64,000 nucleotides of DNA from contig NZ_JAQWGS010000011.1 of assembly GCF_029238095.1 (NCBI RefSeq), forward strand, positions 1-64,000, written 5' to 3'. Of the stretch, positions 1-64,000 are shown piece after piece (position 1 is the first letter of the stretch; every line of letters begins with the position of its first letter). The stretch is from Lacinutrix sp. (GTDB lineage: Bacteria > Bacteroidota > Bacteroidia > Flavobacteriales > Flavobacteriaceae). Below the pieces are notes generated by a model. The model saw only the letters and a program-made list of their open reading frames with translations, searched no databases and was not told where the DNA came from. The translations under genes were made by a program, and so were the position numbers.

Positions 1-1836
1 AAAGCTGCAGATGTAGGTGCTGACTTAGTTGGTAAAGTTGAAGCAGGAATTCCTGAAGATGATCCAAGAAACCCTGCTACAATTGCAGATAATGTAGGAG
101 ATAACGTTGGAGATGTTGCTGGTATGGGAGCTGATTTATTTGGTTCTTATGTAGCTACGGTATTAGCTGCAATGGTATTAGGTAACTATGTAATTAAAGA
201 CATGGGAGGTACTATTTCAGATGCCTTTGGAGGAATAGGACCTATCCTATTACCAATGGCAATTGCTGGTGCAGGTATTATCATTTCTATTATAGGAACA
301 ATGCTTGTAAAAATTAAAAGTAACGATGCAAAAGAAACTCAAGTTATGGGCGCTTTAAATATTGGAAATTGGACTTCTATACTTTTAGTTGCTGCAGCTT
401 GTTATGGATTAATCACATATATGTTACCAGAACAAATATCTATGGTTTTCTTTGGAGAAAATTTAGATGCAGCTGGAGAAGAAATTCCAAGAATAATTTC
501 AAGAATCAATGTATTTTATTCAACTCTAGTTGGTTTGGTTGTTGGTGCTGTCATTTCTTCAGTAACAGAATATTATACAGGATTAGGTAAATCTCCAATC
601 TTAAAAATAGTACAACAATCTAGCACAGGAGCTGGTACAAATATCATTGCTGGTTTAGCTACTGGTATGATTTCTACCTTTCCTTCAGTAATCTTATTTG
701 CAGGTGCCATTTGGGCATCCTACTTCTTTGCAGGATTTTATGGTGTGGCTCTAGCTGCATCAGCAATGATGGCAACAACAGCTATGCAATTAGCAATTGA
801 TGCTTTTGGACCTATTGCAGATAATGCAGGTGGTATTGCCGAAATGAGTGAGCAAGAACCAATTGTAAGAGAGCGTACAGATATTTTAGACTCTGTTGGT
901 AATACAACAGCAGCAACAGGAAAAGGTTTTGCAATTGCTTCGGCTGCATTAACTTCTTTAGCCTTATTTGCAGCTTACGTAACCTTTACTGGAATCGATG
1001 GAATTAATATTTTTAAGGCACCAGTTTTAGCCATGTTATTTGTTGGTGGAATGGTACCAGTGGTATTCTCTGCTTTAGCAATGAATGCAGTAGGAAAAGC
1101 TGCTATGGAAATGGTAGAAGAAGTTCGTCGTCAGTTTAGAGACATTCCTGGAATTATGGAAGGTACTGGAAAACCAGAATACGATAAGTGTGTGGCAATT
1201 TCAACTAAAGCCTCTTTAAAAGAGATGATGTTACCAGGTTTATTAACTATCGGTTTTCCATTAGTTATTGCTTTTGTGCCAATGCTATTTGGAATGAATA
1301 ATTTAGCAATAGCCGAAATGTTAGGAGGTTATATGGCAGGAGTTACAGTTTCTGGTGTACTTTGGGCAATTTTCCAAAATAATGCTGGTGGTGCTTGGGA
1401 TAACGCTAAGAAATCTTTTGAAGCAGGAGTTGAGATAAATGGAGAAATGACTTACAAAGGTTCTGACGCACATAAAGCAGCAGTAACAGGAGATACAGTA
1501 GGAGATCCATTTAAAGACACTTCTGGACCATCTATGAATATATTAATTAAACTAACCTGTTTAATTGGATTAGTCATTGCGCCTATTTTAGGAGGACATG
1601 CAGAAGAAGGGATGGCTTTAAATAATTCTAACGTAGAAGTATCTAGAGAGATTTCTATTGAAACTGTTGACAATGGAACAATGAAAGATGAGACAGCAAA
1701 AGCAACTGTAACTACCAAAATTACTAAAGATGGTAAAACTGAAATTACCGAAAAAACTTTTGAAGGCACTTTAGATGATGTTACTAATGAGGCTAGCGAA
1801 TATGCTAATGCTGAAAAAGAAAAGGAAAGAAAATAA
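1..1836 (+). CDS. hppA: Membrane-bound, K+-dependent ion-pumping pyrophosphatase (3' part)
   Basis: The reading frame is open from base 1, so the 5' end lies outside the window; 611 residues are visible. The enzyme couples hydrolysis of pyrophosphate to Na+ and/or H+ export across the inner membrane. The signature [19 protein letters not shown] is at visible residues 20-38, and many hydrophobic segments follow. In the motif [10 protein letters not shown] the residue after GNTT (codon 910-912) is Ala, which in this family marks K+-dependent enzymes; K+-independent ones carry Lys. After the last membrane helix (about base 1605) there is a charged, Thr/Glu/Lys-rich tail of about 75 residues. Na+ versus H+ specificity cannot be settled here because the N-terminal part is missing. 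A terminator follows directly. Confidence 0.95.
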
Positions 1837-1860
1837 TTTATTCTTTTAAATATTATATTT

Positions 1861-1893
1861 AAACCTGCTAATTAGTTTAGCAGGTTTTTTTTA
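1861..1893 (+). terminator. Rho-independent terminator of hppA
   Basis: A perfect 11-bp stem (1861-1871 with 1877-1887, AAACCTGCTAA arm) is followed by a T run, 25 bases after the hppA stop codon. Confidence 0.85.
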
Positions 1894-1981
1894 TGCTTAA
1901 TTTGAAGCTATGAGTTGATTAAAAAAAGATCCCTTACAAATAATTGCGTTTCAAAGTTATGGAACAGACACGCATTTCTAT

Positions 1982-2914
1982 TTGCGTGGAAGAGCCTTAC
2001 AAGACGAATCTATAGATTTAGAACAAGGTGGTTTTTTTAGGTTATTAATTAATACCTGGAAACGTATGGAAACGGATAAAGTAAAACACGTTGACATAGA
2101 CATAAAATTACCAAATGATACCATTTTAAACACTAAAAGCGATAACAAAGGTTACTTTAAAGTTGAAGCCAATTTACAGGGATTAAAAATCTTAGCAAAT
2201 AAAGAAGGCTGGTTAGCTTGCGAAGTGTCTTATAACACTATAAATATAAAACGGAACATACAAAACAGTAATTGTTTTCCAGCTGAGATATTAATACCAT
2301 CTACTAAAGCAACTTTTGGTGTTGTAAGTGATATAGACGATACGATTTTACACACTGGAGTTGTATCTACTTTAAAGTGGAGACTGCTTTACAATACTAT
2401 TTTTAAGTCTGCAAAAATGAGACTGCCTTTAAAAGGAGCAGCAGAGTTTTATCATTTACTACATAGAGGACAATCTGGTAAGAATGCTAATCCTATATTT
2501 TACGTTAGCCATAGTCCGTGGAATTTATACAGATATTTAGAGTTGTTTTTAAGACAAAATAATTTCCCCAAAGGTCCTATTTTACTCCGAAATTTTAGCG
2601 ATATGCTAAAGCGAAAAGCAGTTGATGATAAGCCGCAAAAACAAAAAGAAATACTAAATTTACTTAAAACCTATCCTAACTTACCTTTTATTTTAATTGG
2701 AGATAGTGGTGAGCATGATCCAGATATTTATATTGAACTTGCTAAGCAATTTCCAGAGCGTATTAAAGCTATTTATTTACGTAGTGTAAAACATAAAAAG
2801 AAAATAACACGTGTCAAAGTGTTGCTTGAACAGTATAAAACAACGCCTGCTTTATTGGTTAAAAGTAGTGAGCAAGCTATTGTTCATGCTCGTGACAAGG
2901 GATTTATTGTTTAA
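1982..2914 (+). CDS. App1-like phosphatase domain protein (DUF2183), start disrupted
   Basis: The HAD-like App1 catalytic domain (phosphatidate phosphatase family) is recognised from the DxDxT motif in DIDDTILHTG (about residues 118-127 of this frame) and from ILIGDSGEHDPD near residue 240; these carry the nucleophile and Mg2+ ligands. The coordinates given begin at a TTG, the first ordinary alternative start codon. However, the same frame stays open and family-like upstream (KKDPLQIIAFQSYGT...) back to 1919, and is preceded by ATG-AGT-TGA at 1910-1918. The native start was therefore probably ATG 1910, with TGA in place of a Trp codon. Activity is uncertain: the rest of the frame is intact, so this is either a fresh nonsense mutation, a base error, or a non-AUG start. 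Confidence 0.8.
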   Translation: MRGRALQDESIDLEQGGFFRLLINTWKRMETDKVKHVDIDIKLPNDTILNTKSDNKGYFKVEANLQGLKILANKEGWLACEVSYNTINIKRNIQNSNCFPAEILIPSTKATFGVVSDIDDTILHTGVVSTLKWRLLYNTIFKSAKMRLPLKGAAEFYHLLHRGQSGKNANPIFYVSHSPWNLYRYLELFLRQNNFPKGPILLRNFSDMLKRKAVDDKPQKQKEILNLLKTYPNLPFILIGDSGEHDPDIYIELAKQFPERIKAIYLRSVKHKKKITRVKVLLEQYKTTPALLVKSSEQAIVHARDKGFIV

Positions 2915-2964
2915 ACTAATTTTATTTTATGTATTCTTGCCTTAGGTTTAGCTTGAAATAACAA

Positions 2965-3579
2965 TTAAAATAAACCATTAATTTCAGCATCAATTTTATT
3001 AAGTATAAGCCCTAAGTCTTCCGGATTAGAGACAAAATCTAAGTCGTCTACATCTATAATTAGTAAATTACCTTTGTCATAACCATGAATCCAAGCTTCG
3101 TAACGTTCGTTAAGTCTACTTAAATAATCGATACTAATTGAGTTTTCATAATCACGACCACGTTTGTGAATTTGCGCTACTAAATTAGAGATAGAACTGC
3201 GTAAGTAGATTAATAAATCTGGACCTTGGACAAAACTTTCCATAAGATCAAAAAGTGAAGAATAGTTTTCAAAATCCCTATTGGTCATCAAGCCCATTGC
3301 ATGAAGGTTTGGTGCAAAAATATGCGCATCTTCGTAAATGGTTCTGTCTTGAATAATATCTTTTCCGCTTTCGCGAATTTGTGCGACTTGGCGAAAACGA
3401 CTGTTTAAAAAGTAAACTTGTAAATTAAAACTCCAGCGTTCCATTTGGTTGTAGAAATCATCTAAGTATGGATTGTCTACTACGTCTTCTAATTGTGCTT
3501 CCCATTTGTAATGTTTAGCAAGTAATTTTGTGAGCGTAGTTTTTCCAGCTCCAATGTTTCCGGCAATGGCAACGTGCAT
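2965..3579 (-). CDS. Deoxynucleoside kinase (dGK/dAK type)
   Basis: A 204-residue enzyme that phosphorylates deoxynucleosides at the 5' position for the salvage of DNA precursors in the cytoplasm. The P-loop GNIGAGKTT is at residues 8-16, and the DRT motif of the LID/substrate region is at about residue 78 (QDRTIYEDAHIF). The length is typical for the deoxyadenosine/deoxyguanosine kinase family; which base is preferred cannot be read from the sequence. The downstream end has no clear terminator. The upstream gene on the same strand ends one base before this start codon, so the two are almost certainly cotranscribed. Confidence 0.9.
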   Translation of the reverse strand: MHVAIAGNIGAGKTTLTKLLAKHYKWEAQLEDVVDNPYLDDFYNQMERWSFNLQVYFLNSRFRQVAQIRESGKDIIQDRTIYEDAHIFAPNLHAMGLMTNRDFENYSSLFDLMESFVQGPDLLIYLRSSISNLVAQIHKRGRDYENSISIDYLSRLNERYEAWIHGYDKGNLLIIDVDDLDFVSNPEDLGLILNKIDAEINGLF

Positions 3580-3580
3580 A

Positions 3581-4360
3581 TTATTTTAATTTTAGTTGGT
3601 AAGTATACAGCGATTTATCTGTGTAAATATACACGAATTGATTGGTTACAAAAAACTGACTTATTAACAAATTTAAAATACTAATAGGTTTAATGGTTTC
3701 GGTGTTTTTTGCACTGTAAAATAATGTATTGTCTTTTTTTAGTATAATGTTTTCATTACACTCCTCAATGTTGGTATAACTAATGTTAGGTGTCTTTGAA
3801 ACAAGGCTTCCAAAATAATTGTACTTGTAAATAAATTTCTTGGTAAGTAGCCAGCACCAATTGTAGTTGCTTGCCATATCTATAATATTGTCTTCTATAG
3901 GTAGTGTTTTTGCACGCATGGTATTATTTTTATAATCGTACAATTCTAATTGCATTAGGTCTTGATTAAAAACCCATATTGTATTATCACTTCCTGTAGA
4001 AACATGAGATATGTTTTTATACGGTTTGGTTTGGTTAAAGTCTATTTTATAGATTTCAGCTAACCTATTATCTAAAATAATAACGGTATTAAATGCTTTA
4101 TAAAATACATTAATTTTTAGCGGGTTAAAGCTATTTGCCGATGTTATTGGCCCTAATTGGAGATTGCTATATTTTAGTAATTTATCCTCTTGCTTTTTTA
4201 TTAATGAATTGTTTAAAGTGTAAAAAATAGTTCCAAAATTATCGACACCAACTATAGAATCGGCTTTAAAATCGATTTTACTTTCAAGTTCTGCTTTTAT
4301 AGTGTCTTGAGTAAAACCTGAAAAGTGAATAAAAAAAAGGAAATAAAGTAGTTGTTTCAT
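3581..4360 (-). CDS. Exported protein of unknown function
   Basis: The start is placed at the internal ATG (complement of 4358-4360), because this begins a clear signal peptide (MKQLLYFLFFIHFSGFTQ) with cleavage expected after TQ. The longer open frame to 4402 would bury that signal. The mature part (about 240 residues) is rich in beta-strand-like alternation and aromatic residues, with repeating segments such as NTIWVFNQDLMQLELYDYK that recall a small beta-propeller, but I do not recognise a named family. It lies one base upstream of the deoxynucleoside kinase gene on the same strand, so the two probably share a transcript. Confidence 0.75.
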   Translation of the reverse strand: MKQLLYFLFFIHFSGFTQDTIKAELESKIDFKADSIVGVDNFGTIFYTLNNSLIKKQEDKLLKYSNLQLGPITSANSFNPLKINVFYKAFNTVIILDNRLAEIYKIDFNQTKPYKNISHVSTGSDNTIWVFNQDLMQLELYDYKNNTMRAKTLPIEDNIIDMASNYNWCWLLTKKFIYKYNYFGSLVSKTPNISYTNIEECNENIILKKDNTLFYSAKNTETIKPISILNLLISQFFVTNQFVYIYTDKSLYTYQLKLK

Positions 4361-4546
4361 TGCGAAGTGAAAAGTACAAAAATTGAACCACTTTTTTAAC
4401 AAATGTTTTGTATTGATTTAGGAGCTAAAATAAGAGGATGATTTTTTTGTGAAATATTTAACACTTTAAAATTAAACATTTTTTGCTTTTTCGCGTCTTA
4501 CAGTAATTAACTGTATTTTTACAAAACAAATTTAAGAGATAAACAC

Positions 4547-5503
4547 ATGAAATTAAAAGCACTATTAACTTGTATTACCTTATGCTTAGCTGCATCTGTA
4601 TTTGCTCAAGACGACTTTCAAGGTCAAGCAACCTACATGTCTAAAACGACTGTTGATATGGATGGTTGGGGAGGAAAAGAAATGAGTCCAGAACGTAAGA
4701 AAATGATTATGGAGCGTATGAAAAGTATGTTCGAAAAAACGTTTCTACTTACTTTTAACAAAACAGAGTCTATTTATAAAGAAGAAGAGCAACTAGATAC
4801 TCCAGGTGGTGGAAAAGGTATGATGATGAGTATGGGAATGGGTTCTGGAACACAATACAAGAACCTAAAAGATGGTGTTGTACTCGAAGATAAAGAGTTT
4901 ATGGGTAAACAGTTTCTAATAAGCGATACCTTAGAAAAGCTAGAGTGGAAAATGACAGGTGAAACCAAGCAAATTGGTAAGTATATGTGTATGAAAGCAA
5001 CCGCAATGAAGCCAGTAGACCAGACAGACTGGACTAAAATGCGAAGAAGAGATAGAGATAAAGATAAAAAGAAAGACGAAACTGAAGCAAAAGGAGATAG
5101 AACAGTAAGTACTTTTGGTAAAGACGATGCTAATAAAGCAGATAAGGCAAAAGATAGTTCTGCTGTGGCATCTACAGAAAAAGAAACCACAACACTTACA
5201 ATGGATGATATCGAGATTCCAAAAGAAGAAGAAGTTGTGGCTTGGTACACGATGCAAATTCCAGTAAATAATGGTCCTGGAGATTTTTGGGGATTACCAG
5301 GTTTAATTTTAGAAATCAATTCTGGTAGAACAACTATTTTATGTTCTAAAATTGTAATGAATCCTGAAGAAAAAATAGAGATAAAGAAGCCTTCTAAAGG
5401 TCAAGAGGTAACTAGAGCAGAATATACAGAAACTGTAACAAAAAAGATGGCAGAGATGCGTGAAATGTATGGTGGAAGAAACCGTGGAGGACGCGGAAAA
5501 TAA
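4547..5503 (+). CDS. GLPGLI family exported protein
   Basis: A 318-residue protein with a signal peptide ending at VFAQ (residues 1-20). The family motif WGLPGLILEI is near residue 248, placing it in the GLPGLI family, which is common and uncharacterised in Bacteroidota. A highly charged low-complexity stretch (RRRDRDKDKKKDE and following, about residues 166-190) interrupts the fold. Met and Lys are unusually frequent in the first third. It lies 39 bases before a large outer-membrane barrel gene, a pairing common in Flavobacteriaceae that suggests a joint envelope role. The specific function is unknown. Confidence 0.88.
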   Translation: MKLKALLTCITLCLAASVFAQDDFQGQATYMSKTTVDMDGWGGKEMSPERKKMIMERMKSMFEKTFLLTFNKTESIYKEEEQLDTPGGGKGMMMSMGMGSGTQYKNLKDGVVLEDKEFMGKQFLISDTLEKLEWKMTGETKQIGKYMCMKATAMKPVDQTDWTKMRRRDRDKDKKKDETEAKGDRTVSTFGKDDANKADKAKDSSAVASTEKETTTLTMDDIEIPKEEEVVAWYTMQIPVNNGPGDFWGLPGLILEINSGRTTILCSKIVMNPEEKIEIKKPSKGQEVTRAEYTETVTKKMAEMREMYGGRNRGGRGK

Positions 5504-5542
5504 TTGAAAACACACCTTATAAAAAATAACCAAACCACATTT

Positions 5543-8302
5543 ATGAAACATATACTCACGCTATTATTTTTAATAGTAGCAAGTACAACTTTTGCACAAG
5601 TTAAATACGAAGGTGTCGTAACAGATAGCTCTGGAGAACCTTTAGAATTCGCTAATGTTATTGCAATTAATAAAGAGTCTAAAGTTCTAGAATCTTATGC
5701 TGTAACTAATGATGCTGGAAAGTATAAATTAAGCTTAGGAAAAAACACAACGTATAGTATACAAGTTAGCTATATTGGTTTTACTACATTCGAAATAGAA
5801 GTAACAACAACAGAAGAAGCCTTAAGCAAAAACTTTAGTTTAGTTGAAGATAATACTCTAGATGAAGTAGAGCTGGTATACGAAATGCCAGTAACAATTA
5901 GTGGAGATACTATTACTTACAATGCAGATTCTTTCAAAAACGGAACAGAGCGAAAGTTAGGTGATGTTTTAAAAAAATTACCAGGAGTTGAGGTAAATGA
6001 TGATGGAGAGATTGAAGTAGAAGGGAAAACTGTTGGAAAAGTAATGGTAGATGGCAAAGATTTTTTCGATGGAGACTCTAAACTTGCCACTAAAAACATT
6101 CCTGCAAATGCAATCGACAAAGTTCAGGTATTAAAAAATTATTCTAATAATAGTCAATTAAGTGGTGTAACCAATAACCAAGATAATGTTGCTATTAACA
6201 TTAAACTTAAAGAAGGAAAGAAAAATTTCTGGTTTGGAACCGTTACAGCAGGTGTTGGAGACTCACCAGATAGCGAATTGTATTTAGCACAACCAAAATT
6301 GTTTTATTACAGCCCTAAAAAGAGTATTAACGTTATTGGAGATATTAATAATATTGGAGAATTAGCATTGTCTAGACGAGATATTTTTAATTTTGGTGGT
6401 GGTTTTCAACAGCCAAGTCAACAGAGCGGAACTAATATAAATCTAGGAAGCAACGATTTAAGTTTTAGACAGCTACAAAACAACCAAGCAAAATCTTTAA
6501 ATACAAAGTTTGGAGCAGCTAACTTTAGTTACTCTCCAAACAGTGCTCTAGACTTATCTGGTTTTGGAATTTTTTCAAGTAGTAGAATTGAGTTGCAAGA
6601 AAACAGTTCGGTTTTATATACTAATCCAGATTTTGGTATTCCAGACGAATTTACCCAAAGTAACACCAAACAAAAAAGTGATTTAGGATTAATAAAGCTA
6701 AGTACTAAATACAAGCCAAATCCTAACAATCAATTAGATTATGATATTATTGGTCGTATGTCTAAAGATGAACAAATAAATGGAACCTTTTCTAATGTGG
6801 TTGGTTCTGTAAATCAGCTTGAAGATGCAACACCTTTTAGATTAAATCAAAACCTAAATTATTATTACACTCTAGACGAGACTAATATTTTTGCTTTATC
6901 TATTCAACATTTATTGCAAAATGAAGATCCTTTTTATAATGCATTATTAGAAAACGATCCTACAAATAATGATAATGGAACAGATCCAAACGATATGCTT
7001 CCAGACGAAGATCCTTATGATGCTACAGCTGAAGATTTAGGTTTCGATAGAACTCAAGTTAATTATAATGTTAATCAAGAGAAATTTGTAAAAACAAACC
7101 AGTTAGATGCAAAACTAGATTATTGGAATATTTTAAATAAAAAGAGCGATATTAACTTTACTTTAGGTACAATATTTAGCAATCAACAATTCGATTCAGA
7201 TATTTTTCAAACGTTAGATAATGGTAACGAGTTAGATTCTAGTCCAAGTATAACAGGTATATCAGATGTTAACGATATAAAGTATACGTTTAGTGATGTG
7301 TATTTAGGAATGCACTATCGATATAAAACAGGTAAATTTACTATAAGTCCTGGCTTATCTGCACATGCTTATGGTGTTAAAAATAATCAGTTTAATACAG
7401 AAACAACAGATAATTTTTTCAGATTATTACCAGATTTAAATGTAAGAGTACAATTAAAAACGTCTGAAAACTTAAACTTTTCATACCGTATGCAAACACA
7501 ATTTACAGATGTTAATCAATTTGCTAGAGGTCTAGTATTAAATAATTACAATTCAACTTTTATTGGTAATGCTAATTTAGAGAATTCGTTATCACATAAT
7601 TTAAACTTGAGCTATTTTAGTTTTAATATGTTTAATTATACTAATGTATTTGCATTCCTAAACTATAGTAAAAATATAGATAATGTAAGAACACAATCTA
7701 TATTCCAACCAGGTTCTGTAATAAGAAGTAGTACACCATTTAACTCTGGATTAGAAGATGAAACGTTTACTGCAAGTGGTCGTTTTCAAAGACGTTTTGG
7801 AAAGTTGCAAGCGAGTATAAGAGGTAATTTTAATTATTCTAAATTCAATCAATTTATTAATAATCGGTTATCTGTAAACAAGAATTTTTCTCAAACTTAC
7901 ACGCCAACGTTACGTTCTAACTTTAGAGAAGCACCAAATTTCGAACTAAGTTACAAGTATACTACTAGTGATAACAATCAAGGTGATAGAACTACTAAAA
8001 TTATTACAAATGCACCATCTATAGAGTTTGATGCTTTAATATTTAAAAAGTTCACGTTTAGAACAGATTATGGATATACAAAACAAACTGTTGGAGATAA
8101 TACTAATAGTTTTGGTTTATGGAATGCAAATTTAATGTATAGAAAAGAAAACGATAGTAAGTGGGAGTATGAGATTAAAGCTACTAATATATTAGATGTA
8201 GACTCAAATTTAACTAACAATGTTGGAGGATTCTCAGTAAGTACAAGTGAGTATTTTATACAACCTAGATTCTTAACGTTTAGAGCAATCTATAATTTAT
8301 AG
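5543..8302 (+). CDS. Outer-membrane beta-barrel protein, TonB-receptor-like with carboxypeptidase-regulatory domain
   Basis: The start is set at ATG 5543, which begins a signal peptide (MKHILTLLFLIVASTTFAQ); the frame also reads upstream to a TTG at 5504, but that would mask the signal. The 919-residue product has an N-terminal CarboxypepD_reg-like domain (GVVTDSSGEPLEFANV, about residues 22-100), then a plug-like region (GDTITYNADSFKNGTERKLGDVLKKLPGVEV), then a long Asn/Ser/aromatic-rich C-terminal barrel. This is the architecture of the outer-membrane beta-barrel family related to TonB-dependent receptors. The substrate is unknown. It is probably cotranscribed with the GLPGLI gene upstream, and a terminator follows. 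Confidence 0.88.
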   Translation: MKHILTLLFLIVASTTFAQVKYEGVVTDSSGEPLEFANVIAINKESKVLESYAVTNDAGKYKLSLGKNTTYSIQVSYIGFTTFEIEVTTTEEALSKNFSLVEDNTLDEVELVYEMPVTISGDTITYNADSFKNGTERKLGDVLKKLPGVEVNDDGEIEVEGKTVGKVMVDGKDFFDGDSKLATKNIPANAIDKVQVLKNYSNNSQLSGVTNNQDNVAINIKLKEGKKNFWFGTVTAGVGDSPDSELYLAQPKLFYYSPKKSINVIGDINNIGELALSRRDIFNFGGGFQQPSQQSGTNINLGSNDLSFRQLQNNQAKSLNTKFGAANFSYSPNSALDLSGFGIFSSSRIELQENSSVLYTNPDFGIPDEFTQSNTKQKSDLGLIKLSTKYKPNPNNQLDYDIIGRMSKDEQINGTFSNVVGSVNQLEDATPFRLNQNLNYYYTLDETNIFALSIQHLLQNEDPFYNALLENDPTNNDNGTDPNDMLPDEDPYDATAEDLGFDRTQVNYNVNQEKFVKTNQLDAKLDYWNILNKKSDINFTLGTIFSNQQFDSDIFQTLDNGNELDSSPSITGISDVNDIKYTFSDVYLGMHYRYKTGKFTISPGLSAHAYGVKNNQFNTETTDNFFRLLPDLNVRVQLKTSENLNFSYRMQTQFTDVNQFARGLVLNNYNSTFIGNANLENSLSHNLNLSYFSFNMFNYTNVFAFLNYSKNIDNVRTQSIFQPGSVIRSSTPFNSGLEDETFTASGRFQRRFGKLQASIRGNFNYSKFNQFINNRLSVNKNFSQTYTPTLRSNFREAPNFELSYKYTTSDNNQGDRTTKIITNAPSIEFDALIFKKFTFRTDYGYTKQTVGDNTNSFGLWNANLMYRKENDSKWEYEIKATNILDVDSNLTNNVGGFSVSTSEYFIQPRFLTFRAIYNL

Positions 8303-8324
8303 AATTTAAAAATACAGTTAAAGA

Positions 8325-8353
8325 AAAAGCGAGCTAAATGCTCGCTTTTTTTA
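8325..8353. terminator. Bidirectional terminator between convergent genes
   Basis: A perfect 10-bp stem with core AGCGAGC/GCTCGCT (8325-8334 with 8340-8349) and a 5-base loop has A and T runs on either side. It separates the barrel gene from the convergent nitroreductase gene, whose stop codon overlaps the end of the hairpin. Confidence 0.85.
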
Positions 8354-9079
8354 TACTTTAAAATAAACCTCTTCAAATGGAATTCTAAATCGTGGTCCAT
8401 AAACACCTTCAGGTTTTCTAATACCACAACTAATAACCATATTAATTTCTGCGCCTCTTGGTAAACCTAATATTTGTTTTACTTTTAAAGTGTCACTACC
8501 TTCCATTGGGCAAGTGTCGTAATTAATCTCACTCATACTCATCATAAAATTTTGAGCAGCTAATCCAGCACTTTTATGCGCTACAATTCGCATATCGCTA
8601 GATCTTACTTGTCTGTAAATAGGTTTAAAAAGACCTACAATTTGAAATGTAAAATATTTTAGCAATCCAAGAACACCTAAAAAATCTGTATAGATGGTTG
8701 GGATTATTTTTTTGTAATAATCTGTAGCCATTTTTTTGCGTTTTTGTTCTCGTGCTGTTAAATCTGGTTTGTTATAAACACTATTTAAAAAGCTAATGTT
8801 TGCCTTAGCACGTTGTTTCCATAAATCTTTTCTTGTAACAACTATAACTAACTGTTTTGCTGTTTTTGCTGCACTTTGGTTAAAGCAAGCTTTTGCTAAT
8901 TGGTTTAGTTTAGTAGTGTCTGTAACATGATAAAATTCCCAAAGTTGTAAATTGCTACTAGTAGGCGCTAAAGATGCATTGTAAATGCATTGTTTTACCT
9001 TCTCTGTGTCTATTTCTGTGTCTTGATAAGCTCTAATGGAACGTCTGTATGTAATGGCTTCTGTAACGGTTTTATTCAT
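8351..9079 (-). CDS. Nitroreductase family protein (FMN-dependent)
   Basis: A 242-residue protein of the nitroreductase fold, which uses FMN and NAD(P)H to reduce nitro compounds, quinones or similar acceptors in the cytoplasm. The family start motif YRRSIRAYQD is at residues 12-21, the FMN-phosphate segment APTSSNLQLWEF is near residue 37, and the C-terminal LGLPRGAEINMVISCG segment is typical. It is longer than minimal nitroreductases because of an inserted helical, basic region (about residues 100-160). The substrate cannot be deduced. It is transcribed toward the barrel gene and lies downstream of tRNA-Tyr. Confidence 0.88.
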   Translation of the reverse strand: MNKTVTEAITYRRSIRAYQDTEIDTEKVKQCIYNASLAPTSSNLQLWEFYHVTDTTKLNQLAKACFNQSAAKTAKQLVIVVTRKDLWKQRAKANISFLNSVYNKPDLTAREQKRKKMATDYYKKIIPTIYTDFLGVLGLLKYFTFQIVGLFKPIYRQVRSSDMRIVAHKSAGLAAQNFMMSMSEINYDTCPMEGSDTLKVKQILGLPRGAEINMVISCGIRKPEGVYGPRFRIPFEEVYFKV

Positions 9080-9120
9080 TTCACGATTTTTAATTGTTTC
9101 AAGGTAACACTATGTTATAA

Positions 9121-9153
9121 AATAAAAAAGCCTATACTTTCGTATAGACTTTT
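9121..9153 (-). terminator. Terminator downstream of tRNA-Tyr
   Basis: On the minus strand, AAAAGTCTATAC pairs with GTATAGGCTTTT (one G-T pair) around a GAAA tetraloop and is followed by a T run. It lies immediately after the tRNA 3' end and before the nitroreductase gene. Confidence 0.8.
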
Positions 9154-9159
9154 AAAATG

Positions 9160-9241
<82 letters not shown>

Positions 9242-9302
9242 AAAAACGATTGCAAATATAATATTGTTTATCATACTCGCAAACGATTTTTTATCTTATT
9301 TT

Positions 9303-10559
9303 TTACAAGCCAAATTCGGCTTTTACTTTGTCTACATAATCTAATTTTTCCCAAGTAAATAATTCAACATCTACAGTAATATCTTCTCCATTTGGTTGAG
9401 AAAAAGTTTTAGAAACCGTTTCGTTTGTTCTTCCCATGTGACCATAAGCAGCGGTTTCGCTATACATAGGGTTTCGTAATTTTAAAAGTGTTTCTATTGC
9501 AGAAGGTCTCATATCGAAAACCTTAGAAATCTTTTCAGAAATTTCACCATCTGTTAAGTTAAATGGGCAAGTACCATAAGTATCCACAAAAATACCCATA
9601 GGCTCTACAACACCAATAGCATAAGAAACTTGTACTAATATTTCATCGCAAACACCTGCTGCTACTAGGTTTTTAGCAATATGTCTTGTTGCATAAGCAG
9701 CACTTCTATCGACCTTACTAGGATCTTTTCCAGAAAAAGCACCACCACCATGCGCACCTTTACCACCATAAGTATCTACAATAATTTTACGTCCTGTTAA
9801 TCCTGTATCTCCATGAGGTCCACCAATAACAAATTTTCCGGTAGGATTTATATGGTATTTAATATCGTTATTAAATAATATTTTAATGTCTTCTGGAAGT
9901 TTTGCAATAACTCTAGGAATTAAAATATCTACAATATCTTTTCTAATTTTTGCAAGCATAACTTCGTCATTAGTATTGAAATCGTCATGCTGTGTTGATA
10001 CTACAATAGCATCGATGCGCTGTGGTACATTATCATCACTATATTCTATGGTAACTTGACTTTTAGAGTCTGGTCTTAAATAAGTAATGTCTTTATTTTC
10101 ACGACGCAATGCTGCTAATTCAATTAAAATTTTGTGAGATAAATCTAAAGCCAAAGGCATGTAGTTTTCAGTTTCATTGGTAGCATAACCAAACATCATA
10201 CCTTGGTCTCCAGCACCTTGTTCTTCTTTTGTAGCACGATCTACACCACGATTTATGTCTTCACTTTGTTCGTGAATGGCACTAAAAACACCACACGAAT
10301 TCCCATCGAACATGTATTCACTTTTAGTATAACCAATTTTGTTTATAGTGTCTCGTGCTATTTTTTGCACATCTAAGTAAGTGTTAGACTTTACTTCTCC
10401 TGCAAGCACTACTTGTCCTGTAGTTACTAGCGTTTCGCAAGCTACTTTAGAGTCGCTATCGAAAGCTAAAAAGTGGTCTATTAATGCATCACTAATTTGG
10501 TCTGCAACTTTGTCTGGATGTCCTTCAGAAACACTTTCTGATGTAAATAAATACGCCAT
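9303..10559 (-). CDS. metK: S-adenosylmethionine synthetase
   Basis: A 418-residue enzyme that makes SAM from methionine and ATP in the cytoplasm. Family motifs are present: SEGHPDK near residue 10, [12 protein letters not shown] near residue 117, and the phosphate loop [19 protein letters not shown] near residue 280. The length is that of the longer Bacteroidota/chlorobial form. The start codon (complement of 10557-10559) follows a SAM-II-type riboswitch in the leader, so the product of the enzyme is expected to repress its own synthesis. It is transcribed as a single gene; the next feature downstream is tRNA-Tyr. Confidence 0.97.
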
Positions 10560-10580
10560 AATTTTTTTATTATATTTAAA

Positions 10581-10661
10581 GGATTTGACGAATGCGTCGA
10601 AGGTAGTTTACACTGCCTTTAGCATTTTTTATAGAGGTTGCAATCAGTCAAATCCGTCCTC
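10581..10661 (-). promoter_or_regulatory. SAM-II riboswitch in the metK leader
   Basis: Read on the minus strand from 10661, GAGG (P1 5') is followed by the loop GATTTGACTGATTGCAA, then CCTC (P1 3', 10637-10634), then an A-rich linker and TGCTAAAGG. This matches the SAM-II layout as I know it: P1, a loop with AUUU...UUGCA, then A-rich bases and GCUAAA, with GCA/TGC available for the pseudoknot. The aptamer spans about 10661-10612. A competing structure is also visible: GGATTTGAC inside the aptamer loop is perfectly complementary to GTCAAATCC at 10589-10581, just upstream of the start codon. Nested pairs AATGC/GCATT and AAGGcAGT/ACTaCCTT (one internal mismatch) extend this alternative stem, which may be the expression platform. 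Confidence 0.85.
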
Positions 10662-10675
10662 AAAATTAATTTTAG

Positions 10676-10683
10676 CAAAAGTA
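10676..10683 (-). promoter_or_regulatory. -7 element of the metK promoter
   Basis: The minus-strand TACTTTTG exactly matches the Bacteroidota -7 consensus TAnnTTTG and lies 14 bases before the riboswitch P1 stem, so transcription would begin just ahead of the aptamer. No good TTG is found at the usual -33 spacing. Confidence 0.55.
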
Positions 10684-10778
10684 AAAAAATTAAATGGATT
10701 GAAAATTTATTTCACATTTTTTAACTCAATCTTATTTAATTGGCGTTGTTGAAAGAATTTAAGTAATAATAATTTCCA

Positions 10779-10786
10779 TACTTTTG
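10779..10786 (+). promoter_or_regulatory. -7 element for the PagL-like gene
   Basis: TACTTTTG matches TAnnTTTG exactly, 20 bases before the ATG at 10807. It is divergent from the metK promoter. Confidence 0.5.
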
Positions 10787-10806
10787 CCAACTAATTAATT
10801 TAATAC

Positions 10807-11901
10807 ATGAAGTATTTATTATCCGTTTATATTTTATTGCTTTCTTTTTATGCTTTTGGCCAAGAAGAAAAAAGCCCTTATACAATAGATGCTAATTATT
10901 TTTATGGAACAATTTTCGAGCACAACTCAGATATTGCACACTTAATTACAGGCCATCAAAATGGTTTAATATTAAGTTTTAATCAGAAAACTTTTGGCAG
11001 AGAGGCTTGGGAGAGTAGATATAATTATCCAGATTTTGGTGTGTCTTTTATTTATCAAGACATGGCAAACGAATATCTTGGAGAAAATTATGGATTGTAT
11101 GCACATTATAATTTCTACTTTTTAAAAAGAAACCTAAAACTTAGATTAGCACAAGGTATTGCTTACACAACAAACCCTTATGATAAGGTTACTAATTTTA
11201 GAAACAATGCTTATGGATCAGATTTATTAAGCTCTACTTATTTTCAATTAAACTACGATAAACAAAATATCTATAAAGGATTTGGATTGCAAGCAGGAAT
11301 ATCTATTATCCATTATTCTAATGCTAATTTTAAAGCACCAAATGCATCGACCAATACATTTACTTTTAATGTAGGCGCAAATTACATGTTTGGGTATGAT
11401 AAACAACCAGAATATAAGGCATCGACTGAAGACAACCAATTTACAGAAAAAATAAAGTACAACTTTGCCATAAGAGGTGGTGTAAACGAAAGTGATGTAA
11501 ATAATTCTGGACAGTATGCATTTTATATTCTATCAGCCTATGCAGATAAGCGTTTAAATAGAAAAAGTGCTATTCAATTAGGGACAGAAGTTTTCTTTTC
11601 AAACTTTTTAAAAGAATCTATAAAGTATTATGCTGTTGCTTTTCCTGAAGATAATGTAAGTGGAGATGAAGATTATAGACGCGTAGGTGTATTTATAGGT
11701 CATGAGTTATTTATTAATAAAATGTCTTTTGAAGCTCAACTAGGTTACTACGTCTATTATCCTTACGATTACGAAGGTCGTGTTTATAACAGAATAGGAT
11801 TTAAACGTTATTTTGGAGATACGTTTTTTGGCGCGCTTACCTTAAAAGCTCATGGAGCAAAAGCAGAAGCAGTAGAATTTGGAATAGGAATTAGACTTTA
11901 A
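10807..11901 (+). CDS. Acyloxyacyl hydrolase / PagL-like lipid A deacylase
   Basis: A 364-residue exported protein with a signal peptide ending near YAFGQ (residues 1-19). The segment HYSNANFKAPNASTNTF (about residues 166-182) resembles the catalytic region of PagL-type lipid A 3-O-deacylases, where the pattern H-x-S-N is conserved and supplies the catalytic His and Ser. The rest alternates as expected of an outer-membrane barrel, with about 150 extra C-terminal residues compared with proteobacterial PagL, as is usual in Bacteroidota. It probably trims lipid A at the outer membrane. The assignment is by motif; activity is inferred. Confidence 0.75.
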   Translation: MKYLLSVYILLLSFYAFGQEEKSPYTIDANYFYGTIFEHNSDIAHLITGHQNGLILSFNQKTFGREAWESRYNYPDFGVSFIYQDMANEYLGENYGLYAHYNFYFLKRNLKLRLAQGIAYTTNPYDKVTNFRNNAYGSDLLSSTYFQLNYDKQNIYKGFGLQAGISIIHYSNANFKAPNASTNTFTFNVGANYMFGYDKQPEYKASTEDNQFTEKIKYNFAIRGGVNESDVNNSGQYAFYILSAYADKRLNRKSAIQLGTEVFFSNFLKESIKYYAVAFPEDNVSGDEDYRRVGVFIGHELFINKMSFEAQLGYYVYYPYDYEGRVYNRIGFKRYFGDTFFGALTLKAHGAKAEAVEFGIGIRL

Positions 11902-11940
11902 TCTATTACATTAAAAAAAATGTTATAATAAACATTAAGT

Positions 11941-12684
11941 ATGAAAAAAATAGTATTCATTTTATCAATTGTGATACTTGCTTCTTGCAATAGCGAAAAT
12001 GCACCAGATTGTATTCAAAATTCTGGAGACATTATTCAAAAAGAATTTACAGTCACAGCTTTTACGAAAGTTACCGTATTTCAACGAATAGAACTTATAG
12101 TAAAAGAAGGTCCAGAACACAAAGTTTTAGTTGAAACAGGAGAGTATTTAATGGATGACATTGAAGTAAAAGTTGAAAACGGAAAACTATTATTAATTAA
12201 TAATAATGGTTGTAATTTAACACGTGAATATGGAATTACCAAAATATACGTTACAGCTCCAAACTTAACCGAAATAAGAAGCAGCACAGGTTTACCAACC
12301 AGAAGCGATGGTGTTTTAACCTATCCAAATATAACCTTGTTGTCAGAGGATTACTCCGGAGAATTTCATACCGTTGGTGTTTTTAATATGCACATTGAAA
12401 ATAGTGCTCTAAACGTTATACTTAATAATTTATCAAGCTTAACTATTGAAGGTAATACAGATAATCTAAATATTCAGTTTGCATCTGGTGATGCGCGTTT
12501 TGAAGGTAGAAATTTTATTTCTCAGAATGTAGTAGTTGAACATCGTGGTACTAACGATATTATTGTAAATCCACAACAATCTTTAACAGCCAACTTGGTA
12601 AGCACAGGAAATATTATTTCGGTAACAACACCTCCAAATATAGATATTACAGAGCAATATACAGGACGAGTTATTTTTGAATAA
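11941..12684 (+). CDS. Head GIN domain lipoprotein (DUF2807)
   Basis: A 247-residue lipoprotein: the signal peptide ends with lipobox ILASC, placing Cys at residue 16. The mature part carries the GIN-type beta-helix domain (FTVTAFTKVTVFQRIELIVKEG..., with repeating short strands such as LTIEGNTDNLNIQFASGDARFEG), known as the putative auto-transporter adhesin head domain. Such proteins are surface or periplasmic lipoproteins of unknown role in Bacteroidota. It lies 39 bases downstream of the PagL-like gene on the same strand with no terminator between them, so the two may share a transcript. Confidence 0.82.
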   Translation: MKKIVFILSIVILASCNSENAPDCIQNSGDIIQKEFTVTAFTKVTVFQRIELIVKEGPEHKVLVETGEYLMDDIEVKVENGKLLLINNNGCNLTREYGITKIYVTAPNLTEIRSSTGLPTRSDGVLTYPNITLLSEDYSGEFHTVGVFNMHIENSALNVILNNLSSLTIEGNTDNLNIQFASGDARFEGRNFISQNVVVEHRGTNDIIVNPQQSLTANLVSTGNIISVTTPPNIDITEQYTGRVIFE

Positions 12685-12754
12685 TATATGCTTAAAACAA
12701 ATGTTAAGTTTCTACTTGCTAAAAAGTTGAGTTTAAGATTCCGTACGTTAGTTT

Positions 12755-13411
12755 TTAAAAATGATACATTTCTAGCGTGTCAAAATCTTTGATGCTTGAT
12801 AATTTTAATAGAGGTTCTATTTCAATATCATACCAAGTTTCTTTAAACGTTTCATTATTTTCTTCATTTGTATTTGTGTACTCTATAACTAGCTTCTTTT
12901 TCGTTAAAAAATCAATATACAATTCGCTTTCAATTATAGCGCCTCCATGAGTTGCATCGTAATTGATTAATTCGAAATGAGAATTTTTAAATCTAAAAGT
13001 ATAGTTCCAAAAGCCATATCTACCATGATTGTAGTTTACAATTAGGTTTCCCTTTTTAATTTTAATAGATAATTGTGGTTGATAATAGACACCTCCATCT
13101 TCATTCTCAGATGAAAAGCAATCATAGTTTTTATCTGCAATTCGATAACTATTGCCATTTTTCAATAATATAATTAGTCCTCGTCTATTTTGGTCTACTT
13201 TTTTATCAAACCTATTCTTTACGATATTATTTTTATCTGTTTTTTTAATTATAATTACACAATCTACCTCATCATCATTATTTAAGTCTCCAAACTGTTT
13301 TTCAACCGCTACATATCCTTTAGGTATAAAATGAGAGAATTCGTTTTGTTGTGCAGTACAATTAAAAATTGTTAAAAGTAGTAAGGGTAATATTCTTAAA
13401 AAATGATGCAT
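12755..13411 (-). CDS. Exported protein with FG-GAP-like/EF-like segment
   Basis: A 218-residue protein with a signal peptide (MHHFLRILPLLLLTIFNCTAQ). The segment FGDLNNDDEVDCVIII (about residues 40-55) is an Asp-rich loop of the type seen in FG-GAP/VCBS proteins, where it binds Ca2+. The remainder is beta-rich, with basic and aromatic residues. Similar small exported proteins are scattered in Bacteroidota without a known role. It converges on the GIN-domain gene across 70 bases without a recognisable terminator. Its function is not identified. Confidence 0.7.
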   Translation of the reverse strand: MHHFLRILPLLLLTIFNCTAQQNEFSHFIPKGYVAVEKQFGDLNNDDEVDCVIIIKKTDKNNIVKNRFDKKVDQNRRGLIILLKNGNSYRIADKNYDCFSSENEDGGVYYQPQLSIKIKKGNLIVNYNHGRYGFWNYTFRFKNSHFELINYDATHGGAIIESELYIDFLTKKKLVIEYTNTNEENNETFKETWYDIEIEPLLKLSSIKDFDTLEMYHF

Positions 13412-13547
13412 TTGGTTGTAATTTTTATAATAAAACAGTAAAAAATTAGTTGCGGTTTGGTTGATAATTAACTCATTTAATAAATAGAAATGAACTGTTA
13501 AAAAGCCTATTGATTTTATGAGTACAAAAAGACATTGTCTTTAGTTA

Positions 13548-14735
13548 TTAATGGTGTTGTATACTATTATTTTTCTTGTTATATAATGCTATCAAACCTA
13601 AAATTGGTCCTATTGCTAATAGTGTATAAATAAAGATGGGATTTATTGATTCCTGTAATGTATTAAGAAGCTGAATGCTAATTATGGTTATCGAGAACCC
13701 AATACAATTTACAATAGTAAGTGCAGTAGCTTTTATTTCTGCCGATGCATTTTTAGCTACTAATGTTGAGAAAAGTGGTGAGTCTGCTATAACAACCATT
13801 CCCCAAAAAAGCAGAAAACCAATAAACAAACTCTCAGATTTAGTTTCAAAGAGCAATGGAGAAACAAGACAACATACGCAGGATAATAATAATGTTAAGA
13901 AGGCTATTCGTTTGGCTCCAAATTTTTGCCCAAGATATCCACTAAGTACACAGGCAAAACCACCTATTCCTATTATTAGGAAAGACAATACAGGAATATT
14001 AAATACTGCTTCAGGATGTGCTTTACTATAGGTTTTTAGTATTATTGGTACAAATGCCCAGAAAGCATATAATTCCCACATATGACCAAAATAACCAAAG
14101 GCTGCAGAACGAAATTTATGATTTTTAAAGACATCAAAAAAAGCTGATGCGTCTAACGTATTTCCTGGTTTGCGGTAAGGACCATCAGGAACCATAATAA
14201 ATACCGATAAACCACCTAACACAGCAAGAGACGATGTTAAGATTAGTACAGATTGCCAGGGAAATGTATTGGTAATTGCTTTTGCTAAATGAGGAAATGC
14301 AGTGCCAATAACTAATGCGCCTACTAGAAAGCCAAGAGACTTACCTAAACCTTTTTTATAATAATCTGCAGCTATTTTCATGCCTACAGGATAAATTCCT
14401 GCCAAAAAAATGCCTGTAATAAAACGAAGCGAAACAATACTTCCTAAACTATGTCCATCCCATATTAATCCAACATTAAATAGTGAGCCAAGTAAAGCAC
14501 AATAAAAAAATACTTTTGATGGCGAATAACGGTCTGCAATAGTTAAAACAGCGAATATTAGTGTGCCTAGAATAAAACCAAATTGAACAGCAGATGTTAA
14601 ATGCGCTAAAGCACTGGTTTTAAGGTTGAAAGTTGCTAAAAGATCACTCATTACACCGTTAACAGCAAACCAAAGTGATGTACAGCAGAATTGTGAGATG
14701 ACAATTATTGGAAGTATTAGCTTAGATTGTTTCAC
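13548..14735 (-). CDS. Major facilitator superfamily transporter
   Basis: A 395-residue inner-membrane protein with about twelve hydrophobic segments. It has the early loop pattern ADRYSPSKVFFYCALLG (about residues 68-84), typical of the MFS motif between helices 2 and 3, and a second-half equivalent GYLGQKFGAKRIAFLTLL. The general form resembles the CynX/NimT-like branch. The substrate is unknown. It stands alone: about 170 bases on its 5' side and 136 bases on its 3' side are noncoding, with no clear promoter or terminator. Confidence 0.85.
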   Translation of the reverse strand: MKQSKLILPIIVISQFCCTSLWFAVNGVMSDLLATFNLKTSALAHLTSAVQFGFILGTLIFAVLTIADRYSPSKVFFYCALLGSLFNVGLIWDGHSLGSIVSLRFITGIFLAGIYPVGMKIAADYYKKGLGKSLGFLVGALVIGTAFPHLAKAITNTFPWQSVLILTSSLAVLGGLSVFIMVPDGPYRKPGNTLDASAFFDVFKNHKFRSAAFGYFGHMWELYAFWAFVPIILKTYSKAHPEAVFNIPVLSFLIIGIGGFACVLSGYLGQKFGAKRIAFLTLLLSCVCCLVSPLLFETKSESLFIGFLLFWGMVVIADSPLFSTLVAKNASAEIKATALTIVNCIGFSITIISIQLLNTLQESINPIFIYTLLAIGPILGLIALYNKKNNSIQHH

Positions 14736-14904
14736 TAAATTATGTGTTAGGTTTTTCTAAAGTTATTTTTATAAATGCTTTTTGAAACAGCGAATCACAA
14801 ATTTAATTACTCTAAACTCATAAATAAAGGTATTAGTTTTTGTAATTAGTATTAACAAACCTGAGAGCATCACAACAAATAAAAAGCTGCATTTAAGACT
14901 AGAA

Positions 14905-15798
14905 TTAAGCAGTTAACTCCCTAAACATACTCTCTAAACTTGCGTTTTTCTGGTTTAGTTGTAAAATTTTCAATTCATTATCATGAGCAAAATCGAACAC
15001 ATGAGAACGCATATCGTCTTTTGTAGAGAAGGTGATTTCGTAAATAAAATCATGTGTGTTTTTAACGCTTTTTGCGTTTGGTAATTTTAGTAAAAATGCA
15101 TCTTCCACTCTATAATCGAACTCTACAATAACTATTTGTTCTTGTCCTTCGCGTAGTTCAGTTAGTTTTTTATTGGCTACAATTTCGCCTTTATTAATTA
15201 TAATAACACGATCACACATCGCTTCAACTTCTTGCATGATATGAGTAGATAGAAATACGGTTTTTTCTTTACCTATGGATTTAATTAAGTCTCTAATAGC
15301 AACTAATTGATTAGGATCTAAACCAGTAGTAGGCTCGTCTAGTATTAAAACATCTGGATTATGCAATAACGCATTTGCTAAACCAACACGCTGTCTATAA
15401 CCTTTAGAAAGTTGACTTATTTTTTTGTGAGCCTCTGGAGCAAGGCCAGTAAGATTAATCACATCTTCAATTCTACTTTTATCTACTTTATAAACCTTTG
15501 CGTTAAAGTCTAAATATTCACGAACGTACTGTTCTAAATATAAAGGATTGTGCTCTGGCAAGTAGCCAACACTTTGTTGCACAAGTTTTGCATTGGTATT
15601 AATGTCGTGTCCGTTTACTGCTGCTTCACCTTTTGTTGGATTGATAAAAGTGGTTAATATCTTCATCATAGTAGATTTACCAGCACCATTTGGACCAAGA
15701 AAGCCAACAATTTCAGGTTTGTCAATTTCAAAAGACACATTATGTAGTGCTTTTTGCTCACCATAAACCTTAGTTATATTTTCAACTTTTATAGACAT
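14905..15798 (-). CDS. gldA: Gliding-motility ABC transporter ATP-binding subunit GldA
   Basis: A 297-residue ATPase. Walker A GPNGAGKST is at residues 35-43, the signature region is LSKGYRQRVGLA, and Walker B is DVLILDEPTTGLDP. The overall sequence matches GldA, the ATPase that works with the membrane proteins GldF and GldG in gliding of Flavobacteriia. The start is put at the second ATG (complement of 15796-15798), which begins MSIKVENITKVYG as in the family; an ATG six codons upstream is possible. gldF and gldG are not adjacent here. Confidence 0.88.
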   Translation of the reverse strand: MSIKVENITKVYGEQKALHNVSFEIDKPEIVGFLGPNGAGKSTMMKILTTFINPTKGEAAVNGHDINTNAKLVQQSVGYLPEHNPLYLEQYVREYLDFNAKVYKVDKSRIEDVINLTGLAPEAHKKISQLSKGYRQRVGLANALLHNPDVLILDEPTTGLDPNQLVAIRDLIKSIGKEKTVFLSTHIMQEVEAMCDRVIIINKGEIVANKKLTELREGQEQIVIVEFDYRVEDAFLLKLPNAKSVKNTHDFIYEITFSTKDDMRSHVFDFAHDNELKILQLNQKNASLESMFRELTA

Positions 15799-15944
15799 CT
15801 TATATTCTTTCTTCAAAAATAAACATTCTGTAATTTATAAAGCACATTGTTAGTAAATCTTTAAATCTTTACTTAAAACCCTAAAATTCATGCTTTAGTA
15901 TTTTTATTTGTGATTTAATTATTTACATTAGCACCATAATTACA

Positions 15945-16022
15945 ATGAAAACAATTCAAAATACATATTACAGCTGGTACTATTTCTTTTTTTGCAAAAA
16001 GAACGAGACTGCTTATATGTAA
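15945..16022 (+). CDS. Aromatic leader peptide of the pheA-aminotransferase-tyrA-aroG operon
   Basis: A 25-codon open frame (ATG 15945, TAA 16020-16022) lies in the operon leader. Residues 8-16 read YYSWYYFFF: eight aromatic residues in nine, covering Tyr, Trp and Phe. Such a run next to a terminator, upstream of the genes that make these amino acids, is the hallmark of ribosome-mediated attenuation (as in the trp and pheA leaders of enterobacteria). The stop codon is placed so that a ribosome finishing the peptide would cover the 5' half of the antiterminator described in the next entry. It is too short for ordinary gene calling. Confidence 0.88.
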   Translation: MKTIQNTYYSWYYFFFCKKNETAYM

Positions 16023-16075
16023 TTGAAATAAACATATATTTTAAAAAAGTCTCGATGTACATCGAGACTTTTTTT
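16004..16075 (+). promoter_or_regulatory. Transcription attenuator (antiterminator and terminator) of the aromatic operon
   Basis: Terminator: left arm 16043-16058 and right arm 16059-16074 form an A-run/GTCTCGAT...ATCGAGAC/T-run hairpin with a GTAC loop. Antiterminator: CGAGACT at 16004-16010 (inside the leader peptide gene) is complementary to AGTCTCG at 16048-16054 in the terminator left arm, and TATATGT (16014-16020) pairs with ACATATA (16032-16038), stacking on the same structure. A ribosome stalled on the Tyr/Trp/Phe codons (15966-15992) leaves these bases free, giving antitermination. One that reaches the stop codon masks them, giving termination. Confidence 0.85.
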
Positions 16076-16096
16076 ATATCTAAAAACAAAAATAAT

Positions 16097-16924
16097 TTGA
16101 TTAAAATAGTAGCTATACAAGGCGTAAAAGGATCGTTTCACCATATTGTGTCGCAAGACTATTTTGGTGAGCAAACTGCTGTAAACGAGTGTTTGTCTTT
16201 TGATGAAACTGTAGAAGCTTTATTGTCTGGAAAAACCGAAGCTGCAATTATGGCTTTAGAGAATTCTATTGCAGGATCTATAATACCAAATTATGCGTTA
16301 ATAGATGCTAATAATTTACACATAGTAGGTGAGCATTATCTTGACATTCAGCACAATTTAATGGCTTTGCCAAATCAAACAATTCAAGATGTAAAAGAAG
16401 TGTATTCGCATCCAATGGCATTACTGCAATGCAAAGTATTTTTTAAAAATTATCCACATATTAAGTTGGTTGAAGATAAAGATACAGCTGAAGTTGCACA
16501 ACGTATTTCTCAAGGAAAGATAAAAGGAATTGCTGCAATAGCTAGTAGTCTGGCAGCTTCAATTTTTAAGTTAGATATTCTGGCAGAAAGTATCCAAACC
16601 ATTAAACACAACGAAACCCGTTTTGCTATTGTTAGGCAAAATAATTCCGAAATTCCAAAAACTGAAATAAATAAAGCTTCTATTAAATTCGAACTCGATC
16701 ATAAACGCGGAAGTTTGGCAGCAATTTTAAATGTAATGAGTGATTGTAAGCTTAATTTAACCAAAATACAATCACTTCCTAAAATTGAAACACCATGGTT
16801 GTACGCTTTTTTTGTAGATGTGACTTTTGACAGTTATAAAGATTTTGAAAAAGTAAAAACTATAATAGAAATAATGGCTACACATTTTAAGGTTTTAGGA
16901 GAATATAAAAATGCAAAATTATAA
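16097..16924 (+). CDS. pheA: Prephenate dehydratase
   Basis: A 275-residue enzyme that converts prephenate to phenylpyruvate in phenylalanine synthesis. It has an N-terminal catalytic domain (IQGVKGSFHHIVSQDYF at the start, HPMALLQCKVF near residue 107) and a C-terminal ACT domain (FELDHKRGSLAAILNVMSD), which usually binds Phe for feedback inhibition. I chose the TTG at 16097 as start because family members begin with the residues that follow it. The in-frame ATG at 16055 lies inside the attenuator hairpin and the TTG at 15992 lies in the leader gene. The stop overlaps the next start (TAATG). Confidence 0.9.
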   Translation: MIKIVAIQGVKGSFHHIVSQDYFGEQTAVNECLSFDETVEALLSGKTEAAIMALENSIAGSIIPNYALIDANNLHIVGEHYLDIQHNLMALPNQTIQDVKEVYSHPMALLQCKVFFKNYPHIKLVEDKDTAEVAQRISQGKIKGIAAIASSLAASIFKLDILAESIQTIKHNETRFAIVRQNNSEIPKTEINKASIKFELDHKRGSLAAILNVMSDCKLNLTKIQSLPKIETPWLYAFFVDVTFDSYKDFEKVKTIIEIMATHFKVLGEYKNAKL

Positions 16925-18063
16925 TGGAAGTTGCAAACAGATTACATAGCGTAGAAGAATACTACTTTTCTAAGAAGTTAAAGGAAGTAAATAGCCTTAA
17001 ATCTCATAGCAAGCCTATTATTAATTTGGGTATTGGTAGTCCAGATTTGCAACCTCCAAGCAATGTAATTACTGCAATAGCAAATAGTTTAAAAGAGGCT
17101 AATGCTCATAAATACCAAAGCTACCAAGGTTTGCCAGAATTAAGACAAGCTATTTCTGGTTTTTATAAAACACATTTTAACGTAACTCTTAATGCGGATG
17201 GAGAAGTGTTGCCTCTTATGGGAAGTAAGGAAGGTATTATGCATATTTCAATGGCTTTTTTAAACAAAGGAGATGCAGTTTTAATTCCAAATCCAGGATA
17301 TCCAACCTATACCTCGGTTACTAAATTATTAGAAGCAAAGCCTGTTTTTTACAATTTAGATCAAAAACATAACTGGTGTCCTAATCTATTAGAACTTGAA
17401 GCTCAAGATTTAAGTAAAGTAAAAATAATGTGGATTAGCTATCCACACATGCCAACAGGAGCAAAAGCATCAAAAGAAGTGTTTAAATCATTAATTACCT
17501 TTGCAAAAAAACATGATATTTTGCTGGTAAACGATAATCCATATAGTTTTATTCTCAACAAAGAACCTTTAAGTATTTTAAGTGTTGAAGGCGCTAAAGA
17601 TGTGTGTTTAGAGCTAAACTCTTTAAGTAAAACTTTTAATATGGCTGGCTGGAGAGTTGGTATGTTGTCAGGAAATAAAGAGCTTATAAATGCAGTTTTA
17701 AAAGTAAAAAGTAATATGGATTCTGGTATGTTTTATGGCATTCAAAAAGGAGCCATTGAAGCACTAAAAGTATCGCAATCTTGGTTCGAAAATTTAAATG
17801 CTATCTATCAAGAAAGAAGACGATTAGTTTGGGAACTAGCGACAAAATTAGAGTGCACATACAATGAAAATGCAAGCGGATTGTTTGTTTGGGCAAAGTT
17901 GCCCTCCAATTTTTCTTCCGAAGTATTTATAGATAAACTATTAAAAGAATACGATATTTTCATAGCTCCAGGCACTATTTTTGGTAGTCAAGGTGAAGGT
18001 TATGTGCGTTTTTCGTTATGTGCAACAACAGAACAGATTAAAGAAGCAATTTCAAGAGTATAA
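16924..18063 (+). CDS. PLP-dependent aminotransferase class I/II (probable aromatic/prephenate aminotransferase)
   Basis: A 379-residue fold-type I aminotransferase. The PLP lysine lies in ELNSLSKTFNMAGWRVG (K about residue 238), the substrate-proximal NDNPYSF segment is near residue 201, and the C-terminal RFSLCATTEQIKEA arm binds the carboxylate. Its position between prephenate dehydratase and prephenate dehydrogenase points to transamination of phenylpyruvate/hydroxyphenylpyruvate or prephenate. The family also contains LL-diaminopimelate and aspartate aminotransferases, so the exact substrate is inferred from context. It overlaps the pheA stop codon by one base, implying translational coupling. 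Confidence 0.88.
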   Translation: MEVANRLHSVEEYYFSKKLKEVNSLKSHSKPIINLGIGSPDLQPPSNVITAIANSLKEANAHKYQSYQGLPELRQAISGFYKTHFNVTLNADGEVLPLMGSKEGIMHISMAFLNKGDAVLIPNPGYPTYTSVTKLLEAKPVFYNLDQKHNWCPNLLELEAQDLSKVKIMWISYPHMPTGAKASKEVFKSLITFAKKHDILLVNDNPYSFILNKEPLSILSVEGAKDVCLELNSLSKTFNMAGWRVGMLSGNKELINAVLKVKSNMDSGMFYGIQKGAIEALKVSQSWFENLNAIYQERRRLVWELATKLECTYNENASGLFVWAKLPSNFSSEVFIDKLLKEYDIFIAPGTIFGSQGEGYVRFSLCATTEQIKEAISRV

Positions 18064-18066
18064 ACT

Positions 18067-18093
18067 CCTGTAAATTGTTTAAAACCTGACAGG
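18067..18093. repeat. Degenerate copy of a CCTGT...ACAGG hairpin repeat
   Basis: CCTGT at the 5' end and ACAGG at the 3' end flank an AT-rich centre with the AAAACCTG block. The same element, better preserved, occurs between tyrA and the DAHP synthase gene (19009-19035). Confidence 0.6.
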
Positions 18094-18147
18094 TATAAAA
18101 TATAAAATAATATAATTCTTCCTTTTGGGAAGCTATCTAAAAGACAG

Positions 18148-19005
18148 ATGGGAATAAATAACATATACATAATTGGTGTAGGATTAATAGGAGGGAGTTT
18201 GGCTTTAGATATAAAGAAAAAACGACCAGAAGCTACTATTTATGGTATAGATAATAACGCACAGCATTTGTCGGAAGCTCTGGAGTTACAAGTTATCGAC
18301 GCAGAAGCTACGTTAGAGGATTTGGATAAAGCAGATTTGATTGTATTATCTATTCCTGTAGATGCTGCTGTTGCTTTATTACCAAAAGTATTAGATAAAG
18401 TGTCAGACTTTGGTTTAGTTGTAGATGTCGGTTCTACTAAATTAGATATTTGTAAGGTGGTAGAACATCATCCAAAGCGAAGAAACTTTTTAGCCATGCA
18501 TCCTATTGCAGGAACAGAATTTTCTGGTCCCAAAGCAGCAATTCTAGATTTGTTTCAGCATAAAACAAACATTGTTTGCGAAGTTGAAAAAACTGCTTTC
18601 AAACTTCAAGAGAAAGCATTAAATCTGTTTACAGAAATAGGCATGAGAATGCGTTATATGAATCCAGAATCTCACGATAAACACATTGCTTACGTATCGC
18701 ATTTATCGCACATAAGTGCTTTTATGCTAGGAAAAACAGTAATAGAAAAGGAAAAAAACGAACGTGATATTTTCGATATGGCAGGTTCTGGTTTTGAGAG
18801 TACAGTACGTTTGGCAAAAAGTTCTCCAGCCATGTGGACACCAATTTTTAAACAAAATAAAGATAACGTGGTTGAAACTTTAGAAGATTACATTACCAAT
18901 CTTACAAAGTTTAAAAACATGATGCAAAATGATGATTTCGAAGGTGTTTTTAATGAAATGAAAGATACCAATTACATCAAACAGATATTAAACGGAATAA
19001 AATAA
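18148..19005 (+). CDS. tyrA: Prephenate dehydrogenase
   Basis: A 285-residue NAD(P)-dependent enzyme converting prephenate to 4-hydroxyphenylpyruvate for tyrosine. The nucleotide-binding GVGLIGGSLALDI is at residues 10-22 with the acidic residue of GIDNN following at the end of strand 2. The conserved HPIAGTEFSGP is near residue 119 and the catalytic-region His in YVSHLSHISAF near residue 185. It has no fused chorismate mutase or ACT domain; chorismate mutase is instead fused to the DAHP synthase encoded next. It follows the aminotransferase gene after 84 bases holding a degenerate hairpin repeat. Confidence 0.93.
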   Translation: MGINNIYIIGVGLIGGSLALDIKKKRPEATIYGIDNNAQHLSEALELQVIDAEATLEDLDKADLIVLSIPVDAAVALLPKVLDKVSDFGLVVDVGSTKLDICKVVEHHPKRRNFLAMHPIAGTEFSGPKAAILDLFQHKTNIVCEVEKTAFKLQEKALNLFTEIGMRMRYMNPESHDKHIAYVSHLSHISAFMLGKTVIEKEKNERDIFDMAGSGFESTVRLAKSSPAMWTPIFKQNKDNVVETLEDYITNLTKFKNMMQNDDFEGVFNEMKDTNYIKQILNGIK

Positions 19006-19008
19006 GTT

Positions 19009-19035
19009 CCTGTAAGGTTTTAAAAACCTGACAGG
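19009..19035. repeat. CCTGT...ACAGG hairpin repeat between tyrA and the DAHP synthase gene
   Basis: CCTGTAAGGTTT pairs with AAACCTGACAGG over 12 positions with one A-G mismatch. There is no T run in the sense of transcription, so it is unlikely to be a strong terminator. A decayed copy is at 18067-18093. Confidence 0.65.
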
Positions 19036-19052
19036 TATTAAAAAAAAGTAAT

Positions 19053-20135
19053 ATGGAAAATAAAAAAGAAATGAGGAACTGGTTGGATGCCATGAATTTA
19101 GAACATCCATTAGTAATTGCTGGACCATGTAGCGCAGAGACAGAAGCGCAAGTTTTAAAAATAGCGCACGAGCTTAAAGATACTGACGTAAGTTATTTTA
19201 GAGCAGGTATTTGGAAACCACGTACACGTCCAGGAATGTTTGAAGGCGTTGGTGCATTAGGTTTAAATTGGCTTAAAAAGGTAAAAGCGGAAACAGGAAT
19301 GAAAACCTGTACAGAAGTAGCAAACGCTGCACACGTAAAGTTAGCGATAGAAAATGATGTCGATTTACTTTGGATTGGTGCACGCTCTACCGTAAGTCCA
19401 TTTATTATGCAAGAATTGGCAGATGCTTTAGCTGGAACCGATAAAATAGTGTTGGTAAAAAATCCATTAAATCCAGATTTAGCCTTATGGTTAGGTGGAA
19501 TAGAACGATTATATACTGCTGGTATTAAAAACCTAGGAGCGATACACAGAGGGTTTTCAACATACGAAAAAACCAAATATAGAAACATTCCAGAATGGCA
19601 AATTGCAATCGAGTTTCAAAACAGATTTCCAGACTTACCTTTAATTAACGATCCATCGCATATTACAGGAAAGCGTGATATGGTTTTTGATGTGTCTCAA
19701 ACAGCATTAGACCTTAATTTCGATGGTTTAATGGTAGAAACACACACAGACCCAGATAATGCATGGAGTGATGCTGCACAACAAGTAACACCAACAGCAC
19801 TAATTAAAATGATGCAAGATTTAAAAATCCGAAAAGTTAGTGATCCTGAGGAAGCTTTCAATAGTGAGTTAACTAACCTAAGAGCTCAAATAGATGTTGT
19901 AGATAATCAACTTATCGATTTAATGGGTAAGCGTATGCAAGTAGCAGATGGTATTGGTAAACTTAAGAAAGAGAAAAATGTTGCTGTTTTACAAAGTAAG
20001 CGTTGGAACGAAATCTTAGGAAAAATGGTGCTTCAAGGTGATGAAAAAGGTTTAAGCGAAGAGTTTATTTTAAAACTCTTTAAAGCTATTCACCAAGAAT
20101 CTATTAATCATCAAGAGAAAATTCTTAAAGGATAG
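19053..20135 (+). CDS. Bifunctional DAHP synthase / chorismate mutase (type II)
   Basis: A 360-residue fusion. Residues 1-260 are a class I-beta (KDOPS-like) 3-deoxy-7-phosphoheptulonate synthase, with the motif VIAGPCSAETE at residues 21-31 and the metal/PEP segments PRTRPGMFEG and NDPSHITGKRD. Residues 270-360 are an AroQ-type chorismate mutase (LRAQIDVVDNQLIDLMGKRMQ). The first reaction opens the shikimate pathway; the second commits chorismate to Phe/Tyr. In such fusions the mutase domain commonly mediates prephenate feedback. It is the last gene of the operon under the aromatic attenuator, so both pathway entry and branch enzymes share one control. Confidence 0.95.
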   Translation: MENKKEMRNWLDAMNLEHPLVIAGPCSAETEAQVLKIAHELKDTDVSYFRAGIWKPRTRPGMFEGVGALGLNWLKKVKAETGMKTCTEVANAAHVKLAIENDVDLLWIGARSTVSPFIMQELADALAGTDKIVLVKNPLNPDLALWLGGIERLYTAGIKNLGAIHRGFSTYEKTKYRNIPEWQIAIEFQNRFPDLPLINDPSHITGKRDMVFDVSQTALDLNFDGLMVETHTDPDNAWSDAAQQVTPTALIKMMQDLKIRKVSDPEEAFNSELTNLRAQIDVVDNQLIDLMGKRMQVADGIGKLKKEKNVAVLQSKRWNEILGKMVLQGDEKGLSEEFILKLFKAIHQESINHQEKILKG

Positions 20136-20158
20136 TAAGTTTTAGTAATTTTTTAAAC

Positions 20159-20205
20159 ATGCCATTATTAGTTAATCATTTTTAAATATTAATTAATAGT
20201 GGCAT
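20159..20205 (+). other. Eighteen-base-pair hairpin just upstream of rsgA
   Basis: 20159-20176 pairs with 20188-20205 over 18 positions (two of them G-T pairs) around an 11-base loop. It starts 23 bases after the DAHP synthase stop codon and ends 11 bases before the rsgA ATG. There is no T run, so it could be a weak end-of-operon structure, an mRNA-stability element, or a control element for rsgA translation. Confidence 0.7.
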
Positions 20206-20216
20206 CTTTGTATTGA

Positions 20217-21167
20217 ATGACAGGACTAGTATATAAATCTACAGGAAGTTGGTACACCGTTAAGACAGCGCTTGGTACAACTTACGAATGCCGAATTAAA
20301 GGTAAATTTCGTTTACAAGGTATAAAAAGCACAAATCCAATTGCTGTAGGCGATTATGTGGATTTTGAATTAGATACTAAAAGTGACCAAGAGACAGGTG
20401 TAATAAATAAAATTCACGATCGCGAGAATTATATTGTTAGAAAATCGGTTAATTTATCTAAGCAAACACATATTATCGCTTCTAATATCGATCAGGTTTT
20501 TCTATTAATTACTATAGATAATCCTCCTACATTTACCAGTTTTATCGATCGTTTTTTAGTAACAGCGCAAGCGTATTCCATTAAAACAATATTAGTTTTT
20601 AATAAAATAGACACCTATAATGAAGATACTATTTTAGAGGTAAAATATTTAGAGCATATCTATAGAAATACTGGTTACGAATGCGTAAGTGTTTCGGCCA
20701 AAACTGGAGAGAATATAGATAAAATTAAAGCTTTAATGGAAGGTAAAGTTAGTGTATTTACTGGTCATTCTGGAGTTGGGAAATCTACTTTAGTAAATAC
20801 TATTGAACCTAGTTTAGATTTAAAAACAAAATCTATTTCTACGCAACACTCTCAAGGACAACACACCACCACATTTGCAGAAATGTTCGACTTAAGTTTT
20901 TATGCAAAAATTATTGATACACCAGGAATTAAAGGTTTTGGTGTTGTAGATATGGAAAAAGAAGAAATCAGCGATTATTTCCCAGAGTTTTTTAAATTAA
21001 GTCAGGACTGTAAATTTAATAATTGTCTACATATAGAAGAACCAAAATGTGCTGTAAAAGAAGCCTTAGAAAAAGATGAAATTGCAGCTTCTAGATACCG
21101 AAGCTATATTCAAATTATTGAAGGTGACGACCAGCATTACAGAACAGATATTTGGGATAAAGAATAA
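20217..21167 (+). CDS. rsgA: Ribosome small-subunit-dependent GTPase A
   Basis: A 316-residue circularly permuted GTPase that checks late 30S maturation. Order along the chain: N-terminal OB fold, then NKID (G4, about residue 125), GHSGVGKST (G1, about residue 183), a TT-containing switch (QHTTTFAEM) and DTPG (G3, about residue 239), then a C-terminal zinc-binding motif (CKFNNCLHIEEPKC). This order is diagnostic of RsgA/YjeQ. It lies downstream of the aromatic operon behind a strong hairpin, and 12 bases upstream of dtd, with which it is probably cotranscribed. Confidence 0.95.
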   Translation: MTGLVYKSTGSWYTVKTALGTTYECRIKGKFRLQGIKSTNPIAVGDYVDFELDTKSDQETGVINKIHDRENYIVRKSVNLSKQTHIIASNIDQVFLLITIDNPPTFTSFIDRFLVTAQAYSIKTILVFNKIDTYNEDTILEVKYLEHIYRNTGYECVSVSAKTGENIDKIKALMEGKVSVFTGHSGVGKSTLVNTIEPSLDLKTKSISTQHSQGQHTTTFAEMFDLSFYAKIIDTPGIKGFGVVDMEKEEISDYFPEFFKLSQDCKFNNCLHIEEPKCAVKEALEKDEIAASRYRSYIQIIEGDDQHYRTDIWDKE

Positions 21168-21179
21168 TAGGAGTATAAA

Positions 21180-21632
21180 ATGAGAGTTGTTATCCAAAGA
21201 GTTTTAAATGCAAGTGTTACAATTGAAGACAAAACTGTAGCTTCAATAGACAACGGACTTTTAATTCTTTTAGGTATTGTTGCCGAAGACACTCAAGAAG
21301 ACATTACTTGGTTAACTAATAAAGTTGCAAATCTTCGTATTTTTGAAGACCAAAATGGTGTCATGAATACCTCTTTATTAGATATTAAAGGCGACGCCAT
21401 AGTGGTAAGTCAGTTTACATTGTATGCAAGTACAAAAAAAGGGAATAGGCCAAGTTATATTAAAGCCGCACGACCAGAAGTTGCAATACCTCTCTATAAA
21501 ACATTTAACACAACTTTAGAGGCTGTGCTAAAAAAACCAATACAAACTGGTATTTTTGGAGCAGATATGAAAGTACAATTAATAAATTCTGGACCAGTTA
21601 CCATTATTATAGATTCTAAAAACAGAGAATAA
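21180..21632 (+). CDS. dtd: D-aminoacyl-tRNA deacylase
   Basis: A 150-residue enzyme that hydrolyses D-aminoacyl-tRNAs (and Gly-tRNA-Ala), protecting translation from D-amino acids. Both active-site motifs are visible: SQFTLYA (about residues 79-85) and NSGPVTI (about residues 138-144), which supply the cross-subunit chiral pocket. The length is typical. It starts 12 bases after the rsgA stop codon. Confidence 0.95.
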   Translation: MRVVIQRVLNASVTIEDKTVASIDNGLLILLGIVAEDTQEDITWLTNKVANLRIFEDQNGVMNTSLLDIKGDAIVVSQFTLYASTKKGNRPSYIKAARPEVAIPLYKTFNTTLEAVLKKPIQTGIFGADMKVQLINSGPVTIIIDSKNRE

Positions 21633-21698
21633 TTTTTTTTCATTTATATTTATTATCAAATTGCTATTAGTTATTTTTTTAATTTCCAAACCAACCAA

Positions 21699-23594
21699 AT
21701 GTCCCATAAATTAGCATTAAACTTATTTTTTTTACTATTTAGTGTAATTGGCACTTCTCAATCAAGTAAAACCAACGCATTCACCATAAGTTCTGAATTA
21801 AAAGAGCATGCAAATGCAGTAATTAGACACCAATCTTTAGAAATAGAAATTAAAGATTACAATAAAATGATTGTAACAGAGCATCGCATAGTTACAGTTT
21901 TAAACGAGTATGGTATAAAAAAAACAGGAGCTTATTTAGGATACGATGATGCTGTTAATATTAAAGAGGTTAAAGCTATAGTTTACGATGCTTTAGGTGA
22001 AGAAATAAAAAGTTTTAAAGAAAAAGAGTTTAAAGATGTAAGTTCAATTTCCGGTGGTACTTTGTTTTCAGATAATAGAGAGAAGTACTTAAGTTATACA
22101 CCATCAAGCTATCCATATACAGTGGAATTCGAAGCGCAATATGTTACTTCTACAACCGCTTTTATGCCAAGGTGGATACCTATAGAAGGTTATTTTATTA
22201 GTACAGAGTTTTCAAGTTTTAAAGTGGTTAATAGTTCAGGAGTTATTTTAAAAAAGAAAACATCAAATTTTGAAAATTACAACATTACAGAGGTTTCAGA
22301 TTTCCATTTTGAAGCTAATAATTTGAAGGCTATAAAAGCTGAAGCATTTGCACCAGATTTTTCTGTATTTGCACCAGAGTTAAAGTTGGCTTTACAAGAG
22401 TTTGATATGAAAGGCGTAAAAGGAATAAACACAAGCTGGCAGTCTTTTGGTAAGTGGGTAGATACAGACTTAAATAAAGACACAGAAGTCTTACCTGAAA
22501 ACGTAATTACCGAAATCACAAAGCTAACATCAGCTGCTAGTTCTGATATAGAGAAAGCCAAAATAGTCTATAAATATATGCAAGACAAAACACGTTACAT
22601 AAGCGTTCAAGTTGGTATTGGAGGTTGGAAACCAATGTTAGCAAGCGATGTAGATAAATTAAGTTATGGTGATTGTAAAGCGTTGTCTAATTATACAAAA
22701 GCATTACTGAAAGCTGTTGGTATAGATTCTTATTACACCCTTATTTATGGTAAAAGAGATATAGAAAGTATAGATAAAGCGTTTTCTTCGCAACAAGGAA
22801 ACCATGCCATTCTAGCAATGCCATATCAAGACAATTATGTGTTTTTAGAATGCACCAGTCAAACCACACCATTTGGCTATATTGCTAATTTTACAGACGA
22901 TAGAGACGCTTTAATTATTACTCCAGAAGGTGGTAAAATCGTACATACAACTGTATACAATACAGAAGGTAATACTCAAAAAAGTCAAGCATCAATAACT
23001 TTAGATGAAACTGGAGCATTTACAGCAAAACTTGAAATTGCTTCTAAAGGAACGCAATATAATAAGTATAAAAGTTTAGAGGACAAAGAAGACAAAGACA
23101 AAACACTTTATTACAAAAATAAATACGATAATATTAATAATCTAGAGATAGTTTCTATGCGTTTTAATAATAATAAAGACAATATTGTTTACACAGAAAA
23201 CTTAAAATTAAAGGCTTCTAAATATGGTTCAAGAGCAGGAAACAGAATTCTATTAATACCAAATGTGTTTAATAAAAATACATACATTCCACCACGATAT
23301 CAAGAAAGAACCTTGCCTTTTGAGATAGATAGAGGTTTTGTAGATGAAGATGAATATATTTTCACTCTCTCTAATACTTTAACTGTTGAAGCCTTGTTTG
23401 ATGCAGTTTCATTAACCAGTAAGTTTGGAGAGTACAATGCTAAAATTGAAAAATTAACAGATAATCAGTTAAAGTATACACGAAAATTAACTTTAAATAA
23501 AGGTAAATATACAAAGGAAGATTACAAGGCTTTTCGGAAATTTTACAGCAACATAGTAAAGCACGATAAGTCTAAAATAGCATTAAAAAAATAA
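21699..23594 (+). CDS. Exported DUF3857/transglutaminase-like protein
   Basis: A 631-residue protein with a signal peptide (residues 1-21, ending GTSQ). The first third matches the DUF3857 beta domain; the middle is a transglutaminase-like core with the nucleophile in LSYGDCKALSNYTKALL (Cys near residue 328) and a His in QGNHAILAMPYQ (about residue 369). The last third is beta-rich. Such proteins are common in Bacteroidota envelopes; whether they cross-link or hydrolyse peptides is unknown. It is followed after 11 bases by the YdjM-like gene. Confidence 0.85.
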   Translation: MSHKLALNLFFLLFSVIGTSQSSKTNAFTISSELKEHANAVIRHQSLEIEIKDYNKMIVTEHRIVTVLNEYGIKKTGAYLGYDDAVNIKEVKAIVYDALGEEIKSFKEKEFKDVSSISGGTLFSDNREKYLSYTPSSYPYTVEFEAQYVTSTTAFMPRWIPIEGYFISTEFSSFKVVNSSGVILKKKTSNFENYNITEVSDFHFEANNLKAIKAEAFAPDFSVFAPELKLALQEFDMKGVKGINTSWQSFGKWVDTDLNKDTEVLPENVITEITKLTSAASSDIEKAKIVYKYMQDKTRYISVQVGIGGWKPMLASDVDKLSYGDCKALSNYTKALLKAVGIDSYYTLIYGKRDIESIDKAFSSQQGNHAILAMPYQDNYVFLECTSQTTPFGYIANFTDDRDALIITPEGGKIVHTTVYNTEGNTQKSQASITLDETGAFTAKLEIASKGTQYNKYKSLEDKEDKDKTLYYKNKYDNINNLEIVSMRFNNNKDNIVYTENLKLKASKYGSRAGNRILLIPNVFNKNTYIPPRYQERTLPFEIDRGFVDEDEYIFTLSNTLTVEALFDAVSLTSKFGEYNAKIEKLTDNQLKYTRKLTLNKGKYTKEDYKAFRKFYSNIVKHDKSKIALKK

Positions 23595-23605
23595 TTTAAA
23601 AAAAT

Positions 23606-24124
23606 ATGGCATCAATTTTTGGTCATGGATTAGTTGGTTTTACATTAGTCAAAATCGCTAAAGGGAAGACCAATAAATTACTGCTATTCTTAGCTATTGG
23701 CTCTGCTTTAGTCCCAGATTTAGATGTTATAACATTTGGTAAAATACCATATTCACATCCTTTTGGACATCGTGGTTTTACTCATTCAATAGTTTTTGCT
23801 CTGTTTTGGGCAACAGTTTTGTCGTTCATTTTTACAAAAACAAAAAAGAAACTTTTCTTTATAGTTATCTTTCTTTCTACGCTCTCTCATGGTGTTTTAG
23901 ATGCTATAACAACAGGAGGAAGAGGTGTTGGTTTTTTTATTCCGTTTAATAATGAACGGTTTTTCTTTCCGTGGAAAGTTATAAAAGTATCACCAATTGG
24001 AATTAGCGAATTCTTTTCGAGTTGGGGTATGCAAGTTATTTTAAACGAATTAAAATATATTGGTATTCCATGCCTAATAGTTTTATTATTTTTGCACTAT
24101 AAAAACAAAGACAATGGACATTAA
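23606..24124 (+). CDS. YdjM-family membrane metal-dependent hydrolase (DUF457)
   Basis: A 172-residue inner-membrane protein. The conserved metal-binding pattern is visible: FGHGLVGFTL at the N-terminus, ALVPDLDVI near residue 38, and HPFGHRGFTHSIVF near residue 52, with SHGVLDAITTGG near residue 95. These His/Asp residues define the LexA-regulated YdjM-like hydrolase family. The physiological substrate is unknown. Its last 11 bases overlap the next gene, indicating cotranscription with the MazG-like gene. Confidence 0.85.
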   Translation: MASIFGHGLVGFTLVKIAKGKTNKLLLFLAIGSALVPDLDVITFGKIPYSHPFGHRGFTHSIVFALFWATVLSFIFTKTKKKLFFIVIFLSTLSHGVLDAITTGGRGVGFFIPFNNERFFFPWKVIKVSPIGISEFFSSWGMQVILNELKYIGIPCLIVLLFLHYKNKDNGH

Positions 24125-24440
24125 AAACGCACAACAAGAAGTAGATAATTGGATTAAAAACCATGGTGTTCGTTATTTTAATGAGCTCACCAATATGGCA
24201 CAACTTACAGAAGAAGTTGGAGAGGTTGCTAGAATTATTGCAAGACGCTATGGAGAACAGAGTGAAAAAGAAAGTGATAAAAATAAAGATTTAGGCGAAG
24301 AATTAGCAGATGTAATGTTTGTTGTTTTATGTCTTGCAAACCAAACAGGAATAGATTTGCAGGAGGCTTTCGATAAAAAGCTAGATATAAAAACGAAGCG
24401 TGATCACGATAGACACCACAATAACCAGAAGCTAAAATAA
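24114..24440 (+). CDS. MazG-like nucleotide pyrophosphohydrolase
   Basis: A 108-residue all-alpha NTP pyrophosphatase. The divalent-metal motif is seen as EEVGEVARI (about residues 31-39) and EELADVMFV (about residues 61-69), matching the EExxE...ExxD pattern of the MazG superfamily. Small single-domain members hydrolyse non-canonical or excess nucleoside triphosphates to monophosphates. The C-terminus is a basic/His-rich tail (KRDHDRHHNNQ). It overlaps the upstream gene by 11 bases and is followed after 33 bases by aroA. Confidence 0.88.
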   Translation: MDIKNAQQEVDNWIKNHGVRYFNELTNMAQLTEEVGEVARIIARRYGEQSEKESDKNKDLGEELADVMFVVLCLANQTGIDLQEAFDKKLDIKTKRDHDRHHNNQKLK

Positions 24441-24473
24441 ACTTCCAATTCTTCAAAGTATTCAAATTATAAA

Positions 24474-25703
24474 ATGAATTTAAAACTCAAACAGTCTTAT
24501 ATAAAACAACAGTCTTCAATCCAAATTACAGGCTCTAAAAGCGAGTCTAATAGATTGTTATTACTTCAAGCATTATATCCAGAGATAAAAATTGAAAACG
24601 TCTCTAATAGCGACGATTCTCAATTAATGACAAAAGCCTTAGCTTCCACAGAAGAAGAAATAGACATTCATCACGCAGGAACAGCCATGCGCTTTTTAAC
24701 AGCCTATTTTGCTACTCAAAAAGATAGAGAAACCATACTTACAGGTTCTAAACGCATGAAAGAAAGACCAATTAAAATTTTGGTCGATGCCTTAAATCAA
24801 TTAGGCGCTAATATTTCATATCAAGAAAAAGAAGGCTATCCACCACTTTTAATACACGGTAAAGTACTCAATAAAAATAAGGTGACTTTAAAGGCAAATG
24901 TTAGTAGCCAATACATTTCGGCGATATTATTAATTGCGTCTAAACTCGAAAATGGTATTGTACTTACTTTAAATGGAAAGATAACATCTGTGCCTTATAT
25001 TAATATGACTTTAGATTTATTAAAACGTATTGGTGTAGCCTCAACATTTATAGATAACACCATAACGGTTAATCCAAAAAGAGAAGCTATAAAAAACACG
25101 TTGTTAACTGTGGAATCCGATTGGTCATCTGCCTCATATTATTACAGTATTGTTGCACTTTCTAAAATAGGAACTACTATAGAATTGTCATCATACACTA
25201 AAAATAGTTTACAAGGCGACTCTGCTCTAACAGAATTATATAAAAGTTTTGGTGTTAAAACAACCTATAAAGAACAATCTATTGTTATTGAAAAAATAAA
25301 AACAATTAGCCAAGAGACTAGTATTGATTTCGATTTGGCAAATGCACCAGATATTGCGCAAACCATCGCAGTAACAGCTTTTGCTTTAGGTTTAAAATCT
25401 AATTTAACAGGATTACACACCCTTAAAATCAAAGAGACCGATAGATTAGAAGCGTTAAAAACAGAAATTGAAAAATTAGGTGGGCAAATAAAAATCACAA
25501 ATGAGAGTCTTCATCTTTCAGCTTCAAAAAAAATAAAAAAACATATGGTAATCGCAACCTACAACGACCATAGAATGGCCATGGCTTTCGCACCTTTAGC
25601 CTTAAAAGTGCCAGTAGAAATTGAAGATTATACTGTGGTTTCAAAATCGTATCCAACGTTTTGGAAAGACTTAAATAGCTTAGGAATAGAAATTAATAAA
25701 TAA
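24474..25703 (+). CDS. aroA: 3-phosphoshikimate 1-carboxyvinyltransferase (EPSP synthase)
   Basis: A 409-residue enzyme of the shikimate pathway, joining PEP to shikimate-3-phosphate. The N-terminal substrate motif SKSESNRLLLLQ is at residues 21-32, the AGTAMRFLTAYFA segment is near residue 62, and the C-terminal KETDRLEALKTEIEKLGG and YNDHRMAMAFAPLAL segments are intact. It is slightly shorter than enterobacterial AroA, as is normal in Bacteroidota. It supplies chorismate for the aromatic operon upstream but lies several genes away and does not appear to be under its attenuator. Confidence 0.95.
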   Translation: MNLKLKQSYIKQQSSIQITGSKSESNRLLLLQALYPEIKIENVSNSDDSQLMTKALASTEEEIDIHHAGTAMRFLTAYFATQKDRETILTGSKRMKERPIKILVDALNQLGANISYQEKEGYPPLLIHGKVLNKNKVTLKANVSSQYISAILLIASKLENGIVLTLNGKITSVPYINMTLDLLKRIGVASTFIDNTITVNPKREAIKNTLLTVESDWSSASYYYSIVALSKIGTTIELSSYTKNSLQGDSALTELYKSFGVKTTYKEQSIVIEKIKTISQETSIDFDLANAPDIAQTIAVTAFALGLKSNLTGLHTLKIKETDRLEALKTEIEKLGGQIKITNESLHLSASKKIKKHMVIATYNDHRMAMAFAPLALKVPVEIEDYTVVSKSYPTFWKDLNSLGIEINK

Positions 25704-25718
25704 TAATCACTCATTTAC

Positions 25719-25750
25719 TTGACAACGCCTATCTTGAGATTGTATATTTG
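25719..25750 (+). promoter_or_regulatory. queA promoter (TTG -33 and TATATTTG -7)
   Basis: TTG at 25719-25721 and TATATTTG at 25743-25750 are separated by 21 bases, an exact fit to the Bacteroidota promoter pattern. This also argues against the TTG at 25719 being a start codon. Confidence 0.7.
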
Positions 25751-25784
25751 CAACTTTCTAAACCTAAACACGTCAAGCATGAAA

Positions 25785-26834
25785 ATGAAATTATCACACT
25801 TTAACTTCGAATTACCCGAGGAGTTATTGGCAGAATATCCATCGGAAAATAGAGACGAAGCACGTTTAATGGTTTTAAATCGTAAAGAGCAAACCATAGA
25901 ACATAAACAATTTAAAGATATTATAGATTATTTTGATGAGGACGATGTCATGATTCTTAATGATACAAAAGTTTTTCCAGCTCGCCTTTTTGGAAACAAA
26001 GAAAAAACAGGAGCCAGAATAGAAGTCTTTTTATTACGCGAATTAAACGAAGAACAACGTCTTTGGGATGTACTTGTAGATCCAGCTCGTAAAATAAGAA
26101 TAGGAAATAAATTATACTTTGGTGACGACGAAAGTTTAGTTGCAGAGGTTATAGATAATACAACTTCAAGAGGAAGAACACTACGTTTCCTTTACGATGG
26201 TTCTTATACAGAGTTCCGTAAAAAATTAACCTCGTTAGGGCAAACACCATTACCTAAATATATTAAAAGAGAAGTAGAACCAGAAGACGAGGAGCGTTAT
26301 CAAACTATTTTTGCAGAAAAGGAAGGAGCTGTAGCAGCTCCAACTGCAGGAATGCATTTTTCTAAACACTTATTAAAGCGTTTAGAAATTAAAGGAGTAG
26401 ACTTTGCTAAAGTAACATTACACGTAGGTTTAGGCACCTTTAACTCTGTTGAGGTAGAAGATTTATCTAAACATAAAATGGATAGTGAAGAAGTGCAGAT
26501 AGGCTCAGAAACAGTAGAGAAAATAAATAAAGCGTTAAAAAATAGACGTCGTATTTGTGCAGTAGGTACAACAGCTATGCGAGCAGTAGAAAGTTCTGTA
26601 TCTTCAAACCAAACCTTAAATGAAATAGATGGTTGGACTAACAAATTTATTTTTCCTCCATACGATTTTAGTATTGCAAACAGTATGATTACAAATTTTC
26701 ATACACCAAAATCAACATTAATGATGATGGCTTCTGCTTTTGCAGGACACGATTTTATTAAAAAAGCATATGCCGAAGCGATAAAAGAAAAGTATAAATT
26801 CTACAGTTATGGAGATGCAATGTTAATTATCTAA
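25785..26834 (+). CDS. queA: tRNA preQ1(34) S-adenosylmethionine ribosyltransferase-isomerase
   Basis: A 349-residue enzyme that transfers and isomerises the ribosyl group of SAM onto preQ1-modified tRNA to make epoxyqueuosine. Recognised from the N-terminus [18 protein letters not shown], the segment [15 protein letters not shown], and [13 protein letters not shown] and [14 protein letters not shown] in the core. The start is set at ATG 25785 (family members begin MKLSHF); ATG 25779, two codons earlier, is equally usable. It has its own promoter immediately upstream and a terminator downstream. Confidence 0.95.
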
Positions 26835-26859
26835 TTATCAATAACATACAAAAAAATAA

Positions 26860-26895
26860 AACCTCTTTTCGCTCTAAGTTAAAAGAGGTTTTTTT
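26860..26895 (+). terminator. Terminator of queA
   Basis: AACCTCTTTT (26860-26869) pairs perfectly with AAAAGAGGTT (26881-26890) and is followed by a T run. Confidence 0.9.
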
Positions 26896-26897
26896 AT

Positions 26898-27003
26898 GGC
26901 GTTACCTACTTTTGCTCTTTTAAAGCAAAAGCAGGTCAGGCTCTCGGCAGTCGCTCTCTGCGAGGAGCTTCAACAAGTGCCTCCATCCTTAACGCTGGCT
27001 TAC
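26898..27003. repeat. GC-richer intergenic repeat element (flavobacterial ITR-bounded type)
   Basis: A roughly 100-base noncoding block, visibly richer in G and C than its surroundings, bounded by GCGTTA (26899-26904) and its complement TAACGC (26990-26995). Inside are further hairpins: CTTTTGCT/AGCAAAAG, and CTCgGCAG/CTGCGAG. The layout (GGCGTTAC...GGTC-GGGCT-like core...TCCATCCTTAACGC) resembles a dispersed element I associate with Flavobacteriaceae genomes. It has no coding potential. It sits between the queA terminator and the rlmN promoter. Confidence 0.6.
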
Positions 27004-27057
27004 CATTAGTTTTTTTAGTAAAAAACAAAAAGTGTTAAGCAAACATCAATAATTAAT

Positions 27058-27065
27058 TACCTTTG
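27058..27065 (+). promoter_or_regulatory. -7 element of rlmN
   Basis: TACCTTTG matches TAnnTTTG exactly and ends 10 bases before the rlmN ATG, implying a very short leader. Confidence 0.55.
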
Positions 27066-27075
27066 TGCTAACACT

Positions 27076-28116
27076 ATGGAAATAAAGAAAAAAGACATTC
27101 GAGCATTAACCAAAGAACAACTTCGAGAGTTCTTTGTAAAAGAAGGAGATAAAGCCTTTCGTGGCAACCAAGTATACGAATGGTTGTGGAGTAAAGGTGC
27201 GCATACTTTTGAGGATATGACAAATATTTCTAAAGAAACCCGCCAAATGCTAGAAGACAACTTCGTTATTAACCATATTGAGGTAGATACAATGCAACGT
27301 AGTAGTGATGGTACAGTAAAAAATGCTGTAAAGTTACACGATGGCTTAATAGTAGAATCTGTACTTATCCCAACCGAAACCAGAACGACAGCCTGTGTGT
27401 CTAGTCAAGTTGGCTGTAGTTTAGATTGTAAATTTTGTGCAACATCACGTTTAAAACGTATGCGTAATCTAAATCCAGATGAGATTTACGACCAAGTAGT
27501 TGCCATAGACAGAGAGAGTAGATTATACTTTAATAGACCACTAAGTAATATTGTGTTTATGGGAATGGGAGAACCACTCATGAACTATAATAATGTTATA
27601 AAAGCCATAGATAAAATTACATCTCCAGAAGGTTTAGGAATGTCTCCAAAACGAATAGTAGTTTCAACATCTGGTGTTCCAAAAATGATTAAAAAAATGG
27701 CAGACGATGCCGTAAAGTTTAATCTTGCAGTATCCTTACACTCTGCAATAGACGAAGTAAGAACAAGTATAATGCCTTTTAACGAAACGTTTCCACTTAA
27801 AGATTTAAAAGAAGCTTTAGAATATTGGTATAAAAAAACAGAGCGTAAAATTACTTACGAATATGTAGTTTGGGATGGCATAAATGATAGTATGAAAGAT
27901 ATTGAGGCTTTAGTGAAGTTCTGTAAATATGTGCCTTGTAAGGTAAATATTATAGAATACAACCCAATAGATGATGGAGCATTTCAACAAGCTTCAAATA
28001 CAACGATAGATAATTATATTGCAGAATTAGAACGTAATCGTATTGTTGTAAATGTACGTAGAAGTAGAGGCAAAGATATTGATGCAGCTTGCGGACAGCT
28101 GGCTAATAAAACATAA
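27076..28116 (+). CDS. rlmN: 23S rRNA/tRNA (adenine-C2)-methyltransferase
   Basis: A 346-residue radical-SAM enzyme that methylates A2503 of 23S rRNA and A37 of some tRNAs. The cluster-binding CSLDCKFC is near residues 113-120. The two catalytic cysteines of the family are present, in TACVSSQVGCS (about residue 105) and RRSRGKDIDAACGQL (about residue 338). The glycine-rich FMGMGEPLMNY also fits. It is a single gene with its own promoter. Confidence 0.96.
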   Translation: MEIKKKDIRALTKEQLREFFVKEGDKAFRGNQVYEWLWSKGAHTFEDMTNISKETRQMLEDNFVINHIEVDTMQRSSDGTVKNAVKLHDGLIVESVLIPTETRTTACVSSQVGCSLDCKFCATSRLKRMRNLNPDEIYDQVVAIDRESRLYFNRPLSNIVFMGMGEPLMNYNNVIKAIDKITSPEGLGMSPKRIVVSTSGVPKMIKKMADDAVKFNLAVSLHSAIDEVRTSIMPFNETFPLKDLKEALEYWYKKTERKITYEYVVWDGINDSMKDIEALVKFCKYVPCKVNIIEYNPIDDGAFQQASNTTIDNYIAELERNRIVVNVRRSRGKDIDAACGQLANKT

Positions 28117-28144
28117 TTGTACTATTCTAAGTAAAGTAATATAA

Positions 28145-28177
28145 AAAGCCTCATTTTATTTATAAAAATGAGGCTTT
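28145..28177. terminator. Bidirectional terminator between rlmN and the T9SS cargo gene
   Basis: AAAGCCTCATTTT (28145-28157) pairs with AAAATGAGGCTTT (28165-28177). The T run is better on the minus strand, so it mainly serves the convergent downstream gene. Confidence 0.8.
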
Positions 28178-28203
28178 AAAATTTTAAAATAAGTTTGAGA
28201 AAC

Positions 28204-29199
28204 TTATTTTTTCACAAATTTAATTGCTTCAGTTCTTCCATCAACACTAACTTTAGCTATATAAATACCATCTGTTATATTTGATAGGTTTATAGTTTCA
28301 TTAGTTTCTGATAGTTTATTGTTTAATACTTGTTGTCCTAAAATACTATAGATTTCTACATTAGTAAATGGTAAACTAGAAGACTTAAAAGTTAAATCAT
28401 TAGTATTTACATTATAAAAATGAGAGATTGAATTGTTAGATTCAAATTCTTCAGTAGATAATGAAGGGTCCATTTCTGTCGTAAATGTATAGTCTACACT
28501 TGTAACTGTTCCAAGGCAGTTTGTTGAGGTTATAGACCATTGGTAAGTAGTATTATATGCCCAAGTATAATTAATGGTTACTGGGTTTCCAACGCCAGAT
28601 GCAGTACCAACACCTACAATATTAAAATCATAAACTGTTGCTTCACCATTATCTGACCAAGAAAAAGGGCCAACGGCTAGATTCGCAGGATCTGTATCAT
28701 CAATAGGTACATCAACAGCATTATCTACAGGACTAGGAGCTACTGCAGCGTCTGGAGCAGCACCAGCTGTACAGCTACATGAAGCACTAGTACATTGAAT
28801 TGTTGTTAACGTATTTTCGGCACCAGATTCATCACAAGTTGCATCTAAATGCCAGTGGAGAATAATATCTGGCGTAGTTGCTGTGAAAGTTACAGAAGGA
28901 GTTCCATGTCCTAATACAGTACCACCTATTGCAGGTGCAGCCCAATCTATTTCAGCAATTGTAATATAAATACCATTCATATTCGTTGCATTAACTGTGT
29001 ATGTGTTTCCTGCTACAAAACCAGTCATTGCAGTATATTCTCCTGCTCCATAATTGTTAGTAGCAATCGTTTGTACAGCACCATCATTAAGCATTGTTAT
29101 AAGACCGGTTGGCCAATTTCCACCACCAATACTAGTACATTGTCCAGAAGACCATAATGATACTGATAAACATAAAACTAATAAAGTAATTTTTTTCAT
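28204..29199 (-). CDS. Secreted protein with type IX secretion (Por) sorting domain
   Basis: A 331-residue protein with a signal peptide (residues 1-19, LWSSGQC). The middle holds a Cys-containing beta domain (about residues 20-140), then a fibronectin-III-like segment (DVPIDDTDPANLAVGPF..., about residues 160-245). The last ~75 residues form a type A T9SS sorting domain (VEIYSILGQQVLNNK...INLSNITDGIYIAKV...KFVKK), which directs export across the outer membrane and is then removed. The substrate or ligand is not recognisable. It is a single gene between two AT-rich gaps. Confidence 0.88.
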   Translation of the reverse strand: MKKITLLVLCLSVSLWSSGQCTSIGGGNWPTGLITMLNDGAVQTIATNNYGAGEYTAMTGFVAGNTYTVNATNMNGIYITIAEIDWAAPAIGGTVLGHGTPSVTFTATTPDIILHWHLDATCDESGAENTLTTIQCTSASCSCTAGAAPDAAVAPSPVDNAVDVPIDDTDPANLAVGPFSWSDNGEATVYDFNIVGVGTASGVGNPVTINYTWAYNTTYQWSITSTNCLGTVTSVDYTFTTEMDPSLSTEEFESNNSISHFYNVNTNDLTFKSSSLPFTNVEIYSILGQQVLNNKLSETNETINLSNITDGIYIAKVSVDGRTEAIKFVKK

Positions 29200-29323
29200 A
29201 AAAAATAAAATTTAGTTAATAATTTTTCTAATATAAATAATTTTTTTATTTCCATTAAAAAAATAAATCAATAAATAATTTTTATCGATAAAACACTATT
29301 TTTTAACGATATAAAGCGTGTTG

Positions 29324-29659
29324 TTATTTGTTTTTCAATTCAAGTTTTTCAGCAAAATAATCACAAAAATCTTTCATAGTTGCTGTCATTTTATCATCTT
29401 GAGTAGCACGATTAAATGTATTACTCATGGCCACTAAGGTTTGATGAAAAAACACTTTCATTTCATCTACAGGCATATCTTTTGTCCATAAATCTATACG
29501 TAAAGATTCTTGTGCTTTACTATCCCAAACTGAAAGCATCATTGCTTTAGCTTCAGCATTTGTAATACCACCATCTTCTGCGGTCCAATTAAGTTTTTCT
29601 GGAACTCGATTCTCGTCTAATTCTACGTTTAAAGTGATTTTAGATTTTAAATTTGCCAT
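29324..29659 (-). CDS. gldC: Gliding motility protein GldC
   Basis: A 111-residue protein matching GldC, encoded directly after gldB as in Flavobacterium. GldC is a small cytoplasmic or periplasm-facing protein that improves gliding; no enzymatic motif is visible. The start codon overlaps the last base of the gldB stop codon, so the two are translationally coupled. The N-terminus KSKITLNVELDENRVPEKLNW is family-like. Confidence 0.88.
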   Translation of the reverse strand: MANLKSKITLNVELDENRVPEKLNWTAEDGGITNAEAKAMMLSVWDSKAQESLRIDLWTKDMPVDEMKVFFHQTLVAMSNTFNRATQDDKMTATMKDFCDYFAEKLELKNK

Positions 29660-30633
29660 TATTTTCTTGGTTTATATTTTGCATTATCAAATATTTCTTC
29701 GGTACTTTTGGTAAGCATTTGTTTAAAAGAAATAGTATTATTTTTCATGTAATCGCGCACTATTTGCCAGCCAATATATTTTCCAATTTCTCCTGGAGAC
29801 TCGCTGTCTATCTGTTCTAAGTAAAATTTAGAAAAAGGTGCAGGATTAATAAAACGGCTAGGTAGTTTTGTGTCTGTATTAAATAACAATTCTTTATCTA
29901 CAAAATAGCGCCAAATATACTCTTCGTTGGCTTTAGCCCAATTATATTCGGCTTCTGTATAATTTAATTTTTCTGCATCTGTTTTAAACGGAATGACTTT
30001 GTCTTTAAAATACAACAGTTTGCCTTCGAATATTAAATCGTCTAAAAATGTTTTTCTGCGTTGATTAAAAGTATAGTGTTTAGCATAATTTGTAGCTAAA
30101 TCTACAACTAGGTGTTTAGGTTCTAGATCTTCTGCAATGTATTCTTGAATACCATCGTAAAAAAAATGGTCTTTGCCAAGGTAATTTGCTAATGGTAAAA
30201 CAACTATAGTGTCTGTTACAATTACTTTATTTCTATAGTCTACATCTGTTGCAACAGTAATGACTCTTGGTGTTTTAAATTCTGGAAAATAATATTTTAC
30301 ATGTTTAAATAAAGATTCTATTTCTACTGTTTCTTTTTTTAAATTTTCAAATTTTTTAATGGTTTCGTTTTGTAATTCTTGTTGTAAAGTGTCTTTTAAT
30401 TTGTTTAGCCAAAAAGCATCATCATAACTTTTTACAAATAAAAACGGATAGGCTTCCTTAAGTTGAGGTAAGGTATTAGGTGTTACTTCTGCGAAAGCTT
30501 TATCAAAACGTTCAACTGTAAAATCAATACTAATTTTAGAGATTTCAGCTTCGATTTTGTCCTCTTTTTCACACGAAAATAGTGTTAGAGAAGACAGTAA
30601 AAGAAAATAAATAGGTTTCAAAAGGCTTTTCAT
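29659..30633 (-). CDS. gldB: Gliding motility lipoprotein GldB
   Basis: A 324-residue lipoprotein. The start is placed at the ATG complementary to 30631-30633, which begins MKSLLKPIYFLLLSSLTLFSC with the lipobox Cys at about residue 21; the frame runs further upstream through the promoter but that part has no signal peptide. The mature part begins with acidic/coil residues and has the GldB features VERFDKAFAEV and a conserved C-terminal GKYIGWQIVRDYM. GldB is essential for gliding in Flavobacterium. It is divergent from nadE, a conserved arrangement in this family. Confidence 0.9.
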   Translation of the reverse strand: MKSLLKPIYFLLLSSLTLFSCEKEDKIEAEISKISIDFTVERFDKAFAEVTPNTLPQLKEAYPFLFVKSYDDAFWLNKLKDTLQQELQNETIKKFENLKKETVEIESLFKHVKYYFPEFKTPRVITVATDVDYRNKVIVTDTIVVLPLANYLGKDHFFYDGIQEYIAEDLEPKHLVVDLATNYAKHYTFNQRRKTFLDDLIFEGKLLYFKDKVIPFKTDAEKLNYTEAEYNWAKANEEYIWRYFVDKELLFNTDTKLPSRFINPAPFSKFYLEQIDSESPGEIGKYIGWQIVRDYMKNNTISFKQMLTKSTEEIFDNAKYKPRK

Positions 30634-30669
30634 TTTTATTCCTAAAGTGTTTACTTTATTTTTGTTAGG

Positions 30670-30677
30670 CAAAGGTA
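30670..30677 (-). promoter_or_regulatory. -7 element of the gldB-gldC promoter
   Basis: The minus-strand TACCTTTG is an exact TAnnTTTG match 36 bases upstream of the gldB ATG. On the plus strand the imperfect TATTCTTTG at 30679-30687 may serve nadE, so the two promoters would nearly overlap. Confidence 0.55.
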
Positions 30678-30705
30678 CTATTCTTTGTTTTAAATACTTT
30701 AAAAA

Positions 30706-31494
30706 ATGCAAACAGAAAAAGTAGTTAATCATATTGTTAATTGGTTAAAAGACTATGCTACTAACGCAAGAGTTAATGGATTTGTTGTAGGAATTTCTGG
30801 TGGAATAGATTCTGCAGTTACTTCTACTTTATGTGCAAAAACAGGATTAGAGGTTTTGTGCATAGAAATGCCAATACATCAAGCTGCTAGTCATGTGTCT
30901 AGAGCAGAAGAGCACATTAAGCAATTAAAATCTCGTTTTCCAAATGTTAGCGATACACGTACAGACTTAACACCTGTTTTTGAGGAGTTTAAAACCGAAG
31001 TGTCTCTAGAAGGCAAACAAGAAGTTGTTGATATGGCTTTAGCAAATACTAGAGCGCGATTAAGGATGGCCACTTTATACTATCATGCTGGTTTATTAGG
31101 GTTGTTAGTTGCTGGAACAGGAAATAAAGTTGAAGATTTTGGCGTAGGTTTTTACACCAAATATGGAGATGGAGGTGTAGATTTGAGTCCGATTGCTGAT
31201 TTGCTTAAAAGCGAAGTCTATGCTATTGGTGAGTTTTTAAAAGTGCCAAGTTCAATAATGAAAGCTGCACCAAGCGACGGACTTTTTGGTGATGCCAGAA
31301 GTGATGAAGACCAAATAGGAGCATCTTACCCAGAATTAGAATGGGCTATGCTAGAGAGTGAAAAAGGTAGTACAGCAAATGATTTTAGTGGAAGAAAAAA
31401 GGAAGTGTTTACTATTTTTAAACGCTATAACACTGCTAACAGACATAAGATGATACCAATTCCTGTTTGTGAAATTCCTAAAGAAATAATGTAA
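30706..31494 (+). CDS. nadE: NAD synthase (ammonia-dependent form)
   Basis: A 262-residue enzyme completing NAD synthesis by amidating deamido-NAD. The PP-loop GISGGIDSAVTS is at residues 29-40, and the second conserved segment GTGNKVEDFGVGFYTKYGDGGVD is near residue 139. It lacks the N-terminal glutaminase domain, so it should use free ammonia. It is divergently transcribed from gldB and followed after six bases by a PH-domain gene. Confidence 0.94.
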   Translation: MQTEKVVNHIVNWLKDYATNARVNGFVVGISGGIDSAVTSTLCAKTGLEVLCIEMPIHQAASHVSRAEEHIKQLKSRFPNVSDTRTDLTPVFEEFKTEVSLEGKQEVVDMALANTRARLRMATLYYHAGLLGLLVAGTGNKVEDFGVGFYTKYGDGGVDLSPIADLLKSEVYAIGEFLKVPSSIMKAAPSDGLFGDARSDEDQIGASYPELEWAMLESEKGSTANDFSGRKKEVFTIFKRYNTANRHKMIPIPVCEIPKEIM

Positions 31495-31500
31495 TTTGTT

Positions 31501-31926
31501 ATGGCTAAAAAATATTCGTCTAAAATATCTTATGGATTGTTGGTTGTATTATTTATTGTTTTTTTTAGTCCAATAATTATAAACCTAATTATTGATGGAG
31601 TTTATAAAGCATTAGTCTTACTCTTATTATTTTTAATTATAGTTTATGTATTTATATTACATATGTTTTTTAAAACAGAATATTTAATTGAAGAAAGCCA
31701 ACTACAAGTAAGATGTGGCTTCTTTACTTACAAACCAATTAATATTCTAGATATAAAAGAAATTTCAAAATCAACTAATATTATTTCATCACCAGCAGCT
31801 TCATTTGATCGCATTGAAATTAAATATGGAAAATTTGAAGAGTTAATAATTTCACCAAAAAATAAAATTCAATTTGCTAAAGATTTGATGTTTATTAATC
31901 CAAATATTAAAAATAATTTGGCTTAA
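31501..31926 (+). CDS. Small membrane protein with bacterial PH domain
   Basis: A 141-residue protein with two N-terminal membrane helices (about residues 11-29 and 34-57) and a C-terminal bacterial PH-like domain (EYLIEESQLQVRCGFFTYKPINILDIKEI...SPAASFDRIEIKYG). The SPAASFDRIEI segment is the most conserved part of that domain family. The function is unknown. It starts six bases after nadE, so it is probably cotranscribed, and is convergent with dnaG. Confidence 0.8.
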   Translation: MAKKYSSKISYGLLVVLFIVFFSPIIINLIIDGVYKALVLLLLFLIIVYVFILHMFFKTEYLIEESQLQVRCGFFTYKPINILDIKEISKSTNIISSPAASFDRIEIKYGKFEELIISPKNKIQFAKDLMFINPNIKNNLA

Positions 31927-31942
31927 TTAGTTCTTAGTCATT

Positions 31943-33901
31943 TTAAAGTACACGATTTAACTTTCTTGATAACAACATTTTTAAACCAGAATAATCTTTT
32001 ACTTCTTCTAAAATACTTCTATTAACTTCGTTTTTGTTTTCTATAGTTTTTTGTTGAAAACCAATTACTTTTTTGTCTATTAAATGGCAACGTAAACTTA
32101 AAATGGTTTCGCTTACTAATTGTGCAATACTTTCTTTTTTAGACTTTGGGAAAATGTTTTTTCGTTCCCAATCAGACAATTCGTAACGTTCATCTTCCAT
32201 TAAAATATTAGTAATCTCACTACTAATTTCTTGATTTTCGTTATTAATAAATTGTTCTGATGAAAAATCTGGATTCTGATTTAAAGTTTCTATTATCTTG
32301 TAATATAAAGTTTTAAACTGTTCGTTAGAGAATTCCATTTCATCATCTTGCAAATCTAAAAACACTTTTTCAAATACTTTGGCTTGTTGTATTACTGGTT
32401 CTAAAATAAGAACACCTTTTTCATTTTCTTTAAGAACGAGGTCTTCAAAATCTTCAGTTTTGTTTCCATATAGCAATAAAATTTCTATAATTTTTCGTTC
32501 TAAAACATATTGTACATCAATTTTTGTTATAGGCGTTTGGTGTTTAATAACTTCAAAGGCTTGTTGTGGTTTTTGTTGTTGTTTGGCTTGATCGTTTGCT
32601 TCTTTTTGTGTGAGTTGTGCTAGCGTGCTAAAAAGTACGTCTTCGCTAATATCCATAATTCTAGAACATTCTTGTATATAAACTTCGCGTTTAATACGAT
32701 CTGGAATTTTAGCGATACTGTTAATAATATCTCTAATGGTCTCTGCTTTTTTTATTGGGTCGTTTTGTGACTCTTCAAATAAAACCGAAGCCTTAAATTG
32801 AATAAAATCTTTAGCATTTTCATTTAGGTAATGCTTTAATTCTTCTAGTGTATTTGTTTTTGCAAAACTATCTGGATCTTCACCTTCTGGAAAGCTACAA
32901 ACCTTAACATTCATGCCTTGCTCAAGAATAAGATCGATACCTCTTATAGAGGCTCTCATTCCAGCTGCATCTCCATCAAAAAGTACAGTAATGTTTTTTG
33001 TTAATCTGTTTATTAATCGAATTTGATCACTAGTTAAAGCGGTTCCAGAAGAAGACACAACATTGGTAACACCAGTTTGATGAAACTGTATCACATCAGT
33101 ATATCCTTCAACTAAATAACAATTGTCTTCTTTTGCAATACTTTGTTTTGCATGGTAAATACCATATAACACTTTACTCTTGTGGTAAATATCACTTTCT
33201 GGTGAGTTTAAATATTTTGCTGCTTTTTTATCATTGGTTAATATACGTCCACCAAAGCCTAAAACACGACCACTCATACTTTGTATTGGGAACATAACAC
33301 GACCTTTAAACCTATCAAACTGTTTATCGCCTTTGTCTATAGTTAAGCCAGTTTCTGCTAAAAATTCTAGCTTGTAACCTTTTTTTAAAGCCTCGTCTGT
33401 AAAACCACTCCAAGCCTCTGTACAGTAACCTAAGTCGAATTTTTTGATAGTTTCGTCTGTAAAACCACGTTCTTTAAAATAGCTTAAACCTATGGCTTTA
33501 CCTTTGTCTGTTTTATGTAAAATATGCTTAAAATAGGTGTTTGCATATTCACTAACTAAATATAGACTTTCGCGTCTGTCTTGTGCCTCTTTTTCTTCGT
33601 TAGACTTTTTGGTTTCTTCAATCTCGATATTGTATTTTTTAGCGAGGTATTTTATAGCTTCAGGATAGGTAAAATGTTCGTGTTCCATTAAAAAAGCTAC
33701 TACGTTTCCACCTTTTCCACTAGAAAAATCTTTCCATATTTGTTTTACTGGTGAGACCATAAAACTTGGTGAACGCTCTTCGCTAAACGGACTTAACCCT
33801 TTATAGTTACTACCTGCTTTTTTTAACTGCACAAAATCGCCAATCACCTCCTCTAATCGAGCAGTTTCGTATACTTGGTCTATGGTAGATTTTGAAATCA
33901 A
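31943..33901 (-). CDS. dnaG: DNA primase lacking the zinc ligands
   Basis: A 652-residue primase. The N-terminal domain is that of bacterial DnaG, but the four CHC2 zinc ligands are all replaced: the positions corresponding to Cys, His, Cys, Cys are S37, S40, D58 and S61 (YKGLSPFSEERSPSF and KDFSSGKGG). The RNA polymerase core (about residues 115-320) and TOPRIM domain are intact: EGYTDVIQFHQTG near residue 265 and LFDGDAAGMRAS near residue 308 carry the catalytic acidic residues. The C-terminal third should bind DnaB helicase. The enzyme is probably active but with a metal-free N-terminal domain. Confidence 0.95.
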   Translation of the reverse strand: MISKSTIDQVYETARLEEVIGDFVQLKKAGSNYKGLSPFSEERSPSFMVSPVKQIWKDFSSGKGGNVVAFLMEHEHFTYPEAIKYLAKKYNIEIEETKKSNEEKEAQDRRESLYLVSEYANTYFKHILHKTDKGKAIGLSYFKERGFTDETIKKFDLGYCTEAWSGFTDEALKKGYKLEFLAETGLTIDKGDKQFDRFKGRVMFPIQSMSGRVLGFGGRILTNDKKAAKYLNSPESDIYHKSKVLYGIYHAKQSIAKEDNCYLVEGYTDVIQFHQTGVTNVVSSSGTALTSDQIRLINRLTKNITVLFDGDAAGMRASIRGIDLILEQGMNVKVCSFPEGEDPDSFAKTNTLEELKHYLNENAKDFIQFKASVLFEESQNDPIKKAETIRDIINSIAKIPDRIKREVYIQECSRIMDISEDVLFSTLAQLTQKEANDQAKQQQKPQQAFEVIKHQTPITKIDVQYVLERKIIEILLLYGNKTEDFEDLVLKENEKGVLILEPVIQQAKVFEKVFLDLQDDEMEFSNEQFKTLYYKIIETLNQNPDFSSEQFINNENQEISSEITNILMEDERYELSDWERKNIFPKSKKESIAQLVSETILSLRCHLIDKKVIGFQQKTIENKNEVNRSILEEVKDYSGLKMLLSRKLNRVL

Positions 33902-34009
33902 TTACTTTGAAGTTTTAAGCTTTTGCAGAATAACGATGTAAATGTAATATAATTAGAATGCTTTTGAAAGTTTACAGATTTTTTAATTAAAGAAACTAAC
34001 ACAAATTTT

Positions 34010-34729
34010 TTAATCTAAGTCTACTCTTAATCCAAGCGATATATTATTTTGCTTTATAGCTTGATTTCTGAAGGTTTCAGATAAATCGTATTTGGCATAA
34101 AGACTCATATCACCAACACCAACATAAGTACCTAAACCATAAACAAAATTACTAACGTTAAAATCGCGTCTTATTTTTTGTTTCACTCTGTCTCCATCTT
34201 CTTTATAACGTAATTTAAGTTGTGAACCTAAATTTAAACCTCCATAAGCACCAATACCAAATTTAAATTTACCATTGTTGATATAGCGTACTCTGTCTTT
34301 TTTCTCAATGGTTTTCATTGGTCCAAACTCAAAGTATAAAGGGAAAACTAAGTTTGTATTTCTAAATTCAGATTGTTTTAAGTCTGATGAAAATGTTTCT
34401 AATGTATTAGTATTACCATTTTGGACTAATATTTTATTGTCTTTAAGTTCGTATTTATTCCATTGAAACATAAAACCATATTTTAATCGTGGTGAATTTC
34501 CAGACTTACCAAGTCTTGTTTTCCAATTCCAACCTAATTCTACAAAACCAGAGCCTCCAATTTTGTATGGCGAGTCGCTAAGGCTTTGTCCATCTATAAT
34601 AGCATTATTTAACCCAAAAGCCATAACAAGGTCGTTGCTTGTGCGAATGTCGTATTTAACGGCTTCACTTTTTTTAGATTTAGTGTAAGATACACTGTTG
34701 TAAATCTTTAATATAGTATCTGCAAACGC
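34010..34729 (-). pseudogene. N-terminally truncated outer-membrane beta-barrel protein
   Basis: From the ATG at 34624 the frame encodes 204 residues of an outer-membrane barrel (LGWNWKTRLG, LKYGFMFQWNKY, LVFPLYFEFGP, IGAYGGLNLGSQLKLRY, SLYAKYDLSETF). It has no signal peptide there. The frame stays open upstream for a further 35 sense codons (FADTILKIYNSVSY...DIRTSNDLV) that look like genuine barrel sequence, until a TAA at 34730-34732; none of these is a standard start codon, and no signal peptide can be found in any frame upstream. The gene therefore seems to have lost its 5' end. An intact protein with a non-standard start is less likely. Confidence 0.6.
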
Positions 34730-34916
34730 TTAACATTTTTGGTGCATGCAACTCGTACAATACGTGTTGTGCTTCACGATTGTTTTTTGAGCTCTTTTTA
34801 TAAGCCTCGTTTCATTTTTATAGAGTTGAATAACTTTCAAAAAACTGTTAGTTTAGTGGTTCTATATATAAAGACGCAATTTGTGTGCAAAAGGTTGCCT
34901 CGTGATTAAAAAAAAA

Positions 34917-35894
34917 TTATTTTTTTCTTTCAATCACGTAATTTACCATTAATTCTAAAGAAGATTTGTAGCTTGAATCTGGAAATTTTTGCAATATTTG
35001 TAGGGCTTCGGTTTGAAATGCTTTCATTTTTGTAACAGCATAGTCTAAGCCTCCATTATCTTTAACAAAAGCAATCACTTCGCTCACGCGTTTTTTGTTT
35101 TTATTATGGTTTTTAATGGAGTTAATAAGCCAATTTTTATCTTTTTTGCTTACAATGTTTAGTACGTGAATAAGCGGTAAAGTCATTTTTTGCTCTTTAA
35201 TATCGATACCTACTGGTTTACCAATGCTGTTGGTGCCATAGTCGAACAGATCGTCCTTAATTTGAAATGCCATACCAATAAGCTCTCCAAACTTTCGCAT
35301 GGTTTCTACATCTTCAGATCCTGGTTTTACAGATGCTGCACCAAGACTGCAGCAGGCAGCAATTAAGGTCGCTGTTTTTTGTCTTATTATCTCGTAATAT
35401 ACTGCTTCTGTAATGTCTAATCTTCTGGCTTTTTCAATTTGTAGTAACTCGCCTTCGCTCATTTCTCTAACTGCTACAGAAATAATTTTTAGTAAATCGA
35501 AATCGTTATTATCTATAGAGAGTAATAGGCCTTTAGAGAGTAAGTAGTCGCCAATAAGCACTGCTATTTTATTTTTCCAAAGGGCATTTATACTAAAGAA
35601 ACCTCGACGTTTATTACTATCGTCTACAACATCATCATGTACTAGTGTTGCGGTATGAATTAACTCTATAACTGAAGCTCCTCTATAGGTTCTGTCTAAA
35701 ACTTCACCATTAGATACCATTTTAGCGACAAGAAACACGAACATTGGTCGCATTTGTTTGCCTTTTCTTGTAACGATATAATGTGTAATTCTGTTTAATA
35801 ACGGAACTTTAGAAGCCATTGCCAAGCGGAACTTTTGTTCAAAAAGATCCATTTCGTAAGCAATGGGTTGTTTTATTTGTTCGGTTATTTTCAA
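34917..35894 (-). CDS. Polyprenyl diphosphate synthase (trans, long-chain)
   Basis: A 325-residue enzyme that condenses isopentenyl diphosphate units into an all-trans polyprenyl diphosphate for the menaquinone side chain. Both Asp-rich motifs are seen: first HDDVVDDSNKRRG (about residues 91-103), second QIKDDLFDYG (about residues 213-222). KGKQMRPMFVFL near residue 45 binds the diphosphate. The product length (probably C30-C40) cannot be read directly. About 190 bases upstream of the truncated barrel gene and 85 bases downstream of rodA on the minus strand there is no gene on either side that clarifies its operon. Confidence 0.9.
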   Translation of the reverse strand: MKITEQIKQPIAYEMDLFEQKFRLAMASKVPLLNRITHYIVTRKGKQMRPMFVFLVAKMVSNGEVLDRTYRGASVIELIHTATLVHDDVVDDSNKRRGFFSINALWKNKIAVLIGDYLLSKGLLLSIDNNDFDLLKIISVAVREMSEGELLQIEKARRLDITEAVYYEIIRQKTATLIAACCSLGAASVKPGSEDVETMRKFGELIGMAFQIKDDLFDYGTNSIGKPVGIDIKEQKMTLPLIHVLNIVSKKDKNWLINSIKNHNKNKKRVSEVIAFVKDNGGLDYAVTKMKAFQTEALQILQKFPDSSYKSSLELMVNYVIERKK

Positions 35895-35979
35895 TAGAAA
35901 AAATATAGAGTTACAAAGCTAATAATAAAGTTTGTTTAATTATGTTAATTAAATGTTGTAAAAAGTAACATAATACTTG

Positions 35980-37254
35980 TTACCACTCGTTTATTCTGTT
36001 AGAGTCTAATTTTATAAAAATAAACACAAGAATTGTAAATCCCCAAAGTCCAGAGCCACCATAACTAAAAAGAGGTAACGGAATACCAATAGTTGGTATT
36101 AAACCCATAACCATACCAATATTAATTAAAAAATGGATAAATAGTATGGCTCCAACCGAGTAACCATAAATGCGACTAAATTGCGATTTTTGGAGTTCGG
36201 CTAAGTGTAAAATACGTAGAATAAGTAACACAAAAATAAGGACTACACTAAAGCTGCCTATAAATCCCCATTCTTCGCCTACAGTTGTAAAAATATAATC
36301 TGTATGTTGTTCTGGTACAAACTTACCTTTGGTTCTAGTACCTTCCATAAAACCTTTGCCCTTTAGTCCTCCTGAGCTAATGGCTTTTTCACTCTCTAAA
36401 AGGTTGTATGCAGCCTCTTTCTTCATCTTTTCTAGCTTTTCTGCATCTTTTTCTAAACTTAGCCAAATTGTAATTCTGTCTTTTTGGTGGACTGGTAAAA
36501 GTGTACTATACGTATAGCGAACTCCAAAAGCTATTAATAGTGCAATTGTTAAGGTTAAAACTGGCTGAAAAAAGGAAGGTTTTTTTTTGAGAGAAAAAAA
36601 GTAACCAAAGACAAGTAGTACTGTAATACACATAGTAATTATTACACCAAATTTTAAAGCAGAAATCGCTAAAACAGTTAAAAGCGAACCTATAATTAAA
36701 TATATTTTTGGAAGCCCTTCGCGATAGAGTACAAAGAAGAATGCACCATAAACTAATGTGCTTCCTGCATCTTTTTGTAATAAAATTAGAAATGCTGGAA
36801 TAACAATAATTGCAAAAATGCGTATTTGATGTTTAAATAGCTTAATGTCTGTTTGTAAATCACTAACATATTTTGCTACTGCTAAAGCTGTTGCTGCTTT
36901 TGCAAACTCACTTGGTTGCAAAGTCATACCTCCTAAATCGTACCATGAAGTGGCACCATTTATATTTTTTCCAAATATAAATAAGCCAACTAAAGAGAGG
37001 AGAGAAGCAAAATAGATAATACTGGAAAAACGTTCATAAAATTTAGTATCTATAGAGAGTATAAGAATGATTAAAATAACCGAAAGGATGATAAAAATAA
37101 GCTGTTTGCCGTAAAACTCTGTAAAACTAAAATAGTCTATAATTTCGCCAGTATGTGAAGCAGATAAAATATTTAACCAACCAAAACCTGCTAGTATAAA
37201 AAACAGTAAAATGGTAATCCAATCGAACTTAAAATGTCTATCTGTTTGTCTCAT
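35980..37254 (-). CDS. rodA: Rod-shape SEDS glycosyltransferase RodA
   Basis: A 424-residue polytopic inner-membrane protein that polymerises lipid II during cell elongation. There are about ten membrane helices. The SEDS signature is visible in LQPSEFAKAATALAVAKYV (about residues 112-130) and the C-terminal GIPLPLFSYGGSGLWGF. A large periplasmic loop (about residues 255-320, KGKGFMEGTRTKGKFVPEQHTD) carries conserved catalytic-region residues. Its start codon overlaps the stop of mrdA by one base, so the transpeptidase and its SEDS partner are translationally coupled. Confidence 0.95.
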   Translation of the reverse strand: MRQTDRHFKFDWITILLFFILAGFGWLNILSASHTGEIIDYFSFTEFYGKQLIFIILSVILIILILSIDTKFYERFSSIIYFASLLSLVGLFIFGKNINGATSWYDLGGMTLQPSEFAKAATALAVAKYVSDLQTDIKLFKHQIRIFAIIVIPAFLILLQKDAGSTLVYGAFFFVLYREGLPKIYLIIGSLLTVLAISALKFGVIITMCITVLLVFGYFFSLKKKPSFFQPVLTLTIALLIAFGVRYTYSTLLPVHQKDRITIWLSLEKDAEKLEKMKKEAAYNLLESEKAISSGGLKGKGFMEGTRTKGKFVPEQHTDYIFTTVGEEWGFIGSFSVVLIFVLLILRILHLAELQKSQFSRIYGYSVGAILFIHFLINIGMVMGLIPTIGIPLPLFSYGGSGLWGFTILVFIFIKLDSNRINEW

Positions 37255-39182
37255 TAAGGTGTTAGCTTAATATTAGTTTTGTCTGGAAAGGCTATATTTT
37301 CTTCTAAAGGAATAATTTGATATTCTGTTTCTCTATTAATTTTAAAAGGTTTTCCAGATTGAGGTTTAGCGTATTCGTTTTCTAAACTATGTGTGAGTAA
37401 CCATTCTTCTAGATCTTTTCTAGAAATGGTCTTGTTAATGTATTTTTCAATCATTAAACTCGCCACTCTTCCGGCAAATCTACTTCCAAAATAACCGTTT
37501 TCTACAAAAACTGCTAAGGCTATTTTAGGGTTATCTTTTGGAGCAAATGCAACAAATATAGAGTGATCTGTTAGTTGTGTTCTCACACTGTCTATAATAG
37601 CAAAATTTTCTACAGTTCCTGTTTTTCCACAAATTTCTAGGTCTTTTACTTGAAGGCCACTTGCGGTTCCGTTTTTATAAACTTGAAACATGCCTTCAAT
37701 TACAGGATCAAAATGTTTTTTCGCTATTGTTGTGTAGTTAGGTTTTGTAAAATTTTCTGGTAAGGTTTCGCCATCAATAGCTTTAATTATATGAGGTGTG
37801 TAATAATAACCACGATTAGCAATTGCTGCTGTCATGTTTGCTAATTGAATAGGAGTTGTAGCTACTTCACCTTGACCAATGGCATTAGATAATGTGTATG
37901 TAGAATAGAATTCTTTTGGATAAGCATTTCTGTAATAATCTCTATCAGGAATTCTGCCTTTTTGTCCCACAACTAAGTCGTTGTTTAAATAATTACCAAG
38001 GCCAAAACTTTTTACATGGTTACTCCAAACATCTATACCATTTGATGCATTATTATTTTTGTCTAATATTTTTCTGTAAAGGTTTGCAAAATAGGCATTA
38101 CAAGATTTTTGAATACCTAAGACCATATCTCTAGAACCTCCACCACAATGGCAACCCATAAAACGATTTCCAAATTTATAACCATTTTGGCAAACAATCC
38201 TATCGTTAGTTTTTATCACATCTTCTTGCAAGGCAACAAGTGCATTCATCAGTTTAAAAGGAGAACCAGGATTATATACGCCTTGTAAGCTTCTATTAAA
38301 TAAAGGTTTAGCTATGGTGTCTCTTAATAACTTATTAAAGTTTTTAGAGCGTTTTCTTCCTACTAAATCATTTGGATTGTAGCTAGGAGCAGCAATCATG
38401 GCTAAAATTTCTCCTGTACTAGGTTCTATAGCAATAATACCACCACGTTTATTTTGCATCAACCATTCTCCATAAGCTTGAAGTTCTGAATCTATAGTTA
38501 TTTTAATGTCTTTACCTGGTTCTGGTAAGGTGTCATTTGCACCATCATTGTATGGTCCTATGTTTCTATTAAATCTATCTTTTTGAAAAAACTTGATGCC
38601 TTTTCTACCGCGTAAAATAGCTTCATAAGATTTTTCAACACCTTGTTTTCCTATTAAATCACCTAAATTATAATATGGATCATTATTAATATCTCTATTA
38701 TTAACTTCGCCAATGTCTCCTAATACATTGGCACCAATAGTAGTTTCGTATTGTCTTAAAGATCGTTTTTGAATGTGAAAACCTTTGTATTTTCTCATTT
38801 TTTCTTGAAGTACAGCATAGTCTTCTTTAGATAAATGAGATACAAATGGAGAAGCTATTCGCCATGAATAATGTTTGGCTTTTTCAAACTGACTAATAAA
38901 ACGTGCTTTGTCAATTTTTAGTAGTCTACAAAACTCTAAGGTGTCTAAAGGTTCTACTTCTCTTGGTATTACCATTACATCGTAAGAGGGTTGGTTTGCT
39001 ACTAGAAGCGTTCCGTTTCTATCGTAAACAAACCCTCTTTTTGGGTAATCATAAACCTTTCTAATAGCATTATCATCAAAAATACTATCAGAGTTTGAAT
39101 TGTAAATTTGAAGATAAAATAGTCTTGCTGTAAATAATACACCAACAAGAATAACAGAAAGAAAGAGTAAAAACTGTCTCAT
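37254..39182 (-). CDS. mrdA: Penicillin-binding protein 2 (elongation transpeptidase)
   Basis: A 642-residue class B PBP anchored by an N-terminal helix (residues 3-22). The PBP dimer/pedestal domain (about residues 40-200) is followed by the transpeptidase domain with active-site SPFK in NPGSPFKLMNALVAL (about residue 308), SxN as SCNAYF (about residue 361), and KTG in ICGKTGTVENF (about residue 522). It cross-links peptidoglycan made by RodA. It overlaps mreD by four bases (ATGA) and rodA by one. Confidence 0.95.
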   Translation of the reverse strand: MRQFLLFLSVILVGVLFTARLFYLQIYNSNSDSIFDDNAIRKVYDYPKRGFVYDRNGTLLVANQPSYDVMVIPREVEPLDTLEFCRLLKIDKARFISQFEKAKHYSWRIASPFVSHLSKEDYAVLQEKMRKYKGFHIQKRSLRQYETTIGANVLGDIGEVNNRDINNDPYYNLGDLIGKQGVEKSYEAILRGRKGIKFFQKDRFNRNIGPYNDGANDTLPEPGKDIKITIDSELQAYGEWLMQNKRGGIIAIEPSTGEILAMIAAPSYNPNDLVGRKRSKNFNKLLRDTIAKPLFNRSLQGVYNPGSPFKLMNALVALQEDVIKTNDRIVCQNGYKFGNRFMGCHCGGGSRDMVLGIQKSCNAYFANLYRKILDKNNNASNGIDVWSNHVKSFGLGNYLNNDLVVGQKGRIPDRDYYRNAYPKEFYSTYTLSNAIGQGEVATTPIQLANMTAAIANRGYYYTPHIIKAIDGETLPENFTKPNYTTIAKKHFDPVIEGMFQVYKNGTASGLQVKDLEICGKTGTVENFAIIDSVRTQLTDHSIFVAFAPKDNPKIALAVFVENGYFGSRFAGRVASLMIEKYINKTISRKDLEEWLLTHSLENEYAKPQSGKPFKINRETEYQIIPLEENIAFPDKTNIKLTP

Positions 39183-39688
39183 TTTTTATTTGTGCCACCA
39201 AAAATTATAGTTATTAATACACATAATAAAATAGTAAATATACTTGAGAATAACGTGTTTTTGAGTACTAAAAATATCTTTGAAAAGTTAAAAATTTCAA
39301 GTAAAAATAAAATGAAATGGTGAATTAAAACAAGTATGGTAATATAAGTAATACGTTGCCCAAAATCTACATTGCCAAATTTAATAGCATTATGCTCGTA
39401 TACTGCTCCAAAACTAAACTTTAGTGCTGCAGGTCTTATAAAAGCAATGGTTACAGTTGCAGCAGCATGTATACCTCCTGAGTCTAAAAACATATCAATT
39501 AATAAACCTAAAAGAAAACTTAATAAAATAAAAATAAGTCTGTTGTTTTTTACAGGAAATAGTAAAACAAATAAAATGTATGGATACGGATTTATATTGC
39601 CTAAAAAGTTAACATGACTTAAAAGGAGAACTTGTATTAATAACAATACAATAAAACGAATGGTATGTATAGATAATAAATTAGTCAT
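39179..39688 (-). CDS. mreD: Rod shape-determining membrane protein MreD
   Basis: A 169-residue inner-membrane protein with five or six hydrophobic segments. The sequence is poorly conserved, but position, size and the segments NPYPYILFVLLFPVKN and LLIDMFLDSGGIHAAA match MreD of Bacteroidota. It works in the elongasome with MreC. It overlaps both mreC (eight bases) and mrdA (four bases). Confidence 0.9.
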   Translation of the reverse strand: MTNLLSIHTIRFIVLLLIQVLLLSHVNFLGNINPYPYILFVLLFPVKNNRLIFILLSFLLGLLIDMFLDSGGIHAAATVTIAFIRPAALKFSFGAVYEHNAIKFGNVDFGQRITYITILVLIHHFILFLLEIFNFSKIFLVLKNTLFSSIFTILLCVLITIIFGGTNKK

Positions 39689-40499
39689 TATCTTTTAATA
39701 TGTTTTCTATAATTTTAGCATCTTTATTTTCTATAATATAAACATGTTCAATACTTGTCATATCATTAAATAGCACAATGTCTATTTCATAATAATTTTC
39801 GGCATTATCTAGTTTAAAATTAGAAATTGTACCAACTGGAATCCCTTTAGGAAAAATGGCAGAACGACCAGATGTAATTATAGTATCTCCTTTTGCTACA
39901 GTTGCAATTTTTGGAATTTCGGAAAGTTGAATTGTGTTTGGTGAGTTTCCGTTCCATTTTAGTGAACCAAAATGAGGTGTTTTTTTTAATTTAGCACTAA
40001 TACTACTCGTGGTATTTAAAATAGAAAGTACTGTTGCATAATTTCTATTTGTTTTTTCTACTATACCAATAATACCTTTGCTAGACACCACACCAAAATC
40101 TTGTTTAATACTATCATTATCTCCTTTGTTTAATAGTAAAATATTATTGGTCGTTGCGTAACTGTTTCTTATAACTTGAGCAGCTGTAAATTTATATTTT
40201 TTATTGTAATTTGTACTGTCAATATAATTAGTGTCTGGTGTTTGCTTTGTATTATACAGAATTGATTTTAAGCGTTTATTGTCTTCTTGAAGTAGTTTGT
40301 TTTGGTTTTTTAAATCGAAGTATTCACTCATAGAATTTGAAGCGTTATAAATACCTCCACTTAAAAAATTAGCAGAATTTATAAATCTACTTCTGTGGTA
40401 ACTGTGAGATTGAATAGTTAACATTACCGAAACAAATAACAATAGCACAAACAGAAGAAACGTTTTGTTTCTTAGTATAAAGTTTACTATTTGTTGCAT
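39681..40499 (-). CDS. mreC: Rod shape-determining protein MreC
   Basis: A 272-residue bitopic protein: one N-terminal membrane helix (residues 10-29), a coiled coil (about residues 55-80, YFDLKNQNKLLQEDNKRLKSIL), then the two-barrel periplasmic domain (IRNSYATTNNILLLNKG...VVSSKGIIGIVEKTNRNYATVLSILN). MreC links MreB filaments to the PBP2/RodA synthase. It starts 15 bases after mreB ends. Confidence 0.94.
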   Translation of the reverse strand: MQQIVNFILRNKTFLLFVLLLFVSVMLTIQSHSYHRSRFINSANFLSGGIYNASNSMSEYFDLKNQNKLLQEDNKRLKSILYNTKQTPDTNYIDSTNYNKKYKFTAAQVIRNSYATTNNILLLNKGDNDSIKQDFGVVSSKGIIGIVEKTNRNYATVLSILNTTSSISAKLKKTPHFGSLKWNGNSPNTIQLSEIPKIATVAKGDTIITSGRSAIFPKGIPVGTISNFKLDNAENYYEIDIVLFNDMTSIEHVYIIENKDAKIIENILKDND

Positions 40500-40514
40500 T
40501 TATTAAGGGTAGTT

Positions 40515-41543
40515 TTATTTAATCAAAACACTTTTGTATTTAGGAATATTTTTAAGCGTAATACCTGTTCCACGTACTACTGCACGTAAAGGATCTTCAG
40601 CAATATAAACAGGTAAGTCTGTTTTTTGAGATAAACGCTTGTCTAATCCACGTAGCATAGAGCCACCACCAGCTAAATAAATTCCAGTGTTGTAAATATC
40701 TGCTGCTAATTCTGGAGGTGTTTGCGATAAGGTTTCCATTACAGCATCTTCAATTCTAAGAATAGATTTATCTAAAGCTTTAGCAATTTCTCTGTAAGAA
40801 ATTTGAACCTGCTTAGGCTTTCCAGTTAATAAATCACGTCCTTGAACGCTCATGTCTTCTGGTGGTAAATCTAAATCTTCGGTCGCTGCACCTATTTGTA
40901 TTTTTATTTTTTCGGCAGTGCGTTCACCAACATAAAGGTTGTGTTGTGTTCTCATGTAATAGATAATGTCGTTTGTAAACACATCACCTGCAATTTTAAC
41001 AGACTTGTCGCAAACAATACCACCTAAAGCGATAACTGCAATTTCGGTAGTTCCACCACCAATATCTACAATCATGTTGCCTTTAGGTAGCATAATATCT
41101 ACACCAATACCAATAGCAGCAGCCATTGGCTCATGTATTAAATACACTTCTTTACCATTTACACGCTCTGCACTTTCTTTTACTGCACGCATTTCTACTT
41201 CTGTAATTCCAGAAGGAATACATATTACCATACGCAACGATGGTGTAAATAACTTTTTTTTAAGCGCAGGTATGTTTTTAATAAACATGCTTATCATTTG
41301 CTCAGAAGCATCAAAATCTGCAATTACACCATCTTTTAAAGGCCTAATTGTTTTTATGTTTTCGTGCGTTTTCCCTTGCATCATATTGGCCTCTTGACCA
41401 ACAGCTATTATTTTTCCTGAAATACGATCTCTCGCAACAATGGAAGGTGCATCTACAACAACCTTGTCGTTGTGGATAATTAATGTGTTTGCAGTTCCTA
41501 AATCTATTGCGATTTCTTCTGTTAAGAAGTCAAAAAATCCCAT
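40515..41543 (-). CDS. mreB: Actin-like rod-shape protein MreB
   Basis: A 342-residue actin homologue that forms membrane-associated filaments guiding cell-wall elongation. The phosphate-1 motif AIDLGTANTLI is at residues 12-22, phosphate-2 GNMIVDIGGGTTEIAVI near residue 155, and the adenosine motif IYLAGGGSMLRGLDK near residue 288. It is the first gene of the mreB-mreC-mreD-mrdA-rodA operon. Confidence 0.97.
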   Translation of the reverse strand: MGFFDFLTEEIAIDLGTANTLIIHNDKVVVDAPSIVARDRISGKIIAVGQEANMMQGKTHENIKTIRPLKDGVIADFDASEQMISMFIKNIPALKKKLFTPSLRMVICIPSGITEVEMRAVKESAERVNGKEVYLIHEPMAAAIGIGVDIMLPKGNMIVDIGGGTTEIAVIALGGIVCDKSVKIAGDVFTNDIIYYMRTQHNLYVGERTAEKIKIQIGAATEDLDLPPEDMSVQGRDLLTGKPKQVQISYREIAKALDKSILRIEDAVMETLSQTPPELAADIYNTGIYLAGGGSMLRGLDKRLSQKTDLPVYIAEDPLRAVVRGTGITLKNIPKYKSVLIK

Positions 41544-41592
41544 GCGTTAAGTAGTAATTTATGAAGTTATTAAAGAGTTGCTGTAAAAGTAA

Positions 41593-41600
41593 CAAAACTA
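41593..41600 (-). promoter_or_regulatory. -7 element of the mre operon
   Basis: The minus-strand TAGTTTTG is an exact TAnnTTTG match about 50 bases upstream of the mreB start codon. The -33 element is not evident. Confidence 0.45.
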
Positions 41601-41724
41601 ACGAAAAAAACAGCCTTTATTTTATATACTTCTTATATAAATTTTTAATGCTTAAGGATTTAGAAGCATAAGAATAAAACAAAAAAGATATTTGTAAGAA
41701 TTTTAGACGGTTTTTTATGACCTT

Positions 41725-41741
41725 ATTCGCTTTCGCGGAAT
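41725..41741. repeat. Short palindrome, CGCTTTCGCG type
   Basis: ATTCGCTTTCGCGGAAT is a near-palindrome with the core GCTTTCGC. Related copies are at 45731-45745, 54771-54790 and 54827-54842. Confidence 0.5.
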
Positions 41742-41852
41742 TGTTAATTAATAGTATTTAAAAGATTAAATATTATTCATAATTCTCATCTTATTTAACT
41801 TTTCTTTATTAAAGGATGTTTTTGATGAAGCGTCCCGAAATAAAACAAGCAA

Positions 41853-41880
41853 GCCTGATATATAGAAAAATATATCAGGC
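41853..41880 (-). terminator. Probable terminator of purH
   Basis: GCCTGATATA (41853-41862) pairs with TATATCAGGC (41871-41880). On the minus strand the following bases are only moderately T-rich, so it may be a weak terminator. Confidence 0.6.
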
Positions 41881-41922
41881 AAGTTAATATTATTAAAAGA
41901 TTCCTTTTTTAAAGAAATTTGT

Positions 41923-43455
41923 TTAATGTTTAAAATGACGTGTTCCTGTAAAAACCATCGCAACACCATTATCATTACAATAATCTACACTTAATTGGTC
42001 TTTTATAGAGCCTCCTGGTTGTATTACTGCAGATACTCCAGCGTTTTTAGCAATCTCTACGCAATCTGGAAAAGGAAAGAAAGCATCACTTGCCATTACG
42101 CTGCCTTGTAAATTAAACTTAAAAGATTGTGCTTTGTGTATGGCTTGGTTTAAAGCATCTACACGGCTGGTTTGTCCTGTTCCACTTGCACACAATTGTT
42201 TGTCTTTTACTAGAACAATTGTATTCGATTTTGTGTGTTTACAAATTTTAGAAGCAAATATTAAATCGTCTAACTCAGCAGTTGTAGGTGCCTTAGTAGT
42301 TGCGTTTTTAACATTTTCTTTTTTGTCTGTTACGTTATTTCTATCTTGAACTAACACACCGTTTAAACATGTTCTAACTGTAGTTTGTGCCAATTCGGCA
42401 TCTTTTAATACTAATAGAATACGGTTTTTCTTGCCTTTTAAGAGTGCTTCTGCTTTTGCCGAGAAACTTGGAGCAATTACTACTTCGCAAAATAATTTAT
42501 GTATTTCTTCTGCAGTTGCTATATCAATTTCAGAATTAGAAATTAATACACCACCAAAGGCAGAAACAGGATCTCCTGCTAGAGCATCTACATAAGCTTG
42601 ATGTAAAGTGTCGCGTTGTGCTAGGCCACAAGCATTGTTATGTTTTAAAATAGCAAATGTAGGCGCATCGTTTTTAAACTCGTCCATTAAGTTTACTGCT
42701 GCATCTACATCTAAAAGATTATTATAACTTAATTCTTTACCATGCAACTGGTTAAACATAGTGTCAAAATCACCAAAGAAGAAGCCTCTTTGATGTGGGT
42801 TTTCGCCATAGCGTAATACTTTACCATTAGTCTCGGACACCTTTAAAGCCGCAATTTCATGGGTAGTATTAAAGTAATTAAATATGGCAGAATCGTAATG
42901 AGAAGAAACGTTAAAAGCTTTTGCAGCAAAACGTTTTCTGTCATCTTCTGTTAAGTTTCCTTTTTTGTCCGTAATTAATTCTAAAAACTCAGTATAATCT
43001 CCTACAGAGGAGACGCAAATAACATCTGCATAATTTTTGGCAGCTGCTCGAATTAGCGAAATGCCACCAATATCTATTTTTTCTATAATGTCTTGGTTTG
43101 TGGCTCCAGAAGCTACAGTTTTTTCAAAAGGATATAAGTCTACAATAACAACATCAATTTGTGGAATGTTGAATTCTGTCATTTCGGCAATATCACCATC
43201 ATGGTTTTGCCTATTTAATATACCACCAAAAACTTTTGGGTGTAATGTTTTTACGCGACCTCCAAGAATAGAAGGGTAAGATGTTACATCTTCTACAGGA
43301 ACGACTTTTATACCTAAATCGTTAATAAATTTTTCTGTACCACCAGTAGAATAAATTGTAACGCCTTGTGCGTTAAGTTCTCTAACAATTGGTTCTAAAC
43401 CATCTTTGCTAAATACAGATATTAATGCAGATTTAATTGTTTTGTTATTGCTCAT
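41923..43455 (-). CDS. purH: Bifunctional AICAR formyltransferase / IMP cyclohydrolase
   Basis: A 510-residue enzyme catalysing the last two steps of IMP synthesis. The N-terminal MGS-like cyclohydrolase domain (about residues 1-195) holds ISVFSKDGLEPIVRELNAQG and SILGGRVKTLHPKVFGGIL. The C-terminal AICAR transformylase domain holds LRYGENPHQRGFF, ILKHNNACGLA (the catalytic Lys-His region) and SDAFFPFPDCVEIAKNAG. The ending KDQLSVDYCNDNGVAMVFTGTRHFKH is canonical. It is a monocistronic unit. Confidence 0.97.
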   Translation of the reverse strand: MSNNKTIKSALISVFSKDGLEPIVRELNAQGVTIYSTGGTEKFINDLGIKVVPVEDVTSYPSILGGRVKTLHPKVFGGILNRQNHDGDIAEMTEFNIPQIDVVIVDLYPFEKTVASGATNQDIIEKIDIGGISLIRAAAKNYADVICVSSVGDYTEFLELITDKKGNLTEDDRKRFAAKAFNVSSHYDSAIFNYFNTTHEIAALKVSETNGKVLRYGENPHQRGFFFGDFDTMFNQLHGKELSYNNLLDVDAAVNLMDEFKNDAPTFAILKHNNACGLAQRDTLHQAYVDALAGDPVSAFGGVLISNSEIDIATAEEIHKLFCEVVIAPSFSAKAEALLKGKKNRILLVLKDAELAQTTVRTCLNGVLVQDRNNVTDKKENVKNATTKAPTTAELDDLIFASKICKHTKSNTIVLVKDKQLCASGTGQTSRVDALNQAIHKAQSFKFNLQGSVMASDAFFPFPDCVEIAKNAGVSAVIQPGGSIKDQLSVDYCNDNGVAMVFTGTRHFKH

Positions 43456-43478
43456 TAGTAGTTGTGTTAATAAGCCAT

Positions 43479-43486
43479 CAAATTTA
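43479..43486 (-). promoter_or_regulatory. -7 element of purH
   Basis: The minus-strand TAAATTTG is an exact TAnnTTTG match 23 bases upstream of the purH start. Confidence 0.5.
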
Positions 43487-43722
43487 CAAAAAAAGGAAAT
43501 GATATTTACTTAAAAAAGCAAATGGGTTTTCAACTAAAAGTGTTAGTTGTTAACAACGTGGTTTAAATTTCAAAGTTCAAAAACAAAATTTCAAAAAATG
43601 AAAATATAAATAACAGAGCCTTTAAATAGGTGCTTTGAAAATGAGATGTTTAACCTGCTTCTAAAAATCTGTTTAAAAGTAAGTTAATGATTATTTAGTA
43701 TGCCTTTGGGATTTAGTTTTTT

Positions 43723-44193
43723 TTAATTTGGGATTTGCAAAAGTATATCTGAAACTTTTGCACAAACAAACTCTAAAAAACGCTCATCTTCTTCAGTAAA
43801 AGGATCAGGAGTATTAGAATCTATATCTATTTGCCCAATGTTTTCACCATTCACAAAAATTGGAATTACAATTTCAGCTTTTACTGTAATGCTACATGCA
43901 ATGTAATTGTCTTGAGCAGCAACATCTGGTACAACAAAATTTTTATTGCTTAATGCTACTTGTCCGCAAATACCTTTCCCAAAAGGAATAATGGTATGGT
44001 CTGTAGGCTCACCAACATAAGGACCTAATTTTAGTTCATTTTTATTACCATTTTTAAAATAAAAACCAACCCAATTGTAATGGCTTACATTTGCTTCTAA
44101 TAGCTCACATATTTTCATTAAACGCTCATTTACAGTATTTTCGTTTTTAGAAAGTATTGTTTCAGCTTTTGGTTTTAACGTTTCAAAAATCAT
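43723..44193 (-). CDS. GAF-domain protein, free methionine-(R)-sulfoxide reductase-like
   Basis: A 156-residue single GAF domain. The characteristic strand IPFGKGICGQVALSN and PDVAAQDNYIACSITVKAEIVIPI match the fRMsr family, which reduces free methionine-R-sulfoxide. Of the three Cys usually conserved in fRMsr, two are present (in GICGQ, near residue 91, and YIACS, near residue 115). The one preceding the IPFGKG motif is replaced (EPTDHTIIPFG). Reductase activity is therefore likely but not certain; the protein could use another reducing route or bind a ligand. Confidence 0.8.
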   Translation of the reverse strand: MIFETLKPKAETILSKNENTVNERLMKICELLEANVSHYNWVGFYFKNGNKNELKLGPYVGEPTDHTIIPFGKGICGQVALSNKNFVVPDVAAQDNYIACSITVKAEIVIPIFVNGENIGQIDIDSNTPDPFTEEDERFLEFVCAKVSDILLQIPN

Positions 44194-44272
44194 AAGGGTG
44201 TTTTTTTTGGTAAAAGTATTTAAAAAGGTGTAATTTCATGCTTTCTAAATCTAAATATTTTCATAATTAAAT

Positions 44273-44824
44273 TTGAAAACACTTTTTATAAAATATAAGT
44301 CTGTATTACAATTTATTCTTACATTTTTGTTAGTATATAGTGTGTTATCTTTTGGTTATAAATACTATTTAAGCGCATCTATTGGTTCTCAATTTTATCC
44401 AGATTATGTTACAAATATTGTTGCATCACAAACTGAATATTTACTAAATAGTATTGGGTATAGTGCTCAAGTTTTAATGCATCAACAGGAGCCTTCAATG
44501 AAACTAATTTTAGAAGGAAAATATATTGTGAGAATAATAGAAGGCTGTAATGGTATAAGTGTTATTATTTTATTTGTGTCTTTCGTGATTGCTTTTTCAG
44601 GTAAATTTAAAGTAACCGTATTGTTTTTAGTGTTGGGAAGTGTCATTATTTATACTGTAAACCTTTTTAGAATTGTACTTTTAACACTTGGCTTGTATTA
44701 TTATCCATGGCATGGTGAACTTTTACACACAGTAATTTTTCCTGCTGTTATCTATGGGATAGTTTTTTTATTATGGATGCTTTGGGTGAATAAATTTTCT
44801 AATCTTGGTAAAAAGAATGAGTAA
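44273..44824 (+). CDS. xrtF: Exosortase family protein XrtF
   Basis: A 183-residue polytopic membrane protease/transpeptidase of the exosortase superfamily. The catalytic triad is visible: Cys in IIEGCNGISVII (about residue 93), Arg in VNLFRIVLL (about residue 136), His in GELLHTVIFPAV (about residue 153). The start is the TTG at 44273; the first internal ATG is beyond residue 65 and would remove two membrane helices. XrtF is the flavobacterial member, whose cargo is poorly known. It overlaps the next gene by eight bases. Confidence 0.88.
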   Translation: MKTLFIKYKSVLQFILTFLLVYSVLSFGYKYYLSASIGSQFYPDYVTNIVASQTEYLLNSIGYSAQVLMHQQEPSMKLILEGKYIVRIIEGCNGISVIILFVSFVIAFSGKFKVTVLFLVLGSVIIYTVNLFRIVLLTLGLYYYPWHGELLHTVIFPAVIYGIVFLLWMLWVNKFSNLGKKNE

Positions 44825-45248
44825 GTTTATTAAATATATCTGGCTCCTTTTGCTTTTTGGATTATTATTATTATTAATTCGTGCTTTTGAAGATGAATTG
44901 TTTTACGATCCTTATTTAAAATTCTTTCAGAGTGATTATTTGTATCTCGATTCTCCAAGACGCGAAGTTTTAAAATTAACACTTTCAACTACATTAAGGT
45001 ATGTTATTAATACATTAATTTCGTTAGTAATTTTATATGTGTTTTTTAAAGATAATAGTGTCGTTAAGTTTTCGGTATTAATTTATATCATGTTTTATGT
45101 AATTCTGTTAGGCTTGTTTTTATACTTTGTTCTTAATCCTAAACAAGAAGACTACTACTTGTTTTTTAATATTAGAAGGTTTTTAATCCAACCCATACTC
45201 TTGTTATTGCTACTTCCTGCTTTTTATTATCAAAGAAAAAGCGCTTAA
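44817..45248 (+). CDS. Exosortase F-associated membrane protein
   Basis: A 143-residue membrane protein with four hydrophobic segments, encoded directly after xrtF and overlapping it, as in other Flavobacteriaceae. The start is ATG 44817 (MSKFIKYIWLL); a TTG four codons earlier is possible. The loop with FEDELFYDPYLKFFQ after the first helix is characteristic. It is presumed to assist XrtF or its substrate; no catalytic motif is visible. Confidence 0.82.
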   Translation: MSKFIKYIWLLLLFGLLLLLIRAFEDELFYDPYLKFFQSDYLYLDSPRREVLKLTLSTTLRYVINTLISLVILYVFFKDNSVVKFSVLIYIMFYVILLGLFLYFVLNPKQEDYYLFFNIRRFLIQPILLLLLLPAFYYQRKSA

Positions 45249-45295
45249 ATTAATGTTAAAGCTTAAAACTTAAAGCTATCTGTTTAAAATTTAAT

Positions 45296-45303
45296 TAACT
45301 TTG
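45296..45303 (+). promoter_or_regulatory. -7 element of the metal-handling operon
   Basis: TAACTTTG is an exact TAnnTTTG match only four bases before the GTG start at 45308, so the transcript would be essentially leaderless. Confidence 0.5.
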
Positions 45304-45307
45304 TAGT

Positions 45308-45712
45308 GTGAAAATTAAATTAGTAAATAGAAGTTTCTCCTTTTTAATGGCATTTGCAGTGTTGTTCTCAACACTGTCTTTTACTGTTGAGTCTCACTAT
45401 TGTGGATCTAATTTAATAGACACTGCTGTTTTTACAAAAGCAAAATCTTGTAATGGAGATTTTACAGAGAAAGCAACAACTAAGAAAGGTTGTTGTAAAA
45501 ATGAAATAGATGTAATTAAAGGTCAAGATAAATTAAAAGTAAATAGTTTTGACGATTTAAATTTCAGTCTACAAATCGTTTTTGTATCTCATGTTTACAG
45601 CTATACTTCGTTAGTTATAGGCTTGCCTAAACAAACTGTTTCGCATCAGGAATATGTTCCTCCAAACCTCATTTATGACATACAAGTTCTAGATGAAACC
45701 TTCTTAATTTAA
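45308..45712 (+). CDS. HYC_CC_PP family protein
   Basis: A 134-residue exported or membrane-anchored protein with an N-terminal hydrophobic segment (residues 8-28). It carries the three landmarks of its family in order: HYCGSN (about residue 30), the Cys pair in KKGCCKNE (about residue 60), and PP in EYVPPNL (about residue 119). The Cys/His content suggests metal binding, and the genes that follow encode metal-associated proteins. The function is not established. The start is a GTG. Confidence 0.78.
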   Translation: MKIKLVNRSFSFLMAFAVLFSTLSFTVESHYCGSNLIDTAVFTKAKSCNGDFTEKATTKKGCCKNEIDVIKGQDKLKVNSFDDLNFSLQIVFVSHVYSYTSLVIGLPKQTVSHQEYVPPNLIYDIQVLDETFLI

Positions 45713-45730
45713 TATATTATTTCTTTAGTT

Positions 45731-45745
45731 TTCGCTTACGCGGAA
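45731..45745. repeat. Short palindrome, CGCTTACGCG type
   Basis: TTCGCTTACGCGGAA is a near-palindrome related to the copies at 41725-41741, 54771-54790 and 54827-54842. It lies between two genes of the metal operon. Confidence 0.5.
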
Positions 45746-45782
45746 ACATTAGTTTACGAAATAATTTATTAAATAAAATACA

Positions 45783-46508
45783 ATGATACATACATATACA
45801 GTTACAGGAATGACCTGTAATGCTTGTAAAGCTTCAGTAGAAAAACATTTGAATGCTTTACCAAACATAACTCAAGCGACTGTAGATCTTGAGGCTCAAG
45901 AAGTAACAGTCGAAATGTCTCAATACATTTCAATTAAATCGCTTCAGGAAGCACTACCAGAAAAGTTTTTAATTTCAGAAAAAGAACAAGAAAACATTTT
46001 TAAAACTTCTAAAATTGAAGCACAAAAAAGTGACCTTCAACAATTAAAACCATTATTTATAATCTTTGGTTACATAACTGCAGCTTCCATTTTAATGCAT
46101 TATAAAAATTGGGAATGGAGTAGTTTCATGCTCGATTTTATGGGCTTGTTTTATATTGTTTTTAGTTTCTTTAAAATCCTAGACCTAAAAGGTTTTCCAG
46201 AATCTTTTAAAATGTACGATCCTCTAGCAAAGCAAATCCCGTTCTATGCTAAAATCTATCCTTTTTTAGAACTTGCCATAGGAATCCTTTTTTTAATGCG
46301 TATTCAAGTTCCAATGGCTTTAATAATAACCATTATTATTCTGGGTATTACAACTATTGGCGTAACCAAAACGCTTTTAGATAAAAAAGCAATACAATGT
46401 GCGTGTTTAGGAACAGCACTTAAATTACCAATGACGAAGGCGACGTTTATAGAGAATACAATTATGATTGTTATGGCAATTATTATGTTAACTTATACCT
46501 ATTTATAA
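45783..46508 (+). CDS. HMA domain fused to MauE/DoxX-like membrane domain
   Basis: A 241-residue protein. Residues 1-65 are a heavy-metal-associated domain with the metal-binding GMTCNACKASVEKHL (CxxC at residues 11-14). The rest is a four-helix membrane domain of the MauE/DoxX redox-associated type (ELAIGILFLMRIQVPMAL, and CACLGTALKLPMTKAT near residue 207 with a Cys pair). The fusion suggests that a metal, probably Cu+, is passed across or reduced at the inner membrane. Its stop overlaps the start of the TonB receptor (TAATG). Confidence 0.85.
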   Translation: MIHTYTVTGMTCNACKASVEKHLNALPNITQATVDLEAQEVTVEMSQYISIKSLQEALPEKFLISEKEQENIFKTSKIEAQKSDLQQLKPLFIIFGYITAASILMHYKNWEWSSFMLDFMGLFYIVFSFFKILDLKGFPESFKMYDPLAKQIPFYAKIYPFLELAIGILFLMRIQVPMALIITIIILGITTIGVTKTLLDKKAIQCACLGTALKLPMTKATFIENTIMIVMAIIMLTYTYL

Positions 46509-48742
46509 TGAAGCAGATAATTTATATAATACTATTATTGCCATTATTTGCGATCTCTCAATCGGAATTAAAAGGCACTGTTTTTGAAGATAACGCAAGT
46601 AAAACACCACTTCCAGGAGCTAACGTTATTTGGTATGGAACTACAGTTGGAGATGTTACAGATTTTGATGGAAAATTTACAATTCCTTATAAAAAAGAGT
46701 ATAACAAACTAATTATAAGTTATGTAGGTTATAAAACAGATACATTATTAATTTCTAGCCCAAAAACTATAACGCATTATTTAAAACCAACAAGCGAACT
46801 TGATGAAATTGAAATAACATCAAGAAAAAAACCATCTTCAATTTCTTATTTATCGTCTCAGAATGTAATTAACGTTAGTAGCGATGAGCTTTTAAAAGCG
46901 GCTTGTTGTAACCTGTCTGAAAGTTTTGAAACCAATCCTTCAATAGATGTAAATTTTGCAGATGCTGTTACAGGAACTCGACAAATAAAAATGTTAGGTT
47001 TAACAAGTCCTTACATATTAATAGCCACAGAAAACATTCCATCTATTCGAGGTGCCTCTCAAGCTTTTGGACTTAGTTTTATTCCTGGAACTTGGGTAGA
47101 AAGTATACAAATTACAAAAGGCGCAGGAAGTGTTGTTAATGGTTACGAAAGTATTACAGGACAAATAAATGCAGAATTAGTAAAACCTACAACAGACGAT
47201 AAACTATTTGTAAACCTTTATGGAGCAAGTAACGCACGTCTAGAGTTAAACACGCATTTTAATACAAAAGTTAGCGATAAATGGACAACAGGAGTTTATT
47301 TACACGGCAGTACCTTAAACACAAAACACGATGTAAATAACGATAACTTTTTAGATATGCCTTTGTATAATCAAGTTAATGTAATGAACCGTTGGCAATA
47401 TACTAATCCAGAAAAAGGCTTGGTAAGTTTTATAAATTTAAAGTATTTAAAAGATGATAAACAAACTGGTGAAATAGATTTTAATCCAGAAACAGATAAA
47501 TTAACAACCAATAATTGGGGAAGTGAAATTGACACCGAGCGTTATGAGGTTAGTGCTAAATTAGGTTATGTTAATGCAGAATTACCATGGCAAAGTATTG
47601 GTGTTCAAGCTGCTTTTAGTGGTCACCAACAAGACTCTTATTTTGGATTAAATACATACGATATTGAGCATAATAGTTTATATGCTAATGTAATTTATAA
47701 TACTATAATAAGCGATTCTCGACATAAAATTAAAACTGGTATAAGTTATACTTACGATCATTACGATGAATTAGTAAATACAACAGATTTTAATAGAACC
47801 GAAAACTCTATTGGTGGTTTTTTAGAGTATAATTATTTTAACCTAGATAAATTAAATGTTACAGCAGGTTTAAGAGTAGATAGACATAATTTATTAGGCA
47901 CATTTGTAACACCTCGTTTGCATTTGCGTTATACCACATGGGAAAAAGGAGTGTTTAGAGCATCTGTAGGAAGAGGAAAACGTAGTGCTAATATTCTTGC
48001 CGAAAACCAAAAACTGTTTTCGACATCACGAAACATAAATATTTTAAATACCACTGGAGCAATTTATGGCTTAGATCCAGAAATTGCATGGAATTATGGC
48101 GTGTCTTTTTTACAAGGCTTTAGAGTATTTGGAAGAAAAGGAGAGGTGATAGCAGACTTTTATAGAACAGATTTTAAAAACCAAGTGGTAGTCGATTATG
48201 AAAACGCGCAACAAGTAAATTTTTATAATTTAGCTGGAGAGAGTTATGCCAATAGTTTTCAAGTAGAATTACATTACGAGCCTTTTAATAATTTTAATAC
48301 GCGTTTGGCTTATAAAAACTATGATGTTAAAACGCAATTTAATTCAGGTAAGTTAGAACGACCATTAACACCAAAACATCGTTTTTTTGCAAATGCATCT
48401 TATGAAACAGAAGTAGATGAAGGCGAATCTAGACAATGGAAATTTGATGCAACCTATAATTGGTTAGGCGCTCAACGTTTATCATCTACACAAAATAACC
48501 CAATACAATACCAATTATCAGAGTATTCTAAGACTGTAGCGACTTTTAATGCTCAAGTAACTAAAGTGTTTTCTCCAAAATTTGAAGTATATTTAGGTGG
48601 AGAAAATATATTCAACACCAGACAAGAGAACCCAATAGTATCGGCAGATAATCCTTTTGGTTCGAGTTTTGATACTACTTTTGTATATGGCCCAATTTTT
48701 GGAGCTAACTATTATGCAGGACTTAGATTTAAAATTAAATAA
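46508..48742 (+). CDS. TonB-dependent outer-membrane receptor (probable metal uptake)
   Basis: A 744-residue receptor with a signal peptide (residues 1-17), a CarboxypepD_reg domain (LKGTVFEDNASKTPLPGANVIWYG, about residues 20-95), a plug domain (VTGTRQIKMLGLTSPYILIATENIPSIRG...ITKGAGSVVNGYESITGQINAEL) and a C-terminal barrel ending GLRFKIK. A Cys pair (AACCNLSESFE, about residue 136) lies at the start of the plug, recalling metal or metallophore receptors. Sandwiched between HMA-domain genes and translationally coupled to the upstream one, it likely imports copper or another soft metal; the substrate is inferred. Confidence 0.88.
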   Translation: MKQIIYIILLLPLFAISQSELKGTVFEDNASKTPLPGANVIWYGTTVGDVTDFDGKFTIPYKKEYNKLIISYVGYKTDTLLISSPKTITHYLKPTSELDEIEITSRKKPSSISYLSSQNVINVSSDELLKAACCNLSESFETNPSIDVNFADAVTGTRQIKMLGLTSPYILIATENIPSIRGASQAFGLSFIPGTWVESIQITKGAGSVVNGYESITGQINAELVKPTTDDKLFVNLYGASNARLELNTHFNTKVSDKWTTGVYLHGSTLNTKHDVNNDNFLDMPLYNQVNVMNRWQYTNPEKGLVSFINLKYLKDDKQTGEIDFNPETDKLTTNNWGSEIDTERYEVSAKLGYVNAELPWQSIGVQAAFSGHQQDSYFGLNTYDIEHNSLYANVIYNTIISDSRHKIKTGISYTYDHYDELVNTTDFNRTENSIGGFLEYNYFNLDKLNVTAGLRVDRHNLLGTFVTPRLHLRYTTWEKGVFRASVGRGKRSANILAENQKLFSTSRNINILNTTGAIYGLDPEIAWNYGVSFLQGFRVFGRKGEVIADFYRTDFKNQVVVDYENAQQVNFYNLAGESYANSFQVELHYEPFNNFNTRLAYKNYDVKTQFNSGKLERPLTPKHRFFANASYETEVDEGESRQWKFDATYNWLGAQRLSSTQNNPIQYQLSEYSKTVATFNAQVTKVFSPKFEVYLGGENIFNTRQENPIVSADNPFGSSFDTTFVYGPIFGANYYAGLRFKIK

Positions 48743-48788
48743 CTTAATTCCCGAGAAGTAAAGAATTTTATAATAAAATAATTAAAAT

Positions 48789-49163
48789 ATGAAATCAATA
48801 AACTTAATCAAGAAAGTAACATTAGTATTAACCTTTTTAATAACAACAGTAACATTTGCTCAAAACAAAAATGAACGCACTTCTTTAGAAGTAGATGGTG
48901 TTTGTTTAATGTGTAAAAAGCGTATTGAAAAAGCAAGCTTAAATACCAAAGGCGTAAAGTCTGCTATTTGGAATGTAGAAACGCATGAATTAAAATTAAT
49001 TTTTGATGAGCGTAAAACAAATCTTGAAACCATACAAAAAAGTATTGTAGCAGTTGGCCATGATACTAAAACATTAAAAGCTACAGACGAAGCCTACGAA
49101 ACAGTACATCCTTGTTGTAAATATCGTGATGAAGAAGTGCAAGAAGACCATAAAAAAGAATAA
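48789..49163 (+). CDS. Periplasmic heavy-metal-associated (HMA) protein
   Basis: A 124-residue protein with a signal peptide (residues 1-25, VTFAQ). It is an HMA-like domain with CLMCKKRIEKA (CxxC, about residues 38-41) and a C-terminal extra Cys pair in HPCCKYRDEE. The fold and position suggest a periplasmic metal carrier serving the TonB receptor encoded 46 bases upstream. A terminator closes the operon. Confidence 0.85.
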   Translation: MKSINLIKKVTLVLTFLITTVTFAQNKNERTSLEVDGVCLMCKKRIEKASLNTKGVKSAIWNVETHELKLIFDERKTNLETIQKSIVAVGHDTKTLKATDEAYETVHPCCKYRDEEVQEDHKKE

Positions 49164-49185
49164 CTAAAAAGGAATAATTATATAT

Positions 49186-49214
49186 AAAGCCTGAATGTAC
49201 ATTCAGGCTTTTTT
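49186..49214 (+). terminator. Terminator of the metal-handling operon
   Basis: AAAGCCTGAAT (49186-49196) pairs with ATTCAGGCTTT (49201-49211) around GTAC and is followed by T residues. Confidence 0.88.
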
Positions 49215-49225
49215 ATATTTACACT

Positions 49226-49567
49226 ATGCCTTACAGAATTTATGTAATAGAATTATCGAAACGTGTGTTTACAGAAAACACTAAGTTTCGAAATGCAAAC
49301 CCACAATTTAATGGTGTGTTGCAATGTTTGTATGTTGGCATGACAAGTAAAACACCAAAAGAACGGTTTACACAACACAAAACTGGTTATAGAAATAAAA
49401 AAGGATACAAGTTGTCTTCTAATATTGTAGAAAAGTATGGCATGTATTTAAGACCAAGTTTGTACAACCATATAGATTCAATTGCTACAAGAACAGAAGC
49501 ACTTAAAATAGAAGAAGCTTTGGCTCTTGAACTACGTAGACAGAAGTATGCCGTTTGGTTTAATTAA
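49226..49567 (+). CDS. Small GIY-YIG-like protein
   Basis: A 113-residue protein. The segments YRIYVIEL near the start, CLYVGMTSKTPKERFTQHKTGYR (about residues 33-55) and EALALELRRQKYAVW near the end follow the GIY-YIG nuclease fold (core YVG, catalytic Arg, C-terminal Glu). The insertion between the first strand and CLYVG is longer than usual. It may be a stand-alone nuclease-like protein of unknown target. It follows the metal operon terminator after 11 bases and has no visible promoter of its own. Confidence 0.55.
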   Translation: MPYRIYVIELSKRVFTENTKFRNANPQFNGVLQCLYVGMTSKTPKERFTQHKTGYRNKKGYKLSSNIVEKYGMYLRPSLYNHIDSIATRTEALKIEEALALELRRQKYAVWFN

Positions 49568-49572
49568 CTGAC

Positions 49573-49603
49573 TTGACTTTTTGAATAAAATAAACTAACT
49601 TTG
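49573..49603 (+). promoter_or_regulatory. Promoter of the four-gene exported cluster
   Basis: TTG (49573-49575) and TAACTTTG (49596-49603) are separated by 20 bases, an exact fit to the Bacteroidota promoter pattern. The predicted leader is about 145 bases and contains a 7-bp hairpin, GTCAAAT (49658-49664) with ATTTGAC (49675-49681). Confidence 0.65.
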
Positions 49604-49752
49604 TTTAACATATTCATTTTGAATTGCTAAACAACTGAAAAATTACTATTATTACCTGTCAAATGATACGACTAATTTGACTTGAATATAATGTTGGGAA
49701 TAAACCGAAAAGCCAACTGAATTTTGAAGTAGGTAGAATTAAAAAAAATAAA

Positions 49753-50610
49753 ATGAAACTAAAATTAACAATTACACTTACACTATTATTAAACATTTTT
49801 GTATTTGCTCAAAAAAAGAGTGTTGCAATAACTTCATTTGAAACAATATCATCCAATGTTTCCTTAAAATATGTAAAGGCAATAGAAGACAAAGTCAAGG
49901 AAGCTTTTTATGCTACGAACAGGTTTGACATTGTTGACAGAACAAACCTTAGAAAACTAAAAGCAGAAAAAGAATTGCAAAAAAGTGAAGATTTTATTGA
50001 TGGTAAAACAGTTCAACAATCTAGTTTGGAAGGTGCCGAACAAATAGTAACAGGTAGTATAAGTCAAGTAGACATTGTTAAAAATACAATTGACAATAGC
50101 GATTCCTATGATTGTAAAATTTCTTTTTCACTACAAGTTATAGATATTGCAACTGGGCAAGTTTTGGCTAGTGAGTTAATTAGACCAAAACAAAGTTTTA
50201 TAGGAGGTCTTGGTAGTACTTTAGTTGGCGGTGATAATACCCCAGAAAAAGCTTTTTTTAATTCGTTAAAAGGCACACAAAAAGCAATCGATAAGTTTGT
50301 TGGTAAACACTTCCCTGTAACGACTTTAATTATAGAAATAACAGAAGCATCTTCAAATAAAGCGAAATCAATTTTAATAAATACTGGTAACTTAAATGGT
50401 GCAAAAAACAAACAAGAATTTACAGTATTTGAATTAATAAATAAAAAGGTTGGAGGAAAAACCTTAATAAGAAAAAAAGAACTCGGTCAAATAAAAATAA
50501 CAAAGGTTGAGGGTGATGAAATTTCAGAAGCAAAAGTTGTTAAAGGTGGCGAAGCAATATTCACTAAATTTAATTCAGGTGCTAAAATAGAGTGTCATTC
50601 AAAAAATTAA
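49753..50610 (+). CDS. CsgG-like exported protein
   Basis: A 285-residue protein with a signal peptide (residues 1-19, FVFAQ), without a lipobox Cys. The body follows the CsgG/curli-assembly-like pattern: VAITSFETISSN, RFDIVDRTNLRKLKAEKELQ, GAEQIVTGSISQVD and SLQVIDIATGQVLASELI (about residues 22-150). A C-terminal part of about 90 residues (TTLIIEITEASSNKAKSILINTG...) looks like an OB- or beta-barrel-type extension. CsgG proteins form outer-membrane pores; whether this one does is unknown. It is the first gene of a tight four-gene set. Confidence 0.78.
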   Translation: MKLKLTITLTLLLNIFVFAQKKSVAITSFETISSNVSLKYVKAIEDKVKEAFYATNRFDIVDRTNLRKLKAEKELQKSEDFIDGKTVQQSSLEGAEQIVTGSISQVDIVKNTIDNSDSYDCKISFSLQVIDIATGQVLASELIRPKQSFIGGLGSTLVGGDNTPEKAFFNSLKGTQKAIDKFVGKHFPVTTLIIEITEASSNKAKSILINTGNLNGAKNKQEFTVFELINKKVGGKTLIRKKELGQIKITKVEGDEISEAKVVKGGEAIFTKFNSGAKIECHSKN

Positions 50611-50614
50611 TATT

Positions 50615-51076
50615 ATGATAAGAAAAGTACTAACATTAATTACGATTACTTGCATTTTGGTATCGTGTGCTAAAAAAATAACTGTTCCTCTTACAGCAGA
50701 AGTAAATATTGTAAATGAAGATAAGCATAAGACTATTGAATTAAGAAGTGTTGGTTTCGGTAAGAATATAGAAGAAGCTATCTTTGATTCAGAAAAAAAA
50801 GCATTTGAGATTTTATTTTTTAGAGGAATCCCAAATACACATATAGAAAATCCCTTAATTGGCCCCAATGAAAATGAGATTTTATTAAAACATCAAAATT
50901 ATTTCAAAAGTTTTTTTAGCGACAGATATAAATCATTCATAATGAGTATTTATGAATCATCACCTAGCCAGAAAAATAAAGGCGTAACTTCTGTAGTAAA
51001 TGACATTAAAATAAATACAATGGCATTGAAAAAAGATTTAGAGACTAACAATATTATAAGAAAATTTGGATTTTAA
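50615..51076 (+). CDS. Small lipoprotein of the CsgG-like cluster
   Basis: A 153-residue lipoprotein: the signal peptide ends with lipobox ILVSC (Cys residue 18). The mature part is short and has the segment IELRSVGFGKNIEEAIFDSEKKAFEIL, which resembles the repeated helical unit found in LPP20/FlgP-type envelope proteins. I do not recognise a specific family. It starts four bases after the CsgG-like gene and ends two bases before the next, so it is certainly cotranscribed. Confidence 0.72.
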   Translation: MIRKVLTLITITCILVSCAKKITVPLTAEVNIVNEDKHKTIELRSVGFGKNIEEAIFDSEKKAFEILFFRGIPNTHIENPLIGPNENEILLKHQNYFKSFFSDRYKSFIMSIYESSPSQKNKGVTSVVNDIKINTMALKKDLETNNIIRKFGF

Positions 51077-51078
51077 TT

Positions 51079-51954
51079 ATGAAACAATTTTTATTAATAA
51101 CCATGTGCTTGTTTTCACTTAGCGTAAGTGTTGCGCAAGATAAAAAAGTTAATACTGTTCAACCTACAATAATGGTTTTGCCATACACTAAGGAAGGACA
51201 GGATATTAGAACAATTTTAGAAGATGATTTTAACAAAAGAATCGCTATAACTGAAGTTAAAGAAGCTTTCGATAACAGAGGGTTTACAACCAAAGATTTT
51301 GTTGGTTCTTTAAAAATAGCTCTAAAAGAAACTACTTTAAATAGCGGTAACAAAACAGATTTAAAAGCGAATGTTATCAGGTTGTCTGGTGCAGATTTTT
51401 ATGTAGAAGTTGAAGTTTTTGTTCAAAAATCAAGTAGCGGAAACTCTGTAAAACTAATATTACAAGGCTATGATTCATTCACAGGTCAATCTCTTTCAAA
51501 TAAAGTTGGTGAATCTGGTAAGTTTTATACAGATGATATTGCAAAATTATCTCAAAAAGCAGTCGAAAGTTGTGCGGAAGAATTTTTAAACACTTTAAAC
51601 AATAAATTTGGAGATATTGTTGAAAATGGAAGATCTGTTAGAATTAATATTGGATTTAATGCCGATTCTGATTACAATATGGACTCTGAAATAAATGATG
51701 ATGGTGACTTAATATCGGACTTAATGGAAGATTGGCTCGATGATAATTCATTTAAAAACTATTATCATATTCAAGGTATTAGTGAAAGCGAAATGATTAT
51801 TGATGACTACAGAATACCTTTAAAAGACTCAAACGGTAGAAATTATATGGCATCTAAAGTTGCCCGTGCATTGAGGAAGTATATTAAATCTCTAGGATTA
51901 GAAGTAAAAACGGATATGGAAGGTTCTGGTAAAATTAACGTTATAATTCAATAA
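51079..51954 (+). CDS. DUF6175-like exported protein
   Basis: A 291-residue protein with a signal peptide (residues 1-19, SVSVAQ). The sequence PTIMVLPYTKEGQDIRTILEDD...ITEVKEAFDNRGFTTKDF near the start and the later VRINIGFNADSDYNMDSEINDDGDLISDLMEDWLDDN resemble the uncharacterised Bacteroidota family DUF6175; the assignment is from memory of that family and moderately certain. It has an alternating alpha/beta pattern like the CsgG-like neighbour. It starts two bases after the lipoprotein gene. Confidence 0.7.
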   Translation: MKQFLLITMCLFSLSVSVAQDKKVNTVQPTIMVLPYTKEGQDIRTILEDDFNKRIAITEVKEAFDNRGFTTKDFVGSLKIALKETTLNSGNKTDLKANVIRLSGADFYVEVEVFVQKSSSGNSVKLILQGYDSFTGQSLSNKVGESGKFYTDDIAKLSQKAVESCAEEFLNTLNNKFGDIVENGRSVRINIGFNADSDYNMDSEINDDGDLISDLMEDWLDDNSFKNYYHIQGISESEMIIDDYRIPLKDSNGRNYMASKVARALRKYIKSLGLEVKTDMEGSGKINVIIQ

Positions 51955-51957
51955 ACT

Positions 51958-52896
51958 ATGAAAAAAATACTTATACTTTTATACATTCTAAATTTTGCGA
52001 TTTTAAGTGCGCAAAACAATACTAATGACTTAAATAGTATTTCTTTATCTGTCATCTTACCCGATAATACCGAGTATTTATCAAGGAAATCAATTTCTAA
52101 GATAGAATCTAAAATACAACACATTGTGACAAAAAATGGGATTTCTGGTAGTGGTTATACCAATGAATTTTTAATTTATCCAAAATTGGAAATCTTTGAC
52201 GAGTCAGTGATAGAGGGTATGAGAAATTTGGTAGTTATTGAAGTTGAATTCAATCTTTTTATACAACAATACAGCACCAAAAAAATATTTTCTTCATATT
52301 CAAAATCTATTCAAGGTAGTGGTTACAATAAAGAAAAAGCAATAGCTAATGCAATTTCAAAAATCCCAACTACCAACAATAAGATTAAAGAGTTTATTTT
52401 TGAAGCTAAAGAAAAAATACTAACATATTATAATGATAACTGCAATCAAATTTTGGATGATTCAAATTTTTTAATGAAAACTCAAAAATTTGACCAAGCA
52501 ATAGCATTGTTATCCTCAGTTCCAAGAGAAGCAAAAAGTTGTTATGCTACTGTTCAAGACAAATCTATTGAAGCATTTAACGCCTATCAAAAGCAGACTT
52601 GTGAAACAAATTTATTGAAAGCTAAAACTGAAATTTCTAAAAATAATTATTCTAATGCTTTAAGATTTTTAAGTTTTATCGATGTAAGTTCGCCTTGCCT
52701 GAAAAAAGCTGAAACATTAATAAATGAAGTTGCAAAAAAAGTGGATCAAGAAGAAAAAAGAGATTGGGATTTAATGCTAAAAAAATATAATGACCGACAG
52801 AATATGGAAAAGTATAGACTAGATACTATGAAAGAAATTGCTAAGGCATATTATAGGTCTAAACCGACAACCATAACATATAAAAGCCTATTTTGA
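51958..52896 (+). CDS. Exported protein of unknown function, last gene of the CsgG-like cluster
   Basis: A 312-residue protein with a signal peptide (residues 1-18, ILSAQ). The N-terminal half (SISLSVILPDNTEYLSRKSISKIESKI..., FLIYPKLEIFDESVIEGMRNLVVIEVEFNLFI) again resembles a CsgG-like alpha/beta fold. The C-terminal half is helical and TPR-like (QKFDQAIALLSSVPREAKSCYATVQ... NNYSNALRFLSFIDVSSPCLKKAETLI), with Cys residues at regular places. It starts three bases after the previous gene and is followed by a long inverted repeat. The function is unknown. Confidence 0.7.
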   Translation: MKKILILLYILNFAILSAQNNTNDLNSISLSVILPDNTEYLSRKSISKIESKIQHIVTKNGISGSGYTNEFLIYPKLEIFDESVIEGMRNLVVIEVEFNLFIQQYSTKKIFSSYSKSIQGSGYNKEKAIANAISKIPTTNNKIKEFIFEAKEKILTYYNDNCNQILDDSNFLMKTQKFDQAIALLSSVPREAKSCYATVQDKSIEAFNAYQKQTCETNLLKAKTEISKNNYSNALRFLSFIDVSSPCLKKAETLINEVAKKVDQEEKRDWDLMLKKYNDRQNMEKYRLDTMKEIAKAYYRSKPTTITYKSLF

Positions 52897-52918
52897 TATT
52901 GACAACTGCTCACAACAA

Positions 52919-53029
52919 AGTATAAGTATAATAAGGGTTGCAAGGCTATATCTAATGGTAGTTTTGTGCTCTCAACATTAGTTTTTAAACCTATATAAAA
53001 ACAAACAAATCCCTTACTATACTTATACT
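52919..53029. repeat. Long attC-like inverted repeat after the four-gene cluster
   Basis: The arms 52919-52937 (AGTATAAGTATAATAAGGG) and 53011-53029 are complementary at all but one or two of 19 positions. An inner pair, CTAATG (52952-52957) with CATTAG (52976-52981), and AT-rich stretches in between allow the whole 111 bases to fold as one imperfect hairpin. Just outside the right arm is CCGTTAAAC (53033-53041), containing GTTAAAC, which fits the GTTRRRY core of integron attC sites; the left side has CACAAC instead of a full RYYYAAC. No integrase is in the window. Confidence 0.6.
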
Positions 53030-53051
53030 AGACCGTTAAACGAACCTTAAT

Positions 53052-53090
53052 AAAAAACGCTTCCAGAAATCAATCTAGAAGCGTTTTTTT
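53052..53090. terminator. Bidirectional terminator at the end of groEL
   Basis: AAAAAACGCTTC (53052-53063) pairs with GAAGCGTTTTTT (53078-53089), with inner AGA/TCT pairs. It has A and T runs on both sides, and serves groEL on the minus strand. Confidence 0.88.
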
Positions 53091-53113
53091 AATTTATCTC
53101 TGGCGATTTGCCA

Positions 53114-54811
<1,698 letters not shown>

Positions 54812-54826
54812 TTAGTAAAACAGAGT

Positions 54827-54842
54827 ACTGCTTTCGCAGGAA
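54827..54842. repeat. Second short palindrome between groES and groEL
   Basis: ACTGCTTTCGCAGGAA has the palindromic core TGCTTTCGCA and belongs to the same small repeat family as 54771-54790. Confidence 0.6.
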
Positions 54843-54850
54843 CGACAGGA

Positions 54851-55129
54851 TTATATAATAGCCATTATGTCTTCCTCACGCATCATTAAATAATCTACAC
54901 CATCTAATTTTATTTCGGAGCCAGAGTACTTTCCATAAAGTACAGTATCTCCAACTTTAACTGTTAGTGGTTCGTCTTTTTTTCCGTTTCCTATTGCAAC
55001 AACAGTACCTTTATGTTGCTTTTCTTGTGCGCTATCTGGAATATATAATCCAGAAGCAGTTTTTGTTTCAGCAGGAAGTGCTTCAACTAGTACACGATCT
55101 GCTAGTGGTTTAATGTTTATTTTACTCAT
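54851..55129 (-). CDS. groES: Co-chaperonin GroES (10 kDa)
   Basis: A 92-residue co-chaperonin that caps the GroEL ring. The start [18 protein letters not shown], the mobile loop ([16 protein letters not shown], about residues 18-33) and the C-terminal [25 protein letters not shown] are canonical. It heads the groES-groEL operon, whose upstream region contains a candidate sigma-54 promoter. Confidence 0.98.
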
Positions 55130-55196
55130 TGTTATTGTTGTTATGTCCTAATCTATACAGATAAGACGGTTATGTATTATTCTATTAGTTAACTAA

Positions 55197-55236
55197 GCTA
55201 AAAATGTGCCATTAAAATGTAACTGACAAACTTACA
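55197..55236 (-). promoter_or_regulatory. Candidate sigma-54 promoter and upstream activator site of groES-groEL
   Basis: On the minus strand TGGCAC (55211-55206), five bases, then TAGC (55200-55197) fit the -24/-12 consensus TGGCAC-N5-TTGC with a single mismatch. Immediately upstream, TGTAA and TTACA (55218-55236) form an inverted repeat that could bind an enhancer protein. No TAnnTTTG element is seen in the region. Confidence 0.5.
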
Positions 55237-55262
55237 GATTAAACTCAGGAACAAATAGAAAC

Positions 55263-55295
55263 AAAAAATGCCAACTGAAAAGCTGGCATTTTTAT
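55263..55295 (-). terminator. Terminator of the secG transcription unit
   Basis: On the minus strand AATGCCAGCT pairs with AGTTGGCATT (one mismatch) around a short loop and is followed by a T run, 18 bases after the secG stop codon. Confidence 0.82.
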
Positions 55296-55312
55296 TAAGA
55301 TATATATTGTTT

Positions 55313-55657
55313 TTACTCTTCAGTATTCATTGTTTTTGTAGAATCGTCTGTAGCTGGTGTAGTTGCAGGTTCTACAGGAGTAGAAATAGCATCTGGATCT
55401 AAGGCTTTAGAGTCTTGTACAACTCCACTACGAGTAATAGTTAGGCTTGAAGCCAAAATTAATGCTACTAAAATAGCACCTAATGTCCATGTGCTTTTAT
55501 CTAAAAAGTCTGTTGTTTTCTTTACACCACCTAATTGTTGAGTTCCACCTCCACCAAAAGAGGAAGATAATCCACCACCTTTAGGATTTTGTACCATTAT
55601 TACTACTATTAGTAAAAAAGCTACCACTACGATTAAAATTAATAATATTGTAAACAT
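55313..55657 (-). CDS. secG: Preprotein translocase subunit SecG
   Basis: A 114-residue inner-membrane protein of the SecYEG translocon. It has two membrane helices (residues 1-22 and about 55-75), with the family segment MVQNPKGGGLSSSFGGGG between them. The acidic Thr-rich C-terminus (about residues 85-114) is typical of the Bacteroidota form. It is the last gene of the minus-strand unit with the TPR-like gene and lptE, starting nine bases after the former. Confidence 0.92.
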   Translation of the reverse strand: MFTILLILIVVVAFLLIVVIMVQNPKGGGLSSSFGGGGTQQLGGVKKTTDFLDKSTWTLGAILVALILASSLTITRSGVVQDSKALDPDAISTPVEPATTPATDDSTKTMNTEE

Positions 55658-55666
55658 GTTATTCCT

Positions 55667-56563
55667 TTAATTATTTTGTTCTTGTAATTTTTTAATTGCT
55701 TTAATTTGGTCTGCAAAGAAACCACTTTTTTCTGGATATTTCAAACTTAATATTTTATAAGATTGAATTGCCTTTGTATAGTTTTTTTGCTCAAGGTATA
55801 TACGTGCTAAAGTCTCTGTCATAAGGGCTTCAGGCTGTATCATCTGTGCTTTAGCAATGTTTTGTTTTGATGCTGGTGTTTTTTTAGCGCTTAACTTTGG
55901 GCTTTCCTCAATAAATTTTTCGATAAGTTCAAACTTTTTTGCTCTTGCTAATTTGCTTTTAGACGCTTTAGTTTTATTTTCTTTTGGCTCGTTTTGTAAC
56001 GATTTTTCTTCACGATTAATAGGTGTATAACGCGTTAAGCTTAACCACTCGTTAAAGGAATGGGTTTCGTTTTTATTAAATTCAAGTGGTTTTCCAAGAT
56101 TTAAAACATGTTCTGTTTTTTGTAATGCTTCAGTTTTAGAATTATGATTTTCTGTTTTAGATTGAAATAATCCTGGATCTAAAGTGTCTTTAGTGTCTTC
56201 AATTTGCTGTTTTAAGATAGTGTCTATAACTACACGTTTTTTAATAGAAATGTCTTCTGCATCAACATTAATGTCTAATAAATGACCACTACTTTGCTTG
56301 ATGTATTTAGAGATTTCATTTTGAGTAAATATTTCTGAAGTTATAAAATCGAATAATATACTTCTGTCTGTTGTATAGGCTGCAGTTGTTTTTAAGGCAC
56401 TATTATATTTAAAGCTATCGGCATTTTTTAAGCCTTTTAAATGGAGTGCTCTTGCAGATTGAAAATACGGGAAAGCTTCAATTACATTTTTCAAATCTTG
56501 GGTTTGAGACTTGTTAATGTGTTGAGGTGCTTTAATTATATTTAAAAAATCAGTTTGATTCAT
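55667..56563 (-). CDS. Tetratricopeptide-like protein downstream of lptE
   Basis: A 298-residue, apparently cytoplasmic protein (no signal peptide). The C-terminus holds one recognisable TPR-like unit (TLARIYLEQKNYTKAIQSYKILSLKYPEKS, about residues 255-284). The N-terminus has a helical segment with the pattern AFPYFQSARALHLKGLK; the middle is Lys/Glu-rich and low in complexity. Its conserved position between lptE and secG in Flavobacteriaceae suggests an envelope-biogenesis role, but the function is unknown. It begins one base after the lptE stop codon. Confidence 0.75.
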   Translation of the reverse strand: MNQTDFLNIIKAPQHINKSQTQDLKNVIEAFPYFQSARALHLKGLKNADSFKYNSALKTTAAYTTDRSILFDFITSEIFTQNEISKYIKQSSGHLLDINVDAEDISIKKRVVIDTILKQQIEDTKDTLDPGLFQSKTENHNSKTEALQKTEHVLNLGKPLEFNKNETHSFNEWLSLTRYTPINREEKSLQNEPKENKTKASKSKLARAKKFELIEKFIEESPKLSAKKTPASKQNIAKAQMIQPEALMTETLARIYLEQKNYTKAIQSYKILSLKYPEKSGFFADQIKAIKKLQEQNN

Positions 56564-57070
56564 TTACCACTTCGCTAGAGATGCATTAAAAATATCTTGA
56601 GTAATACGTTCGAAAATCTCATCTAGAGCAGTGTCTTTTAAACTTCCAGAAAGTAGAGCACCTCCTTCGTAATCATAGAAGAAAGAGAAGTTGTTTTCAA
56701 AATCGTCGTCTTCTGCCTTTTTATTATAAAAACGAACACGAACACTAACAGACAGTCTGTTTTGTGCTGCTGTATTATTTGCTGTTGCTGTTGTGGGAGA
56801 GATACGATATTCTGTAATTTCACCTTCGTAAACTAAGTCTCCATTAGAATTAACTAGCTCTAGATTGGTTTGATTTAGAATTAAATCTTGTAATGCAAGT
56901 GTAAAATCTCTATCTAATCCTGGCTCTATTTGAGCAGCTGTATTTTGGAAGTAATTAACTTGAAAAGATTTTACATCGTCTCGAATGTTTGTTCCCGATA
57001 GCGAATAATATCCACAGCTAAAGAGTGAAAGTGTAATTACTAATAAAAGGATATGTTTTGAGTATTTCAT
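56564..57070 (-). CDS. lptE: LptE-family lipoprotein
   Basis: A 168-residue lipoprotein with lipobox LFSCG (Cys residue 19). The body (GTNIRDDVKSFQVNYFQNTA..., LVYEGEITEYRISPTTATANNTAAQNRLSVSVRVRFYNKK) matches the Bacteroidota LptE-like family, the plug of the LptD pore that inserts lipopolysaccharide into the outer membrane. It lies between the sigma-54 activator and the TPR-like gene, which starts one base after its stop codon. Confidence 0.88.
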   Translation of the reverse strand: MKYSKHILLLVITLSLFSCGYYSLSGTNIRDDVKSFQVNYFQNTAAQIEPGLDRDFTLALQDLILNQTNLELVNSNGDLVYEGEITEYRISPTTATANNTAAQNRLSVSVRVRFYNKKAEDDDFENNFSFFYDYEGGALLSGSLKDTALDEIFERITQDIFNASLAKW

Positions 57071-57109
57071 TTACTATTTTACTTGATATGAAATTAAAAT
57101 AACGAAAAA

Positions 57110-58366
57110 TTATAAATCAAATTGTTTAATTTTTCTATAAAGTGTACGTTCGCTAATTCCTAATTCTTCGGCAGCTAGCTTTCGTTTACCACTGTGTCTC
57201 TCTAAAGATTTTTTAATGAGTTCTAATTCTTTATCATGCAAAGATAGGGTCTCTTCTTCCTCTATTTCTTCAGCAAAATGATACTTATCATTAGTTTCTT
57301 TAATATGGTTTTTGGTGGCCTCAGATTTCTCAGGAATAGCTAATACTTGTAAGTCTTCTAAATTGTCTTCTGAAGTGCTTTCGCCATAAATTTTCTCAAT
57401 TAAACTTTGATTGTCTTCTTGCACATCTTTAACGTTACCGTTTTTCATTAACTCCATGGTAAGCTTCTTTAAATCATTTAAATCGGCTTTCATATCAAAC
57501 AAAACTTTGTATAAAATTTCACGTTCGCTACTAAAGTCACTTTCAGACTTAGAGGTTTTTATTACTGCAGGAAGGTTGTTAGATGCTGAAGGTAAATAAC
57601 CGTTTAAAGTAGTTGCAGAAATAGTTCTATTTTCTTCTAAAACCGAAACTTGTTCAGCAACATTTCTTAACTGTCTAATATTACCATTCCAACGGTATTT
57701 TATAAGATTTTGAATAGCCTCTTCTGTTAATTTTATAGTTGGCATTTTGTATTTTAGTGCAAAATCGCTGGCAAATTTTCTAAAGAGTAAATGTATATCT
57801 TCCTGTCGCTCACGAAGAGGAGGAAGGTTTATTTCTACAGTGCTTAATCTGTAGTATAAATCTTCACGAAACTTTTCTTTTTTAATAGCTTCGAACATGT
57901 TAACGTTTGTAGCAGCAACAATACGTACATTAGTTTTTTGTACTTTACTTGAACCTACTTTTATAAACTCACCATTTTCAAGTACACGTAATAAACGTAC
58001 TTGTGTAGTTAATGGCAACTCTCCAACTTCATCTAAAAAAATAGTACCACCATCTGCAACTTCAAAATAACCAGATCGTGTAGCTGTAGCACCTGTAAAA
58101 GCCCCTTTTTCGTGGCCGAAAAGCTCGCTATCTATAGTGCCTTCTGGTATTGCACCACAGTTTACAGCAATATATTTACTGTGTTTTCTATGAGAGAGTT
58201 GGTGAATAATTTTTGGAATACTTTCTTTACCAACACCACTTTCTCCTGTAACCAATACAGAGATGTCTGTTGGCGATACTTGGATTGCTTTTTCAATAGC
58301 ACGATTTAATGTGGCACTATTTCCTATAATCCCGAAACGTTGTTTTGTTGCTTGAATAGATTCCAT
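57110..58366 (-). CDS. Sigma-54-dependent transcriptional activator (no receiver domain)
   Basis: A 418-residue NtrC-type activator. The AAA+ domain begins almost at the N-terminus: Walker [10 protein letters not shown] (about residues 40-48), the sigma-54 contact loop GAFTGA (about residues 90-95) and Walker [15 protein letters not shown] (about residues 108-121) are intact. A long acidic linker (about residues 300-380) precedes a C-terminal Fis-type helix-turn-helix ([23 protein letters not shown]). No receiver or sensor domain is present, so its activity must be set by a partner or its own level. It heads the unit with lptE and secG. Confidence 0.92.
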
Positions 58367-58384
58367 ATTCTTTTTTACTAAACT

Positions 58385-59350
58385 TTAATTTAGGTAGTTA
58401 AAACGTTCATTAATTACAAATGAGAATCCTCCATCGAAACTGTAAGAAATATCTCTTGTAGAAATTCTATTACCAGCATCGTATTGTAAAATAAAATTAT
58501 AAGTATCACCATCTATAGTTGTACTGCTCCAGTTTTTTGTGGCATGAAATTGCGCAATAGGAGAGCCAATTTCATCATCATATTCGTCGCTTAAAAAACT
58601 TAGTAAGTATTGCTCGTCGTAAACTACTTTTAGCGGATTGTTGAAAGTATCGTAACCAAATGAGATTGTACTGTTGTTTTCTCCTGAAAGCACACTATTG
58701 GATACATTACCATCGCTATTGTAAGTTAATTCTTCGGCTTGTATACTTATAGAACTATCAAAAGATTCTTTTTTAATTAACCTTCCAGAATTATCTAAAG
58801 TAAAAACGGTTTCTATTGTAGATCCTACTTCTGTTCTTGTAATTTCATTTCCGCTAAATATAAAATTATAGATATATTCTTCATCAAAAGTAGGGTCTTC
58901 TAAGTCATAATAATTATAGGTTATTTGCGAAATATCATTACCAGAATAGGTAACATAATATTCGTTTGTTACAGTGCCAGAAGGTGTTGTGCTAATATCG
59001 CTAATAATTTGTCCTAGACCATTTCTAGTAATCGTTTGGTTTTCTGTAGCTGGAGGACTTCCTGCAACCGTTAACAAAATATTGCTAGAAGTAATTATGT
59101 TGTTGGTAATAGTAATATCGCTATTTGTTATGGTTTGAATTGGGACTCCAAAAAAAGTAAAACTAATATCTGTATCTAATTCGTAAACTGATAAAGCAAG
59201 ATCTGTACTACCGCTTCCTGGATCTGTAGGATCGTTTGGGTCTGTAAGAATATTAGGATTGTTTAAAATACTAAAATCGCTATCTAAAGGTTCGTTTTCA
59301 CAGCCAGTAAATAAGGCTAAGGTGAATACTATTGCAATTAATTTTTTCAT
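58385..59350 (-). CDS. Lipoprotein with YD-like repeats
   Basis: A 321-residue lipoprotein. The start is put at the ATG complementary to 59348-59350 (MKKLIAIVFTLALFTGC, lipobox Cys at residue 17); an upstream extension to 59416 has no signal. After a Pro/Asp-rich linker, the body has recurring Rhs/YD-like units (ITRNGLGQIISDISTTPSG, FTLDNSGRLIKKESFD, LTYNSDGNVSNSVLSG). Such repeats form extended beta structures. The function is unknown. It lies 14 bases downstream of miaB, on the same strand. Confidence 0.8.
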   Translation of the reverse strand: MKKLIAIVFTLALFTGCENEPLDSDFSILNNPNILTDPNDPTDPGSGSTDLALSVYELDTDISFTFFGVPIQTITNSDITITNNIITSSNILLTVAGSPPATENQTITRNGLGQIISDISTTPSGTVTNEYYVTYSGNDISQITYNYYDLEDPTFDEEYIYNFIFSGNEITRTEVGSTIETVFTLDNSGRLIKKESFDSSISIQAEELTYNSDGNVSNSVLSGENNSTISFGYDTFNNPLKVVYDEQYLLSFLSDEYDDEIGSPIAQFHATKNWSSTTIDGDTYNFILQYDAGNRISTRDISYSFDGGFSFVINERFNYLN

Positions 59351-59364
59351 AAGTATGTGTTTAA

Positions 59365-60807
59365 TTATTTTTTTGAATACCCAACAGCTTTGCCTATTAG
59401 TGTCGCTTTTGTGCAATCTGTTACTTTTACTTTTACAAAATCACCAATATTGTAATTTTCCTTAGGGAAAACGGCAACAATACTGTGTTGGCTTCTTCCA
59501 GACCATTGGTCTTTAGATTTTTTAGATTCTTTTTCTATTAATATTTCTATAGTTTTTCCTAAAAACTCTCGTGTTCTAAACTCACTGTGTTTTAATTGAA
59601 GCGCAATAATCTCGCTTAATCTTCTACTTTTTATTGTTTCTGGAATATTATCTTCAAATTTTCGTTCAGCAAGCGTTCCTGGTCTTTCAGAATACGAGTA
59701 CATGTAGCCAAAGTTGTATTTTACAGACTCTAATAGACTTAGTGTGTCTTGGTGATCGTCTTCGGTTTCAGTAGGGAAACCAGCAATCATATCTTGGCTT
59801 ATTGCACAATCAGGAATAATTTGGCGAATATTATTTATTAATGTAAAATACTCTTCGCGAGTATGCAATCTGTTCATTGCTTTTAAAATTCGGTTACTTC
59901 CGCTTTGAATAGGCAGGTGAATATGGTTGCATATATTATCATATTTAGACATTGTTTTTATGACGTCTAAACTCATATCTTGAGGATTAGAAGTAGAAAA
60001 ACGAATACGCATATTAGGTTGCGCTTCTGCACATATTTGAAGTAATTTCGAAAAGTCTACAGCTGTAGCTTTTTGCATTTCTGTAGCTTTTACAAAATCT
60101 TTTTTTAATCCTCCACCATACCAAAGGTAGCTATCTACATTTTGGCCAAGTAATGTAATTTCTTTATAGCCTTTGTTCCACAAATCGTTTACTTCCTCTA
60201 CAATACTTTGCGGATCTCTGCTACGTTCTCTGCCACGTGTAAAAGGGACAACGCAAAAGGTGCACATATTATCACAACCACGTGTAATAGATACTAATGC
60301 AGTTACTCCATTACTATTTAATCGTACAGGAGAAATATCTCCATAAGTTTCGTCTTTAGATAATACAACGTTTATAGCATCATGTCCATCTTCTACTTCT
60401 GTTAGAAGATTTGGTAAATCTTTGTATGCATCTGGGCCAACAACAAGATCAACTATTTTTTCCTCCTCTAGGAACTTGCTTTTTAAGCGTTCTGCCATAC
60501 AGCCTAAAACACCAACTTTCATTTTAGGGTTTATGCGTTTTACAGCATTATATTTTTCTAGACGCTTTCTAACGGTTTGTTCGGCTTTATCTCTAATGGA
60601 ACACGTATTAACCAATACTAAATCTGCCTCTTCTAAATTAGTAGTAGTATTGTAGCCTTGCTGGTCTAAAATAGAGGCCACAATTTCACTGTCGCTAAAA
60701 TTCATAGCACAACCATAGCTTTCAATAAATAGCTTTTTTGAATTGTTTTCTTTTTGCTCTAAAATTAAAGCAGCTCCTTGTTTGCTTTCGTCTATTGTTT
60801 CTTCCAT
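59365..60807 (-). CDS. miaB: tRNA-2-methylthio-N6-dimethylallyladenosine synthase
   Basis: A 480-residue radical-SAM methylthiotransferase that modifies A37 of tRNAs reading UNN codons. The N-terminal UPF0004 domain has its three Cys (ESYGCAMN, NTCSIRDKA, VLGCMAERL). The radical-SAM cluster motif is RGCDNMCTFCVVPF (CxxxCxxC). A C-terminal TRAM domain binds tRNA. The start is placed at the ATG complementary to 60805-60807, which fits the family; the open frame extends 20 codons upstream through the promoter. Confidence 0.96.
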   Translation of the reverse strand: MEETIDESKQGAALILEQKENNSKKLFIESYGCAMNFSDSEIVASILDQQGYNTTTNLEEADLVLVNTCSIRDKAEQTVRKRLEKYNAVKRINPKMKVGVLGCMAERLKSKFLEEEKIVDLVVGPDAYKDLPNLLTEVEDGHDAINVVLSKDETYGDISPVRLNSNGVTALVSITRGCDNMCTFCVVPFTRGRERSRDPQSIVEEVNDLWNKGYKEITLLGQNVDSYLWYGGGLKKDFVKATEMQKATAVDFSKLLQICAEAQPNMRIRFSTSNPQDMSLDVIKTMSKYDNICNHIHLPIQSGSNRILKAMNRLHTREEYFTLINNIRQIIPDCAISQDMIAGFPTETEDDHQDTLSLLESVKYNFGYMYSYSERPGTLAERKFEDNIPETIKSRRLSEIIALQLKHSEFRTREFLGKTIEILIEKESKKSKDQWSGRSQHSIVAVFPKENYNIGDFVKVKVTDCTKATLIGKAVGYSKK

Positions 60808-60864
60808 AAATTTTTTGAAAACACCATAGGTCAAGTTTTGTGCCTTTTCTTTAAAAGGTAGACG

Positions 60865-60895
60865 CAAAGATAGATTAATTTATAGAATATGACAA
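60865..60895 (-). promoter_or_regulatory. miaB promoter (TTG -33 and TATCTTTG -7)
   Basis: On the minus strand TTG (60895-60893) and TATCTTTG (60872-60865) are separated by 20 bases, an exact match to the Bacteroidota promoter pattern. The leader to the chosen ATG is about 55 bases. Confidence 0.7.
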
Positions 60896-61102
60896 TCTGA
60901 CAGTGTGTTAATTTTTTAATAAGAATTTTAATTCTAAAGCAAATTATATAAAAAACATTTGATTAATTTAAATTTGAAGTAAAAATAAATTCTTATTAAA
61001 ATATATAAAATTACATAGTTTGTAAGGCTTAATTTATAGTTGTTTGAAGCTTAAATTTAGATTGATTTGCTTATAAATTAGGTTCATATATTTTTTTTGA
61101 TA

Positions 61103-61110
61103 TACATTTG
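61103..61110 (+). promoter_or_regulatory. -7 element of topA
   Basis: TACATTTG is an exact TAnnTTTG match, 20 bases before the topA ATG. The -33 position lacks a clear TTG. Confidence 0.5.
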
Positions 61111-61130
61111 TAACCTCAAAAATCCTAAGA

Positions 61131-63635
61131 ATGGCGAAGAATTTAGTAATAGTTGAGTCACCTGCAAAAGCAAAAACAATCGAAAAATTTCTTGGAAAAG
61201 ACTTTAAAGTAGAATCAAGTTATGGGCACATTTCTGATTTGCCTTCCAAAGAATTAGGAGTTGATGTTGATGGTGATTTCGATCCAAAATATCAAGTATC
61301 CTCAGATAAAAAAGCAATTGTAAAAAAATTAAAAGAGTTAGCTAAAAAAGCAGAAATGGTATGGTTAGCTAGTGATGAGGATCGCGAAGGAGAAGCTATT
61401 GCTTGGCACTTAGCAGAATCTCTAGATTTAGATAAAGAGAAAACAAAACGTATTGTTTTTCATGAGATTACTAAGTCTGCAATACAAAAAGCTGTAGAAA
61501 ACCCAAGACAAATAGACTACGATTTGGTAGATGCACAACAAGCAAGACGTGTATTAGATAGGATTGTAGGTTACGAGTTATCTCCTGTATTGTGGAGAAA
61601 AGTAAAAGGAGGATTGTCTGCAGGACGAGTACAATCAGTATCAGTACGACTTATTGTAGAACGCGAACGAGAAATTCAAGATTTTAAAGCCCAAGCATCT
61701 TATAGAGTAGATGCAGAATTTTCTAATGAAGAAGGACAGTCGTTTAAAGCAAAATTACCAAAGTCTATTACTACAAAAGCTGAAGCTCTTAAGTTTTTAG
61801 AAAAAAATGCTAATACTACATTTAAGGTTTCAGATTTAGAAAAAAAACCTGCAAAAAAATCACCTTCAGCACCATTTACAACGTCTACATTACAACAAGA
61901 AGCATCGCGTAAATTGTATTTTTCAGTAAGTAAAACCATGACTATGGCACAACGCCTTTACGAAGCTGGTTTAATTACTTACATGAGAACTGATAGTGTA
62001 AATTTATCTAACGAAGCTAAGCAAGGCGCAGCAAAAGAGATTATTGATGCTTATGGTAAAGAATATGCTAAAGAACGAAATTATAAAGGAAAATCTAAAG
62101 GAGCACAAGAAGCACACGAAGCAATTAGACCTACAAATTTTTCTGTACATTCAGCAGGATTAGATTACGATCAAACAAGATTATACGAGTTAATCTGGAA
62201 ACGTGCTATTGCATCACAAATGAGCGAGGCTAAACTAGAACGTACTAATGTGAAAATAAATGCAGCATCACACAAACAAACCTTTACTGCAAATGGAGAA
62301 GTGATTACATTCGATGGATTTTTAAAAGTCTATTTAGAAGGTACAGACGACGAAGATTTAGAACAACAAGAAGGGATGTTGCCAGCTATGAAGGTTGGTG
62401 AAATATTGTTAAATAATAGTATTACTGCAACAGAGCGCTACACAAGAGCGCCTTATAGGTTTACAGAAGCCTCATTAGTAAAAAAATTAGAAGAGCTAGG
62501 TATTGGTCGTCCATCTACTTATGCACCTACGATATCTACAATTCAAAATAGAAATTATGTAGAAAAAGGAACTATTGATGGTGTAGAACGTGAGTACACA
62601 CAGCTAGTTTTAAATAAAGGACAAGTAAAAGATAATTTGCTTACGGAAAAAGTTGGTAGTGATAAAGGAAAATTAGTGCCAACAGATATTGGTATTATTG
62701 TAACAGACTTTTTGGTTAATCATTTTGAGACTATTTTAGATTATAGTTTTACTGCAAATGTAGAAGATCAGTTTGATGATATTGCAGATGGTAAAGCAGA
62801 CTGGAAAGAAGTTATGAAAACGTTTTACAAAGATTTTCATCCTAAGGTTGTAGATGTTCAAGAAAATGCAGAAAGAGAATCAGGCGAACGTATTTTAGGT
62901 GAAGATCCCAAAACTGGAAAACGTGTGAGTGTGCGTTTAGGTAAATTTGGACCAATGGTGCAAATGGGCGAAGCAGATGATGATGAAAAACCAACGTATG
63001 CAAGTTTAAGTCCAGATCAACAATTGGCAAGTATAACATTTGAAGAAGCTATGGATTTATTTCAGCTTCCAAAAAACTTAGGTAAATATCAAGAACAAGA
63101 AGTCGAAGTTAACAATGGACGTTTTGGACCGTATGTTAAATTTGGAGATGTTTTTGTTTCACTGCCTAAAGGTACCGATCCTTTATCAGTAGAGTTGGAT
63201 GATGCTATTGTTTTAATACAAGAAAAGCAAAAAGCAGATGCTCCTATATATACCTACAAGGATATGCCTGTGCAAAAAGGGAAAGGACGTTTTGGACCAT
63301 TTATTAAATGGAATAATATGTTCATAAATGTTAATAAAAAATACGATTGGGACAATTTATCAGATGACGATATTGTTGAATTAATTGAAACTAAAATTCA
63401 AAAAGAGATAGATAAAGTTATTCATAATTGGGAAGAAGAAGGTATTCGTGTAGAAAAAGCACGTTGGGGAAGATTTAATATTTTACAAGGAAAAGTAAAA
63501 ATAGAATTGCCAAAAACAACAGAGGCTGAAGCTTTAACATTAGAACAAGTAAAAGGAATTATTGAAAAAAATGCACCAAAAAAGAAAACTAGAAAAAAAG
63601 CAGCTCCTAAAAAGAAAACAGCCGCAAAAAAATAA
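61131..63635 (+). CDS. topA: DNA topoisomerase I
   Basis: An 834-residue type IA topoisomerase relaxing negative supercoils. The TOPRIM domain begins NLVIVESPAKAKTIEKFLG (residues 4-22) and has LASDEDREGEAIAWHL near residue 80. The catalytic Tyr is in GLITYMRTDSVNLS (about residue 285). The C-terminal part (about residues 590-800) holds repeated TopA C-terminal units of the type GRFGPYVKFGD and KGRFGPFIKW instead of the Cys4 zinc fingers of E. coli, and a Lys/Ala-rich tail. It has its own promoter and is followed after ten bases by the formimidoylglutamase gene. Confidence 0.96.
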   Translation: MAKNLVIVESPAKAKTIEKFLGKDFKVESSYGHISDLPSKELGVDVDGDFDPKYQVSSDKKAIVKKLKELAKKAEMVWLASDEDREGEAIAWHLAESLDLDKEKTKRIVFHEITKSAIQKAVENPRQIDYDLVDAQQARRVLDRIVGYELSPVLWRKVKGGLSAGRVQSVSVRLIVEREREIQDFKAQASYRVDAEFSNEEGQSFKAKLPKSITTKAEALKFLEKNANTTFKVSDLEKKPAKKSPSAPFTTSTLQQEASRKLYFSVSKTMTMAQRLYEAGLITYMRTDSVNLSNEAKQGAAKEIIDAYGKEYAKERNYKGKSKGAQEAHEAIRPTNFSVHSAGLDYDQTRLYELIWKRAIASQMSEAKLERTNVKINAASHKQTFTANGEVITFDGFLKVYLEGTDDEDLEQQEGMLPAMKVGEILLNNSITATERYTRAPYRFTEASLVKKLEELGIGRPSTYAPTISTIQNRNYVEKGTIDGVEREYTQLVLNKGQVKDNLLTEKVGSDKGKLVPTDIGIIVTDFLVNHFETILDYSFTANVEDQFDDIADGKADWKEVMKTFYKDFHPKVVDVQENAERESGERILGEDPKTGKRVSVRLGKFGPMVQMGEADDDEKPTYASLSPDQQLASITFEEAMDLFQLPKNLGKYQEQEVEVNNGRFGPYVKFGDVFVSLPKGTDPLSVELDDAIVLIQEKQKADAPIYTYKDMPVQKGKGRFGPFIKWNNMFINVNKKYDWDNLSDDDIVELIETKIQKEIDKVIHNWEEEGIRVEKARWGRFNILQGKVKIELPKTTEAEALTLEQVKGIIEKNAPKKKTRKKAAPKKKTAAKK

Positions 63636-63645
63636 ATAATACTGT

Positions 63646-64000
63646 ATGAACTTTAATTTTTTATCTCCAGTTTCAGATGTGGTTCTAGCTCACAACGAGT
63701 TGTTATCAATGCAAGCGCTTGGAAGAAAATTGAAAGTACATTCAGCTCAAAACGGTATTCCTGATCTAGAAGGAGTTTCAGTTGCGCTTATTGGTGTATT
63801 AGAAAACAGAAACGACATTAATTATATAGGCGAAGAGTTTCAGCTTAACGAAATTAGAAAATCTTTTTATGCACTGTTTCCTGGAAGTTGGAATACTAAA
63901 ATAGCAGATTTAGGAGATATAAATAGAGGAGAAGCAGTAGAAGACACTTATTTTGCACTAAAGACAACGGTTTCAATATTAATTCAAAAAAAAGTCATTC
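63646..64000 (+). CDS. Formimidoylglutamase / arginase-family protein (5' part)
   Basis: The first 118 codons of a gene that runs out of the window (start ATG 63646). The N-terminal sequence (MNFNFLSPVSDVVLAHNELL..., VSVALIGVLENRNDINYIG..., IADLGDINRGEAVEDTYFAL) matches the Bacteroidota arginase/ureohydrolase-family protein usually annotated formimidoylglutamase, and which is often found after topA. The metal-binding Asp/His motifs lie beyond the window edge, so the assignment rests on the N-terminal region and gene order. Confidence 0.75.
   Translation, partial: MNFNFLSPVSDVVLAHNELLSMQALGRKLKVHSAQNGIPDLEGVSVALIGVLENRNDINYIGEEFQLNEIRKSFYALFPGSWNTKIADLGDINRGEAVEDTYFALKTTVSILIQKKVI

Follow-up and report, generated by a model that had tools for sequence, protein, structure and literature searches.

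A predicted leader-peptide attenuator with mixed aromatic codons upstream of the pheA operon in Flavobacteriaceae

Introduction

The classical attenuators of the phe, trp and his operons in Proteobacteria combine a leader peptide rich in codons for the product amino acid with protector, antiterminator and terminator helices, and have an intrinsic terminator placed before the first gene. Closer in phylogeny, a 2021 transcriptome of Flavobacterium psychrophilum revealed a structured 5' element at pheA that also occurs in other genera of the Flavobacteriaceae and lacks an Rfam hit, and it offered clues to leader-peptide attenuation at flavobacterial amino-acid operons (PMC9723704). Bacteroid-trp has been listed together with a pheA motif, the latter for Actinobacteria, judged likely cis-regulatory (PMC2864571). 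In Acholeplasma, uORFC-13-1 is a proposed upstream ORF before aroF that contains at least one Phe codon and is followed by a terminator before the DAHP synthase gene (PMC8632094), and long 5' UTRs of Bacteroides thetaiotaomicron carry short ORFs reminiscent of leader peptides (PMC7366714).

Here we analyze a 64,000-nucleotide stretch of Lacinutrix sp. DNA (contig NZ_JAQWGS010000011.1, hereafter the window) and its relatives. The original prediction, made from the letters of the window, proposed that one attenuator senses Phe, Tyr and Trp together and was aware of no report of such a leader in Bacteroidota. This last point needs narrowing, as the F. psychrophilum pheA element and Bacteroid-trp (RF01692) were already known; what survives is that among the literature matches listed, a set with subscription literature mostly outside its scope, none describes a Bacteroidota leader that mixes Phe, Tyr and Trp codons, and a 2010 comparative attenuation study (Mol Biol 44:128) may cover the subject.

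Results

Layout of the leader region and operon

The leader peptide ORF, MKTIQNTYYSWYYFFFCKKNETAYM, occupies 15945-16022 on the plus strand, from ATG (15945-15947) to TAA (16020-16022) through 25 sense codons. Phe, Tyr and Trp codons are all present and the ORF is rich in codons for the amino acids that the operon produces; the predicted sensed aromatic run is YYSWYYFFF (15966-15992, plus strand). Within the ORF lies segment A, CGAGACT (16004-16010, plus strand), and beyond it an intrinsic terminator hairpin with a T run, AAAAAAGTCTCGATGTACATCGAGACTTTTTTT (16043-16075, plus strand), evident in the sequence, its predicted fold and an inverted repeat with arms at 16035-16058 and 16059-16082 that are 88% complementary. 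The hairpin contains segment B, AGTCTCG (16048-16054, plus strand), located by sequence and fold, and its 3' arm is a second copy of CGAGACT (direct repeat D1) with seven T at the end. The ORF, the aromatic run, the hairpin with its T run and the four motif positions all lie where the original prediction had placed them, to the base.

Four plus-strand genes follow: pheA, encoding prephenate dehydratase (PDT; 16097-16924; PF00800, E 1.1e-53), a class I/II aminotransferase (16924-18063; PF00155, E 9.5e-61), tyrA, encoding prephenate dehydrogenase (18148-19005; PF02153 and PF20463, with NF006307 above cut-off), and a DAHP synthase I with chorismate mutase II (19053-20135; PF00793 and PF01817). 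Pfam therefore agrees with the enzymes and the common direction given at the outset, and it places no Trp-specific enzyme among the four genes. In 70/70 genomes the DAHP synthase/chorismate mutase gene shares contig and strand with PheA and lies 2.0-2.4 kb downstream of it, the count having been entered for 70 of the 130 PheA-bearing genomes. The sole in-frame ATG near the pheA start falls in the terminator loop (16055-16057), and because TTG stands at the start position in 22 of the 28 loci without an ATG within five codons (window included), pheA likely starts at TTG 16097. This apparent TTG start (16097-16099 in the window) is seen in 21 other loci, and an ATG lies 2-4 codons before the anchor in 96/126.

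Upstream of the leader is a divergent ORF for an ABC transporter ATPase (14905-15816, minus strand; ORF and Pfam). Motif enrichment upstream of the leader ATG yielded a promoter-like motif, TTACATTAG, as a candidate -7 region at 15923-15931 (plus strand). TTA[CA]NTTAG is present in the 45 nt preceding the leader ATG at 68/126 loci against a mean of 1.15 in mononucleotide shuffles, and TTANNTT[TA]G upstream of the leader in 80/126 against 3.8. The Bacteroidetes promoter consensus TTTG-N17-21-TANNTTTG (PMC9723704) was matched in 11/126 loci against 0.7 in shuffles, and a looser form of it in 24/126 against 10.75. Promoters of the sigma-70 type were rejected as candidates, with 2 sites where 2.6 were expected.

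Two other features of the window were recorded in passing. A tRNA-Tyr gene (anticodon GTA; 9159-9241, minus strand) is separated from the Tyr-rich leader by about 6.7 kb, a closeness that is probably coincidence. A SAM-II riboswitch (RF01726, 61.7 bits; 10609-10667, minus strand) lies immediately upstream of the ORF at 9303-10559 (minus strand), which from its sequence we take to be metK.

Conservation of the leader ORF

PheA was located in 130 of 149 genomes of the same family, the Flavobacteriaceae (129 genera, window included), and all 130 upstream stretches were read. Scoring a leader as an ORF with at least six aromatic residues in ten consecutive positions, we found one upstream of PheA at 126/130 loci, and a hairpin followed it in 126/126; the alignment across the family that had been proposed as a check thus bears out both elements. 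Three informative loci (L103, L108 and L120) have no leader by this measure, and the fourth leaderless locus, L003, offers just 140 nt of upstream sequence. Within 300 nt of PheA a leader was present at 124/129 loci, compared with 4/129 on the reverse strand and 31/645 dinucleotide shuffles; control ORFs could not run into the gene as real ones could, which is immaterial to this comparison since 57 nt or more separate the end of the leader from the PheA anchor in 126/126 cases. Two alignments, A1 (52 loci) and A2 (28 loci), were assembled by peptide type and length and together hold 80 of the 126 leaders. Inside their ORF part 82/82 gaps are multiples of three (length 3 or 6), as expected if the leader ORF is translated.

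Pairing of segments A and B

Segment A is the predicted 5' arm of an antiterminator in which it pairs with B, an assignment that draws on a partner-swap test and on registered pairs. Across 126 loci, A bound its own B at a mean of -10.80 kcal/mol, whereas permuted B gave -8.15 +/- 0.18 (best of 2000 permutations, -9.04) and a shuffled leader segment -4.98. When loci with different B were compared pairwise (7618 pairs), own partners were better in 6037, worse in 649 and tied in 932. Registered A:B cells were standard pairs in 716/750 cases versus 662 +/- 3.4 in 500 permutations (maximum 672), these counts covering 125 of the 126 loci with L076 dropped. The fourth A:B column is A-U in 70 loci and G-C in 51, and the terminator's own pair changes in step. 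The antiterminator is thus exclusive with the terminator and kept through compensatory change, as counted by locus among relatives that are not independent.

The position of A relative to the codons is also constrained: A starts 7-13 nt past the aromatic cluster in 121/126 loci, and the end of the stop codon falls anywhere between 12 nt ahead of and 18 nt beyond the end of A (126 loci). Given the size of a ribosome footprint, this spacing would leave A free when a ribosome stalls in the aromatic run and covered when one sits at the stop codon. By this geometry, the aromatic cluster is spaced from A as a stalled ribosome would require, and the stop codon is near enough for A to be covered.

The original prediction had included a second antiterminator stem, TATATGT (16014-16020) with ACATATA (16032-16038, plus strand). 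It forms in the window's own fold, where it adds stability, and it is a local feature: as a conserved helix it was rejected, with only 45/83 loci beating their own shuffles, which is no signal. Of the two proposed stems, the one that the swap test and covariation uphold is CGAGACT:AGTCTCG.

A predicted protector helix and other leader folds

Folding of 15945-16078 gave z = -6.72, and in the fold predicted for the window, bases from the leader's 5' part pair with its last codons as well as with the A region. The corresponding protector helix, similar to a 1:2 helix, has its 5' arm at 15954-15968 (plus strand; inverted repeat I3 and MFE fold) and its 3' arm at 16015-16029 (plus strand), spanning the last codons of the leader and its stop, the latter arm drawn from the inverted repeat, the fold and a comparison of 52 loci. 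In these 52 close-group loci, the TATGTATAA stretch at the position of ACATATA shows good pairing to the 5' part of the leader. The helix between alignment columns 18-26 and 76-84 is 91.7% paired over the 52 loci, with 4/9 pairs changed on both sides; sliding the structure by -1 column also gives 4 pairs changed on both sides, but only 23.7% of cells paired. Taken together, the protector and A:B structure scores higher in paired cells and in covariation than any of the 500 shuffles or slid versions, while 5/500 shuffles reach the count of both-side changes and 49/500 the pair-type count; these shuffles do not keep relatedness. Double changes in the close group are confined to the protector helix, with none in A:B. 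The pair counts support the protector helix, short of proof.

In simulated ribosome-free transcripts cut after B, segment A pairs upstream with a probability above 0.5 in 29/126 loci, compared with 2-6/126 when the 5' part is shuffled, and A:B exceeds 0.5 in 83/126. Because of this last count, the default of an untranslated leader may be "on" in many relatives. RNAalifold recovered the terminator in both A1 and A2, and in A1 only a hairpin in which the Phe codons pair with the Lys/Asn codons that come after them (TTCTTTTT/AAAAAGAA; 15984-16003, plus strand, in the window, also inverted repeat I6). Double changes affected 1/20 pairs in A1 and 5/10 in A2, with one structure per run. Comparison across relatives establishes the ORF, the terminator, the covarying A:B pairing, the spacing and the operon; the protector helix appears to be a real signal, held less firmly than the ORF, the terminator and A:B.

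Occurrence outside the family

We collected 55 loci outside the Flavobacteriaceae, comprising 36 of 38 class-level and 19 of 41 order-level matches (G169, in both lists, is not included). The threshold used for the family gave a leader with a hairpin at 30 of them, a leader-like ORF without a hairpin at 1 and no leader at 24. Own A:B pairing in the 30 averaged -11.26 kcal/mol versus -8.30 +/- 0.43 for permuted partners (best of 5000, -9.98), and two same-family loci (L167 and L187) were dropped from this test. A:B pairing reaches -6 kcal/mol or better in 25/30 and is weak or absent in 5, and the arm sequences can be quite different, as in L181 and L173. Terminator picks look poor or wrong in L145, L157, L161, L175 and L177, which were retained in the counts. 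Four sub-threshold loci (L135, L168, L169 and L171) resemble shorter versions of the leader, and in five loci from one family of the same order (f2; L182-L186) PheA is divergent (30-32% identity) and the six-in-ten measure picks up no aromatic leader. As judged by these comparisons, the predicted attenuator is widely kept in the family and extends to further families of the class.

Amino acids that the leader may sense

Phe and Tyr are clear as codon content, with both residues in 126/126 leaders, partly by construction since ORFs were picked by aromatic content; this applies less to Trp. A Trp codon occurs in 86 of the 126 family leaders and in 5 of the 30 outside the family, so that codons for all three amino acids are not conserved throughout. 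Two readings have to be weighed here. The first, which we give about an even chance, is that the attenuator senses Phe and Tyr only, the Trp codon being present through protector pairing of UGG with A or by chance. It fits the absence of Trp from 40/126 family and 25/30 distant leaders, and the operon encodes no Trp-specific enzyme while trpE has a Trp leader of its own. It fits, too, the predicted mean pairing probability with segment A, which is 0.375 for Trp codons compared with 0.167 for Phe and 0.133 for Tyr, and exceeds 0.5 for 38/87 Trp codons; the Trp codon may thus be partly structural. Against it, the 87 Trp codons exceed the 26.3 +/- 5.7 that mononucleotide shuffles predict, a stall at Trp would leave A equally free, and the DAHP synthase that accompanies the operon (70/70 genomes) serves Trp synthesis too.

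The second reading, which we put forward tentatively and with some doubt, is that one leader integrates Phe, Tyr and Trp supply for an operon that includes the common first enzyme, and that the element is ancestral to the class, its peptide and arms having drifted around a fixed layout of aromatic run, about 10 nt, A and terminator. If true, such drift within a fixed layout would explain the absence of the element from Rfam. As Trp is over-represented yet dispensable, and its codons are more often paired with A than those for Phe or Tyr, we leave three-way sensing unproven: in the three-amino-acid proposal the Phe and Tyr parts stand as codon content, and conservation does not support the Trp part.

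The terminator and alternative explanations for the element

A strong hairpin with a T-rich tail (score at least 20) is present at 126/126 leader loci and in 14/378 shuffles; a looser search found some hairpin in 326/378 shuffles, making the contrast in scores the only one that counts. An intrinsic terminator is accordingly present between leader and pheA, although a stock terminator scan of 15800-16130 found no site. We think that the scan missed it because the stem pairs through A and T runs and absorbs the T run. Two loci, L024 (G013) and L077 (G080), have 529 and 349 nt between the end of the terminator and the PheA anchor; these gaps contain no forward frame of at least 50 residues after Met and represent an unexplained insertion or second element.

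Could the hairpin be a plain terminator or processing site downstream of an untranslated ORF, with regulation exerted elsewhere, at the promoter or by a protein? We consider this very improbable. The negative stock scan favors this alternative, but the gene upstream is divergent, so the terminator would have no plus-strand upstream gene to end. Furthermore, ORF, spacing and A:B pairing are kept together across genera and families, and all the alignment gaps within the ORF hold the frame.

A metabolite-binding riboswitch or T-box in place of a translated leader would suit a biosynthetic operon with a structured 5' region, but is more improbable still: in this region every Rfam family stays below its gathering score, the 17 sub-threshold rows for 15800-16250 are mostly small RNAs and include no T-box, their one riboswitch row is SAM-II on the minus strand (15.0 bits against a gathering score of 44), Thr_leader (20.6 of 55 bits, E 0.16) is itself a peptide leader, and A1 and A2 display no fixed aptamer-like core while the ORF keeps its frame. 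The lowest sub-threshold E-value, 0.00016, belongs to rli42 on the minus strand (28.8 of 80 bits), a row that covers the hairpin too.

Discussion

The comparisons of ORF, terminator and A:B pairing support the architecture of ribosome-mediated attenuation that had been proposed for this locus, and we hold with high confidence that the element controls the Phe/Tyr (and DAHP synthase) operon by ribosome-mediated transcription attenuation. In the mechanism that we propose, RNA polymerase would start shortly upstream of the leader ORF with a ribosome following. A shortage of charged tRNA-Phe or tRNA-Tyr would stall the ribosome in the aromatic run, leaving A, just past it, to pair with B; the terminator would not form and the operon would be transcribed. 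With enough aromatic amino acids, the ribosome would reach the stop codon and cover A, allowing B to pair with its own 3' arm, and transcription would end before pheA. Without a ribosome, the 5' part of the leader could pair with the A region in the protector helix, favoring termination. The start site, the stalling, the termination, the response to amino acids and the co-transcriptional timing of these events are what we infer from the arrangement of the elements.

This attenuator would extend leader-peptide attenuation of aromatic amino-acid synthesis to much of one Bacteroidota family and, beyond it, to further families of the class. Such a mechanism implies that transcription and translation are closely coupled, and in flavobacteria, which are described as being without Shine-Dalgarno sequences (PMC9723704), the pheA element could make a handy reporter of this coupling. 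The coordinates and helices given here are directly testable, and the element could join Rfam beside Bacteroid-trp.

Other leaders are present in the same genome and favor the attenuator reading, as does the F. psychrophilum transcriptome. A trpE-like gene is preceded by a Trp leader, MNTNLNSTWWWTSRKTIRE, that has a hairpin and a T run (L190, contig C7), and a His-rich leader, MNFIQIHHHYHTCTRAKR, with a terminator-like hairpin lies upstream of hisG (L188, contig C26, minus strand, at about 1131-1270 of the reverse complement). The 3' part of the hisG leader pairs with a hairpin arm at -7.6 kcal/mol, and this leader had no Rfam match at gathering score. At trpE the A:B duplex is weak (-2.3 kcal/mol), and we therefore do not claim a layout shared with the pheA element.

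Among described systems, Bacteroid-trp (RF01692) comes from the same phylum and matches the trpE leader of this genome (L190 751-869, 60.6 bits); its gathering score was not reached in the window, L002 or L006, and it carries a Trp run, unlike the pheA leader with its run of Phe and Tyr. The pheA motif of PMC2864571 is likewise named for pheA but listed for Actinobacteria, and uORFC-13-1 shares the proposed Phe-codon ORF and terminator but differs in phylum and target gene. The F. psychrophilum element concerns the same gene and family as ours; the excerpted text of PMC9723704 gives no leader sequence, codon make-up or helices for pheA, unlike the present description. The leaders of the Proteobacteria belong to a different phylum, and no Rfam leader family reaches gathering score for the pheA element. 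Unlike them, it also mixes Phe, Tyr and often Trp codons, and its antiterminator arm is a copy of the 3' arm of the terminator (D1) set inside the last codons of the leader. In its overall plan it is nonetheless like the phe, trp and his leaders of Proteobacteria, with a codon-rich leader, alternative protector, antiterminator and terminator helices, and a terminator before the first structural gene.
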